DNA from: Westiellopsis prolifica IICB1
Lineage (GTDB): Bacteria; Cyanobacteriota; Cyanobacteriia; Cyanobacteriales; Nostocaceae
Length of the DNA: 64,000 nt
Assembly (NCBI RefSeq): GCF_004323185.1
Contig: NZ_NAPS01000002.1
Coordinates: 1,884,408-1,948,407, forward strand
Reading direction: 5' to 3'
Part shown: one piece after another, positions 1 through 64,000 of the stretch
Position numbering within the stretch: position 1 is the stretch's first letter
How the letters are laid out: each line of letters opens with the position of its first letter
The notes under the pieces: generated by a model
Told to the model about the DNA's origin: nothing
The model's input: only the letters and a program-made list of their open reading frames with translations
Databases searched by the model: none
Position numbers and translations under genes: made by a program

Positions 1-70
1 ACGAGCGTCTACGCGTCTGTACAATGGTCATTTGTCATTGGTAAGGCTTTTAGGCTTGTTTACTTTTCGT

Positions 71-154
71 AACCCCAATGTTGTGTTGAGGAACCCAAAT
101 GTTGTGTTGAGGAACCCAAATGTTGTGTTGAGGAACCCAAATGTTGTGTTGAGG
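71..154. repeat. four tandem copies of a 21-bp repeat
   Basis: Four consecutive 21-bp units starting aacccaaatgttgtg lie head to tail; the first has one base change. There are no spacers, so this is a minisatellite-like tandem repeat, not a CRISPR array. It is open in frames on both strands because 21 is divisible by three, but the resulting repetitive peptides are not credible proteins. Confidence 0.9.
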
Positions 155-209
155 AACCTATTTGTGATTTTCGTGTCAGCGTTTGTTGATTCTGTTAAAG
201 CTTTAGTTC

Positions 210-251
210 CCAATGACAAATGACCAATGCCCAATGCCCAATGCCCAATGA
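210..251. repeat. heptanucleotide short tandem repeats
   Basis: Degenerate heptamers (caatgcc and the related caatgac / caaatga) run head to tail. The same family recurs near 52870-52925 and 58722-58830. Short tandemly repeated heptamers of this kind are typical of Nostoc-type genomes. Confidence 0.8.
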
Positions 252-279
252 CAACCTCAACTAGTAGGAGGTGATAAAA

Positions 280-381
280 ATGACAGCAATTATTGTCTTT
301 TCTATATTCTGCTTTCTTTGGATGATTGGCTTTACGCTTTTAGCAGAGTTTTTCTTTTACGAAGAAGAACAAATGTTCTAG
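280..381 (+). CDS. 33-residue single-membrane-span peptide
   Basis: ATG at 280 is preceded by a very good ribosome binding site (aggaggtgat, about 267-275). The 33-residue product has one hydrophobic stretch, roughly residues 3-26, followed by a short acidic tail (YEEEQMF). Size and layout resemble the one-helix subunits of cyanobacterial thylakoid complexes, but it does not match PetG, PetL, PetM or PetN as I know them, so no function is assigned. The strong Shine-Dalgarno and intact frame support a real gene. A hairpin at 534-566 may end its transcript. Confidence 0.6.
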   Translation: MTAIIVFSIFCFLWMIGFTLLAEFFFYEEEQMF

Positions 382-494
382 TAGTATTCAATGTTAGTGT
401 TCGCTACAAGTAGTGTCACAAGAGGTATTTGTAACACGGATGTACCGATTTAGTATCTGTTTATCCCTATAACCGTGCTACCTGTGTCGCACTG

Positions 495-580
495 TGAGGA
501 GAGAAAGCTTTACTAATAGTGGAAGCAGTAGTAGCAAAAAGAGATTTTCCCTCCCCCTCTTTTTGCTCTGCATCTCTCCT
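495..580. terminator. nested hairpin, probable bidirectional terminator
   Basis: An inner hairpin pairs gcaaaaagag (534-543) with ctctttttgc (557-566); an outer pair gaggaga/tctcctc (about 496-502 and 574-580) extends it. The A-rich left and T-rich right arms mean it could work in either direction, ending the small peptide gene on the plus strand and the long minus-strand polysaccharide transcript that stops at 614. Confidence 0.5.
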
Positions 581-613
581 CATATCTTGAGAGCTTTACC
601 CTCTGGCAATAAA

Positions 614-1792
614 TTACACTAAACCTGCTAATTTACATATTTTTTGTAGCTTATTAATGTTAACTTTCACATTTGATAAATGGGGTATTGTGGAATTGTG
701 CGGAATTTTCTCACCTATCATATAAAAGTAGTTAGCCTTAGAATAATTTGCTAAGGCATAGAAATGGCCGTCTAAATAGCCAAAAGGAAAAATTTCAATA
801 ACTTTTATACCTTCTCTAATAAATAGTAAATTTGTTAAGGCAGAGCCACAGACTGAGATAATAACATCTGCGCTGTAAAAGATTTCAGCCTCTTCCTTTG
901 TTGTTCTGCCATCCATCGTCAATGCTTCAAAGCCTATACTTTCCAGGTATTCTATAACTTCATGATCATTGATCACCTCTCGATAATTTACCTGACCCCG
1001 TTTTACATATAAGCGTTTTGGATATTTATTATTTAAATAGTTTTTTGCAGGTAAGAAGAGATTTCTTGCTAATTTGTAAGCAAAACTGGTTGGATATTGA
1101 TAACCACCATTTTGTAATTTGCGGTTAATTACACAAGTTACTGATCTATCAGCTATACAGGGAAAATCAACTATTCTTTCTTTTTCTATACCAAGTGCTG
1201 TGAGAGTTTCTATTTTGAAATTAGTTATTTCTCCCACATAATAATAATCAATCTCTTGTTTATCGAAAAACTTCCAATACACCTCAAGCATAGGTAAAGT
1301 GTATATAAACCAGTGTCCATAATTTTGAGGAGTTGAATTTGATAAATACGCAACTGTTCCCTGTAGTTTGGTAAAATTAACAGATAATTCACATCCGTAG
1401 ATCGGTAACTCATAAAAATCAATATCTTTCTCATATATTACTTTTAGATTCGCAGCGAAGATGTGATTGTTACAAAAACAAAATTCTTTATTGGTAGTGT
1501 CTATTACTACTGCTTCAAATTCGTCTTTAAAAGGAGTAATAACTCTTAAATAATCACTTTCTAGAAATTTAGCTTTTTGAATAGGAGTTTTTTCTTGATT
1601 AACTAACTTATAAATTTTTACCTCTTTGTCATTACCAAAATATTTATCAGCATTATCAATGCATAGTTGTATAACTCCTGTTGCCAAAGGTTTTAAGAGA
1701 ATATATGCTTTTAACAAATATTTTAATTTAATGTACAAAATTAATGCTGTATCATGTATGTAGTTGATCTGGAAATTATTGCGATTTTTCAT
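614..1792 (-). CDS. GT61-type glycosyltransferase (DUF563 family)
   Basis: The 392-residue protein has the layout of the DUF563/GT61 capsular polysaccharide transferases: an NYGHWF motif near residues 157-162, followed by a C-terminal half with YPKRLYVKRG, a DHEVIEYLESIGF stretch and the ADVIISVCGSALTNLLF segment near residues 308-325 that usually forms part of the donor site. No signal peptide or clear membrane span is visible, so it should act at the cytoplasmic face. It lies at the distal end of the minus-strand polysaccharide locus, separated from the priming transferase gene by about 1 kb of repeat-rich DNA, so it may have its own promoter. The donor sugar cannot be read from the sequence. 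Confidence 0.8.
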   Translation of the reverse strand: MKNRNNFQINYIHDTALILYIKLKYLLKAYILLKPLATGVIQLCIDNADKYFGNDKEVKIYKLVNQEKTPIQKAKFLESDYLRVITPFKDEFEAVVIDTTNKEFCFCNNHIFAANLKVIYEKDIDFYELPIYGCELSVNFTKLQGTVAYLSNSTPQNYGHWFIYTLPMLEVYWKFFDKQEIDYYYVGEITNFKIETLTALGIEKERIVDFPCIADRSVTCVINRKLQNGGYQYPTSFAYKLARNLFLPAKNYLNNKYPKRLYVKRGQVNYREVINDHEVIEYLESIGFEALTMDGRTTKEEAEIFYSADVIISVCGSALTNLLFIREGIKVIEIFPFGYLDGHFYALANYSKANYFYMIGEKIPHNSTIPHLSNVKVNINKLQKICKLAGLV

Positions 1793-2197
1793 TATTTTTA
1801 ATTTTTATATATAGATAAAACCTCTTGTAAAACAACAGAATCGTTTCATTAATACTCCGCGTTCACTCATGAATAGATTTTGTGATATTCAGCATATAAT
1901 AATCTTAACAATTTTCATTGTGAGGTCAATTTATCAAAAAGATGATTGAAGTGACGAGAATGTGAGATAAAACACAATTAATTATGATGTTTATGATTCC
2001 AGTTAGAAACTATTTTCTTCTCCTGGTAGTAACAACAAACGATTAAAATATTTAACTCATTTTCCGGAAAACAGCGCTCTTGATTTCCCACTCGTAGATA
2101 ATGGGTAATGGAATGGCTCCATTACTTATTAGACAGGTGGCAATTCGGAACGCAAACATCCCAAATGTTTAAAATCATCGCAGAACTATGAACTACA

Positions 2198-2400
2198 TAT
2201 AGGAGTCCGATTTGATTTCTGAAAAAACCTAAGTATCTGTAGTATCTGTAGGGTGTGTTATGGCGTAGCTATCACGCACCTAAATCCTTAACTGGTGCGT
2301 TAGCCTTTGGCGTAACACAACGGCAACAAAGGGGGAAGAAAATCTACACCCCTTTTTGCCTCCCCTACGTGTATTTCAGAAATCAAATATGAGTCTTATA
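2198..2400. mobile_element. 203-bp MITE-like element with nested inverted repeats
   Basis: The 26-bp ends (2198-2223 and 2375-2400) are inverted repeats matching at 22 of 26 positions; the inner part of the arm is tttgatttctgaa. Inside lies a second imperfect inverted repeat with arms 2254-2280 and 2294-2319, built from tgtgtta, gcgta and cgcacc blocks. There is no coding capacity, so it is a non-autonomous element, apparently one palindromic repeat nested in another. Confidence 0.75.
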
Positions 2401-2747
2401 GCTACTGTAATAATTTTATTTAGTATATAACAATACTGCATCAATTCATATATATTTTTTCAATTCTTTGCAAGAAAATACGGAAACAATTTAAAAATAA
2501 ATTTAGTAATGAATGTGTGGGGTCTAGCGATAGTAAATACAATCATTAGCCCTGATTAGGAAAAATTTGAATCAAAAAGTGCCAAAAAGTCTCTATAAAT
2601 AAAGTATTTCAGCAGTTTCAACACATAATCTCTAAAGCGTCGCGTCAAAAAATAAGACTTGACAATATAGATACAATTTGCATCCAAGGCGATCACATGA
2701 TTGCAAAACACTAGTAGTTCACCACATTGATTTTGATGAACTGCGAG

Positions 2748-2774
2748 TCCCCGACTTTTCTAAAAAGTCGGGGA
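2748..2774. repeat. GC-rich hairpin between gene blocks
   Basis: tccccgactttt pairs with aaaaagtcgggga across a very short loop. No T-run follows on either strand, so it is more likely a dispersed palindromic repeat than a terminator. Confidence 0.5.
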
Positions 2775-2851
2775 TCTATCTCCTAGCAACCTCTTAAATT
2801 TCAATCCAATTGAATAGATAGTTTGAATCAATTGGATAATTTATAAGCTTT

Positions 2852-4279
2852 TTAGTAAGCACCAGTCTTGTGCAATACAACATTCACAGTTTGAATTAAA
2901 ATCTTTAAATCAAGCCAAAGTGACCAATTTTCAATGTAAGTAAGGTCTAATTTTACGGCATCTTCAAATTTTTCTATATTGGAACGCCCAGAAACCTGCC
3001 ATAACCCAGTTATACCAGGAAGAACTTCTTGTCGGATAAAGTGTTTTGTCTTGAACTTTTCCACATCTCTGATGGGTAGAGGACGAGGCCCAACAAGACT
3101 CATTTCTCCGAGGAAAACATTAAACAGTTGTGGTAACTCATCTAAACTATAACGGCGCAAAAACTTACCAACCCGCGTAATGCGTGGGTCATCTTTCATT
3201 TTGAAGAGAACGCCATCTTTTATTTCATTTTTTGCTTCTAAATTTGCTTGTAACTTCTCTGCATTAGTAACCATAGTACGAAATTTCCAAATTTTAAATT
3301 TTCGACTATGTAAACCAATGCGTTCTTGTCTAAAGAAGACTGATCCAGGAGAATCCAACTTAATTAATATTGCAATTGACACATAAATTGGAAATAGCAT
3401 TACTAGCAAGATCACAGAACAACAAAGGTCGAAACACCGTTTGATCCAAAAATCACTACCTGCAATAATTGGTGCTGGAATGGTCATACAAGGAACTTGA
3501 CCAATCATCCAGAAAGTAGATTTAGCAGGACGAATTTCGCTTTCAGTTGGCAGAATTCGCAAAGTAATACCAGCTGTCTCAAAGTTCCAGCAAACGTACA
3601 GACGATTTTTAATTGCACTCCAAGAAACAAATGCTTCTACTATTCCCTGTTCACGAAGATATTCAAAAGTTGATTCTCGATTACATAAATCTAAACATGT
3701 AGAGTCAGCAATGCCTTGAATTGTATAGCAATTTTCCTTTTCTATAATCTTGATATGATTTTCTTTATCTTCTTTCTCTGTAATTAAGAATATGGGGTGA
3801 CGAATCGCTCCTTTTGTACGTAAAAATTTAGTAGCCACATCAAATAGATAGCGACCAATACAGATAAATATTAAAGATGACAACCAAAAAATCAAAAAAG
3901 TTGAACGAGAAACATAATGATTTGGTTCATAAAGAAAAGCAATGAATAAAAGTAATACCTGTGATAAAGATACGGCTTTGATAATTCCAGTATAGTTACG
4001 ACGCTGAATGCCGGCTTTGTATAGACCTTTTGTTGCAATTATGCCTACTTCTAAAGCCAGAGTTATTATTAAAAAAGGAGCTTTTTGTGTCCAAGGAGAA
4101 TCTAGTGGAGTTCCATACAGTATGGCTAAACTCCATGCTAAAATCACGGCAAACACATCTATAGATACAAGTATTAGTACTCGAAAAAATCGAATAGCCA
4201 ATCCTCTTTGTATCCTTGTGCCTTTTGCAGAACGTAAATCTGCTTTCAAGTTAACTATTGGTAGAGATTTTGTAGTCAT
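2852..4279 (-). CDS. WbaP-type priming glycosylphosphotransferase
   Basis: This is a polyprenyl-phosphate hexose-1-phosphate transferase of 475 residues. The N-terminal half has four to five membrane spans (about residues 30-150) and a soluble CoA-binding-like middle part. The C-terminal catalytic domain starts near residue 285 with FWIKRCFDL, a further membrane segment, then the hallmark blocks RIGLHSRKFKIWKFRTM, DPRITRVGKFLRRYSLDELPQ and GEMSLVGPRPLP. The family transfers a sugar-1-phosphate to undecaprenyl phosphate and so starts the repeat unit of a Wzx/Wzy polysaccharide. It sits towards the distal end of the minus-strand locus, 498 bp after the GH10 gene. The sugar (galactose or glucose are usual) is not determinable here. 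Confidence 0.9.
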   Translation of the reverse strand: MTTKSLPIVNLKADLRSAKGTRIQRGLAIRFFRVLILVSIDVFAVILAWSLAILYGTPLDSPWTQKAPFLIITLALEVGIIATKGLYKAGIQRRNYTGIIKAVSLSQVLLLFIAFLYEPNHYVSRSTFLIFWLSSLIFICIGRYLFDVATKFLRTKGAIRHPIFLITEKEDKENHIKIIEKENCYTIQGIADSTCLDLCNRESTFEYLREQGIVEAFVSWSAIKNRLYVCWNFETAGITLRILPTESEIRPAKSTFWMIGQVPCMTIPAPIIAGSDFWIKRCFDLCCSVILLVMLFPIYVSIAILIKLDSPGSVFFRQERIGLHSRKFKIWKFRTMVTNAEKLQANLEAKNEIKDGVLFKMKDDPRITRVGKFLRRYSLDELPQLFNVFLGEMSLVGPRPLPIRDVEKFKTKHFIRQEVLPGITGLWQVSGRSNIEKFEDAVKLDLTYIENWSLWLDLKILIQTVNVVLHKTGAY

Positions 4280-4777
4280 AATAGCAATCCTTCCTGAGTT
4301 CTCACGAAGTTTTGAGTGGTTAATTCAGATTATTTTTGAAGAAAACATCTGGATATATTCTGAGAATATGAAAATGTAATTAATAAAAATTTCAAGAAGG
4401 AAATTTAAAAACCATACTTCAAAAATACATGTATAGTATAATACAAGATTACCAAAGTTAGTCTTGTTTGGAATCAAAGTTGCTACTAGTACTCGACCAC
4501 ACAAAGTTTACAAAGTTTGTAGTAAGTAAGGGCTACTCTGCGGGAAAGCTGCATGTACTGCCCTTAGAGTAGTGTTAAAAGAGGACTAAAGTTCTGACTA
4601 CAAACCCTTCAAAGTTAGGTTGCCAAAGTATTAGAGTGATTTCTGAGCAAATAATTACGATCAAAGACAATTTGGTATAGTGTGCAAACTGATTTTCCTA
4701 TATTTTGCAAAAATATATTTAAAAAGTGAATAATTGGTTTACCATCGTACTTACCGATCCTCTCGTGCAAGCTAAAA
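4280..4777. other. 498-bp gap upstream of the priming transferase gene
   Basis: No convincing gene. A minus-strand frame at 4615-4800 overlaps the end of the GH10 gene and shows no family features. The gap probably carries a separate promoter for the priming transferase, but no clear -35/-10 pair stands out. Confidence 0.4.
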
Positions 4778-5959
4778 TTACCGTTTTGGTGCATTGTCAA
4801 ATGCTTTTGCTATGGCATTCCATGCCAACTTGCGTTGAAAACTAGAGTCAAGTGGTAAAGGACGCACTGGTAATTTATCCCGACGAGGAGCAAAATTTGA
4901 AAGCCAGGTATAGCGATCGCTCAATCCCCAAGTAATGACTGCAATCACAGCTTTTTCATCTAGTACTACTGAAAGATATTCTTCGTAAGCAGCAGCAACC
5001 ATGCGATCGCGAATCTTGAAGTCTTTCGGTAAATTTTCATCTGTTACATCTAATTCAGTAACCAGAATTTTTAAACCGAGACTAGCAACATCAGCTAAAA
5101 AATTTCGTAATTTTTTAGAATTGAAACGAGTTTCGTGACCCCACAGATGTGATTGAATACCAAAGGCGTGAATCGGCGTTCCTCTGGACTTCAAACGCTC
5201 TAGCAGTTTGAGAGTAGCGCTTCTTCTTGCTTCATGTTCAGGAATGTCATATTCTAGTCCAGCATCGTTGTAGACAAGCAAGGCTTTTGGATCTTTTTCG
5301 GCAGCAACCCTAAAAGCAAGCTCTATATAATCTGGACCAAGAAACTTTAACCAAGGAGAGTTTCGCAAACCGTCAGAGCGTTTGTCATCTGGTTTTATTG
5401 CCTCATTTACAACATCCCAAGAGTGAATTCGTCCAGCATATCGTTTAACAGTCGTTGACACATGATTGATTAAAATGTTTTGAACTTCTTGAGAGGTAGT
5501 TCTAGGATCTTTAAACTTATTAATTAACCAATGAGGTATGACGTCATGCCAAACTAAAGGATGTCCCCGGAAAAGCATCTTATGCTTAGAGGCGAATTGG
5601 GCAAAAGAGTCGTTCCCAGTAAAATTGAAAGTACTGTCACTAGGCCGAGTCGCACCCCAATAGAACCCTCCTACTAAAAGGCTGCACTCCTGAACAAAAG
5701 CAGACCGTAGTTCTTTGTTTTGCAGTAATCTATTGTAACCATCGTCCGGAAAAGCTCCGTAGATTAACCCCTTAGCAGCAGCGCGATCGCGTAAGGAAGC
5801 TTTACCCACCACAGATGAACTTCTCTTTAGATGAGATTCAGATTTAGCTTGGCTGTAGTATCTGAAGGTTTTTGTACCAGCAAAGCAGATTGTACCTGCC
5901 GAAATTCCCAAACCTAGTAGAAAATTGCGACGTCTAAATAGTTTTTGTTTTTTGACCAT
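4778..5959 (-). CDS. Tat-exported GH10 glycanase (xylanase-like)
   Basis: A GH10 endo-1,4-beta-xylanase-family protein of 393 residues. It starts with a twin-arginine signal (RRRNFLLG, residues 9-16, then a hydrophobic stretch to about 28), so it is exported folded. The TIM-barrel catalytic residues are in place: acid/base E186 in WDVVNEA and nucleophile E302 in LVTELDV, plus RGHPLVWH (131-138) and ITWGLSDRYTWL. The family hydrolyses internal beta-1,4 bonds of xylan or related polymers with retention. The block that normally reads ENEMKW is VGGFYW here (about 96-101), so the -2 subsite should differ. Lying inside a polysaccharide locus, it probably trims or releases the polymer made by its neighbours (inference). 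Confidence 0.85.
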   Translation of the reverse strand: MVKKQKLFRRRNFLLGLGISAGTICFAGTKTFRYYSQAKSESHLKRSSSVVGKASLRDRAAAKGLIYGAFPDDGYNRLLQNKELRSAFVQECSLLVGGFYWGATRPSDSTFNFTGNDSFAQFASKHKMLFRGHPLVWHDVIPHWLINKFKDPRTTSQEVQNILINHVSTTVKRYAGRIHSWDVVNEAIKPDDKRSDGLRNSPWLKFLGPDYIELAFRVAAEKDPKALLVYNDAGLEYDIPEHEARRSATLKLLERLKSRGTPIHAFGIQSHLWGHETRFNSKKLRNFLADVASLGLKILVTELDVTDENLPKDFKIRDRMVAAAYEEYLSVVLDEKAVIAVITWGLSDRYTWLSNFAPRRDKLPVRPLPLDSSFQRKLAWNAIAKAFDNAPKR

Positions 5960-6172
5960 ACAAGCATCAGTTACAGTTTAAGGTCATGAACAATTTCTCA
6001 ATAAGCAAATCTTGCTTATTCCTCTCCAAAAAACGAAGATAGAAAATACTATTTTTAAGCTGTCAAGACTTCTTTGCACAAGCTATGCTAAGGGGCTAAA
6101 TTTCAAATTATTATTCATTATTATCTCAAAAATCAATACTAAATCTAATGTTATTGTTCGCACCCCATACTA

Positions 6173-6973
6173 TCATTTCACGCCTGTATAATTAGTTTGA
6201 AACCACTCACGATTGACTTCTATTTTATCATCCGTTTGCTTTAGCCAAGGATGTATATTTTCAGGCATTTGTGCTTTTAAAACAATAAATGCAAAATTAT
6301 TATTGAACCAAGGAAAAACTTTACTTAAAGCTTTCAAAAATGGCTCAAATAAATGCATTACTAACTCTAAATCTCTTCTTTTTAATGTCTTTAAATTCCA
6401 CCAGGGTAATCTTAATGCATTGATGAATATAAATTTGTGATTTCCATAGGGAGCATAACAGTTGATAGATTGAATTACATCACGTTCTGTCCATCGGTAT
6501 ACATAATTTGGAATAGCAGTATTCCTTACTCCACCATAAAAGCAATCATTTTTTGCTACTTCTGCGACTTCATATTCTTGACCGAAACCAAGTTTTACTC
6601 CAAGACGTACTAAGGGGTTATCTTTTGGTTCAAATACCAAAATGCCTTTTTTACAAACCCTGAACAATTCAAGCAACCCTTTATGGGGAGAAGCACAATG
6701 ATGTAGACCGCTATGAACAATCCCAAAATCGAAAGTTTCATCCGCATATGAAATATTTTCGCAATCTTGAAAACACCATTCGTAGGGTTCGTAATCCTTA
6801 GCAACCTGTCTGGAATCAACGTTAGAGATAGTTACTTTTTCAAAACCAGCTTTGAGCAATATCTCTTTATCAGCAGAAGCACCACAGACGACCAAAATCT
6901 TCATTGATTTATTCAAAATTCCCTGAGCAAGAAGTTGCTCTAGTGTTGTCAGATAAAAATCGAAATGATTCAT
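6173..6973 (-). CDS. class I SAM-dependent methyltransferase
   Basis: The 266-residue protein has a Rossmann-type methyltransferase core: a glycine-containing motif I in ILVVCGASADKEIL (about residues 26-39), an acidic end of strand beta2 (VTISNVDS), and FDFGIVHSGLHHC (about 82-94), the usual motif after beta4 in methyltransferase domain 11 proteins. The C-terminal part is unusual and aromatic. Its position among glycosyltransferases suggests O-methylation of a sugar in the repeat unit, or capping of the chain, but the substrate is not evident. It follows the WecG-type gene by 41 bp, so the two are probably co-transcribed, with a 213-bp gap to the GH10 gene downstream. Confidence 0.8.
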   Translation of the reverse strand: MNHFDFYLTTLEQLLAQGILNKSMKILVVCGASADKEILLKAGFEKVTISNVDSRQVAKDYEPYEWCFQDCENISYADETFDFGIVHSGLHHCASPHKGLLELFRVCKKGILVFEPKDNPLVRLGVKLGFGQEYEVAEVAKNDCFYGGVRNTAIPNYVYRWTERDVIQSINCYAPYGNHKFIFINALRLPWWNLKTLKRRDLELVMHLFEPFLKALSKVFPWFNNNFAFIVLKAQMPENIHPWLKQTDDKIEVNREWFQTNYTGVK

Positions 6974-7014
6974 AATGGCTTAGATTGATTTAGCTTTGAA
7001 ATGTGCAAAAATTA

Positions 7015-7821
7015 TTATCCGTATGATTCTATCTTTTCACTACCATCCGGTCTCGCTGGGATAAACTTTCTCAAGCCCATATACTGTAGAAATACATTCC
7101 ACACATATAGAGGATTGAGTAAAACATAGCGTCGCCATAAGCGTTTAGGTTCTTGAACCAAGCGATAGAACCACTCTAAACCCAAATCTTGTAGAACTTG
7201 CGGCGCTTGCGGTAGAGTACCTGCATGAAAATCAAAAGCAGCACCAACTGCTAGAATTGGGATCTTTAAAATATTGCGGTATTCATAAGCCCAGACTTCT
7301 TGTCTTGGACAACCTAAACCCAGAAAAACCGCGTTTGCGCCAGAAGCTTGAATGCGATCAGCAAGTTCTATACGCTCAACCTCAGTGAGTCTACGAAATT
7401 TGGAAGGTTCCATACCAGCGATTACTAGACCCGGAAAGGATTGCTTCAGATTATGGGCAAATCTGCTCAGTGTTTCTAGCTTACTCCCGTATAGATAAAC
7501 AGATAATCCACGATCTGCAAAAGCTTGAGCAACACGTAATGTGAGATTAGGTCCGTAGACCCGATCAGGTAATTTTTTTTGATGTAACCACCATAAAGCC
7601 CAGCGCACAGGTTGACCATCTGGCACAATCAGATCCATTCCATTCAAACGTCTCCCATGTACTGGATCTAAAAAACCAGTCATCACTCCATGAACTGCTA
7701 AAGCGCTCACAGAACAAGGTTGCTTTTTTTCAGCTGCGGATACAATTTTTGCAACTGCAAATTCATAGTCTACAGCGTGTACATTCACACCTAAAATGGG
7801 ATATTTACCCTCATTAATCAT
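7015..7821 (-). CDS. WecG/TagA/CpsF-type glycosyltransferase (GT26)
   Basis: A full-length GT26 protein of 268 residues. Recognisable blocks are GVNVHAVDY near the N-terminus, [18 protein letters not shown] (about 83-100), [30 protein letters not shown] (about 165-182), [11 protein letters not shown] and the C-terminal [18 protein letters not shown]. The family transfers N-acetylmannosaminyl, N-acetylmannosaminuronyl or related sugars from UDP donors to the lipid-linked primer, typically as the second sugar. The C-terminal basic/aromatic segment probably anchors it to the inner leaflet. It starts only 3 bp after the epimerase gene ends, implying tight co-expression. Confidence 0.88.
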
Positions 7822-7824
7822 TAC

Positions 7825-8886
7825 TTATATCCACCTTTTGACGTTATATTCGTAAATTTCGCGTAGAATTTGCGTCACATCATATTTAATTGACCAATCT
7901 GGGTAATGTGCTTTAAATTTTGATAGATCGCTAATATACCAAATATGGTCTCCGATCCGATTGTTGTCGGAATATGAATAGTTCATCTCCTTACCGGTAA
8001 TTTCTTGGCAAATATCGATCGCTTCTAGCATTGAGCAATTGCTTTCACGACCACCCCCAATGTTATAAACTGCACCCACACTAGGGTTTTTATAAAATTC
8101 ATAGAATGCAGAAATCAAATCAGATGAATGAATATTGTCACGTACCTGCTTACCTTTGTAACCAAATATAGTGTAAGGCTTGCCAGTAACCGCACATTTC
8201 ATCAAGTAAGCTAAAAATCCGTGCAGTTGTGTTCCCGAATGATTTGGTCCAGTCAAACATCCCCCTCGAAAAGACACTGTTTTCATATCAAAGTAGCGAC
8301 CATATTCCTGGACAAGAACATCTGCTGCAACTTTGGAAGCTCCAAATAAAGAATGCTTACTTTGATCGATACTCATATCTTCGGAAATACCCGAATAGTA
8401 TTTATGAGATGCTTCAATTTCCCACCGCTTTTCTTGCTCTAATAAGGGTAGGTAATTAGGTAAGTCTCCATAAACTTTATTTGTGGATGTGAAAATAAAT
8501 ACAGTTTCTGGACAATACTCACGAGTTGCTTGCAACATGTTGAGTGTTCCATTAGCATTCACGGAAAAATCCGAAAATGGATCGTTAGCAGCCCAATCGT
8601 GGGAAGGTTGGGCTGCTGTATGAATAATTAATGATATGTTTTTGCCAAAATGTTGAAAAATATCTGCTATTTTCGAGTAATCTCGAATATCTACGTTGTA
8701 GTGTTCATATTCCTTGAATTCCGCTTCTAAACGCTTGCGATTCCACTCGGTTGAAGCTTCTTCACCAAAGAAGAATTTACGCATGTCATTGTCAATACCG
8801 ACAATATGTAGTCCAAGATGAGCAAAGTATCTTACTGCTTCTGAACCAATTAAACCAGCCGAACCTGTAATGATCGCTACGCTCAT
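7825..8886 (-). CDS. NAD-dependent nucleotide-sugar epimerase/dehydratase
   Basis: An extended short-chain dehydrogenase of 353 residues, closest in flavour to CDP-paratose 2-epimerase-like proteins. The N-terminus has the NAD-binding signature TGSAGLIGS (residues 7-15); [13 protein letters not shown] and the TSTNKVYGD segment line the active site. The position normally holding the catalytic tyrosine of YxxxK reads FGASK (about residue 186), so Tyr is replaced by Phe while Lys is kept. The C-terminal part contains [18 protein letters not shown], usual for the family. It should supply a modified nucleotide sugar to the adjacent WecG-type transferase (3 bp away). The exact substrate is unknown. 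Confidence 0.82.
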
Positions 8887-8995
8887 TTTTACCTCAATAT
8901 TAGATTTATCTTTTGAAAAATGTTAATTATGAATACAGAGCTAATAGTGTGTTATAAAAAATGCTCATCATTTTGAATTTAGTTACCCACCATAG

Positions 8996-10159
8996 CTATT
9001 TTTGCAAAACATAAGAAGCCGTCTGTGCAAAGAAATTAGCCGCTGCTACAGGAGTATGCTGAGATATTAATTTTTGCGAATTTTGTCCCATTTTAGAAAT
9101 ATAATTTGGATTATCGATCAAGCGCTTCATTGCTTCAGCGAGTGTCTCTGGATTATACGGATCAAAAATATAACCGTTTTCACCATCAATCACCATTTCA
9201 GATGCTCCTGCCCATTTTGAACAAAGGATAGGCTTACTAAAAGCCATTGCTTCTAAGACAACCATTCCCCAAGTATCTTCCAAAGAAGGAAAAACGAAAA
9301 TCTCAGCATTCTGAAAATATACTCCTAGATTCTTATAGTCAACCCAACCGACCCAGTTAACGCAATCTTGTATATTCTCATCGGTACAAAAACTCTCAAG
9401 CTCTTCCTGCTGTGGTCCTCTACCGACAATTTGTAAGGTGTAGTTACAATAATTTTCCTGTTTGAGAATAGCACATGCTTTCAGCAATTGATGAAGTCCT
9501 TTTCTCTGCTCTATCCGTCCTACGTATAAAAAAACTGGGTGTTGTTGCTGTGGAACAATTTTTTCAATATCAAAAGTCTGAGGTACTTGCAATAAACTTT
9601 TGACGTCCGGAACCATGTATGCTCTCCTTCGGACTTTATCTTTTTGGACTCCTAAAAATTGGATCAGATATTCCTCTCCACCGTAACTATTTGTAATTAA
9701 TGCATCTGCAAACCAAGCCATCATGCTTCTGAGGAATGAACGGACTTTTGAATGTCGAAAGTCTACGTTTGGTGAACTACCCTCCCAAGCAAGAACAAGT
9801 CGCCATTTCCCGAAGGGTTTGAAAAGCAATGCTAATACCGTCCAAGCAGAGAAACCGCTTGTAAAAACTACATGAGGTTTAAATTGCAATAAATAACGGA
9901 TAATACCTGGAGATAAGAACATAAAACCACCGCTATAGTCGGTTTTTTCCTTGTTTGTTGTTACTCGCATGGTCTTTCCGACTACTTTAACCGCAGAATT
10001 ATTTCCAGTCTGTAAATCAAAACCAGGCCAAGGACGACCCGTGTAGAGAATAGTTTGCTCAGATAAGTTTGCTAGTTCTTCTAAAACTGGTTGCCAATAA
10101 GTACCTAGCTCTACAGTTGGAAGAAGCAAAGCTATACGGGGTTTGTCTATTTTATTCAT
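8996..10159 (-). CDS. GT4-family glycosyltransferase
   Basis: A GT-B fold retaining glycosyltransferase of 387 residues. The C-terminal donor domain carries FLYVGRIEQRKGLHQLL (about 210-226), EIFVFPSLEDTWGMVVLEAMAFSKPIL (about 292-318) with the EX7E pair (E in LED and E in LEA), and the G-rich DGENGYIFDP segment. The N-terminal acceptor domain is shorter and more divergent. It should add one sugar to the lipid-linked repeat unit on the cytoplasmic side. The gene is in the minus-strand polysaccharide run, 67 bp after the GT2 gene and 109 bp before the epimerase gene. Donor and linkage are unknown. Confidence 0.88.
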   Translation of the reverse strand: MNKIDKPRIALLLPTVELGTYWQPVLEELANLSEQTILYTGRPWPGFDLQTGNNSAVKVVGKTMRVTTNKEKTDYSGGFMFLSPGIIRYLLQFKPHVVFTSGFSAWTVLALLFKPFGKWRLVLAWEGSSPNVDFRHSKVRSFLRSMMAWFADALITNSYGGEEYLIQFLGVQKDKVRRRAYMVPDVKSLLQVPQTFDIEKIVPQQQHPVFLYVGRIEQRKGLHQLLKACAILKQENYCNYTLQIVGRGPQQEELESFCTDENIQDCVNWVGWVDYKNLGVYFQNAEIFVFPSLEDTWGMVVLEAMAFSKPILCSKWAGASEMVIDGENGYIFDPYNPETLAEAMKRLIDNPNYISKMGQNSQKLISQHTPVAAANFFAQTASYVLQK

Positions 10160-10226
10160 TAATTTGTTACTTTTTTAATGCTATTACTGGAACATTGCTT
10201 CCTATGTTTTTATTTGACTTTAGAAT

Positions 10227-11147
10227 TTAAGCTACTAACTTGTGAGATAACACTGACTTTAAAACTAATCTTGCATAAGGAAGTAGCCAGTAGAAAACCC
10301 AGAATGGGCCAGCATGTCTACAGGCAAATACTTTCCATTCTTTAATTGGTAGTCCTCTGGGCTGATTAATTTTCTCCCATCGTTGACGCAAAGTTAAATT
10401 TGGTTCATCCCAAGCTTGATGTCTTAAGGGATTATACTCACAGATTCCGACATATCTTGGTGCTAGCCAAACTGAACCACCTTGTTGGTGAACTCGTAGT
10501 CCATAATCAAAATCTCCTGTGCTATGACGAAATGCTGGGTCAAGATTTCCTACTGCTTGAACTACTTCTCTGGATAAGAGGACACAGTTACCATTAATGG
10601 TTGAACAGGGTTTTAATTGATTATCGTCTGGTTTGATTAAATTAAACTTCAGAGGATGCCACCAACTACTTGCAATCATACCTCCATAACTAGGCAAACC
10701 AGTTTTTGGATCTTGAGTAGACCCGACCACAACTGTTTTCACATAACCTTGTTTAGTTAAATCATGGTAAGAAGTCAGCAAACTACTTATAGCTTCTGGG
10801 TAAAGAATAGTGTCATCATTGAGCCAGAGATAGTAGTCATAATCGTACTTGATAGCCTCAGCAAAAGCTAACCTCATTCCTCCGTTCCAAAACAGGTCTC
10901 CACTTCCCAACAGAACATTGATCCCAGAGTAATGACTACGTACTACTTCTCCTGTACCATCAGTGCTGCCATCATCTACTAAGTAAACTTGCATCTCAAT
11001 ATTTGATGGCAATTCCTGTTTGTACAAAGCCTCTAAACAGCCTAAAGTCTTCGCCAGGCGATTGTGACAAGTCATAATTACAGCGAGACGTAAGGTTTTG
11101 GTGGTAGCTTTTTGGCTATGATTGGTGACTGTATTTTTAACCTGCAT
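10227..11147 (-). CDS. GT2-family glycosyltransferase
   Basis: A GT-A fold transferase of 306 residues. It begins with a basic leader, then LAVIMTCHNRLAKTLGCLEAL (about 22-42), YLVDDGSTDGTGEV (about 54-67) and the metal-binding YLWLNDDT (about 106-113), followed by GGMIASSWWHP and a NGNCVLLSREV block typical of rhamnosyltransferase-like GT2 enzymes. A hydrophobic aromatic C-terminus (FWVFYWLLPYARLVL) suggests membrane association. Its probable job is adding a residue, possibly rhamnose, to the growing repeat unit; the sugar assignment is inference only. It is 62 bp downstream of the polymerase gene. Confidence 0.87.
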   Translation of the reverse strand: MQVKNTVTNHSQKATTKTLRLAVIMTCHNRLAKTLGCLEALYKQELPSNIEMQVYLVDDGSTDGTGEVVRSHYSGINVLLGSGDLFWNGGMRLAFAEAIKYDYDYYLWLNDDTILYPEAISSLLTSYHDLTKQGYVKTVVVGSTQDPKTGLPSYGGMIASSWWHPLKFNLIKPDDNQLKPCSTINGNCVLLSREVVQAVGNLDPAFRHSTGDFDYGLRVHQQGGSVWLAPRYVGICEYNPLRHQAWDEPNLTLRQRWEKINQPRGLPIKEWKVFACRHAGPFWVFYWLLPYARLVLKSVLSHKLVA

Positions 11148-11209
11148 AAATGTTTATGAAAATATGATTCAGAGCAACCATAACTTAATGTAAATTATTT
11201 TTTTTCAAA

Positions 11210-12454
11210 CTAGGTAGTTAAGCGATGGAGAGGTGAAAATTTTCTTTTGAACTCAATAGCAGAAGAAAGTGATACACAGACATATACAACCCAAAACGTA
11301 TTTACTAATAAAATACAACTGTCACTGAAATTCAGAAGACAAAAAAGTCCAATAAATTGTAACATCCAGGCATATTCTATGGTTCTAGAGTAAATAAATA
11401 ATATTATGACTCTTTTTAAAGTCAAAAATAAATTAACGATAAATGTTAAGAACCCAATGAAACCAAGTTGAACAAAAAGATCTACATAACCGTTATGAGA
11501 GTGGAAGGAGGTAGCACTACGAGAAACTGCCTCATCGAAAGCTGCCCAGCTATTTTTTATGACATAATCAGCAGCTTGTGAACCCCAAAAACCTCCATAA
11601 CCATAGCCCAACCAAGGTCGCTCTAATCCTTTTTCAATAGAGAGACCCCAAAGAGGAGTGCGACCGTTAAATTCAAGATCCTTTCCTAATAAATCAACTA
11701 CTATAAACTCCAAATTAGCAGTCAACAAAACAGTAACTGCAATAGCAAATAAAGAAAAAATTAAAAATATTAATAGTCTAACTTTACCTTGTTTATTGAT
11801 TTTATATAAAAGAACAATAGCTAAAGAAAAAACAATCATTAACAATGAAGTTTTACTGTTAGCTTTTATCGCTAAAAATAAAGTTAATAAAAAGCCAATA
11901 ATTGCAGCAATTTTATTATTTTTTTTGTCTAAATATGTTACTACAAATATTGAAGCAAAAAGTCCCAACTGACGGCCAAGTGTCTGTTTGTGTGAGTAGA
12001 TACCTAACCAAGATAATTTTCCATCGACTACAGCAGTGCCAAAAGATGGAAATAAAAAGACACTACCTAAAGATAGAATCATTGATATTCCAGCACTCCA
12101 AGACAGCAAGCTTACCTGTTCTCTAGGACGGTATTGCATTGCTAAATAAGCTCCTAAGAGACTTGAGCGGAGTAAAAACCTCAATTGATATGCAGTACTT
12201 TCTGGATTGTTAGACCAAAAAAGTGAGGCAAACGCTAAACTGAGCAATAAGAGTAAAGAGATATCTCGTGTGGCAACATAAAGAAATCTTTTTCCTCGTC
12301 CAAAAATTACAAAAAATAAAAATAAATAGATTATTATACTGACGAGATTTACTATTAAGGGTGGGAAAGGGAAAAACTCAGTAAGTAAAATTAAAGCAAT
12401 TGTACTTATAATCTCTAGCTTATTTTTCAAAGCTACAAGCGATATTTTTGTCAT
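11210..12454 (-). CDS. Wzy/O-antigen ligase-type membrane protein
   Basis: A polytopic membrane protein of 414 residues with about ten hydrophobic spans and one large periplasmic loop around residues 255-310. The loop has GRTPLWGLSIEKGLERPWLGYGYGGFWG and a conserved SFHSHNGYVDLFVQLGFIG block, the pattern of the O-antigen ligase/polymerase family (Wzy_C). In a locus with its own Wzx and chain-length kinase, the likely role is polymerising flipped repeat units outside the membrane. WaaL-type ligation is the alternative; sequence alone rarely separates the two. Confidence 0.85.
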   Translation of the reverse strand: MTKISLVALKNKLEIISTIALILLTEFFPFPPLIVNLVSIIIYLFLFFVIFGRGKRFLYVATRDISLLLLLSLAFASLFWSNNPESTAYQLRFLLRSSLLGAYLAMQYRPREQVSLLSWSAGISMILSLGSVFLFPSFGTAVVDGKLSWLGIYSHKQTLGRQLGLFASIFVVTYLDKKNNKIAAIIGFLLTLFLAIKANSKTSLLMIVFSLAIVLLYKINKQGKVRLLIFLIFSLFAIAVTVLLTANLEFIVVDLLGKDLEFNGRTPLWGLSIEKGLERPWLGYGYGGFWGSQAADYVIKNSWAAFDEAVSRSATSFHSHNGYVDLFVQLGFIGFLTFIVNLFLTLKRVIILFIYSRTIEYAWMLQFIGLFCLLNFSDSCILLVNTFWVVYVCVSLSSAIEFKRKFSPLHRLTT

Positions 12455-12517
12455 TTTTTCTAATCAAGGACTGATAATTTTCAGTAGCATAATATTTTAA
12501 AAATGTTTATGAAAATA

Positions 12518-13759
12518 TCAACAAATCTCTTGAAAAAGAGATTTGTAGTGATCTGCTTGAATTTCTAAAGTAAATTCTTGTAATACCTTTTCCCTAGCAA
12601 AATATGATAGTTGACGATGCCTTTCCTGATTTTCGAGTACCCAGGCAATACCTTGAGCCAAATCTTCAACTTTATAAGCTTGAGCTAAGTAACCATTTTT
12701 TTGATGCTCAATCATATCTGGCATACCGCCAATGTTAAATGCGACACTGGGTGTTCCACAAGCGATCGCTTCCATGACTGTGTTGGCTAAATTTTCTTCA
12801 ATTGAAGGTAAAACAAACACATCTGCGGCTGAATATACCACAGCCAAAGACAAATCATCATTAAGCGTACCGACGTAATGAGCCTGAAAACCAAAATCAG
12901 GAGGATTTTCTGGTTGAGATGCTCCAAAAATGACTACTTCTAAGCGATCTTTCCAGCCAGATTTGCTCAACTCTTCCAAAGCTGCTTGTAACAGATGAAA
13001 GCCTTTTCTTTTATCACTGGTTGCTCGTAATGAACCGAAGAGAACAAGTTGCTTATCTTGTGGTAATTTGAGTAGTTTTCTGGCGATGTGACGCTCAATA
13101 GGTCGATATGTTTGAACATCCACTCCATAAGGAATAACTTCAACACGTAAATCTTGAAAAAGCGAACTATCTCTTGCACATCTAGCTAACCAAGAGCTAG
13201 GTGTAACTATTGTGAGGTTAAGTTTTTTCCAAGCATTCGTTTTGCGTTTCCATACCCAACGAGACAAATCCCAGTCCTTGTTGCTACCAAGCTGAGGACA
13301 AGTTCCACAGGATTTAATGTAGCGCTCGCAATCACCACTGTAGTGACATCCTCCAGTGAACGCCCACATATCATGAAGCGTCCAAACTAAAGGTTGTTTC
13401 AGCTTGGCAAGTGTTTCTATATGTACAAATGCTCCACTAATCCAGTGTAAATTAATGATATCTGGATTAATAGCAGCAATTTTGGGAATTACTCTATCTG
13501 GTAACCATTGAAGAGAAAATATATTTTCACTTCGTTGACGATAAAACTTTAATGGTAAAGTATCAAATGTCAATTTTGAACGTGCTAGCCCTTGAAACAT
13601 CCTAATTCTTGGCGCCAATACTGTTTTGTCATCACTATTTTTTTCTTGTACTAGCATTTGTGAATTGATACCAATATTTTGCAACCCCTTGTGCAAACGA
13701 TATGAAGCACGAGCTGCACCACCTGAAATATCTTGAGTACTAAGGAGCAAAATTTTCAT
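12518..13759 (-). CDS. GT4-family glycosyltransferase (WcaC-like)
   Basis: A GT-B glycosyltransferase of 413 residues. The N-terminus ISGGAARASYRLHKGL (about 11-26) and the cysteine-containing WTLHDMWAFTGGCHYSGDC (about 127-145) are characteristic of the WcaC-like GT4 subgroup; the further CGTCPQLG could make a small metal site with the preceding cysteines. The donor domain shows LVLFGSLRATSDKRKGFHLL and FVLPSIEENLANTVMEAIACGTPSV with the EX7E residues. It should add a sugar to the lipid-linked oligosaccharide. It is 43 bp downstream of the HlpA-like gene and 63 bp upstream of the polymerase gene. Confidence 0.88.
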   Translation of the reverse strand: MKILLLSTQDISGGAARASYRLHKGLQNIGINSQMLVQEKNSDDKTVLAPRIRMFQGLARSKLTFDTLPLKFYRQRSENIFSLQWLPDRVIPKIAAINPDIINLHWISGAFVHIETLAKLKQPLVWTLHDMWAFTGGCHYSGDCERYIKSCGTCPQLGSNKDWDLSRWVWKRKTNAWKKLNLTIVTPSSWLARCARDSSLFQDLRVEVIPYGVDVQTYRPIERHIARKLLKLPQDKQLVLFGSLRATSDKRKGFHLLQAALEELSKSGWKDRLEVVIFGASQPENPPDFGFQAHYVGTLNDDLSLAVVYSAADVFVLPSIEENLANTVMEAIACGTPSVAFNIGGMPDMIEHQKNGYLAQAYKVEDLAQGIAWVLENQERHRQLSYFAREKVLQEFTLEIQADHYKSLFQEIC

Positions 13760-13802
13760 TGGAGCAAATTCTTATTTGAAAAATTTCACTAATGTTAATA
13801 TG

Positions 13803-14732
13803 TCAAACTAGATTAAGTATCTTTTTGATGTTCTGTTTGAGAGGTTGGAGTGGGTCTTCTTTAAATAAAGTTTGTTGTGTAAAAGTATCTGCTTGCACAT
13901 TTTTAGATATAAAAGGTGGATGCTTTAAAGGAAAGATCATTTCCTCTGTAGGCATATTGTTGTAGGGGGATTTTTTATTTCCAGTGAAATGAGTAGAATC
14001 TGAACCGAAGCCTATATTAGAAATTAAGTTCCCATTTGAGATAATACCTAAGCTGCTTTGAAGCCAACAAGCAAATGTCCATTGAAAATCCCATATGTTC
14101 ATGGAAGGGTTATTGTAAACAGAGTCAAATATCTTGCTCCAATATTGAACTGACCTAGAATCCATGAGGATATTATCGAGAAAACCCATAGCTTTCATTT
14201 CTGGCCAAAGCTTCATGTATAAATCAAAGTGCTGCCAAGCACGTCTCCAGCTTGCCCAGCCCCAGGAATGGTTGTATATAGAAAAGTAGTAACTGTAATT
14301 AGTTCGTTTGCGTCCAAACTGAACATTTTGTCCAGAAATTGAAGAGATCCGGGTATCGTACCTGTATTTCTCTAGTAATTCTTCACAGAAACGAAAAAAT
14401 GTTGGATGAGGTACACAGTCATCTTCTAAGATAATTGCTTCTTCAACATTATTGAAAACCCAATCCAGACCACTAGAAACGCGTTTTGCACACCCTAAAT
14501 TCACATCTGAGTAGTTTGTCAGAACATCACAATCCCAGTCAACACGGTTAATAATTGCACGAGTAGCTTCACACTTTTCTGGCTCATCAGCACGGTCGTG
14601 TCGGGGACCATCTGCGATGACAAAAAGTTTTGGTGGTTTGGCTTGGCGAATTGTTTCAAAAACACGCTCTGTTGTATGTGGGCGTTTGAAAATAATAAAC
14701 GCTACTGGCGTTTGCAAATGAAATTGAGACAT
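13803..14732 (-). CDS. GT-A glycosyltransferase (HlpA-like / GNT-I-like)
   Basis: The 309-residue protein starts with TPVAFIIFKRPHTTERVFETI (about 8-28) and has KLFVIADGPRHDR, then the metal-binding EEAIILEDDCVPHPTFFRFC (about 97-116), which provides a DxD-like EDD motif. NHSWGWASWRRAW (about 149-161) follows. This is the pattern of proteins often annotated as hemolytic protein HlpA-like, now seen as GT2/GT13-like glycosyltransferases. Together with its place between the flippase and a GT4 gene, this supports a role in repeat-unit assembly. No haemolysin activity is implied. Confidence 0.8.
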   Translation of the reverse strand: MSQFHLQTPVAFIIFKRPHTTERVFETIRQAKPPKLFVIADGPRHDRADEPEKCEATRAIINRVDWDCDVLTNYSDVNLGCAKRVSSGLDWVFNNVEEAIILEDDCVPHPTFFRFCEELLEKYRYDTRISSISGQNVQFGRKRTNYSYYFSIYNHSWGWASWRRAWQHFDLYMKLWPEMKAMGFLDNILMDSRSVQYWSKIFDSVYNNPSMNIWDFQWTFACWLQSSLGIISNGNLISNIGFGSDSTHFTGNKKSPYNNMPTEEMIFPLKHPPFISKNVQADTFTQQTLFKEDPLQPLKQNIKKILNLV

Positions 14733-14798
14733 GAAAGCTTACCTAATCAATTTAAGGTAGAGATGAGTTAAAAAGTAAATGATCCTTCACTCATTTAC

Positions 14799-16151
14799 TC
14801 ATTTAGTATTAAATCCTTTGACGTATCTGAATATTCTATTTAATAAACTTGGTAATAAAATTGCTTTGGTTTGCATCATAAAAATCTTTCTAGTTCGTGG
14901 CAAAAATAGAAAAGATATATATGAAGCAATACATTGAGCAATTAGTGAAGAAATTGCTGCTCCTATACCTCCATAACCTTTGATTAAAAAGTAGTTCAAA
15001 ATTATATTGATGACTGCACCATTGGCAGTTGCTATAAATGTAAATTGCATTAAATTTTCTGCTGTGGTCCACAGACCACATACCAAGCCTATGGAAACAA
15101 ATAATCCAGTCCAAATATGGATTATAAGTATAGTCCCTGCTTCTGCATATTCTTGGCCATACATCAAATTGATAATTTGGTATGAGAACAATGAAAATGT
15201 TACACCAACTGCAAAAGACACAATTGTCAGAAAGTCTAAAACTTTCTGTATTTGTTCATAGTACAGATCTTGATTTACTTGTTTGGCTTTTAAAATGGAT
15301 GGAAAGACTGAACTTGTTATGGCAGTTGGTATGAAATACCAAATTTCTGATATCTTGATTGCTGCCGAGTAGATTCCTACTGCTTTGTCACCAATCATCT
15401 GACCTAGCATTAACTGATCAGTTCGCATGTAAATCATGACGACAAAACTTGTAAAAATGAGTGTCCAGCTATCTTTAAGTAACTCTATGGCATACTTCGA
15501 GCTAAAATGCCATGCTTGTATGAAATAACCTTTAATCCTATACGCCACTACAAGTCCCAAAGCACTCAGAGCGGTTTCAGCAGAATAAGCCCAAGCGAAA
15601 AAAAGTAATGGAGCTTGTATTTGGATCAAGAAAACCCGCATACAACTAGCTAGCACCAAACCTATATTCTTAAACCAAACCGTATATTTGGACTGAACTT
15701 GGGATTGGAACCAATAATCAATAACGTAATAAGATTCAAAAAACATTCCCACAGTCATAATTCCAACCAATTGATGGATAAGAATTTCGCGGGGACGGAT
15801 AATGATAATTACCGCAACTGAGAGAAATATGATCACAACTTGGGCTAAAACCTTCATTAAGAAGGCTGTGCCTAAGATTTCATCTTTCTTGTTGGGTTGA
15901 CGGACAATGTTACGAACAACAATGCTATCAAGTCCTAGATTTGCAACTGTGTTGAAGATAGCAGTAAAAGCGATCGCGTAATTAAAAATACCGAAATTTT
16001 TTGGTCCGAGGTAGCGGGCTACCCATACGCCCACCAATAGTCCCGTACCCATTCGTAAAACTCTATCTGCTAACAGCCAACCTGTGTTACTAATAATCTT
16101 TTGTAGGTTAGGACTGAGTTTATCGGTAATTCTTTCTATGTTTTTGAGCAT
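14799..16151 (-). CDS. Wzx-type polysaccharide flippase
   Basis: A 450-residue polytopic protein with about twelve to fourteen hydrophobic segments, in the MOP/PST exporter family. The N-terminus NTGWLLADRVLRMGTGLLVGVWVARYLGP (about 22-50) is the signature start of bacterial Wzx/RfbX proteins, and TDQLMLGQMIGDKAVGIYSAAIKISE (about 243-268) is the usual mid-protein block. It should flip the undecaprenyl-linked repeat unit to the outer leaflet. The gene begins 49 bp after the BY-kinase gene ends, so the two export components are co-transcribed at the head of the locus. Confidence 0.92.
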   Translation of the reverse strand: MLKNIERITDKLSPNLQKIISNTGWLLADRVLRMGTGLLVGVWVARYLGPKNFGIFNYAIAFTAIFNTVANLGLDSIVVRNIVRQPNKKDEILGTAFLMKVLAQVVIIFLSVAVIIIIRPREILIHQLVGIMTVGMFFESYYVIDYWFQSQVQSKYTVWFKNIGLVLASCMRVFLIQIQAPLLFFAWAYSAETALSALGLVVAYRIKGYFIQAWHFSSKYAIELLKDSWTLIFTSFVVMIYMRTDQLMLGQMIGDKAVGIYSAAIKISEIWYFIPTAITSSVFPSILKAKQVNQDLYYEQIQKVLDFLTIVSFAVGVTFSLFSYQIINLMYGQEYAEAGTILIIHIWTGLFVSIGLVCGLWTTAENLMQFTFIATANGAVINIILNYFLIKGYGGIGAAISSLIAQCIASYISFLFLPRTRKIFMMQTKAILLPSLLNRIFRYVKGFNTK

Positions 16152-16200
16152 TAGTAAGCAACTACCTCAAAAGCGATCGCATCTTTTATAAAGTACTGAA

Positions 16201-18420
16201 TCAACGATTTTTCACCATCAGAGATTTTTTAGACACACTAGTTGACTCCACTGAATCTTTTGCATAGTAGAAGTAGCTGTCAGGTTCGCGCTTCACGCTG
16301 ACACCATTAATGACCATACCCAATATTTTTTGTCCTGACTGAGTTAAAAACTCTTTAGCTGCACTAGCACTTGCAAAATCAACCACTTCTGGACGCACCA
16401 CTAACAGAATACCGTCTGCTAATTTACCCAGAACTGCTGCATCTGCTGTTCCTGCTAAAGGTGGAGCATCGAAAATTACACAATCATAATCTTTTGTAAA
16501 GTTCGCAACTAAGGCAGCCATACGCTCGGAATCTAGTAGGGCTACTGGATTAGGAGGTATCACTCCAGAGGTGAGAACGTGTAAATTGGGCATTACTTCG
16601 TGGACAACGGTCTCTAAAGGAACTTGATCAACAATGATATTACTTAAGCCTTTTTTATTGCTTAGTTGCCAAATATGATGCTGGATGGGATGACGCATAT
16701 CAGCATCTACCAAAAGTACTCGACGTTCAACTTCTACCATTGCTACAGCCAAATTGGCAGAAACCTCTGATTTTCCTTCTTTAGGAATGGAACTAGTAAC
16801 TGTAATTGCTTTTAGCTGCTTATCTGAAAGGAATTTCAAGTTTGCTTGTAGCATTTGGTATGCGTCACCAACAGGAAAATGGGGGACATCTCTACCAACT
16901 ACTCTGGGAACTGGTCTATCTAAACCTTCTACTGAATAGCTATTTTTCCCACTTCGACTAACACTAGGAATTACCCCTAGCAAAGTGTATTGGAAAAGTT
17001 CTCTCGCTTCTTTAACAGTTTTGATAGAGCGGTCTATTAAATCAGAAATCAGAGCAGCAATTATTCCAAGCAGTATACCTAAAATTCCTCCACCAAAAAC
17101 AATCAGAGCTTTTCTCATTCCACTCGGCTCATCTGGTACTAATGCAGGGGAAATGATTCGAGCATTACCAATATTTTGGTTTTCGGCTACGTTAATTTCT
17201 TGTAATCTGGTCAAAAGCGTTTCATAAGTTGTTTGCGCGGCTTTCAGCTTTCGCTCTAGTTCCCGTTGGGTTTGCTCTAATCGAGGTAAAGTATTGGCTC
17301 GCTGTTTGTACAAAGACCATGTATTTCTCAAATCAGCAATTCGTTTCTCCAAACCTGCACGTTCTTTATCTGTACTTGCTAAATCTTCAATCAGCTTTTG
17401 TCGTACCTCTCCCATCTGTAAATTAGCTGTAGACATTTGCTGACTATTACCACCTACTTGCTCTACTCGCTGTCGTAATAAATTTTTCAGAGCAGAAACT
17501 TTTTCTTCTAACTGAGAGACTGTCGGATGTCCTGGTAGATAACGGGTTCGCGCCACCGCCAAATCGGTTTGTGCTTCCTGGAGTTCTTTGATTACTTCTT
17601 GAGTTCCAGCTACTTGGCTCAAGTCAACTGCTGATACAGCTTCTTGCGAGTTCACCCTAGCCTGGTTTTGTAATTTCTCCAGACGAGCATTAGCATCAAC
17701 AAGTTGAGCTTGGGCTTGGGCAATTTCATCTTCTAATTTTGAGATTGTATTAACTGCTGCGGTTGCTTCTTCTTGCAGAACGATTACCTTATTTTTCTCT
17801 TTGAATCTACGTAAGGCTAATTCTGCTTTCTGCACAGCTTCCTCAGTTTTAGGTAACTGCTGCAATATAAATTTACCTGCTGAGGTTGCTTCTTCTCTAT
17901 TGGCTTGGATGTTTTGCTTAATATAAGCATCAACTACTTTATTGATGACTTTTGCAGCCAATTGAGGGTTTTCATCTGTATAAGATATTTCTAGGACATC
18001 TGTACCTTTGAGACCCTCTACTTTCAAATTTTTTAGCAAATCCTTAATTTTTAAGGGTTCACCTTCATCATCTTTGAGGCTCAAGGTTGTGATGGTTTCC
18101 TGAATTACAGGAACAGATGTAACAATTTTAGCTTGTGTGTCTAAGGGACTGTCCTTCTCCGCTAGAGATTCCAGTCGTCCTAAATCTTCTCCCAATCCTG
18201 TTAATGAGGATGCTCGATTTGTCTTAATTAACAGACTCGCTTGTGCTGTATATGTCGGTTTCGATGATAATGCGTATAATAATGCAAGGGTGAGAACTAC
18301 TCCAAATACTCCTACTGCGGTCATCCAACGTCGTTGTAGAACAAGCAAGTATTTTTGAACATCTATCTCTTCAAGTTGATATTCAGATTCTTTCATGGCA
18401 GATGTTGGCCTATTAATCAT
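16201..18420 (-). CDS. Wzz/GumC-type chain-length regulator fused to BY-kinase
   Basis: A polysaccharide co-polymerase of 739 residues with its tyrosine kinase on the same chain, as in Wzc. Order: Wzz domain with a first membrane span (about 32-52), long periplasmic coiled coil (about 185-420), second span (about 440-465), then the cytoplasmic BY-kinase. The kinase has Walker A SIPKEGKSEVSANLAV, Walker A' RVLLVDADMRHP and Walker B DCVIFDAPPLAG. The C-terminal tail has only a few tyrosines (SYFYYAKD), fewer than proteobacterial Wzc. It controls polymer length and export. As the first gene of the minus-strand run it is probably next to the main promoter. Confidence 0.93.
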   Translation of the reverse strand: MINRPTSAMKESEYQLEEIDVQKYLLVLQRRWMTAVGVFGVVLTLALLYALSSKPTYTAQASLLIKTNRASSLTGLGEDLGRLESLAEKDSPLDTQAKIVTSVPVIQETITTLSLKDDEGEPLKIKDLLKNLKVEGLKGTDVLEISYTDENPQLAAKVINKVVDAYIKQNIQANREEATSAGKFILQQLPKTEEAVQKAELALRRFKEKNKVIVLQEEATAAVNTISKLEDEIAQAQAQLVDANARLEKLQNQARVNSQEAVSAVDLSQVAGTQEVIKELQEAQTDLAVARTRYLPGHPTVSQLEEKVSALKNLLRQRVEQVGGNSQQMSTANLQMGEVRQKLIEDLASTDKERAGLEKRIADLRNTWSLYKQRANTLPRLEQTQRELERKLKAAQTTYETLLTRLQEINVAENQNIGNARIISPALVPDEPSGMRKALIVFGGGILGILLGIIAALISDLIDRSIKTVKEARELFQYTLLGVIPSVSRSGKNSYSVEGLDRPVPRVVGRDVPHFPVGDAYQMLQANLKFLSDKQLKAITVTSSIPKEGKSEVSANLAVAMVEVERRVLLVDADMRHPIQHHIWQLSNKKGLSNIIVDQVPLETVVHEVMPNLHVLTSGVIPPNPVALLDSERMAALVANFTKDYDCVIFDAPPLAGTADAAVLGKLADGILLVVRPEVVDFASASAAKEFLTQSGQKILGMVINGVSVKREPDSYFYYAKDSVESTSVSKKSLMVKNR

Positions 18421-18526
18421 AAATTACAATTAAAAATCTGCTAATCGCTTATACCAATTATCTATAAAAGAAAGCTGCATATATAATATATTTTATGTGC
18501 TGTGCAGATCCAAAAATAATTGGTGA

Positions 18527-18952
18527 TTAACCGATAAATCCGAAATCCTTGCTGCTTTTACAACCAACCATTTTTGAATGTCTGCGAGTGAATTCTCCTA
18601 CCGAAGGGTTTCCTTCTGGATAAATTACCCCCATTGCTTGCTGCCAAAGTTCTGGAGCTGCAATCGATACTTCATAAACGCGATCGCGCTTTTTCAGGTG
18701 ATACCATTTTTTTTCTTGACATTGATCACACCAAAATGCTTCCAACCATTCTCCTTCTAGAGGTACTGCGGTTTTCTTTGCTACTAAAAAAAGTGCTGTT
18801 TGTCGCCCTATTCCCCTCTGCTGGAGTTGTCCTGGGCGATCAGCAAATAATGGATATTTTTGACTGACACTATCTAGATAGCATCCGTGAATCGGACAAT
18901 AGATCGCTCGTCGTTTTGAACGTTTGCGATTTCGGTCACATCTTCTTTGCAC
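18527..18952 (-). CDS. conserved-looking basic protein with possible zinc-binding cysteines
   Basis: I do not recognise this 141-residue protein. It has a very basic N-terminus (MQRRCDRNRKRSKRRA), then CPIHGC (about 19-24), a charged middle, and CDQCQ (about 74-78) before KKWYHLKKRD. The CxxxxC and CxxC pairs could form a zinc ribbon. It starts 35 bp from the nearer copy of the structured repeat motif and is 106 bp ahead of the BY-kinase gene on the same strand, so it may be co-transcribed with the polysaccharide locus or regulate it. That is inference from position. Confidence 0.6.
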   Translation of the reverse strand: MQRRCDRNRKRSKRRAIYCPIHGCYLDSVSQKYPLFADRPGQLQQRGIGRQTALFLVAKKTAVPLEGEWLEAFWCDQCQEKKWYHLKKRDRVYEVSIAAPELWQQAMGVIYPEGNPSVGEFTRRHSKMVGCKSSKDFGFIG

Positions 18953-18983
18953 TTTGACCTCCCTTGTTGGGTAAATGTACAGT

Positions 18984-19050
18984 AGAGCAAGAAGTTTGCG
19001 CTAGAGGAACTGAGATCTAAAACTAGACCATCGTAAGTTCATCTCTATTT
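18984..19050. promoter_or_regulatory. copy A of a tandem structured motif
   Basis: About 60 bases resemble 19298-19362 at a constant offset of 314 then 312. Shared blocks include gcaaga, gagg, actgagatct and gaccatcg. In this copy agag+gaac (19003-19010) pairs with gttc+ctct, leaving a 2-nt bulge (at) in the 3' strand. It lies just upstream of the minus-strand gene at 18527-18952. Confidence 0.45.
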
Positions 19051-19297
19051 TTGAATTAATTATTTAGTTTAAATTTACTTTAGTTAATCAATAATTTAGT
19101 CATTCTTTTATAAAGATTCTGCAAAGGATTCTTTTCGAGAACACAAAATAGACACACAATAATTATCGATTCAGACCTCAAATTCAATCAAAAATATATC
19201 TGAGCGCTAGACAGAAGGACGTTTGTGCAGGGTAATTAAATTTTAGTTATAACTTTCCTGGTAACTCAGTCATCCTGAGATTTCTAAACATCTAAAT

Positions 19298-19362
19298 CTA
19301 GCAAGATGGCTGGGTTGGAGGGACTGAGATCTTAGTTGACCATCGAAGCCCTACTCCATCAA
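19298..19362. promoter_or_regulatory. copy B of a tandem structured motif
   Basis: The partner of 18984-19050. The same stem can form here as ggag+ggac with gccc+ctcc (one A-C mismatch), again with a 2-nt bulge (ta). At two base pairs both partners differ from copy A while pairing is kept, which suggests a structure under selection. Confidence 0.45.
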
Positions 19363-19830
19363 TTCCAAATAATTTATTCTATTTATTTTGAGTATTCCTT
19401 CGCAGGATGAGAATCATATAATTCCAGGGATTTTCCAACTACAACTCTAACAATACAATTGCAATAGTTAAAAATTATAATGTACAGATATTGGTCGATG
19501 CGTTGATAAATAGATAAATTTTTTGCTTGAGCATGACTTGCTTTCCTCAGGCTGCAAGTAAAAAAATACTTTGTTTTTCTCTATATAAATAGAATCTTGC
19601 AGTGCTTCCAAGACAATATTACTGGTATTATTTGTCAACAGTATTTATAAATAAAGATAATTTCTATTGCGCTTCCTTAAGTTTTTATGGTTACATTTAC
19701 TAATGTAAATTCCGTTACATTTTAACTGTCTACTAAGCTTATTGTTCATTAATTTCCACAGTTTTGTTTTACATATAGGAGTATACAGCATATATATACC
19801 AAAAAATAAAGACTTTGTACAGAATTATTT

Positions 19831-19943
19831 AAAACCAGTACAATTTATGCCTCTAGGTACATTCATGTTTATAAAATCGCGACCGAAATTATTACTATAG
19901 GATTTTAAAATCAGTATCTTTTGTGTCTTTAGGTATATTCATG
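19831..19943. repeat. pair of 37-bp degenerate direct repeats, 76 bp apart
   Basis: Units at 19831-19867 and 19907-19943 match at 29 of 37 positions, and six of the eight differences are transitions. The shared core includes cagta, ctaggta/tttaggta and attcatg. They could be iterated protein-binding sites in the control region between the polysaccharide locus and the beta-helix gene. Confidence 0.55.
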
Positions 19944-20591
19944 CCTATGGGTAATATCTCAAACATCAATTATGACGAACATCTTAGCAGGCGATAAGTA
20001 AAACTAACATTATATATGCTCTGTTACGAAAACATCCTGCTTCAATCGAGTGAGAGCAGAGTCTATTTTGACAGATACTTCTTTAGATGACACAGAGCAG
20101 GCAGAAAAAACTGTGGAGTCAATTTCATTTTCCACGTATCCGAAATACACAATCTCAAATCGAATCACATGAATGAGTCAAATAATTCTGATGTGTAAAA
20201 TCAAATAGGCAAAAATATATCTCAATCTTGATATGAATAATATGTTTAGCTCAATTTTTATCTCAAATATCTTCCGCCAGATTTAGTTTGATTTAATACA
20301 TGCAACTAAGTGGAAAATTTTATACCTAAATAAATATACGAACTCAACCATATCCTAAACATTAAGGACTGTGGAATGTAATAACATGCAATTAATTTAT
20401 ATAACCCAACCATGCAGGCTTTGTGCAAGTTAAAAGAAGCGAGAAGATAGGGTTGTGTGTTTTATTTAGTTTGTGTTTCTTGCTTTATGGATTCACTATA
20501 CAGCTTAATAAATTAACAAATAGCTTGAAAATAAGTTAAATATCAGTGTAATATTCTCTAGAGACTCAAATAATTGAATATTATTCGTAAT

Positions 20592-20898
20592 TTAAGCTGA
20601 AATTTTAGCATCTACTATGATTGAGTCGCCCAATTGTATATGTAATTTTTTATGCTCGGTTACATCGGTTGGAGTTACCTCAATTGAATTTTCAGCTTTA
20701 GTTACAGTTACCTGAAGTTAAAGGTGTAAAGTCTACCAAGTTTCGACAAAAATTCATTTCGATAACCACAGAAGATAGTGGTTTAGGGGTGTAATAAGGT
20801 TGCGATCGCGACTGCACATAGACGCAGATACGATGCAATTGACTATCAACCCAGCGAAATGAATAGCTTTTGCGTAGGTAAATGTATTTTTTACCCAA
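20592..20898 (-). pseudogene. frameshifted small gene of unknown family
   Basis: A minus-strand frame starting at TTG 20898 reads MGKKYIYLRKSYSFRW... up to LVDFTPLTSG and then meets a stop within four codons (20698). Shifting frame at that point (about 20710) opens a protein-like continuation, QVTVTKAENSIEVTP... to VDAKISA and a stop at 20592. The joined product would be about 103 residues. The alternating hydrophobic pattern on both sides suggests one beta-rich protein broken by a single-base change, though a sequencing error is possible. I do not recognise the family. It is divergent from the beta-helix gene at 21030. Confidence 0.45.
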
Positions 20899-21029
20899 TT
20901 AATTAGACTTGATACGAATTTACACTGAACCATAACTTAATTCATGGATTGGACGGAGCAAATGCAACTTCAGGATTTTTAGCGAAGGGACACTACCATT
21001 TCCTCTTACACAACTTAGGAGTATTCAAA

Positions 21030-22919
21030 ATGGGTAAAACTTACTATGTTTCTGCCGAAATCGGTAATGATAATAATAACGGCTTAAGTGAAAACACTGC
21101 ATTTAAAAGCCTACAAGTAGGAGCAGATCGTCTAAAAGCAGGCGATACACTCTACATCATGAACGGGACTTATACCCAGAGTGATCCCAGCAAAGACTTA
21201 CTGTCAATTTGGAATAAAAGTGGCTCACCGGACAACTGGACAACCATCAAAGCGTACCCAGGACACACTCCTAAGTTGAAAGTCAAGGGAAGTCTTGGGA
21301 TTAACGTCACCTCTTCATCTTACGTACGTATTGAAGGACTTGACATAGAAGGTAGTAAGGATGAGATTACATTAGAATATGCTCAAAAAGAGCAATACAA
21401 TCCAAACAACTTTATTACCAATAGCTCTGGGATTAGAGTTAACGGTCGCTCTGACATGGGCTATTCTGACCACATTGTTATTAGTGGTAACAAATTCCAT
21501 AATTTCACTGGTGCAGGTATTGCAGCTAACGATGCGGACTATCTCACAATTGAGAAAAACGTCGTCTCTGGCAATGCTTGGTATTCGTCCCATGGTACAA
21601 GTGGTATCAGTCTGATTTGGAACAGGAACTCAGACAATAACACTAGCGATTACAAGATGATTATTAAAGACAACATTGTCTACGATAATCAAAGTCTTAT
21701 TCCATGGATCGGGTCAGGCAAAATTGGTGAGGGTCATGGTATTATACTTGACACATCAGATGGTACAGATAATCGTAGTCAACCCTATCAAGGAAAGACA
21801 TTAGTAGCCAATAATACCGTTTACAACAATGGTGGCCATGCTATTGTAGCTTTCCAAAACTCCAATGTAGACATTGTCAACAATACTACTTACCAAAATT
21901 CTCGTAATTCATACACGAACGGAGAGATTGCAGCCCTACATTCTAAAAATGTGCGTGGCTACAACAACATTATGTATGCGAGACCTGATCGCAAAGCCAA
22001 TTTAATTTGGGATTCAAAAAATGTGACGTTTGATTACAATCTGGCTTATAACTCCTCTCAATTCATGAGTTCAGATAATCCCAATGCAGGGAATTTGCAA
22101 AATATTTTGGGTTACGATCCACAATTTGTAGATCCTTCGCGGGGTAATTTTACACTCCAATCCACAAGTCCGGCGATTGATGTTGGTTCTAACATTTTTA
22201 ATGGCGTCAGCACTTTGAAAACAGACCAACGCGGTAATAACCGTCCGCAAGATGGCGATGGTAACGGTAGTACCATTACTGATATTGGCGCTTTGGAAGT
22301 GGGAAGTAATTCAGCTTCTCCTCAAAATAGCCAAGTTATAGGTGTCAGTGATAGTACGACTCCTATTGTTGAGGAGACAGGTAATAACACTGTTGTTACA
22401 ACTTCGGATGCAAATAGCAATCAAATTCTCCCTCCAGGATCAAATAATCAAGTTTCTGGCGATTTGGAAATCGACATTCTCACAGGACAACCTAGTGGAG
22501 ATGGCTCTATCTATATCGTTAATAATCAACAACAGGGATTTTCCCAATCATCGGTGAATGGAGTCGATCCGATCACCAACTCTAATCCAAATCAAGGCGA
22601 TCGCATCTGGTTCAACAATGATGGCACATTATCCACATCCACAACACAAGGAACCCAAAGAATATACGTATACGATGCAGGTTTGGTGACAGGGAACAAT
22701 CTATCTGCTGCAATTCAAGCAGCTTATAACGATAAAGATCCACAAACCCAAGGTGATCAGGCATTAAATAACAACGAGAGTGTATTATTCCAATGGGAAG
22801 GTAGTACCTACTTGGCAATCAATGACCAGAATAAACCTTTTGATACCAATAATGATTTGCTGATCAACATGAATGGTGTGCAAATTCCAGGGAAAAATAC
22901 AGCCACAGGTGTTTTGTGA
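21030..22919 (+). CDS. right-handed parallel beta-helix surface protein
   Basis: The start is taken at ATG 21030, which has a good ribosome site (taggag, about 21016-21021), rather than at the upstream in-frame ATG 20949; this gives 629 residues. From KTYYVSAEIGNDNNNG the protein has the fold of pectate-lyase-like, poly-mannuronate-epimerase-like beta-helix proteins, with repeated short turns such as ANNTVYNNGGHAIVAF and VDIVNNTTYQNS to about residue 380, and DVGSNIFNG...IGALEVG closing the helix. The C-terminal 120 residues (VLFQWEGSTYLAIND..) resemble the bluetail domain of cyanobacterial secreted repeat proteins, so export may be by a type I system; no N-terminal signal is visible. It may bind or modify polysaccharide. 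It is divergent from the polysaccharide locus. Confidence 0.78.
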   Translation: MGKTYYVSAEIGNDNNNGLSENTAFKSLQVGADRLKAGDTLYIMNGTYTQSDPSKDLLSIWNKSGSPDNWTTIKAYPGHTPKLKVKGSLGINVTSSSYVRIEGLDIEGSKDEITLEYAQKEQYNPNNFITNSSGIRVNGRSDMGYSDHIVISGNKFHNFTGAGIAANDADYLTIEKNVVSGNAWYSSHGTSGISLIWNRNSDNNTSDYKMIIKDNIVYDNQSLIPWIGSGKIGEGHGIILDTSDGTDNRSQPYQGKTLVANNTVYNNGGHAIVAFQNSNVDIVNNTTYQNSRNSYTNGEIAALHSKNVRGYNNIMYARPDRKANLIWDSKNVTFDYNLAYNSSQFMSSDNPNAGNLQNILGYDPQFVDPSRGNFTLQSTSPAIDVGSNIFNGVSTLKTDQRGNNRPQDGDGNGSTITDIGALEVGSNSASPQNSQVIGVSDSTTPIVEETGNNTVVTTSDANSNQILPPGSNNQVSGDLEIDILTGQPSGDGSIYIVNNQQQGFSQSSVNGVDPITNSNPNQGDRIWFNNDGTLSTSTTQGTQRIYVYDAGLVTGNNLSAAIQAAYNDKDPQTQGDQALNNNESVLFQWEGSTYLAINDQNKPFDTNNDLLINMNGVQIPGKNTATGVL

Positions 22920-22942
22920 TTGCAAAAGCTATTTTTGCAATC
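22918..22942 (+). terminator. hairpin overlapping the stop of the beta-helix gene
   Basis: gattgcaaaa (22918-22927) pairs perfectly with ttttgcaatc (22933-22942) over a 5-nt loop, with T-richness in the 3' arm. It starts inside the stop codon. No T-run follows, so efficiency is uncertain. Confidence 0.5.
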
Positions 22943-22950
22943 AGGTAGGC

Positions 22951-23054
22951 TAATACCATTTCACGTTAATCGTGATACACATAAATAATGTAGAGACGCG
23001 ATATATCGCGTCTCTACAAAAAAATATGTTTCACTTTTAAAAGAAATTGGTATA
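22951..23054. mobile_element. MITE-like element with a central perfect palindrome
   Basis: Ends taataccatttc (22951-22962) and gaaattggtata (23043-23054) form an imperfect inverted repeat. In the middle, 22990-23017 is a perfect 28-bp palindrome beginning gtagagacgcgata. The same gtagagac palindrome family occurs at 29465, 33164, 40529 and 42042. Confidence 0.65.
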
Positions 23055-23069
23055 ACAATACTACTCGGT

Positions 23070-23183
23070 TAACGTGAGTTCGATAGATTTCATGAGCCAC
23101 AATCCCACCCTCAAATAATTTTACTTGTGGGCTTGCGGGCGATTCAATAGCCTAGTCTGATAATTCTAGTCGAACTCACGTTA
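23070..23183. mobile_element. 114-bp element with 14-bp terminal inverted repeats
   Basis: taacgtgagttcga (23070-23083) is the exact reverse complement of tcgaactcacgtta (23170-23183). The interior is non-coding. It abuts the stop codon of aspS at 23186. Confidence 0.65.
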
Positions 23184-23185
23184 AT

Positions 23186-24973
23186 TCAAGATTTTGGTTT
23201 ATAAGTTGAAGTCACATGTAATTCTTTGAGTTGCTTGACATCTACACCCGAAGGTGCATCTGTGAGTAAGCAACGCGCTTGCTGTGTCTTCGGAAACGCC
23301 ATCACATCTCGAATAGATTCTTCTGCTGCTAACAACATCACTAATCTATCTAAGCCATAGGCAATACCGCCATGAGGTGGAGTACCATACTCAAAAGCTT
23401 CTAAGAGAAAACCAAACTTATTTTGTGCTTCTTCATGAGAAAGTCCGATCGCATCAAAAACTTGCTGTTGAATTTCCCGTTGGTAAATCCGCAAGCTACC
23501 ACCACCAACTTCAAAACCATTGAATACTAAATCATAAGCTTGGGCGCGTGCTGTTTTCAAATCGTCTAAGTCATCAGGGTGGGGTGCAGTAAATGGGTGG
23601 TGGAGCGCTTCGAGGCGCTTTTCGTCTGCATTCCACTCAAACATCGGGAATTCTGTAATCCAAAGTAAATTGATTTTATCAGGATCAATTAATCCAAACT
23701 CTCTAGCAATAACTTGCCGTAATCTATCTAAGGTTTTATTAACAGTAGCACTATCCCCAGCCCCAAATAACAATAGATGACCGGGTTTTGCATCTGTGCG
23801 ACGCAATATTTCCTGTTTTTGTTCCTCTGTAAGGTTATCTTTAATCGCCCCAATAGTGTCAATTTCTCCGTTATCTCTGACGCGGATGTAAGCTAAACCT
23901 TTAGCACCAGCTTCACTCGCTTCTTTGAATAAGTCACCACCTGGTTTGATGCGGACATTAGAAATGGCGTCATTACCGTTGGGAATAGGTAGGATTTTGA
24001 CAATTCCCCCACTGGTGACAGCATCCCGAAAAACTTTGAAACCGCAGTCTTTGATCACATCAGAGACATTCACTAATTCCAATGCATAACGGGTGTCAGG
24101 CTTATCACTACCGTACCGTTCCATCGCCTCAGCGTAGGTAAGACGGGGAAAAGGATATTGTAACTCAATACCCTTAACCGTTTTGAAGATATAACCAACT
24201 AACTTTTCGTTGAGTTCGATAATTTCTTCTTGGGACATGAAACTCATTTCCATGTCCAATTGCGTGAATTCTGGTTGTCTGTCAGCACGCAAATCTTCAT
24301 CGCGGAAGCAACGGGCTATTTGATAGTATCTGTCAAACCCAGACACCATCAATAACTGTTTAAATAATTGAGGAGATTGGGGTAAAGCAAACCACTCACC
24401 AGGGTTGACACGACTGGGAACTAAATAATCCCGCGCTCCTTCTGGGGTGGAACGGGTAAGTATAGGGGTTTCAACTTCCACAAAACCTTCTATATCTTCT
24501 AAATAGCGACGCATTGCTTTCACAACTTGATAGCGTAATTGCAGATTACGTGTCATTTGGGCGCGTCGCAAATCTAAGTAACGGTACTTCAACCGCAAGT
24601 CTTCTCGTACCGTATCTGTCTCGCTGCTAGAAACCTGAAAGGGTAATTGCTTACGAACAGCGTTGAGTAATTCTATATTCTCTGCGTAAATTTCAACTTC
24701 ACCTGTAGGTATGCGGTTATTAAGAGACTCGTCTGGACGTTGCGATACCCTACCTGTGACTTTAATGACATACTCATTTCGTAAAGCATTCGCCTGTTCA
24801 TAGGAATCCGGGGTACGTTGGGGATCACTGACAATTTGCACAATTCCAGAGCGATCGCGTAAATCTAAAAATATCACACCCCCATGATCGCGGCGACGGT
24901 CTACCCATCCGTATAAGGTGACAATTTCTCCAATATGTTGTGTTCGGAGTTCGCCGCAATAGTAAGTTCGCAT
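23186..24973 (-). CDS. aspS: aspartyl-tRNA synthetase
   Basis: A bacterial-type class IIb synthetase of 595 residues that charges tRNA with aspartate in the cytoplasm. The N-terminal OB-fold anticodon domain runs to about residue 110 ([22 protein letters not shown]). Class II motif 2 is in [19 protein letters not shown] (about 215-233) and motif 3 is [14 protein letters not shown] (about 540-553). The GAD insertion domain lies in between, around 290-420. Length and order are normal for bacteria. It stands alone on the minus strand. The start is the first ATG and matches family starts ([10 protein letters not shown]). Confidence 0.97.
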
Positions 24974-25169
24974 AGTTGTTAGTTCTGAGTTACCAAGCTA
25001 GACAAATAAGTAAAAGTCAAACCTTTTAATTATCTAGCATCATTTGCAATTGTTGTGATTCCGGTTAAAAAAAGATGAAATTATTTAGCGAAATCAGGGG
25101 CAGGTTTTCCAACCCGCCCCTAAAGGGTAACAAATACTTAATATTATTGAGCAACTAGGCAAGCTAAGA

Positions 25170-25562
25170 TTAAGAACGTGGAGTATTAAAGGCATCCCAA
25201 GCAGCTTTAGCAGCATCTTGGCAGCGAGAGCCGAATTCTTCTGCTTGTTTGAGGATTAAATGCCAGTTTTTCTCTGCTTCCTGCTGCAATACTAGCCAAG
25301 AATGTTCAATGCGATCGCGCTCAATCAGTTTCTCACCTTCAATTGCTTGGCGCGCTTGACGTACCGCATTGAGATAAGTTTCACGGGTGAGAGTCCCTGC
25401 GGATTCAGCCTCAGATTGGGCGCGTCTTCTGATGGCTTCAATTAATGCTTTTGTTTCGCCCTTAACTTCGTCAGTCTCACCAGCCATTTCCGTTTCCACT
25501 ATTTCTTCGGTTTGAGAACTGACGCGCACAACAACCAAGTTTTCTTCATTGTTCGAGTTCAT
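25170..25562 (-). CDS. hypothetical acidic coiled-coil protein
   Basis: I do not recognise this 130-residue protein. The first 35 residues are acidic and likely disordered; from about residue 36 to 115 it is rich in Ala, Glu, Arg and Gln with heptad-like spacing (KALIEAIRRRAQSEAES, RQARQAIEGEKLIERD, LKQAEEFGSRCQDAAKAAWDAF), so it should be mainly alpha-helical and may form a coiled coil. No signal peptide or membrane segment. It is alone between aspS and the HtpX-like gene on the same strand, with 196 bp to aspS. Confidence 0.7.
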   Translation of the reverse strand: MNSNNEENLVVVRVSSQTEEIVETEMAGETDEVKGETKALIEAIRRRAQSEAESAGTLTRETYLNAVRQARQAIEGEKLIERDRIEHSWLVLQQEAEKNWHLILKQAEEFGSRCQDAAKAAWDAFNTPRS

Positions 25563-25718
25563 TTGTATCTCCTTATTGTGATACTGAATATCTGGGTGTG
25601 TAGGTTATTAGATTCAGGAGAATCAGCGCTCAGGGAACTTCAAAAAATAAATTACTCCACCTTTGCACCTAATACAATTTATTTCCCCCTGTCTCCCTTG
25701 TTTCTTGCAATTAAATAC

Positions 25719-25836
25719 AGGACTTACGCAAAAATCGCCAAAAAGCTTTACTTATTAAACCGCCAAGACGCCTTAGACGCGCAAGCGGTTTGCGTAAGGT
25801 AGGAAGCCAAGAATCGGTAGAGTGTGCGTAAGTCCT
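25719..25836. mobile_element. 118-bp MITE-like element, aggacttacgca ends
   Basis: aggacttacgca (25719-25730) is the exact reverse complement of tgcgtaagtcct (25825-25836). Inside is a palindromic segment with cgcc, ttagacgcgcaagcgg and ggtaggaagcc blocks, related to the in-frame segment in bchH at about 31168-31220. A second element with the same ends is at 45423-45513. Confidence 0.75.
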
Positions 25837-25846
25837 AAAATAGTTC

Positions 25847-26731
25847 TTAATACCCAATCCCCAATCCCCGATCCCTAATTCCTTCTTGTTCCAATTTCAG
25901 TAATGCTTGCACTCGTGCTTCTGTGGATGGGTGACTAGAGAACAAATTACTCATAAACTGCCCTGAGAAAGCATTTGTAATTAATAGTGGCTCAAAAGCA
26001 GGGTTAGCATTAAGAGGTATTTGTCGCGCTGTCGCATCTAAACGTTGCAGCGCACGGGCTAAAGCACGGGGATTTCCTGTAATTCTGGCGGAACCTGCAT
26101 CTGCTGAAAACTCTCGTGTCCGGGAAATAGCCAACTGAATAATTGTTGCTGCAAGTGGGGCAAGTATTACTGTTAATAATAACCCTAGAGGATTAGGCCC
26201 ATTGCGATCGTCCCGTGAATAGGGCGAAAACCACAGCCCGTAACTCAGCATTTGAGCTAGGAAAGAAATCGCCCCTGCGATTGTTGCAGCAACCGCTTGG
26301 GTCAGGGTATCGCGGTTAGCAATGTGAGTGAGTTCGTGGGCAATTACACCCTCAAGTTCTTCTTCTGGTAATATCTGCAAAATACCTTCAGTGACGGCGA
26401 CAGCTGAGTGTTGCGGATCACGGCCTGTTGCAAAGGCGTTGGCATTTTGAGAAGGAACAATATATATACTTGGCATTGGTAGATTTGCTCGTTGGGACAA
26501 TCTTTCTACCAGTGCATATAGCCCAGGTGCTGCTTGGGGTGACACAGGTTGAGCGCCATAAGCAGCCAGAGCAATTTTATCAGATTGATACCATGAAAAT
26601 AAATTGGTAACTGCTGCTAGAACAATACCGACTACTACGCCTGTGCTACCACCAATTATCCAATAACTAATCGTAATTAAAAGCCCGCTTAATAAAGCTA
26701 GTAAAGCGGCTGTCTTTACTTGATTAACCAT
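25847..26731 (-). CDS. htpX: HtpX-like M48 membrane metalloprotease
   Basis: A 294-residue zinc protease of the HtpX group. Two N-terminal membrane spans (about 8-24 and 27-46) are followed by the soluble part and the zinc site HELTH (about residues 130-134) with the downstream glutamate in SRTREFSADAGSARITG (about 205-221). Two more hydrophobic stretches (about 145-165 and 180-200) follow the catalytic helix. The family degrades misfolded membrane proteins at the cytoplasmic face. The C-terminus FSSHPSTEARVQAL is the usual family ending. It is monocistronic on the minus strand. Confidence 0.9.
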   Translation of the reverse strand: MVNQVKTAALLALLSGLLITISYWIIGGSTGVVVGIVLAAVTNLFSWYQSDKIALAAYGAQPVSPQAAPGLYALVERLSQRANLPMPSIYIVPSQNANAFATGRDPQHSAVAVTEGILQILPEEELEGVIAHELTHIANRDTLTQAVAATIAGAISFLAQMLSYGLWFSPYSRDDRNGPNPLGLLLTVILAPLAATIIQLAISRTREFSADAGSARITGNPRALARALQRLDATARQIPLNANPAFEPLLITNAFSGQFMSNLFSSHPSTEARVQALLKLEQEGIRDRGLGIGY

Positions 26732-27152
26732 ACTTAATTTACTCTTGGCTACAACTACTAAACATTAGCTTGAGCCGCAATTTGATCTTATCGACCTCTA
26801 CACAGATTTTTCAGGTAGAAATAGCGCCCCTTTTCTGTACGGTTTTCTCTCTTTATGTTAAAGAAAATCGAGTAATTTGGATTACAAGCAAATAGGAAAC
26901 GCTTAACAGGGAAAAACGTAAAAATTTTGTTTTTAAATAAAACGCATCTATCAAAAGTAATAAATATATATAATTTTTTATAAAAATATCAAACTAGTGT
27001 GACATTTGGAATTAGCGATCGCCTAGTTTTGCAAAGTATCTTATGTTGTAATTGCGCTTTACTATATGGTGTCGGTAGAATTTCTAGAAACTAAATATTG
27101 GTCATTAACAATACTTTAAAAGTATAGTAGTCTATCACAGTAGTTTTGTAGG
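26732..27152. other. 420-bp gap between divergent genes
   Basis: AT-rich spacer between the minus-strand htpX and the plus-strand coiled-coil gene. It should contain both promoters. I see no hairpin, repeat or reading frame worth calling apart from one HIP1 site (near 27015). Confidence 0.4.
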
Positions 27153-27257
27153 ATGAAGCGGGAGAATATTCAAAGGTTGAGACAAAGGTTTCATAATATA
27201 CCTAATCTGAGTAATTTTACGTTATCACACTGTTATTTTGTAAGGATAACCCCATGA
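27153..27257 (+). CDS. possible 34-residue leader peptide
   Basis: ATG at 27153 opens a 34-codon frame (MKRENIQRLRQRFHNIPN...) whose TGA overlaps the ATG of the next gene in an ATGA arrangement (27254-27257), the classic sign of translational coupling. Its own ribosome site is poor (tagg directly before the ATG), so it may be chance. Confidence 0.3.
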   Translation: MKRENIQRLRQRFHNIPNLSNFTLSHCYFVRITP

Positions 27258-28108
27258 GGGAAAGTACAAAAAGCATTGCAGTTTTACACAAAGTCGGAAA
27301 AACTTTGCACGAATTAGCAGAGTTTGTTTTCAATCCTTGGTTAAATAGTACATCTGTTCACCCATTAGAACGAAGAGTGCAAATTTTAGAACGACGCTTG
27401 TATCAGGGAATCGTAGAGAAAGAGGAGTTTCAAGACATAGTGATTCAGGATTTGCAACAACAGATAGACTGTTTGCAAGAAAGTACAAATTCTCGCTTAG
27501 AAAATATTATTCATTACGAACTCCGTAATCAAGTACTAGAAGTACTCAAAGAACAGACGCATATCATTAACCAAATCATCAAACCAGCTGTTGAAGATGT
27601 CATCTATGAGTTAGAGCATAAAAAGCAGTCTTCTCAACCTAATATCAATACTGCTGAAATTCAAAAAAGACAAGACAAACTTCGACAATCTTTAGCACAT
27701 ATTGAAGATTTGAATGCATCTATTCCCCATATAGAATCACAAAGAGTAGCTTGTATCGAAGCTGGACGATGGCTACTATCTCGGCGATTAGAATTAGCAC
27801 AAGTAGTGACAAATAAACTCATGAGTCCACAGCATTCTCAAACAGAAGAATTTCGCCAAAATATTTGCAAATATATCAAATTACTTGGCTGTTGTATGGA
27901 AAATGAGATTGAACCACGTCTATTGTATAAAAAAGTTATTACTCACCAACAGCCATCAATTCAGATATATGTGAAAGCATTTCAAATCATCAAAACTAAA
28001 TACATTAATGATTGGGAATCTTCACATCAAGTATCAACTCAAGCTGCGGAAGAATTAAGAAGTTATTTTAACTACTTGATTAAATATTTATCAACCAATT
28101 ATCTTTGA
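27254..28108 (+). CDS. hypothetical helical protein
   Basis: I do not recognise this 284-residue protein. There is no signal peptide or membrane span. Residues 40-105 (RRVQILERRLYQGIVEKEEFQDIVIQDLQQQIDCL) and 125-185 have strong heptad character, so it is probably a long helical or coiled-coil protein; the C-terminal third is also helical and rich in Lys, Gln and Tyr. It begins with an ATGA overlap with a possible leader peptide. The following minus-strand gene at 28231 also encodes a short helical protein. The function is unknown. Confidence 0.65.
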   Translation: MRESTKSIAVLHKVGKTLHELAEFVFNPWLNSTSVHPLERRVQILERRLYQGIVEKEEFQDIVIQDLQQQIDCLQESTNSRLENIIHYELRNQVLEVLKEQTHIINQIIKPAVEDVIYELEHKKQSSQPNINTAEIQKRQDKLRQSLAHIEDLNASIPHIESQRVACIEAGRWLLSRRLELAQVVTNKLMSPQHSQTEEFRQNICKYIKLLGCCMENEIEPRLLYKKVITHQQPSIQIYVKAFQIIKTKYINDWESSHQVSTQAAEELRSYFNYLIKYLSTNYL

Positions 28109-28230
28109 TGGTACAGAGCAAACAGATTATCTGTGAAACTAATCCACAATCTAAAATCCTCAAGCTCCTAGATTTATTTGTGGAGTCAATTCAAAATCTC
28201 AAATCCAAAATCCAAAATCGATTGACGGTG

Positions 28231-28449
28231 TCAGTCTGAATCAAGAGCATTTTTGATCTTAATCTCGATCGCAGCAACAACTCGTCGATGATCATTTTGT
28301 GCTTGCAATAAAAGATTGGCCTTATTCTCAATTAATTTACTCTTTTGCCAGCATTGCTCCTCATTTAATTGTATTGCTAGATTTTGTAACACCTGAATCA
28401 TAGCTGTATTATGTTCCTGAACACGCTGGTCTAAAAATTGGTGTTTCAT
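28231..28449 (-). CDS. small helical protein of unknown function
   Basis: The 72-residue product is almost entirely predicted helix (RVQEHNTAMIQVLQNLAIQL, then KSKLIENKANLLLQAQNDHR), with one cysteine and no membrane segment. No Shine-Dalgarno precedes the ATG, and the gene is convergent with the coiled-coil gene at 27254-28108. The amino acid composition looks like a real protein, but the evidence is modest. Confidence 0.45.
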   Translation of the reverse strand: MKHQFLDQRVQEHNTAMIQVLQNLAIQLNEEQCWQKSKLIENKANLLLQAQNDHRRVVAAIEIKIKNALDSD

Positions 28450-28787
28450 GGCAAGTTAAATTTCGCACATTACATTATTCTCTGGTTAAGCATGAAACCA
28501 GGAATATTAAGATTAAGAATTTAAAACTTACCAACCAACACATACTCAAAAAAAACCTCGGCGATTAACCGAGGAAGTTAGGAGAGATATATATCTTGAT
28601 GGGAGATACCTATACCAAAATCAAAAACTTTTAGTTATATTTGTTTTTGTATATAAAGAAATATAACAATCTTGTTACAACATGTCAATATGACTTGACA
28701 TTAAAAAGCTAATACCAGTTATTTATTTTCCTGGATGCTGTAGCAAGATTAAAATCAAGATGAAGAAACATTTCGTAGCTCAAGGAC
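28450..28787. other. 338-bp gap upstream of bchH
   Basis: Contains the minus-strand terminator-like hairpin at 28548-28574 and otherwise AT-rich DNA that should hold the bchH promoter. No reading frame is credible. Confidence 0.4.
28548..28574 (-). terminator. rho-independent terminator on the minus strand
   Basis: Read on the minus strand, cctcgg (28574-28569) pairs with ccgagg (28561-28556) over a 7-nt loop and is followed by eight T residues (28555-28548). This is a textbook terminator, yet no minus-strand gene precedes it before bchH (plus strand) starts at 28788. Confidence 0.65.
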
Positions 28788-31700
28788 ATGAAACGCATCG
28801 TCTTGGTAGCAGGGTTTGAATCTTTCAACGCCGACTTGTATCGCAAAGCGGCTTATCTGGCGATCGCTAGTTGTCCAGAGTTGGATATTAGAGTTTTTAG
28901 CGATCGCGACATTACCAGTAAGCGCCAAGAAGTAGAAGCAGCACTGAGTGGTGCTGACGTATTTTTTGGTAGCTTGCTGTTTGATTACGATCAGGTGTTG
29001 TGGTTGCGATCGCGCATTGCGAATATTCCCATCCGCCTTGTCTTTGAGTCTGCATTGGAATTGATGAGTTTTACTCAGTTGGGTGCGTTTGCGATTGGTG
29101 ACAAACCCAAAGGTATGCCCAAACCTGTAAAATTTATCCTCGATAAATTCAGTCAAGGACGAGAAGAAGATAAATTAGCAGGTTACATCAGCTTCTTAAA
29201 AATCGGCCCGAAGCTGTTAAAATTCGTGCCAGTACAAAAAGTCCAAGATTTACGCAACTGGCTAATTATCTATGGTTACTGGAACGCAGGTGGGCCGGAA
29301 AACGTCGCAGCTTTATTTTGGACATTAGCAGAAAAATACTTGGGGTTAAAAGTTGGTGACATTCCCCCACCCATCGAAACCCCGAACATGGGATTGCTTC
29401 ACCCCGATTATCAGGGATATTTTGAATCACCGCGTGAGTATTTGGAGTGGTATTGCAAATCTTATAGAGACGCGCCATGGCGCGTCTCTACAAAACCAGT
29501 AGTCGGAATTCTGCTTTATCGCAAGCATGTAATCACCAAACAACCCTACATTAATCAACTCATTCGCCGTTTTGATGCAGCTGGATTAATTCCTTTACCT
29601 ATATTTATCAACGGTGTGGAAGGACATGTTGCGGTTCGTGATTGGATGACAAGTGATTACGAAATTCAGCAACGCCAGCAGGGTAACATCGAAACTCCAT
29701 CTTTATCTGAAGAAGCAGTAAAAGTAGATGCGATCGTCTCGACGATTGGTTTTCCTTTGGTGGGTGGCCCTGCGGGTTCGATGGAAGCAGGACGCCAAGT
29801 AGAGGTAGCAAAACGCATTCTCAATGCTAAGAATGTTCCGTATATAGTTGCTGCACCTCTTTTAATTCAAGATATTTATTCTTGGACACGCCAAGGTATA
29901 GGAGGTCTACAAAGTGTAGTTTTATACGCTTTGCCAGAATTAGATGGAGCGATCGACGTTGTTCCTCTTGGCGGTTTGGTGGGAGAAAATATCTATTTGG
30001 TTCCCGAACGAGTACAACGTTTAATTGGCAGAATCAAAAACTGGATTCATCTGCGACAAACTTCAGCATCTGCCAGAAAAATTGCCATTATTCTGTATGG
30101 ATTTCCGCCCGGTTACGGTGCAGTAGGAACTGCTGCATTGTTGAATGTACCTCGTAGTCTTCTGAAATTTCTAGAAGCACTTCAAGACCAAGGTTACAAC
30201 GTCGGAAATTTGCCAGTTGATGGAGAAGAGTTAATTCAGCAAGTCAAAGAAGCGGATGAAGCTTTTGATGAGATGGAGAGAGATAGACGCGGTGATGGGA
30301 ATAGAGAAACTTTCCCCGCGTCCCCGCGTCAGAATGTCCCCGCCTCTGTTAATGCTAAAACTCTGGAAAAATGGTTGGGATATCTCCGCACTTCCCGGAT
30401 AGAAAAGCAATGGAAATCTCTTACGGGTACTGGGATTAAAACCTATGGGGATGAATTCCATATTGGCGGTGTGCAATTAGGAAATATTTGGATTGGTGTC
30501 CAACCACCCTTGGGAATACAAGGTGATCCGATGCGGTTAATGTTTGAGCGAGATTTAACACCTCATCCTCAGTATGCTGCTTTCTATAAATGGTTGCAAA
30601 ATGATTTCCAGGCTGATGCTGTAGTTCATTTTGGAATGCATGGTACGGTGGAATGGTTGCCTGGTTCACCTTTGGGTAATACGGGTTATTCTTGGTCAGA
30701 TATTTTGCTAGGAGATTTGCCCAATCTATATATATATGCAGCAAATAACCCTTCAGAATCGATTTTGGCGAAGCGTCGTGGTTATGGGGTGTTAATTTCT
30801 CACAATGTACCGCCCTATGGTCGTGCGGGTTTGTATAAAGAATTGGTGATTTTACGGGATTTAATCGCGGAATATCGTGAAGATCCACAGAAGAATTATG
30901 CTCTCAAGGAAGGGATTTGTAAAAAGGTTGTTGATACTGGTTTAGATGCAGATTGTCCGTTTGAGGATGCGAAGCGTTTGGGAATTCCTTTTACGCCAGA
31001 GAATGTGCGGATGTTTAGCGCTCATGCTTTTAATGATTATTTGGTGAAGTTGTACGAGTATTTGCAAGTTTTGGAGAGTAGGTTGTTTTCTTCTGGGTTG
31101 CATACTTTGGGGGAAGCGCCGGATGAGGAGGAGATGGGGGCGTATTTGGAGGCGTATTTTGGGAACGAACCGCCAAGGCGCCTTAGACGCGCAGCGGCTT
31201 CCCGTAGGGTAGGACGCCAAGAGGAGGAGTTACAGATTAGAGATTTATTAGAAAAAAGTACTGATGAGTTGACGAATCTTTTACGGGGTTTGAATGGGGA
31301 GTATATTCCGCCTGCGCCTGGTGGTGATTTGTTGCGGGATGGGCCTGGTGTGTTACCGACGGGAAGGAATATTCATGCTTTAGACCCTTATAGAATGCCA
31401 TCTGTGGCGGCGTATGAGAGGGGAAGGGAAATCGCTCAACAGATTATTGCCCAGCATTTGCAGGAACATGGTAAGTATCCGGAGACTGTGGCGGTGATGT
31501 TGTGGGGTTTGGATGCGATTAAAACTAAGGGTGAGTCTCTGGGGATTCTTTTGGAGTTGGTAGGAGCGGAACCTGTGAAGGAGGGGACGGGGCGAATTGT
31601 GCGTTATGAGTTAAAGGCTTTGGCGCAGGTTGGACATCCTCGGATTGATGTGTTGGGGAATTTGTCGGGGATTTTCCGCGATAGTTTTGTGAATGTGATT

Positions 31701-32534
31701 GAATTGTTGGATGATTTGTTTCAACGAGCGGCTGAGGTTGAGGAACCGGAAGACCAGAATTTTATTAGAAAACATGCTTTGGCTTTGAAAGCGCAGGGTG
31801 TGGAGAATGTATCGGCTAGGTTATTTTCTAATCCGGCGGGTGATTTTGGTTCAATGGTAAATGAGCGTGTGACTGATGGTAGTTGGGAATCTGGGGAGGA
31901 GTTGGGAAATACTTGGCAAAGTCGCAATGTGTTTAGTTATGGTAGACAAGACCGGGGTCAAGCAAGACCGGAAGTGTTAACACAGTTGTTAAAAACGAGC
32001 GATCGCATTGTGCAGGAAATTGATTCGGTAGAATATGGTTTAACCGATATTCAGGAATATTATGCCAATACGGGCGGCTTGAAAAAGGCAGCTGAAAAAA
32101 TTGGTGGGAAGAAAGTAACTGCTAGTTTTGTAGAAAGTTTCTCGAAAGATACCACACCCCGCAAGCTGGATGATTTGTTACGGATGGAGTATCGCACGAA
32201 GTTGCTAAACCCCAAATGGGCGGAAGCGATGGTCAATCAAGGTTCTGGTGGTGCTTTTGAAGTTTCTCAACGGATGACGGCATTAATTGGTTGGGGCGGT
32301 ACTACAGATTTTACTGACGATTGGGTATACGATCAGGCAGCAGATACTTATGCTTTAGACCCAGAAATGGCAGAAAAATTGCGAAAAGCCAACCCGGAAG
32401 CTTTTAAAAATATAGTGGGTAGGATGTTGGAAGCCCACGGACGAGGTTTTTGGCAAGCTGGTGAGGATAAGTTACAAAAGTTACGAGATTTGTATGAATT
32501 GACAGATGAAGAGTTAGAAGGAGTGACGGTTTAA
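28788..32534 (+). CDS. bchH: magnesium-chelatase H subunit, BchH/ChlH paralogue
   Basis: A CobN/BchH-family protein of 1248 residues. The family binds protoporphyrin IX and, with the ChlI and ChlD ATPases, inserts Mg2+ at the start of chlorophyll synthesis; CobN relatives insert cobalt. The N-terminus (MKRIVLVAGFESFNADLYRKA) is unlike the main cyanobacterial ChlH, which is about 1330 residues, so this is probably the second, BchH-like copy. Conserved stretches include FHIGGVQLGNIWIGVQPPLG, VVHFGMHGTVEWLPG (about 613-627) and MTALIGWGGTTDFTDDW near the C-terminus. Three in-frame segments (about residues 226-235, 495-520 and 793-812) look like inserted genomic repeats. The ATG has aagga just upstream. 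A hairpin follows at 32606. Confidence 0.88.
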   Translation: MKRIVLVAGFESFNADLYRKAAYLAIASCPELDIRVFSDRDITSKRQEVEAALSGADVFFGSLLFDYDQVLWLRSRIANIPIRLVFESALELMSFTQLGAFAIGDKPKGMPKPVKFILDKFSQGREEDKLAGYISFLKIGPKLLKFVPVQKVQDLRNWLIIYGYWNAGGPENVAALFWTLAEKYLGLKVGDIPPPIETPNMGLLHPDYQGYFESPREYLEWYCKSYRDAPWRVSTKPVVGILLYRKHVITKQPYINQLIRRFDAAGLIPLPIFINGVEGHVAVRDWMTSDYEIQQRQQGNIETPSLSEEAVKVDAIVSTIGFPLVGGPAGSMEAGRQVEVAKRILNAKNVPYIVAAPLLIQDIYSWTRQGIGGLQSVVLYALPELDGAIDVVPLGGLVGENIYLVPERVQRLIGRIKNWIHLRQTSASARKIAIILYGFPPGYGAVGTAALLNVPRSLLKFLEALQDQGYNVGNLPVDGEELIQQVKEADEAFDEMERDRRGDGNRETFPASPRQNVPASVNAKTLEKWLGYLRTSRIEKQWKSLTGTGIKTYGDEFHIGGVQLGNIWIGVQPPLGIQGDPMRLMFERDLTPHPQYAAFYKWLQNDFQADAVVHFGMHGTVEWLPGSPLGNTGYSWSDILLGDLPNLYIYAANNPSESILAKRRGYGVLISHNVPPYGRAGLYKELVILRDLIAEYREDPQKNYALKEGICKKVVDTGLDADCPFEDAKRLGIPFTPENVRMFSAHAFNDYLVKLYEYLQVLESRLFSSGLHTLGEAPDEEEMGAYLEAYFGNEPPRRLRRAAASRRVGRQEEELQIRDLLEKSTDELTNLLRGLNGEYIPPAPGGDLLRDGPGVLPTGRNIHALDPYRMPSVAAYERGREIAQQIIAQHLQEHGKYPETVAVMLWGLDAIKTKGESLGILLELVGAEPVKEGTGRIVRYELKALAQVGHPRIDVLGNLSGIFRDSFVNVIELLDDLFQRAAEVEEPEDQNFIRKHALALKAQGVENVSARLFSNPAGDFGSMVNERVTDGSWESGEELGNTWQSRNVFSYGRQDRGQARPEVLTQLLKTSDRIVQEIDSVEYGLTDIQEYYANTGGLKKAAEKIGGKKVTASFVESFSKDTTPRKLDDLLRMEYRTKLLNPKWAEAMVNQGSGGAFEVSQRMTALIGWGGTTDFTDDWVYDQAADTYALDPEMAEKLRKANPEAFKNIVGRMLEAHGRGFWQAGEDKLQKLRDLYELTDEELEGVTV
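29465..29490. repeat. gtagagac-family palindrome inside bchH
   Basis: A perfect 26-bp palindrome (tagagacgcgcca and its reverse complement) lies in frame within bchH, coding RDAPWRVST (about residues 227-235). Its outer stem matches the intergenic copies at 22990 and 33164. Confidence 0.8.
31168..31220. repeat. palindromic repeat segment inside bchH
   Basis: In-frame bases with cgccaaggcgcc, ttagacgcgcagcgg and gtagggtaggacgcc match the interior of the intergenic MITE at 25719-25836 block by block. They code PPRRLRRAAASRRVGRQ, a basic run unlike the surrounding chelatase sequence. Confidence 0.75.
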
Positions 32535-32605
32535 GTTCCAAAGTACTTGAGTAGAGGTGCTTGTTTATTGCATAGTAGTTAAACAATCATCTCTTGCACA
32601 GATAT

Positions 32606-32634
32606 AAAGGCGCTAAGAAATATCTAGCGCCTTT
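32606..32634 (+). terminator. terminator hairpin after bchH
   Basis: aaaggcgcta (32606-32615) pairs perfectly with tagcgccttt (32625-32634), followed by a short T-containing stretch (cttaaaatt). It lies 72 bp after the bchH stop and just before the next gene. Confidence 0.65.
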
Positions 32635-32664
32635 CTTAAAATTAATTGAGTTGAGTTGAAATCC

Positions 32665-33138
32665 ATGACATCTGAGCTATCAGCTATTCAATGGGTAATT
32701 GAGCGCAGCAAAATCATTGATATCATTGTAGGTATCGCAAATGCAATCGATGATAAAAACTGGCACAAACTCCGCAAATATTTAGCAGACGAGATTTATA
32801 TTGATTATTCGGAATCTCGAGGAGGATTGCCACAACAAATCAAGGCAGAAGCATTTGTACAACAGCGAGTAGAGGGACTGGCTGGGTTAAAGACTCTGCA
32901 TATCAGTACTAATCATGAGGTAGCAGTCAACAAGGACTATGCACAGTGTCGATCAGCGTATTGTATTTATCGATTTGACTCTACCTGTGAACCAGGGCAA
33001 GACCGACTTGATACAGCAGGAAATTACGAGCATCAGTTAATTAAAGTCGATGGAGAGTGGCGAGTTAGCGCGATTAAGCAAACTGTGGTGATTATAAGTG
33101 GTAATCGTCGAATACACAGAGGGCTGCGCGACTCATAA
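32665..33138 (+). CDS. SnoaL/NTF2-like protein
   Basis: The start is ATG 32665 (MTSELSAIQWV), preferred over the in-frame TTG at 32656; this gives 157 residues. The layout is the SnoaL-like NTF2 fold: an N-terminal helix, DIIVGIANAIDDKNWHKLRKYLADEIYIDYSE (about 20-51), a middle with two-stranded pieces, and a C-terminal VDGEWRVSAIKQTVVIISGN strand pair. Members are small ligand-binding or enzyme domains (hydrolases, isomerases) with very varied roles, so no function is assigned. It follows the bchH terminator and probably has its own promoter. Confidence 0.7.
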   Translation: MTSELSAIQWVIERSKIIDIIVGIANAIDDKNWHKLRKYLADEIYIDYSESRGGLPQQIKAEAFVQQRVEGLAGLKTLHISTNHEVAVNKDYAQCRSAYCIYRFDSTCEPGQDRLDTAGNYEHQLIKVDGEWRVSAIKQTVVIISGNRRIHRGLRDS

Positions 33139-33163
33139 TCGTGTTAAAAATGTACAAATTACT

Positions 33164-33192
33164 GTAGAGACGTTGCAGTGCAACGTCTCTAC
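33164..33192. repeat. dispersed palindrome, gtagagac family
   Basis: gtagagacgttgca (33164-33177) and its exact reverse complement (33179-33192) flank one central G. The outer stem is the same as in the palindromes at 22990, 29465 and 42042, but the inner bases differ, as expected for a hairpin repeat family. It could also end the SnoaL-like transcript. Confidence 0.7.
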
Positions 33193-33229
33193 ATGCCCAA
33201 AATGGTGAGGAAAAATCTATCTGGGTCTA

Positions 33230-33388
33230 TTAGTGGTCGATTTCTAAAACATATACTTGTTTTGACATACTTCCTTGTCCTAAAGTCCAAGGATTCCTTA
33301 ACGCTTCATTGGGTTGTGCTACCGAAATAGTCTTATCATCCCTCGACGTTCGTTTAAAGTCTCCCAATGCCTTATGGCGGCTATCCAA
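33230..33388 (-). CDS. small unrecognised protein or gene remnant (52 aa)
   Basis: A minus-strand frame from TTG 33388 reads MDSRHKALGDFKRTS..., ending SKQVYVLEIDH and stop at 33230. Its composition is protein-like (mixed charges, NPWTLGQGSM segment, amphipathic C-terminal strand) and not repeat-derived. The Shine-Dalgarno is weak and the start is TTG, so it may be the tail of a decayed gene. I do not recognise the family. Confidence 0.4.
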   Translation of the reverse strand: MDSRHKALGDFKRTSRDDKTISVAQPNEALRNPWTLGQGSMSKQVYVLEIDH

Positions 33389-33484
33389 ATTCTACCACAA
33401 TAGTCGAAAAGCCGTCCTTCTAGGATGGGGCTTGTATCCCATTATTTTCGGTCATCAATCCAAAATCTAATAATCCAAAATCGA

Positions 33485-34255
33485 ATGACAATAGCTGGAG
33501 TAAAAATCATATTAGTAGAACCAGCGGGCCCTTTGAATGTGGGGTCTGTAGCGCGGGTAATGAAAAACTTTGGACTAAATCAGCTGGTGTTGGTAAATCC
33601 CCAATGTGATCCTTGGGGAACAGAAGCTAGACAGATGGCGGTTCATGCCCAAGATATTTTAGATGCGGCTGTATTAGTTGAGACATTACCCGCTGCTTTG
33701 CAAGGATGTAAAAGAGCGATCGCCACAACTGGTGTTGTTCATGATTGGGATGCACCTCTAGAAAATCCCCAGACAGTATTACCCTGGTTATTAGAAGAGA
33801 TTGGGCAACCCGCAGCCTTGATTTTTGGTAGAGAAGACCGGGGGTTAAGTAATCAAGAATTAAATTATGCCCAGCGATTTATCCGTATTTCCACTAGTTA
33901 TAGTTATTCTTCGCTTAATTTAGCTACAGCTGTAGCAATTTGTTGTTATGAGTTGTCACTAAGTCACAACACAGGTAAAGAAGACAGGGGGGAATTCTCG
34001 GTGTCTCCCTCTCTCCACATCACCGACTCCGAAATTGCATCTATAGAAATTGTGGAAGGATACTATCAGCAATTAGAATCACTACTGCTGAAAATAGGTT
34101 ATTTACATCCTCATACAGCAGTTAGCCGTATGGAAAAGTTTCGCCAACTTTATAACCGCACTCAATTGCAAAAGCATGAGGTTGCTATGTTACGAGGAAT
34201 CTTGCGACAAGTAGAATGGGCGATCTCAAGTCACAAAAATCATGAAAAATTGTGA
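33485..34255 (+). CDS. trmJ: TrmJ-type tRNA 2'-O-methyltransferase (SPOUT)
   Basis: The start is ATG 33485 (MTIAGVKIILVEP), in line with family starts, rather than the upstream in-frame ATG 33425; the product has 256 residues. It is a SpoU/TrmH-superfamily enzyme: VEPAGPLNVGSVARVMKNFG (about 10-29) holds the N and R of motif 1, IFGREDRGLSNQEL (about 115-128) is motif 2, and SYSSLNLATAVAICCYEL (about 138-155) motif 3, which together make the SAM-binding trefoil knot. TrmJ methylates the ribose of tRNA position 32. Residues about 160-178 (HNTGKEDRGEFSVSPSLHI) are of low complexity and may be an inserted repeat. The C-terminal helical region matches TrmJ. Confidence 0.82.
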   Translation: MTIAGVKIILVEPAGPLNVGSVARVMKNFGLNQLVLVNPQCDPWGTEARQMAVHAQDILDAAVLVETLPAALQGCKRAIATTGVVHDWDAPLENPQTVLPWLLEEIGQPAALIFGREDRGLSNQELNYAQRFIRISTSYSYSSLNLATAVAICCYELSLSHNTGKEDRGEFSVSPSLHITDSEIASIEIVEGYYQQLESLLLKIGYLHPHTAVSRMEKFRQLYNRTQLQKHEVAMLRGILRQVEWAISSHKNHEKL

Positions 34256-34547
34256 CTTTTAGTTAGTAAATACGTAATTACCCCACAATTGGTAATTATG
34301 GCTTAAACTAAACACAAAAACATGACCAAAATGGAGGAAAATACACCAAGTTAGTATTTCCAAGGAAATTAGTGTCTATATATACTTACGTGTTAGCAAA
34401 ATTTGGGGGCAAATTTTGATTTGAAATCGACAGAAAAATCACCTCTGTCTTTCGTTGTAGCGATTAAAGATATACTTCGCTCGACTTAGTTAAACTTCCT
34501 TCACTAATTGCTAGATTATACACTTTACTATCACCATCATTTATTTT

Positions 34548-36173
34548 ATGGAAACCAGAACAAATTTACCCGGTTTCTCACGATCTCAGCCAGGGAACGG
34601 ACACCAAAAGCCTATCCGTAAAGTGCAGAAATTGGGAAAAAGTCCAGCCAAAGTATCTAGTCAACAACAACGTCCCCCTCAAACTGCGACAAAGCTGACA
34701 CGTGTCAAAGCTACTCCTAGTGCTACTCCTGTTGGTGTAGCGAAAAAGCGACCAGGTGTAGTAGTCTCAGCCGCTGTGAAACCTTTACCTGCAAAACCAG
34801 GACAAATTCCACCCTACAAGCCAAGTAATACTAAAGTAAAAACTGTACGATCGCGTAAGCAAGCATTACCAAAAAAAGTTAAAACATCGCGAAAAACAAG
34901 GTTAAAGCCAATGGCTAGGACCATGCTATACGCTTTGCGATTATTAATAGTTGGAATTGGGATTGGTGCGATCGTCGGAACTGTATTATCAGTCCTAGAC
35001 CCTGCTAATCAGATGACTACAACACAGACATCACCTGACAAGTCAGAACAAGCACAGATTCAAGCTGTCCCCACTCCTACACCAGCGGCTGTTTTATCTT
35101 TATCGCAGGAAATTACTTCCTTAAAAACTACTGTGCAAAGCTTGGCGTCTGCTAACCCAAATCTCACACCAGGAGTATTCGTAGTTGATTTAGAAAATGG
35201 TAGTTATGTAGATATCAATGCTTCTGCTAGTTTCCCCTCAGCCAGCACAATTAAAATCCCAATTTTAGTAGCTTTTTTCCAGGATGTTGATACAGGTAAA
35301 ATCCGCCTGGATGAAATGCTGACTATGGAAAAAGAAATGATGGTTGGTGGTTCTGGAGATATGCGGTATAAACCAGCCGGAACCCAATTTAAGGCGCTGG
35401 AAGTCGCGAATAAAATGATGACAATCAGCGATAATACAGCAACCAATATGTTAATAGCCCGGATGGGTGGTATTGAAGCTTTAAATCAGCGTTTTCGGAA
35501 TTGGGGTTTAAATACTACAGTCATTCGCAATCAATTACCTGACTTAGATGGGACAAATACAACTAGTCCCAAAGAGTTGGGAAATTTGATGGCGATGGTC
35601 AGTCAAGGTAACTTGTTGAATATGACATCACGCGATCGCATCCTGGGAATTATGCGTAATACTGTCAGAAACCAACTGTTACCAACAGGGTTAGGACAAG
35701 GTGCAACTATTGCCCACAAAACCGGTGACATTGGCACTATGTTAGCAGATGCTGGTCTGGTAGACCTTCCTACTGGCAAACGCTACATAGTTGCTGTCAT
35801 GGTAAAACGTCCTAATAACGATCCTAGTGCGGAAAAACTCATTGGTTCGATCTCAAAGGCTGCTTACCAACAATTTACCCAAACAACCCCCACCGTCCAA
35901 ACTCCTGCACCGACTCCTACACCAACTGCTGCACCTAGTATCACTCCCAACCCAACCCCGACTAATAGATCTCAGCCACAGGTGACGATTCCGACTGCGC
36001 CAATACCAACAATTACTCAACCTCCAACCAATTATCAGCCATACCCAGTGTTCACTCCGCCTTTACCTAACACTCTAGGTAGTCCTCTACCTCCAACAGG
36101 TTATCCGCAGTATCAACCACCAGTGATGAATCAGCCGCCGTATTATTATACTTACCCCTCTTATCAAAGGTAA
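34548..36173 (+). CDS. serine hydrolase with class A beta-lactamase fold
   Basis: A 541-residue protein: a basic, Pro/Lys-rich N-terminus (about 1-125), one membrane span (about 127-150, LRLLIVGIGIGAIVGTVLSVL), a linker, the hydrolase domain (about 180-450), and a Pro/Thr-rich tail ending in Tyr/Pro repeats. Catalytic motifs are in order: S233-T-I-K236 (SxxK), S294-D-N296 (SDN) and K391-T-G. The long cytoplasmic basic segment and the tail are unlike true secreted beta-lactamases, so it may act on peptidoglycan or penicilloyl-like substrates at the membrane; resistance activity is not implied. It ends 6 bp before psb28-2. Confidence 0.85.
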   Translation: METRTNLPGFSRSQPGNGHQKPIRKVQKLGKSPAKVSSQQQRPPQTATKLTRVKATPSATPVGVAKKRPGVVVSAAVKPLPAKPGQIPPYKPSNTKVKTVRSRKQALPKKVKTSRKTRLKPMARTMLYALRLLIVGIGIGAIVGTVLSVLDPANQMTTTQTSPDKSEQAQIQAVPTPTPAAVLSLSQEITSLKTTVQSLASANPNLTPGVFVVDLENGSYVDINASASFPSASTIKIPILVAFFQDVDTGKIRLDEMLTMEKEMMVGGSGDMRYKPAGTQFKALEVANKMMTISDNTATNMLIARMGGIEALNQRFRNWGLNTTVIRNQLPDLDGTNTTSPKELGNLMAMVSQGNLLNMTSRDRILGIMRNTVRNQLLPTGLGQGATIAHKTGDIGTMLADAGLVDLPTGKRYIVAVMVKRPNNDPSAEKLIGSISKAAYQQFTQTTPTVQTPAPTPTPTAAPSITPNPTPTNRSQPQVTIPTAPIPTITQPPTNYQPYPVFTPPLPNTLGSPLPPTGYPQYQPPVMNQPPYYYTYPSYQR

Positions 36174-36179
36174 TTGGTC

Positions 36180-36560
36180 ATGGCATCTACTATACCGACG
36201 ATTCAATTTTTTAATGGTGTTTATGAAGAATTAGGTAACGTTAGCTTGCGACGTGGTCGTTCTGGTAAACGCATTATTTTGATGATCTTTAACCAGTTGA
36301 AAGCCTTAGAGGGATTCAATAGCTTCACAAAACAACCCTTAAACTCTATGCTACTAAGCGACGAAGAAGGCGAAATCAAGATCACACCTTCGTCTGTACA
36401 ATTTATTTTTGGTGGTGCAGAGGGGGACGAGTTGCAGAGAGTAGAATGCAAACTGGAAATTGAACAAGACGACCATTGGGAAAGATTTTTGAGATTTATG
36501 CATCGTTATGCTGAGGTAAATGGTATGGCCTATGGTGAATCCCCACTCACTGAAACTTAG
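36180..36560 (+). CDS. psb28-2: Psb28-family photosystem II assembly factor (Psb28-2 type)
   Basis: ATG 36180 (MASTIPTIQFFNGVYEE) gives 126 residues. The start PTIQFFNGV and the ending WERFLRFMHRYAEVNGMAYGES are the Psb28 hallmarks, with the DEEGEI block in the middle (about 62-67). Psb28 proteins bind the CP47 side of photosystem II assembly intermediates on the thylakoid membrane. The sequence between these hallmarks departs from the classic Psb28, so the second form (Psb28-2) is more likely. Only 6 bp separate it from the upstream hydrolase gene, so both are probably on one transcript. A stem gaaagagg/cctctttc follows the stop. Confidence 0.85.
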   Translation: MASTIPTIQFFNGVYEELGNVSLRRGRSGKRIILMIFNQLKALEGFNSFTKQPLNSMLLSDEEGEIKITPSSVQFIFGGAEGDELQRVECKLEIEQDDHWERFLRFMHRYAEVNGMAYGESPLTET

Positions 36561-36566
36561 CAAAAA

Positions 36567-36600
36567 TGAAAGAGGTTTTTTCTCTTACACCCTTACACCC
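36567..36600 (+). terminator. possible terminator after psb28-2
   Basis: gaaagagg (36567-36574) can pair with cctctttc around 36598, with T-rich sequence in the loop and again shortly downstream (gggttttttg). The long loop makes it a weak call. Confidence 0.3.
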
Positions 36601-36684
36601 TCTTTCAACTCAGTGGGTTTTTTGCTCTCAACAGTGTAAACATTTTGCAGTAGAATGAGTCCTTTAGAGAGAGGAGGGCAAAAA

Positions 36685-38040
36685 GTGACTAGGGTCATCA
36701 TAGTGCGTCATGGTCAAAGCACGTATAATACGGAAAAGCGTATTCAAGGGCGCACCGATGCGTCTACATTAACTGAAAAAGGTTGTAACGATGCCAGTTT
36801 AGTTGGTAAAGCCCTCAGTAATATTTCATTTAATGCAATTTATAGTAGTCCTTTACAGCGAGCCAAAGAAACAGCACAAATAATTTGGCGATCGCTAGAA
36901 AATAATTCTGATCAGTCTATTGTTCCTCAAACTTCTGATTTACTGCTAGAAGTTGATTTACCCTTGTGGGAAAAAATGCTTGTAGCAGAAGTGAAGCAGA
37001 AATTTCCTGAAGAGTACCGCATTTGGAAGCAATCACCCGATCAACTACAGATGCTTGTTCCAGATAGTCAGGGGAATAGCCGAAAACATAATCCGATTTT
37101 ATCTTTGTACGAACAAGCACGGCAATTTTGGCAAGAAATTCTGTCCCGTCATCAAGGGCAAACTATATTAATTGTAGGACATAACGGAATTAATCGAGCT
37201 TTAATCAGCACAGCGTTGGGAATTTCTCCATTTCGCTACCATTCTCTCCAGCAATCTAACTGCAACATCAGCGTCCTTAACTTTGCGGGTGGTTTGGGAG
37301 ATGCAGTCCAGCTAGAATCTATGAATCAAACGCAACACTTGGGAGATATTCTCCCTTCTTTGCGACCAAACCATCAAGGTGTGCGTTTGTTACTGATTCG
37401 TCATGGCGAAACCGAGTGGAACCGCCAAGGGAAATTTCAAGGTCAAATTGATGTTCCTCTCAATGATAATGGTAGGCTACAAGCACAAAAAGCTGCCTCA
37501 TTTCTCAAAGATGTAGAACTTGATTTTGCCATCACAAGCTCGATGCTGCGTCCGAAGGAAACAGCTGAAATTATCTTAAATAATCACCAGAGTATTAAGT
37601 TAGAATTGCTAGATGGTTTGAGAGAAATTAGTCACGGACTTTGGGAAGGAAAATTAGAATCAGAAATTGAACAAGAATTTCCCGGAGAGTTGCAGCGCTG
37701 GCGAACAGTACCAGATAAAGTACAAATGCCCGCAGGAGAAAATTTACAACAGGTATGGGAACGCAGTGTGGCAACTTGGCAGTCTGTAGTAGAAACCGCA
37801 TTGACAAACCAACTCCAAACTGGCATAGTCGTTGCTCATGATGCTACTAATAAAACTCTGCTTTGCCATGTTCTAGGTTTATCAGCAGATAATTTCTGGA
37901 ATTTCCGTCAGGGTAATGGTGCAGTCAGTGTCATTGATTACCCTTCAGGCTTGAATGGTTTACCAGTGTTGCAAGCAATGAATATTACCACTCACTTGAG
38001 TGGCGGGGTGCTAGATAAAACCGCAGCAGGGGCGTTGTAA
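36685..38040 (+). CDS. two-domain histidine phosphatase (phosphoglycerate mutase-like)
   Basis: The start is GTG 36685, because a perfect aggaggg (36672-36678) lies 6 nt ahead and the protein then begins MTRVIIVRHG; ATG 36655 is the alternative. The 451 residues form two histidine phosphatase domains: first RHGQ (about residue 8), with SSPLQRAKETAQII and VGHNGINRAL; second RHGET (about residue 237), with TSSMLRPKETAEII and VAHDATNKTL. The catalytic His, Arg and second His are present in both. Fused double-domain members are common in cyanobacteria and include phosphoserine phosphatase-like enzymes; the true substrate is unknown. The dihydroorotase-like gene follows by 20 bp. Confidence 0.85.
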   Translation: MTRVIIVRHGQSTYNTEKRIQGRTDASTLTEKGCNDASLVGKALSNISFNAIYSSPLQRAKETAQIIWRSLENNSDQSIVPQTSDLLLEVDLPLWEKMLVAEVKQKFPEEYRIWKQSPDQLQMLVPDSQGNSRKHNPILSLYEQARQFWQEILSRHQGQTILIVGHNGINRALISTALGISPFRYHSLQQSNCNISVLNFAGGLGDAVQLESMNQTQHLGDILPSLRPNHQGVRLLLIRHGETEWNRQGKFQGQIDVPLNDNGRLQAQKAASFLKDVELDFAITSSMLRPKETAEIILNNHQSIKLELLDGLREISHGLWEGKLESEIEQEFPGELQRWRTVPDKVQMPAGENLQQVWERSVATWQSVVETALTNQLQTGIVVAHDATNKTLLCHVLGLSADNFWNFRQGNGAVSVIDYPSGLNGLPVLQAMNITTHLSGGVLDKTAAGAL

Positions 38041-38060
38041 GAGCAAGTCCTAGTTATGAT

Positions 38061-39446
38061 ATGACAAGTGAATTATTACAACAAGTACGGATTATTGACC
38101 CGGTTTCTGGCACTGATCAAGTAGGTGATGTGCTAATTAATGCTGGTTATATTAAAACAGTAGCTAATAGTATTTCTGATGTAGCATCAGACACTCACAT
38201 CCGAGATTGCCGTGGATTAGTCTTAGGAACAGGGTTGATAGATTTGTATAGCCACTCCGGAGAACCGGGATTTGAAGAACGAGAAACTCTGTCTTCTTTA
38301 CTACAAGCAGCTGCGGCTGGTGGCTTTACCAGAATTAGCATTTTACCCGACACATCGCCCGTTGTAGATAACCCGGCGGTGGTGGCGCAGTTTTGGGAGA
38401 AGATGCGGGGATACCGGAGACAAGGGGGACAAGGAGGATACGGGGGATACGGGGGACAAGGGGGACAAGGGGGACAAGGAAGCAATTTTTCTCCCTTGTC
38501 TCCCCAGTCTCCCTTGTCTCCCCAGTCTCCCTTGTCTCCTACTCTTCCCCAACTCAACGTCTGGGGTGCGATCACTCTGGATATTGGTGGTAAGCAAATG
38601 ACAGAGTTGGCAGATTTAGCGGCGGTAGGGGTAGTCGGTTTTGCTGATGGTCAACCTTTGGAAAATACAGCATTGGTACGGCGAGTATTAGAATATCTCC
38701 AGCCCTTGGAAAAGCCTGTGGCGTTTTGGTGTTGCGATCGCCAACTCAAGTCTAATGGAGTCATGCGTGAAGGTCCAGACTCGCTACGGTTTGGTTTACC
38801 AGGAAATCCAGCGGCTTCAGAAACCTCTGCGATCGCCACTTTGATCGAATTGGTAGTTGCAACCGGAACACCAGTACATATTATGCGGGTTTCCACTGCC
38901 CGCAGCGTCGAATTGATCGCATCAGCAAAAAAGCAAGGCTTACCGATTACCGCTAGCACCACTTGGGTGCATATTTTACTTGACACGGAAGCACTTAAAA
39001 GTTATAGTACAAACTTACATTTAGAGCCGCCGTTGGGTAATCCGAATGATTTATTGGCATTACGGCAGGCAGTACGCACAGGAATTATAGATGCGATCGC
39101 TATTGATCACGCTCCCTACACCTACGAAGAAAAAACAGTAGCATTTGCCGAAGCACCACCGGGAGCCATAGGTTTAGAATTAGCACTACCTTTGTTGTGG
39201 CAACATTTGGTAGAAACTGGTGAATTTAGCGCCCTAGAATTGTGGCAAGCATTGAGTCATCGTCCAGCGGAATGTTTAAAACAGAACTTGAATGCGATCG
39301 CTCCTGGAGAGAAAGCAGAATTAACACTATTTGATCCCCAGAAAAGCTGGAAAGTGGATGGACAAAGTCTCCGCACTCTCTCGCAAAATACGTCTTGGTT
39401 GGGACAACAGTTGATCGGTAGGGTAGTGAAAATTTGGGTACCTTAG
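38061..39446 (+). CDS. pyrC: dihydroorotase-family protein, probably not a normal DHOase
   Basis: An amidohydrolase-fold protein of 461 residues, clearly related to type I dihydroorotase (GLIDLYSHSGEPGFEERETL, about 57-76; IDHAPYTYEEK, about 348-358; GLELALPLLW). Several metal or substrate residues differ from the usual pattern: the HxHLREPG block reads YSHSGEPG, and the later CHVST His is Arg (IMRVST). Pyrimidine ring closure may therefore be lost and the protein may be structural or have another activity, as with the pDHOase of some aspartate transcarbamoylases. Residues about 117-160 are a Gly-Gln then Ser-Pro repeat encoded by an intergenic-type repeat. It sits 20 bp after the phosphatase gene. 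Confidence 0.75.
   Translation: MTSELLQQVRIIDPVSGTDQVGDVLINAGYIKTVANSISDVASDTHIRDCRGLVLGTGLIDLYSHSGEPGFEERETLSSLLQAAAAGGFTRISILPDTSPVVDNPAVVAQFWEKMRGYRRQGGQGGYGGYGGQGGQGGQGSNFSPLSPQSPLSPQSPLSPTLPQLNVWGAITLDIGGKQMTELADLAAVGVVGFADGQPLENTALVRRVLEYLQPLEKPVAFWCCDRQLKSNGVMREGPDSLRFGLPGNPAASETSAIATLIELVVATGTPVHIMRVSTARSVELIASAKKQGLPITASTTWVHILLDTEALKSYSTNLHLEPPLGNPNDLLALRQAVRTGIIDAIAIDHAPYTYEEKTVAFAEAPPGAIGLELALPLLWQHLVETGEFSALELWQALSHRPAECLKQNLNAIAPGEKAELTLFDPQKSWKVDGQSLRTLSQNTSWLGQQLIGRVVKIWVP
38409..38538. repeat. repeat tract inside the pyrC-like gene
   Basis: The left part is tandem gggacaag/ggatacgg units; the right part is tandem cccttgtctcc units complementary to the left, so the RNA could fold into a long hairpin. 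The same gggacaaggg and cccttgtctccc units occur in gaps at 47730-47785, 52790-52835 and 62740-62765. Confidence 0.8.
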
Positions 39447-39541
39447 GCCAAGGGAGTGTTACCCCTCCTTACATTTTTGGTAAAAACTACTATAATTACT
39501 GAAACAAGACAACCACTTGTAAAATAAAGCTACGCCTAACT

Positions 39542-40516
39542 GTGTTTACAACTGCACTTATTCAACGAGATCAAACCCAACCGGGTGCATTACCATTAGA
39601 TTTATTTGCGGCGATCGCAAGGTTAAAAAAAGAATTGAATGCGGTAATCCTGGCTCATTATTATCAAGATCCAGATATTCAAGATATTGCAGATTTTATT
39701 GGCGATTCTCTCCAACTTTCTAAAGCAGCAGCTGACACCAATGCTGATGTGATCGTCTTTGCTGGCGTTCACTTCATGGCTGAAACAGCGAAGATTCTCA
39801 ATCCCGATAAAATGGTGCTGTTACCAGATTTAGACGCAGGTTGTTCTTTAGCAGATACCTGTCCTCCAAAAGAGTTTGCAGAATTTAAAGCAGCACATCC
39901 CGGACATTTAGTAATTTCTTATATAAATTGCTCTGCTGAAATTAAAGCAATGAGCGATATTATTTGTACGAGTTCCAATGCTGTCAAAATTGTGCAGCAG
40001 ATACCCAAAGATGTACCGATCATTTTTGCACCAGATCGGAATTTGGGACGATATGTCATGGAACAGACTGGCCGAAATCTAGTGTTATGGCAAGGTAGCT
40101 GTATTGTCCATGAAACTTTTTCAGAAAAGAAAATCGTCCAATTGAAGATAGCACATCCAGAAGCAGAAGCGATCGCACACCCAGAATGTGAACCTGCTGT
40201 TTTGCGTCATGCTAGTTTCATCGGTTCTACAGCAGCTTTACTTAAATATTGTCAACAAAGCCCAACTCAAGAATTTATTGTCGCTACGGAACCGGGAATT
40301 ATTCACCAGATGCAGAAAGCTGCACCTCACAAGAATTTTATTCCTGCGCCACCAATTAATAATTGTAATTGTAATGAATGTCCGTTTATGCGGTTGAATA
40401 CTTTGGAAAAATTGTATTTGGCTATGAAAAATCGTGCGCCGGAAATAACGATGTCTGAAAAGATACGATTGGCAGCCTTGCGTCCGATTCAACGGATGTT
40501 AGAGATGAGTGTTTAG
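39542..40516 (+). CDS. nadA: quinolinate synthase A
   Basis: A 324-residue NadA that condenses iminoaspartate with dihydroxyacetone phosphate to quinolinate in NAD synthesis. The start is GTG at 39542. Family blocks: [24 protein letters not shown] (about 37-60), [15 protein letters not shown] (about 74-88), [16 protein letters not shown] (about 97-112), [20 protein letters not shown] and the C-terminal [14 protein letters not shown] (about 273-286). Three of these cysteines (in AGCSL, GSCIV and NECPF) hold the 4Fe-4S cluster that gives an open site for catalysis. Typical length. It stands alone after the pyrC-like gene, 95 bp away. Confidence 0.96.
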
Positions 40517-40528
40517 TTAGGTATTGGG

Positions 40529-40554
40529 TAGAGATGCGATCGCTCGCATCTCTA
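40529..40554. repeat. palindrome after nadA, tagagatgcga family
   Basis: tagagatgcga (40529-40539) pairs with tcgcatctcta (40544-40554), with a HIP1-like core gatcgctc in the middle. It is related to the gtagagac palindromes and may act as the nadA terminator. Confidence 0.6.
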
Positions 40555-40603
40555 TATAATTTTTTGGGTATGGGCTTTTGTTTAGCTCTACCCAATCTGT
40601 TTA

Positions 40604-40846
40604 CTATGGCTGTAGCGACTCAGTATCAGGTTTTGCTAATAATCTTGCATTGTTATATGCCATATCCAAAGTCAGAATTGTTTCACCTGAGTAAACATCA
40701 TTAGTTCTATTAATAACAAGAGCTACATCTGCCTTTGATGAACTAGTCATGCAAAGTGGAAGAAGAAGTTGGAGTTGACCTAATGTAGCTTTTTTATCCC
40801 AAAAAAACTGAGGAACTGCTGCCTTATAATTACGTCTCAGCATCAA
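40604..40846 (-). pseudogene. C-terminal remnant of a DUF3825-type protein
   Basis: The 80-residue frame (TTG 40846 or ATG 40843) has LLLPLC, ADVALVINR and ETILTLDMAYNNARLLAKPDTESLQP, the pattern I know from the C-terminal end of DUF3825 proteins, which are normally 300-400 residues and often linked to OST-HTH domains. The rest of the family is missing: just upstream on this strand is the end of an unrelated gene (40923). It is therefore best read as a truncated gene. The DUF call is from memory of the motif and needs a profile search. Confidence 0.5.
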
Positions 40847-40922
40847 AATTAATTATGATTGTTTTAGTTTCGGTAAATTTTATTCTAGGATCTCTTATAT
40901 GTAATATCACTTAACAGAAAAA

Positions 40923-41783
40923 CTAAAATTTACTCTTCTCCGCTTCTTTCTGCGCCGCTTCACTATATTTCTTATACAATTTCGTCCGAATTTGTGCTTC
41001 TTGATAACGACTATGGCTAGGTGGAACATTACCCATTAACTCAGAAGCTCTTTGCCAGTCAGCTGCTATTTCTAACCATTGAGTTGAGGTTTTTGCTATT
41101 TTACCTGCATCGGAAGCTTGGTTAGCAATGCGTACTGCTATTACAAATGAGTCTTCTGAGTTTGGAGATTTTTGTATTGGGATTAAAGATTTTGCTGTTT
41201 CTGGTATGAAGGGATTTTGTAATTTACCATTTAACACTGCATAAATCACTGAGCTTAATAAGAGTAAAAATAAACTTAAACTTAAAGAAAATAATAACTG
41301 GCTCCAAGCAGAATAATTAGTTTTCTTGTTAATTGGTATTGGCTGATAAAATTGGATTTTATGGAAATTTAGTTTGTCTGACTCAGATTTTTGCTCTTGG
41401 TAATTCTTAATTAATTGCTGAAAAACATTAGGCTGTTCTAAGATAATTTCTTCTGACCACAACAGTTGCTTTTCTGGATCACGAATAATTTCTTCTAACC
41501 ATAACAATTGTTGTTCTTGAACAAGGCGACTGCTAATATTGACTCTACCAATATTACGGGGTTTGATTGACTCCAGAATTTGCTGAATTCGTTTCACTAA
41601 AGTGGATTGCTCTAGTTTATCTAGTGTGGAAGCCTCACATAGAATTTGCAATACACCATCATGATAAATTGCTCTGGTTCTCACGCCAGAATTTGCTAAT
41701 TTTTCATTTAACACTTGGATAATCGCAGCAACGCTACCCTGACGTGCTTGCCAAGCGATATCATTGGTTCTGTTTAGCATCAT
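40923..41783 (-). CDS. hypothetical single-span membrane protein
   Basis: I do not recognise this 286-residue protein. The N-terminal 100 residues look like a small alpha/beta domain (VAAIIQVLNEKLANSGVRTRAIYHDGVLQILCEA). A membrane span lies at about 163-187 (LLFSLSLSLFLLLLSSVIYAV), and the C-terminal 95 residues are helical and resemble a tetratricopeptide-like region (TQWLEIAADWQRASELMGNVPPSHSRYQEAQIRTKLYKKY), so the protein is probably anchored with its C-terminus in the periplasm or lumen. ATG 41780 is an equally good start. It precedes the DUF3825 remnant by 76 bp. Confidence 0.65.
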   Translation of the reverse strand: MMLNRTNDIAWQARQGSVAAIIQVLNEKLANSGVRTRAIYHDGVLQILCEASTLDKLEQSTLVKRIQQILESIKPRNIGRVNISSRLVQEQQLLWLEEIIRDPEKQLLWSEEIILEQPNVFQQLIKNYQEQKSESDKLNFHKIQFYQPIPINKKTNYSAWSQLLFSLSLSLFLLLLSSVIYAVLNGKLQNPFIPETAKSLIPIQKSPNSEDSFVIAVRIANQASDAGKIAKTSTQWLEIAADWQRASELMGNVPPSHSRYQEAQIRTKLYKKYSEAAQKEAEKSKF

Positions 41784-42128
41784 GTGAAAGTGCGATCGCT
41801 TTTCAGCCTAAGTTATAACCGACAAATCAGTGAAAACATATTTGGACTTGTGCTGGATACAACAAAGCCTGTTTTTGATTGTATGAGTAAAAACACTAGC
41901 TTGCCACATGTAGCCTAAAAATTGAAAATTTATTTTTTCCCACTAATCGCCACTCTACTGGCGTGTCAAGGCTATCTGGTGCGTTTTCCTCCGCGATCCA
42001 ATACTGCAAGGTCTAGGATTTTTCGTCATATTTTTGGGGTTGTAGACGCGATATATCGCGTCTCTACATGATTTAAACGTCAATTGATTTACATTATCCG
42101 AGTAGTATTGCTCCGCGATCCTCTGCGT
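41784..42128. other. 345-bp gap with a degenerate palindrome
   Basis: The only feature is the gtagacgcgata/tatcgcgtctctac palindrome at 42042-42067, whose left arm has lost the two bases ag found in the perfect copy at 22990. No reading frame is credible. Confidence 0.5.
42042..42067. repeat. degenerate gtagagac-family palindrome
   Basis: Same inner stem (acgcgata/tatcgcgt) as the palindrome at 22990-23017; the outer stem is asymmetric because the left arm lacks two bases. It lies downstream of the minus-strand GH15-like gene and may end that transcript. Confidence 0.6.
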
Positions 42129-45100
42129 TTAAAACTCTTGCACAAACTCGGTCAAGAACCTAAACGCCTTCACTACGTAACTAGCACATTCTTTGGGAGA
42201 AGTATTGTAAAACGATCGCCACGCACTTCCTTTATCTTCATCATAGCGATCGCCTCTTTCTGGATGTCCATCCAACCATGCTAGTCTGACAGCATGACCG
42301 ATTAATATATCTAAGACTATATATTCTTCGATTTGCAAGTCGGGGTTATTGGATGCGATCGCAGCTAATTCCATTAATGTTTCGATATTGACTTGGCGAT
42401 ATTCGGGGGCCTCTATTTTATTTAACAGATGTTCTACTTGCAGGGCAAAGTTCTTTTCCCCGGCTGTCATTTCGGAAATCATCTCTTTACTTTCTAAGCG
42501 GTTGCGACGTTCTAATTTATCGCCAATTACCAAACCCTTACAATGATGCATTAACAGCCAAACTTGTTTAAAAAAGTCTTTAGGTGTGCGTCCTGTCGCA
42601 CCTTCAGCTTGACGAAACCGTCGCCAACCACCCGGTTGAACTTCGATGTCCTCGAAAACTATTGGTTGTACCACCCACTCAATATCGCTTTCTTTTTGTT
42701 TGACGTGCAAAGACTCTTGCTGACGTAATAGCTTACTCATGTCTGAATACTCGCCTAATACCTGGCTTAACCGAGTTTTGACTTCAAATGGTGAAAGTTG
42801 CATCAAAGTTTCGTAGGCTTCATCTTGAGTCAGTTTCAACTCTTGTGCAAGTTCGCTGGTAAGCAACAAAATTAGATAACCTACTCTGAGGGTGAGTAGT
42901 CCTTTAAATAATTGTGGTTCTGACTTGATTAGGGTACTCAGATAAATGAGGATTTCTTGAGTTAAAACGCGATCGCGTATATCTTCGCGACAAAAATGAT
43001 TGATTTTCTCGACAATTTCGTTATGGGAAAGGGGTACAGTCATCAATGAAGCTTCACTGTAAGCTTTACCAACTGCTATTTGCTTACCACGGACGATGAT
43101 ACTGGTAACTACGTCTGATAAAGCAATATACGCCATTTGCCGCAACCCTGCTGCACGCCGTACAACCGCCCACATCCCTAATTGTGCGGCTTTGGTGTAA
43201 ACTTCATCTAGTAAATCTCCGACTGTGACAAGATTTCCTGGCCCGCCAAAACCTGTATTAAAATCTAGTCCTTGCAAACGTGTCAGCGTCTGCAACAATT
43301 CTATTTGTTCGTAAATATTTTCTGAGGAACGCAAGTAACCAAGCAATAACCCAAAGTTGGTTTCGTACTCTACTTGGAATTCTTGAATATGTCCCAAAGG
43401 CCAATTTTTATCTGGATGTAGTGCTAAATAAACGCAGCGGGGTTTGGCATCTTTGACGGAAGACAGGCTAAATTTAAACTCTGGCAGAAAATCAATTCGT
43501 TCGATCGCTGCTGTCAACATCAACTGATTCAGCCGTCCTAATTTTACCTGCACACCGTTACAAATACCATCTTTGAGTTCTTGCATGAGGTTTAGTAGCG
43601 CCTCGGAACCAGTTTCTAACATTGTGCGTGTCAACATTAAAGTCAGAATCGGACGCCCTAAATCACTCCAATATTTTTGAATATAAGCAAGTTCACTGCG
43701 TAATTGCGCGATCAAAAAATGATAATCCAGAGTTAAATAGAATTGCTGAGGATCTAAAAATGAAGGTAAAAATACAACTGTTTCACTACCAATACGAAAA
43801 ATTCTTGATGTAGTTAAACTACGAGGACGACGGGGTGGACGTCCAGTTAAACCGAGTTTGTCACTACGTCCAATTTGAGCATAAATATTGATAAAATCAT
43901 CAGCTTGGCGGATTTGAATTGGTTCTACTTGCTTGGGTGTTTGGGTTTCAATTCCGTAAACTTCTAGTTCTGCTTGTAAATCTTCATCTTCTGCCAATAA
44001 AGCAATTTGTACTAGAGGTTCTCGGTGTTTATCCATGCGTAAGTGTCGCCCCAAGGGATCAATATCTCCCACGGCAATTAATTTTTCACTGAGCATTTGA
44101 CCGAGATAATATAAACTCTGCGCCCATACTAAAGGTACATTTTCATTAGGTAAACGTGGCTGAGTGGATGGTGTTTGTTTTTCTGCTTCGACCAATTCTG
44201 CACTCACATAATAAAGTTCTGGTAATAAACCCAAGCCATCTTTTTCTACAACTAAAAATTCTAAACGTTCTTGATAATATTTCGCTTGCTCTTCGTTGCC
44301 ACAAAATAACCCATCTAAAAATAAATAGGTGAAAAATAAAGGCCATTCACATTCAATATTTTCAAATTGTTTCAGTTCCCACGGTTCATAGTGCAGACGT
44401 TTGTTATCTTCCAAAACAGTTTGGTGTCCGTCGCGTAAAAAACGCTTGCAACCGTATTTACCTTCGAGTTTTGTAATAATATCGTTCCGGGTGCGATCGC
44501 GTAATTGTATATCTTCAACTGCAAACGCCGGAAAACTAATCACACTCAAAAGTGCTGCATCTATTTCTTTAGAAGCAGATTCTCTTGGTAGTAGAGATTC
44601 AAGAGTAATTCTGGCACGCGCAATTTCATCTGGTAGTACATGAATTACTGATGCTTGACTACCACATACACCGAATAAATCTAGTCCATCAATTGCTTCT
44701 AAAGCAGCTTTCGCCATACCAATAGAACTAGCATTTAATTCTGCATTACCATGATTTATTTTATTGCCTCTTTCCCAAATTCCATAATCAGGTGTGCGAT
44801 AAGCCCTACCAATGTAGTAAACCAAATTTTGGACAAAGTTGACTTCATCAAGAGTAAAAATAATCTGCAATCCTGAAGAAGTCATCTGTGCCAAAATCAA
44901 CAAAAAAATTGATGTTGCATCTAGTTGTAAATGTCCCCATTCTTCATCACCAACAACAATATCTCCTGTAGCCGTATTGTATTTGGCATGTAAAGCATCT
45001 AAAGGTGACTGAGTATGTTTAAATTTTTCTACTTTGTGCGCCTGTCGCATCATCGCAAACAACAAACCCCGCATTAATTTGACGACGCTGTGTTCTAACT

Positions 45101-45335
45101 CATAGGCGCGTCCTTTGTCTTCATCAACCTTGCGGTACGCTAGCGCTAACCCCCAAACAGCCAAAATACTATAAACATTATCACGTACCCAAGCATCAGT
45201 GTAATCACCATGAGCAGTGATTGCTGTACTTGCAGGTAATAAACCAGTAATTGGATTTTGCCGTGCTAAGATTATTGTCTTGATTTGCTGATAATAATTC
45301 TCTAGACGTTGTGGCAATTTGGAAGCTTTTTTCAT
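42129..45335 (-). CDS. GH15 / phosphorylase-kinase-alpha-like protein
   Basis: A 1068-residue protein with the (alpha/alpha)6-barrel start of GH15 glucoamylases and phosphorylase kinase regulatory subunits: LENYYQQIKTIILARQNPITGLLPAS (about 11-36), TDAWVRDNVYSILAVWGLALAY (about 46-67), LDATSIFLLILAQM (about 137-150) and NKINHGNAELNASSIGMAKAALEA (about 190-213). The C-terminal half is long, helical and like the kinase alpha/beta chains rather than glucoamylase. Cyanobacteria often carry this cytosolic protein; glucan hydrolysis is not established and it could be a regulator of glycogen metabolism. It is monocistronic, with about 1 kb of upstream spacer. Confidence 0.8.
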   Translation of the reverse strand: MKKASKLPQRLENYYQQIKTIILARQNPITGLLPASTAITAHGDYTDAWVRDNVYSILAVWGLALAYRKVDEDKGRAYELEHSVVKLMRGLLFAMMRQAHKVEKFKHTQSPLDALHAKYNTATGDIVVGDEEWGHLQLDATSIFLLILAQMTSSGLQIIFTLDEVNFVQNLVYYIGRAYRTPDYGIWERGNKINHGNAELNASSIGMAKAALEAIDGLDLFGVCGSQASVIHVLPDEIARARITLESLLPRESASKEIDAALLSVISFPAFAVEDIQLRDRTRNDIITKLEGKYGCKRFLRDGHQTVLEDNKRLHYEPWELKQFENIECEWPLFFTYLFLDGLFCGNEEQAKYYQERLEFLVVEKDGLGLLPELYYVSAELVEAEKQTPSTQPRLPNENVPLVWAQSLYYLGQMLSEKLIAVGDIDPLGRHLRMDKHREPLVQIALLAEDEDLQAELEVYGIETQTPKQVEPIQIRQADDFINIYAQIGRSDKLGLTGRPPRRPRSLTTSRIFRIGSETVVFLPSFLDPQQFYLTLDYHFLIAQLRSELAYIQKYWSDLGRPILTLMLTRTMLETGSEALLNLMQELKDGICNGVQVKLGRLNQLMLTAAIERIDFLPEFKFSLSSVKDAKPRCVYLALHPDKNWPLGHIQEFQVEYETNFGLLLGYLRSSENIYEQIELLQTLTRLQGLDFNTGFGGPGNLVTVGDLLDEVYTKAAQLGMWAVVRRAAGLRQMAYIALSDVVTSIIVRGKQIAVGKAYSEASLMTVPLSHNEIVEKINHFCREDIRDRVLTQEILIYLSTLIKSEPQLFKGLLTLRVGYLILLLTSELAQELKLTQDEAYETLMQLSPFEVKTRLSQVLGEYSDMSKLLRQQESLHVKQKESDIEWVVQPIVFEDIEVQPGGWRRFRQAEGATGRTPKDFFKQVWLLMHHCKGLVIGDKLERRNRLESKEMISEMTAGEKNFALQVEHLLNKIEAPEYRQVNIETLMELAAIASNNPDLQIEEYIVLDILIGHAVRLAWLDGHPERGDRYDEDKGSAWRSFYNTSPKECASYVVKAFRFLTEFVQEF

Positions 45336-46029
45336 GTTGAATTAAACAGTAGATTCTGGAAAATAACCCTGTGACTTTGTATTTAATTATCTCAGCAAAA
45401 TTTTATTTTGCTGTAATTTAATAGAACTTATGCAAAAACCTCTCAAACTCTTATTTCTCCGTGTACTCTGCGTCCTCTGCGGTTCATTTTTCCGTTACCT
45501 GTGCGTAAGTCCTGTTTAAGACTAATATTATATAGCAACATTAAATTATTTGTAAAATTCCTTTTTCTCTCCTTATTTGTATCCTTTGCAATTTGTTGAT
45601 AAAAAACATTATTCTCTGCAATATATCAAAATAATTATTAATTAATTAACTATTAATAATGATGCCTAATTTAACAAAATTATGATTTTTTCAAATTTTG
45701 ATATATAGCCGTCTTCTATAGACTATGAAAATAATCTTTTTTAACGAACCAGATAGACGATTTTAGATTATTTTTTCGGTTCAAGCCTCACCCCTTGTGG
45801 AGGGAACATACAATCATCAATCCAAAATCGCAAATCTAAAATCTAAAATCGGTTGGCTGCCAGCTTTCAGTGGAATTGCAGTAGTAATTGCTACTAGTAA
45901 AACTAATAGTGTCAGTTAGGATTGTTGAATTTTTGCCGATGAATACCTTGAAAATACCTTGCAATAATCACTAATTCTCAAGGAGTAATTGTTTTAACTT
46001 CGTAAAGTTGAAAAATTAATCCTGAGAGA
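45336..46029. other. spacer with one MITE-like element
   Basis: Divergent spacer between the GH15-like gene and mgtE. It contains the 91-bp element at 45423-45513 and a stretch of ccaaaatc/ctaaaatc short repeats near 45820-45855. No gene was found. Confidence 0.5.
45423..45513. mobile_element. 91-bp MITE-like element, second copy of the aggacttacgca family
   Basis: agaacttatgca (45423-45434) is an imperfect inverted copy of tgcgtaagtcct (45502-45513), the end sequence of the element at 25719-25836. The interiors differ, as is common for non-autonomous elements sharing ends. Confidence 0.65.
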
Positions 46030-46322
46030 AGCTTGACACATTTGCTAACAGTAGTAGAATCTACTCAAAGTAATCAAAAAATCAGGGTAGCTAAGTGGGT
46101 TGCTTGTGTGTAGCATTACATAATATCCACTTTGACGCTTAAGCGTTCACCGGATGCTTAACAGCTCCAGGGTAGTCTTAAATTGAGCGATGCCTTGATT
46201 GGTCATCGATGTTGAGTTCCAGAGATTTTATGGACCAAAGTCCACAAGACGGTAGTACTATCCTCCTCTAAGCTGGCGAGTTTGTCTCCCGGCGCGGGGG
46301 AGGCAATTGGGAGGTTAAATAA
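46030..46322 (+). promoter_or_regulatory. possible structured leader of mgtE
   Basis: The 290 bases before mgtE can form several stems: aagtgg/ccactt (46093-46098 with 46127-46132), the palindrome acgcttaagcgt (46135-46146), tggac/gtcca (46231-46235 with 46240-46244) and ctccc/gggag (46286-46290 with 46298-46302). cctcc at 46262-46266 can pair either with ggagg at 46299-46303 or with the Shine-Dalgarno ggagg at 46310-46314, so alternative folds could hide the ribosome site. MgtE genes in other bacteria are often controlled by the M-box magnesium riboswitch; its consensus is not obvious here. Confidence 0.4.
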
Positions 46323-47678
46323 ATGCTTGTACAGGACGTTCGCAATTCTGTCATTGACGTTGCTGACTTGAATCAGCTCAAATGGGATTTAAACCGTTTA
46401 CAACCGGTTGATGTCGGAGAGTACATCACCCAGTTACCCAGAAAACAAAGGGCGATCGCATTTCGTCTACTTAATAAACATCAAGCTACAGACGTTTTTG
46501 AATATCTACCTCCAGACGTGCAAGAAGAATTAATCAATTCTCTGCATGATGTGCAGGTTGTGCAAATTGTCGAAAATATGAGTCCCGATGATCGGGCAGA
46601 ATTATTTGATGAGTTACCTGCAAAGGTTGTTAAACGCTTATTACAGGAACTTAGTCCAGAGCAAAGACAAGTAACAGCAACAATTCTCGGTTATCCTGAA
46701 GGCACTGCCGGCAGGGTAATGACCACAGAATATGTACGCTTGCGGGAAGGACTGACTGTAGGCGAAGCTTTGAGCAAAATTCGTCGCCAAGACGAAGACA
46801 AAGAAACGATTTACTACGCCTATGTGACAGATGACAACCGCAAGTTGGTAAGTGTTGTCTCTCTGCGACAATTGTTGTTTACTTTTCCTGATGTTTTGAT
46901 TGGGAGTATCGCAAGCGATCGCGTTGTCAATGTCAAAACAGAAACGCCCCAAGAAGAAGTCGCCCGCATCATGCAACGATACGACTTGATCGCTTTACCT
47001 GTGGTTGACCGGGAAGAACGACTAGTTGGTATTATCACCATTGATGACGTAATTGATATTCTTGAAGAAGAAGCTACAGAAGATATTCAAAAATTAGCAG
47101 GGGTGAGTGGTGGTGACGAAGCTACTTTGTCTTCTCCATTGATCACGCTCAAAAAACGTTTACCCTGGCTATTTGGAGTGATGCTGTTGTACATCGGAGC
47201 ATCCAGTGCGATCGCCCCATTTCAATCTACTATTTCGATGGTGCCAGTATTGGCTGTAATTATGCCCCTATTCTCCAATACAGGTGGTACTGTTGGCATT
47301 CAAGCTTTAACAGTGACAATTCGCGGACTTGGAGTCGGAGAAGTCACACCCAAGGATACTTTGAAACTTCTGCGTAAAGAACTGACAGCAGGTTTGGGTA
47401 CAGCTATAGCTTTAGGTTTGACGATGATTTGTCTTTCCTTAATTTGGGCGCCTCCTCAAGAACGTTGGGTATCATTGATTGCTGGAACGGTAATGGCGAT
47501 AAATACCCTTGTCGCCGTCACTTTAGGGACTTTGTTACCAATGGTTCTAAAGCGCCTCAAACTCGACCCAGCACTAGTTAGTGGACCATTAGTGACAACC
47601 ATGCTGGATGCGATCGGGTTTGTCATTTTCTTAACTTTAATTTCTAGTGCTTTGCATATATTCCACTTGAAACCCTAA
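46323..47678 (+). CDS. mgtE: MgtE magnesium transporter
   Basis: A 451-residue MgtE channel with the full domain set: cytoplasmic N domain of helical repeats (about 1-130, with FEYLPPDVQEELINSL and AELFDELPAKVVKRLL), two CBS domains (about 133-255, with ALPVVDREERLVGIITIDDVIDIL at the end), the plug helix, and five membrane spans (about 278-450). The pore segment PLFSNTGGTVGIQALTVTIRGL and the ending LVSGPLVTTMLDAIGFVIFL carry the conserved acidic and glycine residues of the Mg2+ pathway. In the family, cytoplasmic Mg2+ binding to N/CBS closes the pore. gggagg 46309-46314 is a strong ribosome site. Confidence 0.95.
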   Translation: MLVQDVRNSVIDVADLNQLKWDLNRLQPVDVGEYITQLPRKQRAIAFRLLNKHQATDVFEYLPPDVQEELINSLHDVQVVQIVENMSPDDRAELFDELPAKVVKRLLQELSPEQRQVTATILGYPEGTAGRVMTTEYVRLREGLTVGEALSKIRRQDEDKETIYYAYVTDDNRKLVSVVSLRQLLFTFPDVLIGSIASDRVVNVKTETPQEEVARIMQRYDLIALPVVDREERLVGIITIDDVIDILEEEATEDIQKLAGVSGGDEATLSSPLITLKKRLPWLFGVMLLYIGASSAIAPFQSTISMVPVLAVIMPLFSNTGGTVGIQALTVTIRGLGVGEVTPKDTLKLLRKELTAGLGTAIALGLTMICLSLIWAPPQERWVSLIAGTVMAINTLVAVTLGTLLPMVLKRLKLDPALVSGPLVTTMLDAIGFVIFLTLISSALHIFHLKP

Positions 47679-47729
47679 CTTTTACTATTTTTTAGCTCAA
47701 GGGGGATCGGGGATCAGGGATCGGAGATA

Positions 47730-47790
47730 GGGAGAAATTTCCCCCTTGTCCCCCTTGTCCCCCTTGTCTCCCTTGTCTCCCTTTCCCCTT
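47730..47790. repeat. tandem cccttgtctccc-type units
   Basis: Nonamer-like repeats of cccttgtcc and cccttgtct follow an opposite-sense ggggatcagg-type run (from 47700). This is the same unit family as inside the pyrC-like gene, between mgtE and the convergent RodZ-like gene. Confidence 0.7.
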
Positions 47791-47802
47791 TCCCCAATCC
47801 CT

Positions 47803-48906
47803 CTACAACGCCTCTGGTGGTGAAATATCTGGTCCGACGGTCACACCAGCATCGCTAGACTTGATTCCCGGTATAATTTTGGATTCATTATGCTTGAGTG
47901 AGCCTGAAACAGAAGAAGAGGTAGGAGCGGGAGTAACTGTATTTTGATTCACAAATCTGCTAGTTTCTCCTTGTTGGGAAATGTACGATAATCCGCTTAC
48001 AGCACCAGCAACAAGAGCAGTGTAGCCCACATATAAATGCATAGGACGAATTTCAAAGTTTAGTTGTTTAGAAGTTTTTTTCGACTCACTCCAGGAGGGT
48101 AAAACAGATTTTGTTGTTTCTGGTGCTGGTAAGGAAGCGACTAAAGCTGTTCCATTGAGTCCTAAAACATTTGCCATTGTACGGATAAAACCGCGCACAA
48201 ACACATCTTCTGGTAATAACTCCCAGTTCCCATTTTCTATCGCTTCCATTTGATGAGGTGAGATGTAAGTGTAAACGCAGAGCTGATCAAGACAAAGACC
48301 TCTAGACTCACGAGCTTGGCGGAGTTGTTCCCCTATTTGACGCAGACTTTCTGTACGTTGTTGATCTGTGGTTTGCGTTGTGACTTCTGTTTGGGAAACT
48401 GTTTTATTTTTGAGCCATTCTAAAGGTGTTTTTACTACCGTAATATTTTCGTTGTTAGCTATATTTGCTACTAACTGCTGTTGAGATGTTATGTTTTCTA
48501 TTTTAGTATTTTCTTTGTTTTCAAAAGTATGAAATTTTACGTCTGTTAAACACTCTGATAAATTATTGTAATTATCTTGTTGCGTCTTTTCCGTGAAATC
48601 AGCAGTCTCTGCTTGTGGTTGATTACCTGTAAATTTTTCCAGAGGTTTTTCAACTTGTTGATACTTTTGAACTAATTGTTGAAATGCTAAATCAATCACT
48701 TCTCTAGCCACGGCTTTGATCAATAATTTACCTTGGTCAGCAGAGTCACCAAGTAGTTTTTGTATTGTAGCTAAAGCACGACGGTAAACCAGAGAATTAT
48801 GCAGTTCTGCTTCTATTTCTCCTAACAGCGATCGCAATTCATCTTGAGAAATTTCAATAGTGGGATTCTCTAATATTTGTGAAAAGCACACAGGTGTAGT
48901 AACCAT
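47803..48906 (-). CDS. RodZ-like protein with Cro/HTH domain
   Basis: A 367-residue protein with an unusual N-terminal extension (about 1-185) that starts with a helical domain (LLGEIEAELHNSLVYRRALATIQKLLGDSADQGKLLIKAVAREVIDLAFQQL). The RodZ-type HTH_25 domain follows at about 190-265 (LRQIGEQLRQARESRGLCLDQL, then EAIENGNWELLPEDVFVRGFIRTMANVLG), a membrane span at about 291-308, and a short Ser/Thr-rich outside tail. RodZ links the MreB cytoskeleton to the membrane in rod-shaped bacteria; here the extension and short tail suggest a divergent or regulatory member. A second RodZ-like gene lies at 50165. Confidence 0.75.
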   Translation of the reverse strand: MVTTPVCFSQILENPTIEISQDELRSLLGEIEAELHNSLVYRRALATIQKLLGDSADQGKLLIKAVAREVIDLAFQQLVQKYQQVEKPLEKFTGNQPQAETADFTEKTQQDNYNNLSECLTDVKFHTFENKENTKIENITSQQQLVANIANNENITVVKTPLEWLKNKTVSQTEVTTQTTDQQRTESLRQIGEQLRQARESRGLCLDQLCVYTYISPHQMEAIENGNWELLPEDVFVRGFIRTMANVLGLNGTALVASLPAPETTKSVLPSWSESKKTSKQLNFEIRPMHLYVGYTALVAGAVSGLSYISQQGETSRFVNQNTVTPAPTSSSVSGSLKHNESKIIPGIKSSDAGVTVGPDISPPEAL

Positions 48907-49130
48907 TACTATAAGTCTCTGTAGTAATCAAAGCAAAAAAAGTTATACCTGTGTCATTTCTTCTAAAATTATTTTCTCATATCCGGATTGTTAAGTATAA
49001 ATTTATCACCATTCTCAAAAGCAATAACAAATAAATTTGTTAGTACTTTCAACAGTATGTTTTTGGTTTTTTATACAATAGTCTTTACTTAATTTACTAT
49101 TAAAAATCATACTTTCAATGAAAAGATGAT

Positions 49131-50012
49131 TTAATTTTTATTTGTTTGATTAAGCTGGTTGGATAACCAAAGCACTGCTTGTAAATACTCAGCAGCAGCT
49201 ACTTCTGCGATGTTATTATGTCCACCATCGGAAACTAAAAGTAATCTTTTCGGTTCAGGAGCAGCAGCATATAATTCTTCACTCATGAAAGCAGGGATAG
49301 TGATATCACTGATCCCATGAATGAATAAAATAGGCATTTTTAACTGAGGTACTTTTTGAATTGATTCAAATCGCTGTGTCAATATTAAGCCGACAGGAAA
49401 CATCCGAAAAATGTTCCGGTAAGCTACCACTTGGCGAATTGAGGTAAAAGAGCTTTCTACAATCAATCCAGCGGCTTCTGGCTGTTTAATAGCTAGATCA
49501 ATAGCGATCGCACCTCCCAGAGAATGACCATAGATAAAAATTTGACTGGGTGCAATTTTGCGTTGATGTACTAAATAATTCCAAGCGATCGCAGCATCTT
49601 CACATACTCGCCTTTCATTAGGAAAACGACCTCGACTGTTACCATAACCTCGATAGTCAATTAATAATACCGAAAACCCTAGTTGATAAAATCTACTGGC
49701 ATTAGCAATATTGGCGCCAATATTTATACCATTACCATGTAAATAAAGTACAACTTTCCCATTCGATTGATTTGGTCTGAGCCACCAGCTGTGAATATAT
49801 TCCACCTGATGCGATTGAATTTGTATAGGTATCCAAACTTCTTCATAATGTAAATTTAAAAACCTTGGTGTTGTTTCAACTTTAGAAGACGGGAAAAAGA
49901 TAAACCGTGTTTGTTGGAAAAAAAGAAGTATACATACAGCACAGTAGATGAGTCCTGTAAGGGTTCCAAGCCAAAATAATATATTGGTGAACAATTGTAT
50001 TTTATGTTGCAA
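49131..50012 (-). CDS. alpha/beta hydrolase with N-terminal membrane anchor
   Basis: A 293-residue alpha/beta hydrolase of the BEM46/ABHD13-like type. Residues about 10-31 form a hydrophobic anchor or uncleaved signal. The oxyanion region is VVLYLHGNGINIGANI (about 85-100), the nucleophile elbow GHSLGGA (about 161-167), the acid in LFIHGISDITIPA (about 228-240) and the histidine in SDGGHNN (about 259-265), completing a Ser-Asp-His triad. The active domain should lie at the cell exterior or membrane face. The substrate is unknown (esters or lipids are usual). It lies between the two RodZ-like genes. Confidence 0.85.
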   Translation of the reverse strand: MQHKIQLFTNILFWLGTLTGLIYCAVCILLFFQQTRFIFFPSSKVETTPRFLNLHYEEVWIPIQIQSHQVEYIHSWWLRPNQSNGKVVLYLHGNGINIGANIANASRFYQLGFSVLLIDYRGYGNSRGRFPNERRVCEDAAIAWNYLVHQRKIAPSQIFIYGHSLGGAIAIDLAIKQPEAAGLIVESSFTSIRQVVAYRNIFRMFPVGLILTQRFESIQKVPQLKMPILFIHGISDITIPAFMSEELYAAAPEPKRLLLVSDGGHNNIAEVAAAEYLQAVLWLSNQLNQTNKN

Positions 50013-50164
50013 CTTAATCTGTTAAATGCCAGTATTTATGTATACAATATAATCGCAAAAGCTTGTAAATTTCGTCTTTGCCAAGTAACATTGTTTATCA
50101 AAAAAATTATGATTTAAAAGTTTAATAAATAAAGAATAGTAGATTATTCAGTAGATTTTGGGAG

Positions 50165-51085
50165 ATGACAGTGACGTCCTTTAATGAGGCTCAACAAGAG
50201 CAGCTCAAGGAAATCGGAGCATATTTACGACAGATACGCGAAGAGAAATCCGTGCGTATAGAACAAATAACTGCTCAAACCCTGATCAGACAAGCATTTT
50301 TAGAAGCATTGGAAGAAGGTCGATATGAAGACTTACCAGAGCCAATTTTTGTACAAGGGTTTATCCGACGCTACGGTGACGCATTAGGACTTGATGGTGT
50401 AGCATTAGCCAAAAATTTTGCAATTAACTTCTTCCTGCTCGATTCTGGTAATGATGGTAAGAAGGCACAGAAAAGCTCAAGTATACATATCCCTCTTGCT
50501 GTTCCTTACGTAGTATTATTAACACTTGCTTCTTTTATATTGTTTTTTCGTCTTAATCCCAAAACTCCAGCCGATTCTGTTGCTCAGAATCAAAAATCCC
50601 AAGCTTCTCCACAAACAACACTATCTACAACTGTAGCTGCATCACCAACATTGTCCCCATTTACTACCCCAGCAACAGCAACTCCATCACCAGCAGCATC
50701 CTTAGCTGCGTCACCAACACTATCCCCATTTACCACACCAACAACTACAACTCCCCTACCAGAAACATCTCCTTCCACCCCACCAGCATCTCCAGTTGAA
50801 GTAACACTAGAACTGCAAGGAGAATCATGGATACGAGTCAAAGCAGATGGTAAAACTATGTTTGAAGGGACTTTAAATAAGGGAGACAGAAAAACTTGGA
50901 CAGCAAACAAGCAATTGACTGTACGTTCTGGAAATGCAGGTGCTGTATTGGTTTCTGCTAACAACAGTGAACAAAAACCCCTTGGAGGTTTAGGAAAGGC
51001 TAAGACAGTAACTTTTACTCCTGAAATTGTTAATAATCAAGAGTCCAGGGTTAATAGTCCAGAGTCAATAGTCAATAGTCAATAG
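50165..51085 (+). CDS. RodZ-like protein with HTH and DUF4115 domains
   Basis: A 306-residue protein with the standard RodZ order: HTH_25 domain (about 11-80: LKEIGAYLRQIREEKSVRIEQI, EALEEGRYEDLPEPIFVQGFIRRYGDALGLDG), basic juxtamembrane segment, membrane span (about 113-128), a Pro/Ser/Thr linker with tandem repeats (about 140-210, two SPTLSPFTTP units), and a C-terminal DUF4115 domain (about 214-285, LELQGESWIRVKADGKTMFEGTLNKGDRKTW). DUF4115 is the periplasmic part that senses or stabilises the wall machinery. gggagatg includes the ribosome site. The very C-terminus derives from caatagt-type short repeats. Confidence 0.85.
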   Translation: MTVTSFNEAQQEQLKEIGAYLRQIREEKSVRIEQITAQTLIRQAFLEALEEGRYEDLPEPIFVQGFIRRYGDALGLDGVALAKNFAINFFLLDSGNDGKKAQKSSSIHIPLAVPYVVLLTLASFILFFRLNPKTPADSVAQNQKSQASPQTTLSTTVAASPTLSPFTTPATATPSPAASLAASPTLSPFTTPTTTTPLPETSPSTPPASPVEVTLELQGESWIRVKADGKTMFEGTLNKGDRKTWTANKQLTVRSGNAGAVLVSANNSEQKPLGGLGKAKTVTFTPEIVNNQESRVNSPESIVNSQ

Positions 51086-51263
51086 TCAATAGTATTCAAT
51101 TTTGGATTTTGGATTACTCTTTGAGAAGCCGCTATCGCGTCTATGGATTTTGGATTTTAGAATTGACTCCAATAGTGAAATCTGACTAAATCCATACCAT
51201 CAAAGAAATATTGGTCAACAGTTTTTGACTATTGACCATTGACCATTGACAATTGACCAATAA

Positions 51264-52721
51264 CTATACTTGCGGTACTTGTAAATGCCACTGAGTAGAT
51301 TGTTCATAAGCGTAAGCCACTTGAAACAGTTGGTCTTCTCGTAAAGGCTTACCAATTAACTGTAAACCAATCGGTAGTCCACTGTCATCAAAACCACAGG
51401 GTACACTTATACCTGGTAAACCTGCTAGATTTACGGGAATAGTCATCAAGTCAACTAAGTACATACTTAGAGGGTCAGCAGTTTTTTCTCCTGCTTTAAA
51501 TGCTGTGCTGGGAGCTGTGGGACAGGCTAAAACATCAACATGTTCAAAAGCTTTTTCAAAGTCTTCCTTAATTAGGGTGCGTACCTTTTGTGCTTTTAAA
51601 TAATAGGCATCATAATACCCTGCTGAAAGAGCGTAGGTTCCCAACATAATCCGACGTTTGACTTCTGTACCGAAACCGCTTGCACGAGTACGGGTGTACA
51701 TCTCAATCAAGTTTTCCGCTTCATCAGCACGATAACCGTATTTGACGCCATCGTAACGAGCTAAGTTTGCTGAAGCTTCCGAAGGAGCAATGATATAGTA
51801 GCTAGGCAAACCATAACGGAAGCGGGGACAGGAAACAATATGAATTTCTGCACCCAGATTTTGCAGTTGAGCAAGTGCTATATTAATAGCCTCTTCAACT
51901 TGTGAATCTAGACCTTCACCAAAGGTTTCTTTGATCACGCCAATTTTGAGTTGTCCTCTTGGCTTGAGGTCTGGCTGTAAACTTGCGGTATAGTCGGGAA
52001 TCGAAACTTTTAAGCTAGTAGAATCTTTAGGATCGTGACCTGCGATCGCTTGTAATAATGTTGCAGCATCTTCCACAGAACGAGCAAAGGGGCCAATTTG
52101 ATCCAAAGATGAAGCAAACGCCACTAAACCATAACGTGAAACTAATCCGTAGGTTGGTTTCATCCCCACCACACCACAGAAAGAAGCAGGTTGACGAATC
52201 GAACCCCCAGTATCAGAACCCAGAGATACAGTACATTCTCCTGCTGCTACCGCGGCCGCCGAACCACCAGATGAACCACCCGGAACTCTCGATAAATCCC
52301 AAGGGTTAGCAGTCAAACCATAAGCTGAAGTTTCTGTGGAACCACCCATAGCAAACTCATCTAAATTGGTTTTTCCCACCATCACAGCACCAGCTGCTGC
52401 CAACTTTTGTGTTACCGTTGCCTCATAGGGCGGCACAAAGTTTTCTAAAATTCGGGAAGCACAAGTAGTAGTGATTCCCTTTGTACATATATTGTCTTTA
52501 ATACCAATGGGAACACCTGCCAATAACCCAATTTCCTCGCCTGCGGCGATTTTAGCATCTACCGCCCGCGCTTGTTCCAATGCTCGTTCGGCAGTTACGC
52601 ACAAAAAACTGTGTAATTTTGGCTCTAGTGTTTGAATGCGGTCTAAAGCTTCCTGAGTAATTTCTACGGCACAACGTTCTTTTTTAACTAGCTGTTTGTG
52701 CAACTCGCGGATGGATGCCAT
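51264..52721 (-). CDS. gatA: aspartyl/glutamyl-tRNA amidotransferase subunit A
   Basis: A full-length GatA of 485 residues, the amidase of the GatCAB complex that converts mischarged Glu-tRNA(Gln) (and Asp-tRNA(Asn)) to the correct amide form. The amidase signature holds the catalytic Lys ([15 protein letters not shown], about 70-84), the cis-Ser and the nucleophile Ser ([14 protein letters not shown] and [18 protein letters not shown], about 148-185). The C-terminal [23 protein letters not shown] is typical. gatB and gatC are not in the window; cyanobacteria usually scatter them. Its start at ATG 52721 has a short upstream gap with repeats only. Confidence 0.96.
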
Positions 52722-52779
52722 GATTGCTTCCTTAGTGACTCAAATCATTGATTTTAGTACAGTTTGACAATTTATGATC

Positions 52780-52925
52780 AGGGATCGGGGATCGGGGACA
52801 AGGGAAGGGGGACAAGGGAGACAAGGGAGATAAGGGAGTGTGGGGAGAATTATTTAACAAGTCTCTTCCCAATGCCCCATGCCCAATGCCCCATGCTCTG
52901 ACAAATGACCAATGACAAAGGACAA
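52780..52925. repeat. short tandem repeat tracts between gatA and dnaE-C
   Basis: gggatcgggg and gggacaaggg/gggagacaag units (about 52780-52832) are followed by heptamers of the caatgcc and caaatga kind (about 52868-52920). The upstream ATG of the dnaE-C frame lies in the last heptamers. Confidence 0.75.
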
Positions 52926-52929
52926 AATT

Positions 52930-54282
52930 GTGAAAATTGTAACACGCAGATTATTAGGTATACAGAATGTATATGACATTGGAGTAGAGCAAAACCATAA
53001 TTTTGTGATCAAAAATGGTTTGGTGGCTTCCAATTGTTTCAATAAATCCCACTCTACAGCTTATGGTTATGTAACTTATCAAACTGCGTATTTAAAGGCT
53101 AATTATCCTTTAGAGTATATGGCAGCACTGTTAACGGCTAACAGTGACGATACAGATAAGGTGCAAAAATATATTGCTACCTGTACAAATATGGGTATTC
53201 AGATCGACCCACCTGATATAAATCGTTCTGGGATCGATTTTACCCCTTTGGATGGGAAAGTTTTGTTTGGATTGTCAGCAGTGCGAAATGTCGGACAAAA
53301 TGCGATCGCTGCTATTTTGGAAGCGAGAGAATCTAAAGGCGAGTTTAAGTCTTTATCTGATTTTTGCGATCGCGTTGATTTGGGTACTGTAAACCGTCGC
53401 ACTTTAGAATCACTAATTTATTGTGGAGCTTTTGACAAAATTGACTCCAATCGTAATCAATTACTTCATGATTTGCCTCTAGTTTACGATTGGGCCCAAT
53501 CCCGTGCCAAAGATAGAGTCACGGGTCAAGGTAATCTCTTTGATTTATTAGGCGGTGGATTTGCTAGCAATACTAATAAAAATAATATCCAAAATAGTTT
53601 TGATAGCGCTCCCAAAGCTAAACCTGTTCCTGATTTACCTCCCCAAGAAAAGTTACGCAAAGAAAAAGAGTTATTAGGTTTTTACGTATCAGATCATCCG
53701 CTGAAATCCGTACGCAATTCCGCACGAGTCCTCGCACCAATTAATCTTTCTCAATTAAGTGAACAAAAAGAGGAATCTATTTTATGTGCAGTAGTAATGC
53801 TCAATAATGTCAAAAAAGTTATCACCAAAAAAGGTGACCCCATGGCAATATTACAAATAGAAGATTTAACTTCCCAATCCGAAGCAATTGCCTTTCCTAA
53901 AACCTACGAACGTATTAATTCACTTCTGCAAGTTGATTCTAGATTAATAGTTTGGGGTAAAGTAGACCGACGAGATGACCAAACTCAATTTATTGTTGAG
54001 GATGCAGAAGCAGTAGAAACAGTAAAAATGGTGATGGTAGAATTGAATGCTCAACAGGCAGCTACCTTTGAAGAACACCGTCGCTTACTAACAATTCTGC
54101 AAGAACAGTCTGGGGATAAAGAAAAAGCCAAAGTTCCAGTAATTGGAATTGTTCAAGCTGAAAATTCTCGTCATCTCGTCCGTTTCGGACGTCAATTTTG
54201 GGTACAGGATTCTCGAAATGCTGTTTTGGCTTTACAAAATGCTCGATTCTCTGCTCATGCACAATTACTTACTAATACATAG
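52930..54282 (+). CDS. dnaE: DNA polymerase III alpha C-terminal half with split-intein C fragment
   Basis: The first 35 residues from GTG 52930 are the C-terminal fragment of the trans-splicing DnaE intein: KIVTRRLLG, QNVYDIGVEQNHNF and the closing block KNGLVASN, directly followed by the Cys-Phe-Asn (CFN) start of the C-extein. The terminal Asn and Cys+1 needed for splicing are present. The extein part then runs KSHSTAYGYVTYQTAYLKANYPLEYMAALL through the helix-hairpin-helix and OB-fold region (ILCAVVMLNNVKKVITKKGDPMAILQIED) to the end. Spliced to the product of a separate N-terminal gene elsewhere, it makes the replicative polymerase alpha subunit. ATG 52912 is an alternative start but falls in a repeat. 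No shared operon is visible. Confidence 0.93.
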   Translation: MKIVTRRLLGIQNVYDIGVEQNHNFVIKNGLVASNCFNKSHSTAYGYVTYQTAYLKANYPLEYMAALLTANSDDTDKVQKYIATCTNMGIQIDPPDINRSGIDFTPLDGKVLFGLSAVRNVGQNAIAAILEARESKGEFKSLSDFCDRVDLGTVNRRTLESLIYCGAFDKIDSNRNQLLHDLPLVYDWAQSRAKDRVTGQGNLFDLLGGGFASNTNKNNIQNSFDSAPKAKPVPDLPPQEKLRKEKELLGFYVSDHPLKSVRNSARVLAPINLSQLSEQKEESILCAVVMLNNVKKVITKKGDPMAILQIEDLTSQSEAIAFPKTYERINSLLQVDSRLIVWGKVDRRDDQTQFIVEDAEAVETVKMVMVELNAQQAATFEEHRRLLTILQEQSGDKEKAKVPVIGIVQAENSRHLVRFGRQFWVQDSRNAVLALQNARFSAHAQLLTNT

Positions 54283-54626
54283 TTACAGCAGGGAACTCTT
54301 AACAGGAAACTCTTAACTATTAACAGAGTTGAAAGTTTCTTGGTATATGGCTTTGTTTTTAAAATTTGTACTTAATTTACCTGAAATCTGCTGGATTTTG
54401 GTAAAAAATTATCTAAATTGATTTTTTCAAGTAATACCAATTCTTCGTGAAGCTGCACAGAATTTTACCCCATCCCTTAATCCTCTCCCCGAAATCGGGG
54501 AGGGGAAATTCGAGCGTAAGCGGCTTCAAGGTAGAGTAATCCAAAATCCAAAATTGAATGACTTCTTTCTCAAGAGTGAATATGTAACACTAGAGAAGAA
54601 AAGCGCACACAAGAGGTATAAAGAAG
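54283..54626. other. 344-bp gap, short repeats only
   Basis: Contains an aggaaactcttaac-type short repeat near 54290-54325 and a ctctccccgaaatcggggagggg palindrome-like run (about 54484-54506) that could end dnaE transcription. No reading frame is credible. Confidence 0.4.
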
Positions 54627-54938
54627 GTGTTTAGAACACTTTTGGTGATTGCCATTGGTTTCTTACCATCGCTACTTTCCCTGTGGTTAATGCGTAAAAC
54701 CCAGGCGAGAATGCGATCGCACCTTAGACGCGTAGCGAGAGGTTTTCCCAGAGAACCAATATCAATAGACACTAGACCAGATGCAAGCGATCGCTACTAC
54801 CTAGAAGGGGTAGGTTATCTTATTGGTGACGTCAGCTGTCGGTATAATGCTCGTTCTGGCTATTTACGCTGTGCCGTCAATCCTAGTGGACCCTGTGAAG
54901 GTTGCCGTTACTATGAAGCTAAAGAATTTATGAACTAG
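54627..54938 (+). CDS. DUF6464-type small membrane protein
   Basis: GTG 54627 opens a 103-residue frame. Residues 3-20 (RTLLVIAIGFLPSLLSLW) form one membrane span, then a basic segment, then the conserved cyanobacterial ending YLIGDVSCRYNARSGYLRCAVNPSGPCEGCRYYE (about 65-98) with four cysteines that could bind a metal or form disulfides. I associate this ending with DUF6464. Residues about 33-40 (HLRRVARG) are coded by an ttagacgcgtagcgag-type segment seen in other repeats here, possibly an insertion in the linker. Function unknown. Confidence 0.7.
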   Translation: MFRTLLVIAIGFLPSLLSLWLMRKTQARMRSHLRRVARGFPREPISIDTRPDASDRYYLEGVGYLIGDVSCRYNARSGYLRCAVNPSGPCEGCRYYEAKEFMN

Positions 54939-55371
54939 GTCGGCACAAATTAAAGCTAACTAGCCAAGGTCATCATTTGTCGTTTGTCATTGGTAAAGTC
55001 TTACCAATTCCAATGTGTGTGTGCTGTCCAGTGGCGATCGCTTCATTGATAAACCTCCACTGCTTGCAAACCCACCTCAGCAAATAATTCTTTCATCTCA
55101 TCTATAGTTAAAGCAGGGTGCAGAGAATCACAAAATAATTTTTTTGATGTTCGTCGTATTCGATATCAATATGCATATTTAGTTGGTTGTTTGTCCCTTC
55201 CCTTGTCTCCCCTCTCCCCCTTGTCTCCCTTGCCTCCCTTGTCTGTGTTGTCCGTGATCTCCAATCCCCATTTTCTGGACAGAGTACCCGCAGGATTGTC
55301 AATAAAAGATATATTTAGCGTCAAGATAAGTAAAGTGTTCGTCTAATTTTGGAACCAAATAGTTAACTTCT
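54939..55371. other. 433-bp gap with a decayed gene end and tandem repeats
   Basis: Holds the frameshifted remnant at 55043-55176 and cccttgtctccc-type repeats at about 55195-55245. A heptamer-type tract (tcatttgtcgtttgtcattgg) lies at about 54972-54992. Confidence 0.5.
55043..55176 (-). pseudogene. 44-residue remnant with a frameshift at an A7 run
   Basis: From ATG 55176 the minus strand reads MHIDIEYDEHQ and then enters a run of seven A (55137-55145 region). Staying in frame gives KNYFVILCTLL and a stop; adding one A gives KKLFCDSLHPALTIDEMKELF..VEVYQ and a stop at 55043, which looks like a genuine protein ending, similar in style to the C-termini of SAM-dependent methyltransferases. A one-base loss in the homopolymer is the simplest explanation. 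Confidence 0.4.
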
Positions 55372-55944
55372 ATGACCCCTCAAAAAAGTAATACACAAGA
55401 CGCTTCTGCGTCGTCAGGAGTATGGCGCAGTGTGCGGGAGAATTTGGGTTTGATTGCCATAGCCTTAGTTTTAGCATTTTTGATCAGAACGTTTATTGCT
55501 GAACCTCGCTACATTCCCTCAGATTCAATGGTACCGACTCTACATACAGGCGATCGCTTGGTGGTAGAAAAAATTTCTTACTCTTTTCACCCTCCACACT
55601 TAGGCGACATTATTGTTTTTCAGCCTCCCGAAAAACTACAACAAAGAGGATACCCAAAAGACCAAGCTTTCATTAAGCGTGTAATCGGTGAACCCGGTCA
55701 AACAGTTGCAATTACTGGTGGCAAGGTTTACATCAATGGAAAACCCTTACAAGAAGATTATATTGCCGAACCACCAATCCAGCCATTTACACAAGTGCGA
55801 GTCCCAGAAAATGAATTTTTCGTCATGGGAGATAATCGCAATGATAGTAATGACTCCCGTTACTGGGGTTTTTTGCCCAGAAAAAATATTATTGGTCGGG
55901 CAGTTTTTCGTTTTTGGCCCTTTGACCGCATTGGGTTGGTTTAA
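55372..55944 (+). CDS. lepB: signal peptidase I
   Basis: A 190-residue type I signal peptidase that cuts signal peptides from exported proteins at the outer face of the plasma or thylakoid membrane. One N-terminal membrane span (about 24-42) precedes the nucleophile S52 in PSDSMVPTL; the general base is K102 in AFIKRVIGEPGQ, and the later boxes FVMGDNRNDSNDSRYWGFLP (about 150-169) and GRAVFRFWPF are complete. The size is normal for cyanobacterial LepB. ATG 55372 is the only sensible start. It is monocistronic with repeats on both sides. Confidence 0.95.
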   Translation: MTPQKSNTQDASASSGVWRSVRENLGLIAIALVLAFLIRTFIAEPRYIPSDSMVPTLHTGDRLVVEKISYSFHPPHLGDIIVFQPPEKLQQRGYPKDQAFIKRVIGEPGQTVAITGGKVYINGKPLQEDYIAEPPIQPFTQVRVPENEFFVMGDNRNDSNDSRYWGFLPRKNIIGRAVFRFWPFDRIGLV

Positions 55945-56045
55945 TAGACGGGGAACGGGGATCACGGATCGGGGAAAGGGGAAAGGGGATCAGGGATCGG
56001 GGATCGGGATTGGGCATGAATCAGTTAACTATTAACTGTTTAATT

Positions 56046-56098
56046 TGATAACTGATAACTGATAACTGATAACTGATAACTGATAACTGATAACTGAT
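56046..56098. repeat. about seven tandem copies of the heptamer ataactg
   Basis: The heptamer ataactg (gataact in another register) is repeated head to tail almost perfectly. Opposite-sense cttgtccccctt and gatccccgatcccc runs follow to 56205. This is a typical short tandemly repeated repetitive sequence of heterocystous cyanobacteria. Confidence 0.85.
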
Positions 56099-56208
56099 TA
56101 TTCTCCCTTTTCTCCTTTGTCCTCCTTGTCCCCCTTTCCTTGTCTCTCCACACTCCCTAATCCCCGTTCCCCGATCCCCGATCCCCATTCCCCGTTCCCC
56201 GATCCTAT

Positions 56209-56751
56209 TTAGAACCTGAGATAATACATCAGCTGTGTAAGGATATCACTGGATAGATTTAAGCGTTGTTGGAAATCTACCAGGTTACGATAAGGCCCAG
56301 CTGATTGACGATTTTCAATCACTGCTTGAGCGATAGATAGTTCTATAAATGGTATTTTGACTAAACTTTCAACTGTTGCTGTATTGGCATTAATTTTATA
56401 AGTAATATTATTTACAGAATCGTCATCATAATAACTAAAATCTAATATAGTCTCTAAAGACTTGAGTCGCTGTACCGATATACTCAAAGCAGCAGCGATA
56501 TCTTCAATACAGTAAAATTTGATACCATTTTGAGAGAGTTCTACAAGCGATCGCGCCTGATGAATAGATAAACCAGGTAGGCGCAACCAATCATCCACAG
56601 TTGCTTGATTGGCGTCTATGCGTATACCTAAAGATACTGCGATCGCGATTTCTTCTGTTGACTGTAATCTATAGTAAGGATCATTCAGTAATTTAGAACG
56701 CAGTTTTTGCAATCTGGGGTTGAGTGGAAATGGCAGCCTATTTGAGTTCAT
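56209..56751 (-). CDS. helix-hairpin-helix (ComEA-like) protein
   Basis: The start is taken at ATG 56751 (MNSNRLPFPLNPRLQKL), giving 180 residues; an upstream in-frame start at 56817 overlaps the preceding gene and adds a poorly conserved leader. Two helix-hairpin-helix repeats are visible: IDANQATVDDWLRLPGLSIHQARSLVE (about 46-72) and INANTATVESLVKIPFIELSIAQAVIENRQSAGPYRNLVDF (about 121-161). Such repeats bind DNA non-specifically, as in the competence protein ComEA, but there is no signal peptide or membrane anchor here, so a cytoplasmic DNA-associated role is more likely. It lies downstream of the TM2 gene and is probably co-transcribed. Confidence 0.75.
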   Translation of the reverse strand: MNSNRLPFPLNPRLQKLRSKLLNDPYYRLQSTEEIAIAVSLGIRIDANQATVDDWLRLPGLSIHQARSLVELSQNGIKFYCIEDIAAALSISVQRLKSLETILDFSYYDDDSVNNITYKINANTATVESLVKIPFIELSIAQAVIENRQSAGPYRNLVDFQQRLNLSSDILTQLMYYLRF

Positions 56752-56813
56752 TTCACTTTTTAGGTTATTGGTTAACGCTAACAACCAACAATTAACAAGC
56801 ATCAAGTAACTAA

Positions 56814-57188
56814 TCAAGAAATTTGATCAAGCAAATGACGGCGTTTTTGTTCAAATTCATATTCGGAAATCAATCCATCTTGACGTAAAGCATCTAACTC
56901 ACGCAAAGCATCTGCGATCGCTCCGACTTGATTGACTTGTGAGCGTACAGAACGAGCTACTGACTTACCTTCATTAAAATTCTGATCAAAAGCTTCTTCG
57001 TCTTGAGCTAAATACCATACTCCTTCAATCGCACTTGCTACCTTGGGAATTGGTGTCCAGGACAGCAGCACATACAATAGACCCCACAACGGCTGTCCTA
57101 AATAAAATTTATGTAAACCAGAAATTGTCAACGTACCAGCAAACGCTAAAATTGCCGCAATACTCCGGCTTTTTCGCTTAGTCAACAT
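56814..57188 (-). CDS. TM2-domain protein with C-terminal SHOCT-like helix
   Basis: A 124-residue protein with two membrane spans (about 9-26 and 31-48) joined by GLHKFYLGQPLWGLLY, the TM2 signature, then a soluble part ending ALRELDALRQDGLISEYEFEQKRRHLL (about 94-120), which matches a SHOCT-type short helical motif. Function unknown; it is a membrane scaffold or sensor type. The ribosome site gaggag and the ATG lie inside the last codons of the TnpB frame (overlap 57178-57188), so the TnpB insertion sits directly in this gene's leader and probably changed its promoter. Confidence 0.8.
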   Translation of the reverse strand: MLTKRKSRSIAAILAFAGTLTISGLHKFYLGQPLWGLLYVLLSWTPIPKVASAIEGVWYLAQDEEAFDQNFNEGKSVARSVRSQVNQVGAIADALRELDALRQDGLISEYEFEQKRRHLLDQIS

Positions 57189-58503
57189 CTTTGATTCTCC
57201 TCATCCGACTAACCACCACCATACTGTTTTTATTGTATTGAAGTGAACTACCTACACTGTACTCTTGGAGTACAGTGTAGGCTTCCTGTCCAACAGAAAG
57301 CGCAGTAGTAGATTTCTTGCGTCCTCTATTACTGCGACTTACATCTGGACGACAGGCTTTATCCCCCGTTCCAGAGGAGCCAGTGCGGTGGACGGGTTCC
57401 CCGGCATAAAGCACCTGGCGTGTCAAAATCCGTAGTCCCTCATCTCTGAGGTTAATAGCTGCGTTCACATCCCGATCATGCTTTGTATGGCAGTTTTCGC
57501 AAGTCCAGAATCTTACATCTAGCGATAAACTACCAACTTGATTCAAGCACACGTGACAGGTTTTTGAACTAGGGAAAAATCTATCAACTTCTTGGTAAAC
57601 TTTTCCTCCCATTTCTGCCTTGTATTTTAACATGGTGCAAAACATTCCCCATCCTACCTGATGAATGGATTTAGCCAAACAATGATTTTGCATCATGCCC
57701 TTAATGTTGAGATTTTCCACCACAATAACTTGGTTTTCGTTAACTATCCTACGAGATAGTTTGTGTAGAAAATCTTCACGGCAATTAGTAATTTTTCTAT
57801 GAACACTAGCAACTTTGTTTCTAGATTTAATGCGGTTATTAGAACCTTTTTTCTTCCTAGATAATTGCTGTTGCTTGAGTTTTAAATTTTTCTCGTGTTT
57901 GTTGAGTATTCTAGGATTATCAAACTTTGCTCCATCACTGGTAACGGCAAAGTGAGTTAGACCCAAGTCAATACCTATTGCTTTGCCATCTGTATTTGAT
58001 TCTCGATTGTCTTTACCATCATCAAATAGAATAGCCGCAAAGTATTGATTAGAACAGTTTTTAGATATAGTCACAGTCTTAACTTTCCCCTCAATAGGTC
58101 TGTGAATTATTGCTGTTACATCTCCTATTTTTGGGAGGCTTACGCAATTATCATCGACTTTGACGTTTTGAGGATATTGTATTGACTGCTTACCATGTTT
58201 ATATTTGAATCTAGGGTATTTAGCTCGTTTCTCGAAAAAGTTATTAAAAGCTACGCCAAGATTCAAGCAAACCTGTTGCAAGCATTGTGAATAGGTCGAT
58301 GTTAACCATTCATGCTCTTTTTTTAACTGAGGAATTATCTTTTTTACTGCGTATCCAGACAACCCCTTGCCTGTCTCCTTGTATGTTTGGTTCATCAAAT
58401 TCAGGCAATAATTCCAAAGCCAACGACAACAACCAAAAGCTGATCGTAGCTCCTGCTGTTGTTGGGCATCTGGATATAATCTGACTTTGACAACTTTTAA
58501 CAT
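57178..58503 (-). CDS. tnpB: TnpB, RNA-guided nuclease of an IS200/IS605-type element
   Basis: A 441-residue TnpB. The N-terminal helix-turn-helix region (KVRLYPDAQQQQELRSAFGCCRWLWNYCL) is followed by the wedge-like barrel and the split RuvC nuclease: D179 in GIDLGLTHFAVTSDG, E263 in VVENLNIKGM and D343/D345 in HDRDVNAAINL. A zinc ribbon is formed by CHVC (316-319) and CENC (335-338). The residues expected for activity are all present. No TnpA transposase is nearby, so the element is solo and would need TnpA in trans. The final 15 or so codons (NSMVVVSRMRRIKDVD) appear to be flanking host DNA, because they contain the ribosome site of the TM2 gene. Confidence 0.9.
   Translation of the reverse strand: MLKVVKVRLYPDAQQQQELRSAFGCCRWLWNYCLNLMNQTYKETGKGLSGYAVKKIIPQLKKEHEWLTSTYSQCLQQVCLNLGVAFNNFFEKRAKYPRFKYKHGKQSIQYPQNVKVDDNCVSLPKIGDVTAIIHRPIEGKVKTVTISKNCSNQYFAAILFDDGKDNRESNTDGKAIGIDLGLTHFAVTSDGAKFDNPRILNKHEKNLKLKQQQLSRKKKGSNNRIKSRNKVASVHRKITNCREDFLHKLSRRIVNENQVIVVENLNIKGMMQNHCLAKSIHQVGWGMFCTMLKYKAEMGGKVYQEVDRFFPSSKTCHVCLNQVGSLSLDVRFWTCENCHTKHDRDVNAAINLRDEGLRILTRQVLYAGEPVHRTGSSGTGDKACRPDVSRSNRGRKKSTTALSVGQEAYTVLQEYSVGSSLQYNKNSMVVVSRMRRIKDVD
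57241..57330 (-). ncRNA. candidate omega-RNA scaffold / right-end hairpin
   Basis: Inside the 3' end of tnpB, 57251-57264 and 57268-57281 (cctacactgtactc and its complement) form a perfect 14-bp hairpin with a 3-nt loop on the sense strand. In IS200/IS605 elements the guide RNA of TnpB is cut from the 3' end of its own transcript and ends near such a right-end hairpin. The guide would then be the 15-20 nt past the right end, toward 57230-57200. This assignment is by position only. Confidence 0.4.
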
Positions 58504-58649
58504 ATTAGACTGAAATCAATTTGCGATAAAACGCCATAACACAAGACTTGTACCCTGCGGGAAGCAAGCTACGTTTCCGACCTGTCCTTTCCCCTATTTC
58601 CCCTGCGGGTAATTTGGTCAAAGGACTGTCGTCAACTCACCCGCCATTC

Positions 58650-58680
58650 ATCCCACGCTCCCCTCCGGGTGAGTCGTGGG
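58650..58680. repeat. hairpin near the left end of the TnpB element
   Basis: cccacgctc pairs with gagtcgtggg around ccctccgggt, with one bulged base. Imperfect subterminal hairpins of this kind are recognised by TnpA in IS200/IS605 elements; this one is about 150 bp upstream of the tnpB start. Confidence 0.5.
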
Positions 58681-58721
58681 GCTTCTGTCGGTTTTAGCTA
58701 AACGATAGGGGATCGGGGGTA

Positions 58722-58830
58722 ATGCCCCATGCCCAATGCCCAATGCCCAATGCCCAATGCCCCATGCCCCATGCCCAATGCCCCATGCTCAATGACAAAT
58801 GACAAATGACAAATGACCAACCACTAACCA
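58722..58830. repeat. heptanucleotide tandem repeats (caatgcc / caaatga)
   Basis: About fifteen degenerate heptamers (aatgccc, aatgcca, acaaatg) run head to tail. The first part matches 230-251 and the last part matches 52900-52920. Confidence 0.85.
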
Positions 58831-58995
58831 CTAACTAAATCGTCAAGTGTTGATATCTCGGTAAAAACTGTAATTTAACCGAAGCTTATTTTCTAGCTTA
58901 GTTTCTCAGACTAAAGACTAAAATAAACCTAGAGGCAAAATTTTAGGACAAAGAGAGGTACTGATCATCAGTACTTATTAAGATATAGAAGCAAC

Positions 58996-59319
58996 ATGGG
59001 ATTCTTTGACTCCGAGATAGTTCAGCAAGAAGCAAAGCAGCTGTTTGAAGATTATCAAGCCCTGATCAAACTTGGCAACAATTACGGCAAGTTTGACCGC
59101 GAGGGTAAAAAGCTGTTTATTGAGCAAATGGAAGCAATGATGGAACGTTATCGCGTCTTTATGAAGCGATTCGAGCTATCAGAAGATTTTATGGCGCAAA
59201 TGACTATCCAGCAGTTGAAAACTCAGCTCAGTCAGTTTGGCGTCACACCACAACAAATGTTCGATCAAATGAACATCACCTTAGAACGGATGAAAGCGGA
59301 ACTAGAAAAACAGAAATAG
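58996..59319 (+). CDS. DUF1825-family cyanobacterial protein
   Basis: The 107-residue protein begins MGFFDSEIVQQEAKQLFEDYQ, followed by LGNNYGKFDREGKKLFIEQME and MERYRVFMKRFELSEDFMAQMTIQQLKTQLSQFG, matching the DUF1825 family found across cyanobacteria. It is all-helical, hydrophilic and cytoplasmic, with no catalytic motif; the molecular role is unknown. The frame starts at the first ATG (aatagaagcaac upstream, weak ribosome site). It is convergent with the penicillin-binding protein gene downstream. Confidence 0.88.
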   Translation: MGFFDSEIVQQEAKQLFEDYQALIKLGNNYGKFDREGKKLFIEQMEAMMERYRVFMKRFELSEDFMAQMTIQQLKTQLSQFGVTPQQMFDQMNITLERMKAELEKQK

Positions 59320-59420
59320 AGATGAGGGATTACAGGCTAGAAAATTTAAAATGAAAAATTTTTAATTTCTAAATTTTTAATAAATTTATCCCTAATCTCC
59401 AGTTTCTCGTTTCTAACTCC

Positions 59421-61340
59421 CTACTTTTTAGGACGAGGGAACTTAGAAGGTGGCTTAAAGTACTCTACAGGTGTGTCTTTAAGTGCCTTGAGCATAAAGT
59501 CACGCCAAACGGGAGCTACCATCGTGCCTCCTGTAGCACCAGTAGCCAATTGCCTATTGTCGTCTCTACCCACCCAAACAGCAGTTGTCAGCTGGGGTAC
59601 AGTTCCGACAAACCAAATATCTTTTTCTGAAGAAGTAGTTCCTGTCTTACCAGCTGCAGGACGGCCAATCGCTGCATTTTTCCCAGTACCATCAGTGATT
59701 ACTGCTTGCATCACATTAACTACTGCTGCTGCGGCCCAGGGTTCTAGAACTAGCTGAGGCTTGGGAGTATTATCTAGTAATACATTACCGCTACTGTCAG
59801 TAACACGAACAATCACCGTTGTTGGTGATTGCCAGCCATAATTGGCAAAAGTTGCATAAGCACCAGCCATCTCGATAGGTGTCACCCCAATCGCACCAAG
59901 TGGTAAAGAAGTCACTGGTTCCATGGGACTCATAATTCCTAAGGTACGGGATGTTTCAACAACTTTGTTCATACCTATAGCTTTGCCAACCTTGATAACT
60001 GGGACGTTACGAGACAACTTCAAAGCAGTACGAATAGACATTGCCCCACTATAACCGCCATCGTAGTTGCGTGGACTATACCAACCACTACCATCTCGGT
60101 AACTCACAGGAGTATCATAAACAACTGTATCAGGTGTAAATTTACCAGTAGCAAAAGCGGCATAATAAACAAAAGGTTTAAAAGAAGAGCCTGGTTGCCT
60201 ATAAGCTTGGGTTGCACGGTTAAATTCACTAGTTTTGGAATCTACACCACCCACCAATGCTTTCACGTAATGAGTGCGAGGGTCGATCGCCACCAAAGCA
60301 ATTTGATTTTTATTTAGTCCTTGACTGCTTAGTCTTCTATGCCATTTACTGACAGTTTCTTCTGCCATTTCTTGAAACTTGGCATCTACTGTGGTTTGTA
60401 CGCGCATTCCGCCTTTTAGCAAGGCTTCACGACCAAACTTCCTTGCTAGTTCCTGAGATACAGCGTTAGTAACATAAGGTAACGCACTACCTTGAAATGA
60501 CCTAATTCTGCCTAATTTAATTTTTTCTTTTAAAGCGTCGTCATATTCTTTTTGGGTGATCCAGCCCAAAGTCAGCATTCGCCCCAAGACTTCCTTTTGC
60601 TGATATTTAGCTTTTTGCATACTGACAAACGGGCTATATTCCTCTGGCGCTTGGATCAAACCCGCCATCATTGCCGACTCACCTAAGGTTAAATACTCTG
60701 CCGATTTATTAAAATAGCTACGTGCTGCTGTTTGTACACCGTAGTTATTGTGACCCCAATATACTTGATTGAGGTACATTTCCAAAACTTGATCTTTTTT
60801 AAGTATTTGTTCGAGACGAATTGCTAATACTGCCTCGGCAATTTTACGGGTAAATTGACGTCTCTGGGACAAAAACAGATTTTTCACCAGCTGCATAGTG
60901 ATGGTAGAACCACCCTCGCGCACCCCACCAGCTACCCAGTTGGTAACTACAGCACGCCCTACACCTTTAGGATTAATGCCGTGGTGAAAGTAAAAATCAG
61001 CGTCTTCGCTTGCTAGTACTGCACGTTTTAAGTGCGGCGAAATTTTATCTAGAGGTACAACTTCTCGGTTGGCTTCACCATGGATACTTGTTAATAACTT
61101 ACCCTTGATGTCATAAATATAGGTAGTTTCTGAAGGAAAAAAACTACGTAGCTGTCTTACATCAGGCAAGTTGCGGAAACTAATGGCTAAACCAACTAAT
61201 CCTCCGGCGACAATCGAACTCGCTAGCATGGTAATTGATAACAGAGTACCGCCAGCTACCTGACCTACTCCTTTCAAAAACTCAACGCCAGATGAAGGGC
61301 TACCTTGGGATTGCTTATCTTCAAAAGTCCTAGACGACAC
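59421..61340 (-). CDS. class A penicillin-binding protein (PBP1A-like)
   Basis: A bifunctional peptidoglycan synthase of 639 residues. After a cytoplasmic start and one membrane span (about 33-53) comes the GT51 glycosyltransferase domain: LASEDADFYFHHGINPKGVGRA (about 109-130, with the catalytic Glu), GGSTITMQLVKNLFLSQ (about 141-157) and LEMYLNQVYWGHNNYGVQTAA (about 186-206). The transpeptidase domain has the Ser-Lys pair in QPGSSFKPF (about 385-393), SRNVPVI (SxN, about 442-448) and KTGTTSSEKD (about 563-572). It polymerises and cross-links the cell wall. The length is at the short end of the family, with a short C-terminal tail. Confidence 0.93.
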   Translation of the reverse strand: MSSRTFEDKQSQGSPSSGVEFLKGVGQVAGGTLLSITMLASSIVAGGLVGLAISFRNLPDVRQLRSFFPSETTYIYDIKGKLLTSIHGEANREVVPLDKISPHLKRAVLASEDADFYFHHGINPKGVGRAVVTNWVAGGVREGGSTITMQLVKNLFLSQRRQFTRKIAEAVLAIRLEQILKKDQVLEMYLNQVYWGHNNYGVQTAARSYFNKSAEYLTLGESAMMAGLIQAPEEYSPFVSMQKAKYQQKEVLGRMLTLGWITQKEYDDALKEKIKLGRIRSFQGSALPYVTNAVSQELARKFGREALLKGGMRVQTTVDAKFQEMAEETVSKWHRRLSSQGLNKNQIALVAIDPRTHYVKALVGGVDSKTSEFNRATQAYRQPGSSFKPFVYYAAFATGKFTPDTVVYDTPVSYRDGSGWYSPRNYDGGYSGAMSIRTALKLSRNVPVIKVGKAIGMNKVVETSRTLGIMSPMEPVTSLPLGAIGVTPIEMAGAYATFANYGWQSPTTVIVRVTDSSGNVLLDNTPKPQLVLEPWAAAAVVNVMQAVITDGTGKNAAIGRPAAGKTGTTSSEKDIWFVGTVPQLTTAVWVGRDDNRQLATGATGGTMVAPVWRDFMLKALKDTPVEYFKPPSKFPRPKK

Positions 61341-61517
61341 GGCGTTCTCACTTCCTCACTTGTAAATATAACTATATTTTCTTTGGCGCAGCAAGACGGT
61401 TAATTTTTTGCAATTATATTAGTCTGTCAGATATAAACAACGGAAGCATTGCTAGTGACTATAACTTACTCAACTTCCATATTGCAAAGTATAGATAACA
61501 GTCAAGATTCTAATAGT

Positions 61518-62687
61518 ATGGTGCAGAACTTTTCTTGGTTACGTCGTGGCATTGTCGAAATTTTTCCCCAACCAGCTGATTCGGATATTGAATCTGAAAG
61601 TTTAGAAAAGCGCTTGGCCACAACCGACCGACCTTTACGAATAAAATTGGGCATTGACCCAACAGGCGCCGATATTCATCTCGGTCATAGCATACCAGTA
61701 AGGAAACTGCGAGCTTTTCAAGATGCTGGTCATACAGCAGTGTTGATTATTGGTGATTTCACGGCACGGATTGGCGATCCTACAGGTAAGTCAGATGTAC
61801 GTCGCCAACTTACACAACAAGAGGTCGAGGCAAACGCTCAAACCTATCTTGAACAAGTACAACCCATACTAGATTTTGACACACCTGGAAGATTAGAGGT
61901 GCGATATAACTCGCAATGGCTTTCCAAGCTTGATTTAGGAAAAATTTTAGAATTACTCTCAACCATGACTGTAGGACAAATGCTCGCAAAAGAAGGATTT
62001 GCTGAACGTTATAAAAAAGAGAATCCGATTTTTCTACATGAGTTCCTCTATCCGTTGATGCAGGGTTTTGATTCTGTGGCTATCGAGGCTGATGTGGAAT
62101 TGGGTGGTACTGACCAGAAATTTAACATAGCGGTAGGAAGAGATTTGCAACGTCATTTTGGACAAAAACCCCAATTTGGTTTGCTATTACCGCTTTTGAT
62201 TGGCACAGATGGTGAGCAAAAAATGTCTAAGTCCTTGGGTAATTACGTAAGTTTACGAGAACATCCGAGCCAAAAATATCAAAAATTGCAAGGTATTCCA
62301 GACCACCTGCTAAAAGATTATTTTGAATTATTGACGGATTTACCTCTAGACACATTACCAGAAAACCCACGCGATCGCCAAAAACTCCTCGCGCAAGAAA
62401 TAGTCCGGCAGTATCATGGACAAGACGCTGTCAATAACATTGAAGCAGGAGAACTACCGGAATTTTCTCTATCAAAAGTAGAATTTCCGGCAAAATTATC
62501 CTACATTCTCAATATTACTGGCTTATGCAAAAGTGCTGGAGAAGGAAAGCGGAAAATTCAAGAAGGTGGTGTGCGACTAGATGGCGATCGCATTAGCGAT
62601 GTAGATACTTCTTTTGAAACCGCTAGTCAATTGTACGGACAAGTTTTGCAACTAGGAAAAAATAAATTTGTCCGACTTGTTGAATGA
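61518..62687 (+). CDS. tyrS: tyrosyl-tRNA synthetase
   Basis: The start is ATG 61518 ([19 protein letters not shown]), preferred over the upstream TTG 61449 because the extra 23 residues are low in family character; the product has 389 residues. It is a class I synthetase: the HIGH-type motif is HLGHS (about 55-59, in [14 protein letters not shown]), and the KMSKS loop is QKMSKSLGN (about 235-243). The C-terminal S4 domain ([24 protein letters not shown], about 335-360) binds tRNA. It charges tRNA(Tyr) in the cytoplasm. It is divergent from the PBP gene; a repeat-filled 97-bp gap separates it from pyrF. Confidence 0.95.
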
Positions 62688-62689
62688 AG

Positions 62690-62784
62690 GAGATTGGGGA
62701 TCGGGGATCGGGGATCGGGAAGAGACTTATTAAATAATTCTCCCTTGTCCCCCTTCCCTTGTCCCCAATCCCCGATCCCCAGTA
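62690..62784. repeat. gggatcgggg / cttgtccccc repeats between tyrS and pyrF
   Basis: gggatcgggg units (from 62697) are followed by opposite-sense ccccttgtcccc and ccccgatcccc, so the gap can fold into a hairpin. This is the same unit family as in several other gaps. Confidence 0.7.
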
Positions 62785-63498
62785 ATGAACAAGCGAATTA
62801 TTGTGCCTTTAGATGTGGCAAATATTGCAGATGCGATCGCCTTGATTGAACAATTGCCACAAGTCAGTTTTTGGAAAGTTGGTTTGGAATTGTTTACCAG
62901 TACAGGACCGCAAATTCTGCAAGAATTAAAATCTCGGCAAAAACGGATTTTCCTAGATTTGAAGTTTCATGATATTCCGAACACCGTTGCTGGTGCTTGT
63001 CAGGCTGCTGCACGTTACGGTGTTGATTTACTGACAATTCACGCTACAGCTGGTAAAGATGCCCTCAAGGCAGCAACAGAGGCAGTACAAACAGGGGCAA
63101 TACAAGCAGGAGTGGAACCACCAAAACTTATTGCCATTACACTTTTAACTAGTATTTCTTCCCGACAATTGGCGTTTGATTTAAAAATTCCCTTAGAATT
63201 GCCAGAGTATGCACTGGAAATGGCATTGATGGCGCAAGAAATTGGTTTAGATGGGGCTGTTTGTTCGCCTCAAGAGGTGGCACAACTGCGAAATAGTTGT
63301 GGAAATGAGTTTTTGTTAGTTTGTCCAGGGGTGCGTCCAACTTGGGCAGAAAAAGGAGATCAAAAGCGATCGCTCACCCCAAGTCAAGCACTACAAGCAG
63401 GAGCAAATTACCTTGTGATTGGACGTCCCATTACTGCTGCTGTTGAACCTGAGCTAGCCTGGAAAAAAATTTGCGATGAGTTAGCAAGTGTGGCATGA
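62785..63498 (+). CDS. pyrF: orotidine 5'-phosphate decarboxylase
   Basis: A 237-residue decarboxylase that makes UMP in the last step of pyrimidine synthesis. The start [22 protein letters not shown] (about 3-24) has the first Asp; the catalytic Asp-Lys-x-x-Asp cluster is in [16 protein letters not shown] (about 55-70); the phosphate-binding end is CPGVRPTW (about 183-190) and [15 protein letters not shown] (about 210-224). Group 1 length is normal. Its stop overlaps the ATG of the next gene (63495-63498, ATGA), so the two are translationally coupled. Confidence 0.96.
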
Positions 63499-64000
63499 AT
63501 TCCAAAGCTCAAAAAGATAGATATCAAATAGTTGAACCAGAATTAAAACATAAGGTAAAAGGGAAAAATGTCAAATCTTTAAACTTTCTCTTTTACCCTT
63601 TCCCCAAATTTTGCAAAAAGTCTAGTTACAAATTGTGGTTTGTAGCTTTTGGCTTTTGGTTACTTATTTCCAATTGCTTTACTTACCAAGCATTTGCCCA
63701 AAATCCTACCTCTTCGCCAACAAGCAAAGAAAAATCTTTTTGTTCACAGCAAAATATTGAATTATTGACTACGAAGCTTTTGTTGGATTTACCTAGTTAT
63801 GCTAATCGTGTGATTCAACGCGCTCGCCGCACTAGTAGAAAAAATGATGTTTTTAGTTACGTTTTAATGGCAGGAAGACCGGAATTTGCACCACTACCTC
63901 TAAACACAAGTGGAGATATTCCTAAAGAATTAAAATATACTGCCAAAGATATTAATCAAGTATTTTTTACTACTTTAGAACGACGATATATTGGAAAAAA
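63495..64000 (+). CDS. exported or anchored hypothetical protein, cut by the window edge
   Basis: A frame open from ATG 63495 to the end of the window (168 codons seen). It overlaps the pyrF stop by 4 bp (ATGA), a sign of translational coupling. A basic N-terminus of about 45 residues precedes a hydrophobic segment ([16 protein letters not shown], about 47-62) and TYQAFAQNP, which looks like a signal peptide cleavage region, so the rest should be periplasmic or luminal. The visible mature part ([29 protein letters not shown]) is not one I recognise. Confidence 0.7.

Follow-up and report, generated by a model that had tools for sequence, protein, structure and literature searches.

RfaH and UpxY are NusG-family elongation factors dedicated to polysaccharide operons; RfaH uses a DNA element (ops), and UpxY is encoded first in its operon. 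The exopolysaccharide operons of Bacillus carry a leader RNA, EAR, which acts by antitermination, and in lambda the boxB hairpin is short and has a fixed pentaloop. To our knowledge, the cyanobacterial phylum lacks Rho, and how cyanobacteria switch on their long polysaccharide clusters is poorly understood. According to excerpts of one paper (PMC8955417), conAn of plasmid pLS20 consists of a protein, ConAn1, and an RNA, conAn2, at the start of a long operon, and belongs to conjugation operons on Gram-positive plasmids, in which more than 20 intrinsic terminators occur; the same excerpts class EAR among RNA factors, as opposed to protein factors. Excerpts of a second paper (PMC12691694) present LoaP as a NusG paralogue, a dedicated protein that binds a small UNCG leader hairpin (dfn/mln) and acts on long operons, and for which the 10 nt directly 5' of the hairpin also matter.

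Here, we analyzed a window of 64,000 nucleotides from Westiellopsis prolifica IICB1 and its relatives in other cyanobacterial genomes. An undescribed folded RNA, probably a leader, heads, or repeats inside, surface-polysaccharide clusters of cyanobacteria. Together with P0001, a small protein encoded directly behind many of its copies, this RNA looks like a dedicated switch for long operons.

A folded, probable leader RNA in cyanobacterial genomes

A preliminary description of this DNA had reported blocks shared between 18984-19050 and 19298-19362, at offsets of 314 and then 312, with a stem in each copy. Both the blocks and the stems are present in the sequence. The block AGCAAGA...ACTGAGATCT is a 33-nt direct repeat that begins at 18986 and 19300 (79% identity; start to start, 314), and the second shared block, GACCATCG, recurs at a spacing of 312, i.e., two bases closer. 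The RNA strand is the minus strand, and the consensus of the first hairpin, P1, is GGAG-NN-GGGCU-UC-GA-U-GGUC-loop-GAUC-UC-AGUCC-CUCC. Read in this direction, all of the P1 bulges lie on the 5' arm, and the A-C mismatch ascribed earlier to copy B turns out to be a G-U pair. The inner stem GGUC/GAUC pairs fully on the minus strand only, as the plus strand has A-C at one of the four pairs. In copy A, the inner bulge is one base longer than in the consensus. The element is larger than initially noted, with a box upstream of P1 and a second hairpin, P2, downstream of it (Table 1). Copy A lies directly upstream of the P0001 open reading frame (ORF), and copy B lies about 310 bases further upstream. 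Single-copy folding energy is an uninformative guide to strand or structure (z of -1.65 on the minus and -0.56 on the plus strand for copy A, and of -0.87 and -1.07, respectively, for copy B).

Table 1. Features of the tandem RNA and of the genes behind it (positions in the window)
Feature	Position	Strand	Evidence
Copy B upstream box AAATAGAATA, weaker match, 7.9 bits	19375..19384	-	position scan
Copy B hairpin P1 (GGAG-UA-GGGCU-UC-GA-U-GGUC-loop-GAUC-UC-AGUCC-CUCC)	19317..19357	-	cmsearch, 64.7 bits at 19359-19304
Copy B hairpin P2 (CAUCUUG / CAGGAUG, 24-nt loop)	19271..19308	-	stem in sequence; arm-swap test across copies
Copy A upstream box AAACTAAATA	19061..19070	-	expectation-maximisation motif and position scan
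Copy A hairpin P1 (AGAG-AU-GAACU-UAC-GA-U-GGUC-loop-GAUC-UC-AGUUC-CUCU)	19003..19046	-	cmsearch, 51.6 bits at 19048-18990
P0001 Shine-Dalgarno-like GGGAGG	18959..18964	-	sequence
P0001, 141 aa, GTG start, first gene after the RNA	18527..18952	-	ORF; alignment; AlphaFold model
Wzc/Wzz-type chain-length/tyrosine-kinase protein, second gene of the presumed operon	16201..18420	-	Pfam Wzz, GNVR, AAA_31
Wzx-type flippase	14799..16151	-	Pfam Polysacc_synt
Glycosyltransferase	12518-13759	-	Pfam Glycos_transf_1
O-antigen ligase/Wzy-type protein	11210-12454	-	Pfam Wzy_C

Homologues of the RNA were sought with sequence patterns and with a covariance model. The core pattern CGATGGTC-N(2-14)-GATCTCAG occurred at 30 places in 20 of 59 genomes, including the source genome, versus 2 matches for the reversed control pattern. 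A scan of named genomes for relatives of P0001 yielded 102 loci, the best 80 of which come from Fischerella, Nostoc, Calothrix, Scytonema, Anabaena, Dolichospermum, Brasilonema, Symploca, and others. When up to 3 substitutions were allowed, a simple pattern matched within 700 bases upstream of the P0001 relative in 74 of these 80 loci; the match in one of them (L142) was spurious, and the model finds a real copy in that locus. The model found the element in 63 of the 65 P0001-relative loci examined (none in L168 and L170), which is not an independent test of the model because many of those sequences helped to build it. Among 292 evenly drawn cyanobacterial genomes, the model gave 81 matches in 36 genomes, with up to 12 per genome and a single copy in 19 of the 36; the RNA is distributed over the Nostocales and some other cyanobacteria. 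There was no match in 20 random regions of RNA-bearing genomes. Within the window, the next best place after copies A and B, both of which are part of the model, scored 14.1 bits. Neither of the two refuting outcomes named at the outset for homologues was seen: the covariance search returned copies elsewhere, and the stem survives most of the substitutions in them. The tandem form holds for the window but fails as a general rule, as single copies and repeats between genes occur elsewhere. A divergent, weak group was seen in two genomes, G284 and G015 (loci L204-L209, L220, and L221; 28-38 bits), with up to 12 matches in one 4-Mb genome, similar flanks, and often another P2 (GACUC/GAGUC). Of the viral-contig stretches, 32 matched the pattern exactly; in these the model gave two partial matches (23.6 bits, E of 0.0019; 15 bits, E of 0.35), which we take for chance.

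A search of the window and of 16 loci of relatives with Rfam 15, which we take to include EAR among its 4227 models, placed no family at the element at the gathering score, and nothing credible at E up to 5, in keeping with the earlier remark that no described motif fits. The sole Rfam match in the window lies elsewhere and is PsrR1, a photosynthesis regulatory small RNA (sRNA) (RF02701, 46.6 bits, at 28551-28633 on the minus strand). In the open-licence literature searched, there was no description of the RNA or of P0001, and the main text of an sRNA survey (PMC4734099) makes no mention of polysaccharide, glycosyltransferase, UTR, Fischerella, RNA structure, or Infernal.

Pairing in P1 is maintained across the copies. 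In the model alignment of 106 copies (103 distinct), which leans towards the structure, 97.2% of P1 cells pair, and double changes occur at 7 of the 15 pairs, in 44 cells versus 7.2 +/- 2.3 in shuffles. Sliding the partner column by one lowers pairing to 55-56%. A hand alignment of 51 sequences (49 of 90 copies plus the two window copies) gave 96.3% paired cells and 13 double-change cells versus 3.3 in shuffles; in this alignment, copy A and the rows in which the outer bulge is one base longer or shorter sit one column off in the outer stem, a fault that the model alignment corrects. G-U pairs are frequent and hold on one strand only. The internal-loop nucleotides are near-invariant, and the loop varies in length and sequence; in two loci (L155 and L165), complementary arms lengthen the apical stem.

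Analysis of P2 was divided according to whether a copy stands directly before P0001, as judged with a protein profile, in the set without the divergent G284/G015 group. In relatives, ACCUUC of P2 can pair with GGAGGU of the P0001 Shine-Dalgarno sequence or with GAAGGU of the first P0001 codons, and copy A in the window shows imperfect P2 pairing with the GGAGG of its Shine-Dalgarno sequence. Away from a P0001 start, the two arms change in concert, for example to ACCAUCU/AGAUGGU (L112), CUCUC/GAGAG (L108), and GCCUU/AAGGC (L099). In 44 copies not directly before P0001, the copies' own arms scored 15.07 versus 13.18 when arms were exchanged among copies (best of 100 exchanges, 14.14), and a thinned set of 32 such copies gave 15.11 versus 13.34 (best, 14.53). 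The 69 copies directly before P0001 gave 15.80 versus 15.77, their arms being too invariant to show covariation. P2 covaries in copies without an adjacent P0001 start.

Upstream of P1, expectation-maximisation over 90 regions, thinned from 113 with the divergent G284/G015 loci left out, recovered a box with the consensus AAAYTRAATA (log-likelihood of 110 versus 18-27 in single-base shuffles, with 12 restarts for the real data and 5 for the shuffles). In 38 of the 90 regions, the best match begins 24 to 26 bases ahead of the first base of the model. A promoter -10 reading of this box is probably wrong, as the TAnnnT pattern is absent from the motif. The box resembles the 3' half of the boxA of rRNA leaders. 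In the source genome, about 140 bases ahead of the 16S rRNA, three rRNA leaders contain CGAACC-W-TGAAAACT and, after it, CAATA, GTATA, or TTATA. In relatives, the pattern CGAACCNTGAAAACTNNATA was found at 26 places in 15 of 59 genomes, with RA at NN in 13 of the 26 and the ATA ending fixed by the pattern; the letters of AAACTAAATA end 10 of these 26 boxA-like matches, and location in an rRNA leader is established for the places in the source genome only. AAACTRAATA, the 3' part of boxA, was enriched upstream of the elements outside the divergent group (7.84 of 10 versus 6.90 in shuffles). The 5' half, CCTTGAAAAC, was not enriched in the same set (5.82 versus 5.84), and when the box matrix was applied to the three rRNA leaders, 8, 155, and 769 of 2000 shuffles reached the observed score, so that one of the three is strong. 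For these two reasons, the likeness to boxA is no more than suggestive. A 14-mer, TTGAAAACCGCATA, occurs at four places, one in L293 (about 1500-1520) and three more on contig G000:C1; the L293 place lies outside an rRNA leader, with AGGTGTGTCGA repeats on its flanks, and 3 kb around it gave no Rfam match.

Polysaccharide clusters and the P0001 gene

In the window, P0001 is followed by genes for Wzc/Wzz, Wzx, a protein without a Pfam match, a glycosyltransferase, and Wzy/ligase. A right-handed beta-helix protein is encoded on the far side of the tandem RNA (20949-22919, plus strand), and in four further genomes of the group, its relatives adjoin this locus as well. The source genome has four copies of the element in all, each before polysaccharide genes; one (C8:2535312) precedes an ABC-2 permease and a Wzt-like ATPase, and a weak one (C1:685344) precedes WecG-type, sugar-transferase, and Wzc-type genes. 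Together with the homologues and the covariation, this gene context bears out the proposal of a tandem structured RNA, here placed in the presumed leader of the minus-strand polysaccharide locus.

Downstream genes were mapped for 79 of the 81 model matches (one weak G015 match was left out). The first downstream ORF of at least 100 aa was on the same strand in 76 of the 79, at a median distance of 110 nt (range, 2 to 1403 nt). Where this was the case, the first five ORFs were co-directional in 98.3% (346/352), versus 74% (358/484) in 20 random regions of RNA-bearing genomes; because neighbouring elements of one cluster share downstream ORFs, the context counts are not independent. In several genomes (G296, G128, and G209), a single cluster contains elements at intervals of 2-4 kb, all on one strand. 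The first two same-strand ORFs of at least 120 aa, excluding P0001 and with duplicates removed, formed a set of 142, in which Pfam identified ABC2_membrane (21), ABC_tran (16), GDP_Man_Dehyd (16), Polysacc_synt_2 (9), and Polysacc_synt (7). ABC2_membrane is absent among the 25 families listed for 103 control ORFs and hence occurs there at most once. Glycosyltransferases were no commoner behind the elements, with Glyco_trans_1_4 in 4 of 142 ORFs versus 3 of 103 controls. Directly downstream of elements (L210-L219), Uma2 (17 of 142, versus 2 of 103 controls), DUF4351 (8), and DUF29 (7) were also seen, as if inserting or persisting within polysaccharide islands.

The N terminus of P0001 is arginine-rich, QRRCDRNRKRSKRRA, and is followed by a zinc-ribbon-like C19xxH22 ... 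C75xxC78. Lysine and arginine make up 58% of residues 2-16, versus 12% from residue 21 on. In an alignment of the window protein with 43 of the best 80 relatives, residues C5, C19, H22, C75, and C78, among others, are invariant; a further alignment (A6) was made with one truncated ORF left out. The best AlphaFold model (mean pLDDT of 72; the other four, 53 to 61) has a helix at residues 3-15, with pLDDT below 50 at residues 1-8, and a beta-rich core. P0001 is a small basic protein that probably binds RNA. It has no Pfam match at E up to 10, so that no NusG-type domain was found in it, and no NCBIfam match. A search of PDB sequences gave none (best E of 0.86), the best match in PHROGs was to a family of unknown function (E of 0.038), and Foldseek and VIA-align searches with the model gave none with E below 0.001 or Z of at least 5 (best, 3.3). 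Membership of the NrdR or MqsA zinc ribbons was considered, but the weak fold rows were not taken as evidence, and a phage origin was rejected, as there was no match in the phage collection records. A plasmid search gave one distant match, in Fischerella. Relatives of P0001 also occur away from this RNA, in small-genome and other cyanobacteria (L328-L345), many with basic N termini and a CxxC/H ... WLEE(F/L)xC core. Judged from their sequences, the relatives may form a larger uncharacterised family of putative nucleic-acid-binding proteins.

The RNA and P0001 occur together. A profile search found P0001 in 49 of the 292 genomes, namely, in 35 of the 36 RNA-positive genomes versus 14 of the 256 RNA-negative ones (p of about 1e-32, uncorrected for shared ancestry). 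The one RNA-positive genome without P0001 (G008) has a weak RNA match. The best E values were 8e-53 to 3e-11 in the 14 RNA-negative genomes versus at most 1.2e-57 in each of the 35, and 16 loci around the relatives in those 14 genomes contained no element. Outside the G284 and G015 genomes, a full-length P0001 lay within 900 bases behind 35 of 63 elements, a fragment behind 2, and none behind 26; two of the 35 full-length matches (in G022 and G107) contain a stop.

In four genomes of one genus in the Fischerella group, the P0001 gene of a third locus is a remnant, as shown by DNA alignment in all four and by protein search, which finds it with stops, in two (G000 and G002). At these loci, identity is 41% over the 150 bases upstream of P1, 96% in P1, 51% over the next 45 bases, 66% over the next stretch, and 87% further down, mostly in the next gene. 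Amid the diverged upstream sequence, one island, TAGGAAAACTRAATTTAT, has hardly changed. The retention of P1 where P0001 has decayed is the best evidence for a cis action of the RNA on the operon, beyond any service to P0001.

Candidate functions of the RNA and P0001

We consider it likely that the element is a cis-acting leader RNA partnered with P0001. The element comprises a linear AT-rich box, AAAYTRAATA, then the highly conserved bulged hairpin P1, then P2. We infer that P0001 may bind P1 through its arginine-rich N-terminal helix, both in cis and in trans. The complex of RNA and P0001 would then modify RNA polymerase or the transcript, allowing the long operon to be expressed, by processive antitermination or elongation control like that of nut/N, EAR, or conAn. 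Where P2 lies over the P0001 Shine-Dalgarno sequence, it may also let the protein tune its own translation. By analogy with these systems, antitermination may be the output of the RNA-P0001 system, with a chance that we put at slightly below even. Intrinsic-terminator-like hairpins were not in excess in the 1.5 kb downstream of the elements (38 on the same strand versus 65 on the opposite), so that there is nothing obvious to antiterminate, and an attenuator was rejected on the same count. A fuller version is doubtful but conceivable. It would be a host-encoded, nut/N-like processive antitermination system in which a boxA-like sequence and a bulged hairpin are loaded by a zinc-ribbon-like, arginine-helix protein and polymerase crosses whole polysaccharide islands; one protein copy would act in trans on several elements, as many as about a dozen, and internal repeats would reload the complex. 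For the control of costly capsule, slime, and O-antigen clusters, the RNA and its apparent partner protein predict a regulon, a regulator, and, for laboratory strains of Nostoc or Anabaena, testable mutants.

The strongest rival is translational control through P2, which could also act in addition. P0001 would regulate the translation or mRNA stability of its own gene and of other operons through P1 and P2, like ribosomal-protein or CsrA-type autoregulation, and would leave RNA polymerase untouched. In its favor, the Shine-Dalgarno sequence GGAGGU can form the 3' arm of P2 in gene-linked copies, 69 of 113 copies have the P0001 start at most 90 nt after the P1 model ends, and the first same-strand ORF lies at a median of 110 nt. 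The invariant P2 arms of the gene-linked copies weigh neither for nor against it. However, P2 is kept in copies without an adjacent P0001 start, and the next ORF is hundreds of bases away in several copies, as the range of distances given above indicates. We regard this account, taken as a replacement for a polymerase-directed switch, as rather unlikely.

It is less probable still that the RNA is a riboswitch or other ligand-sensing leader, responding for instance to a nucleotide sugar or second messenger, with P0001 as merely another regulated gene. The near-invariant internal-loop nucleotides of P1, the polysaccharide-gene regulon, and the tandem copies in the Fischerella group would suit such a sensor. 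Against it stand the presence of P0001 in all but one of the RNA-positive genomes and the finding of no expression platform, such as a terminator, downstream; most aptamers, moreover, are unlike a simple bulged hairpin with a variable loop. The label "riboswitch-like" used at first finds no support here, as there is no sign of a ligand and the companion of the RNA is a gene for a small basic protein.

Two readings are very improbable. One is that the RNA is an sRNA, or a processed 5' fragment, that acts in trans on other mRNAs, for which short, conserved hairpins at up to 12 per genome would be expected enough; the same-strand position of 76 of 79 first ORFs and the recurrent polysaccharide context argue instead for action in cis. 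The other is that the element is a repeat spread by mobile or shuffled cassettes in polysaccharide islands and has no regulatory role. Similar copies do occur every few kb in G209, G296, G128, and the weak G284/G015 group, among Uma2, DUF4351, and DUF29 genes, and transposase genes lie nearby in one case checked, but the covariation, with compensatory changes across genera, disfavors this reading, as do the retention of P1 beside a decayed gene, the same-strand orientation, and the single copies in 19 of 36 genomes. An operator at the level of DNA, in which a transcription factor binds an imperfect palindrome, would match the imperfect inverted repeats of the stems and the conserved upstream box but is barely credible, because the G-U pairs are strand specific, and given that the bulges all lie on one arm and that P2 pairing is maintained over variable loops.

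Comparison with known systems

The likely pairing of a leader RNA with P0001 shares traits with each of the systems described above. RfaH and UpxY have the same type of target operon, polysaccharide, but neither a NusG-family protein nor a DNA element was found here. With lambda nut/N, the element shares a linear box followed by a hairpin, and both the composition of P0001 and its model (pLDDT below 50 at residues 1-8) agree with an arginine-rich helix. P1, in contrast to boxB, is long and bulged, with a loop that varies in length and sequence where boxB has its pentaloop, and P0001, unlike N, has a zinc-ribbon-like body, is cellular, and is without a match in the phage collection. LoaP, as portrayed in the excerpts, recognizes a small leader hairpin and the sequence just upstream, an arrangement that the putative binding of P0001 to P1 would resemble, whereas P0001 is without a Pfam match and the P1 loop is variable where the LoaP target is UNCG. 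EAR resembles the element as a leader RNA of (exo)polysaccharide operons and, as described in the excerpts, differs from it as an RNA factor with no protein factor. The elements described here stand in polysaccharide clusters with no terminator excess, unlike conAn as depicted in the excerpts, and the likeness, compared on architecture alone, lies in a bipartite protein and RNA at the head of long operons. If antitermination is indeed the output, the RNA and P0001 would constitute a non-NusG, protein-plus-RNA system dedicated to polysaccharide operons.
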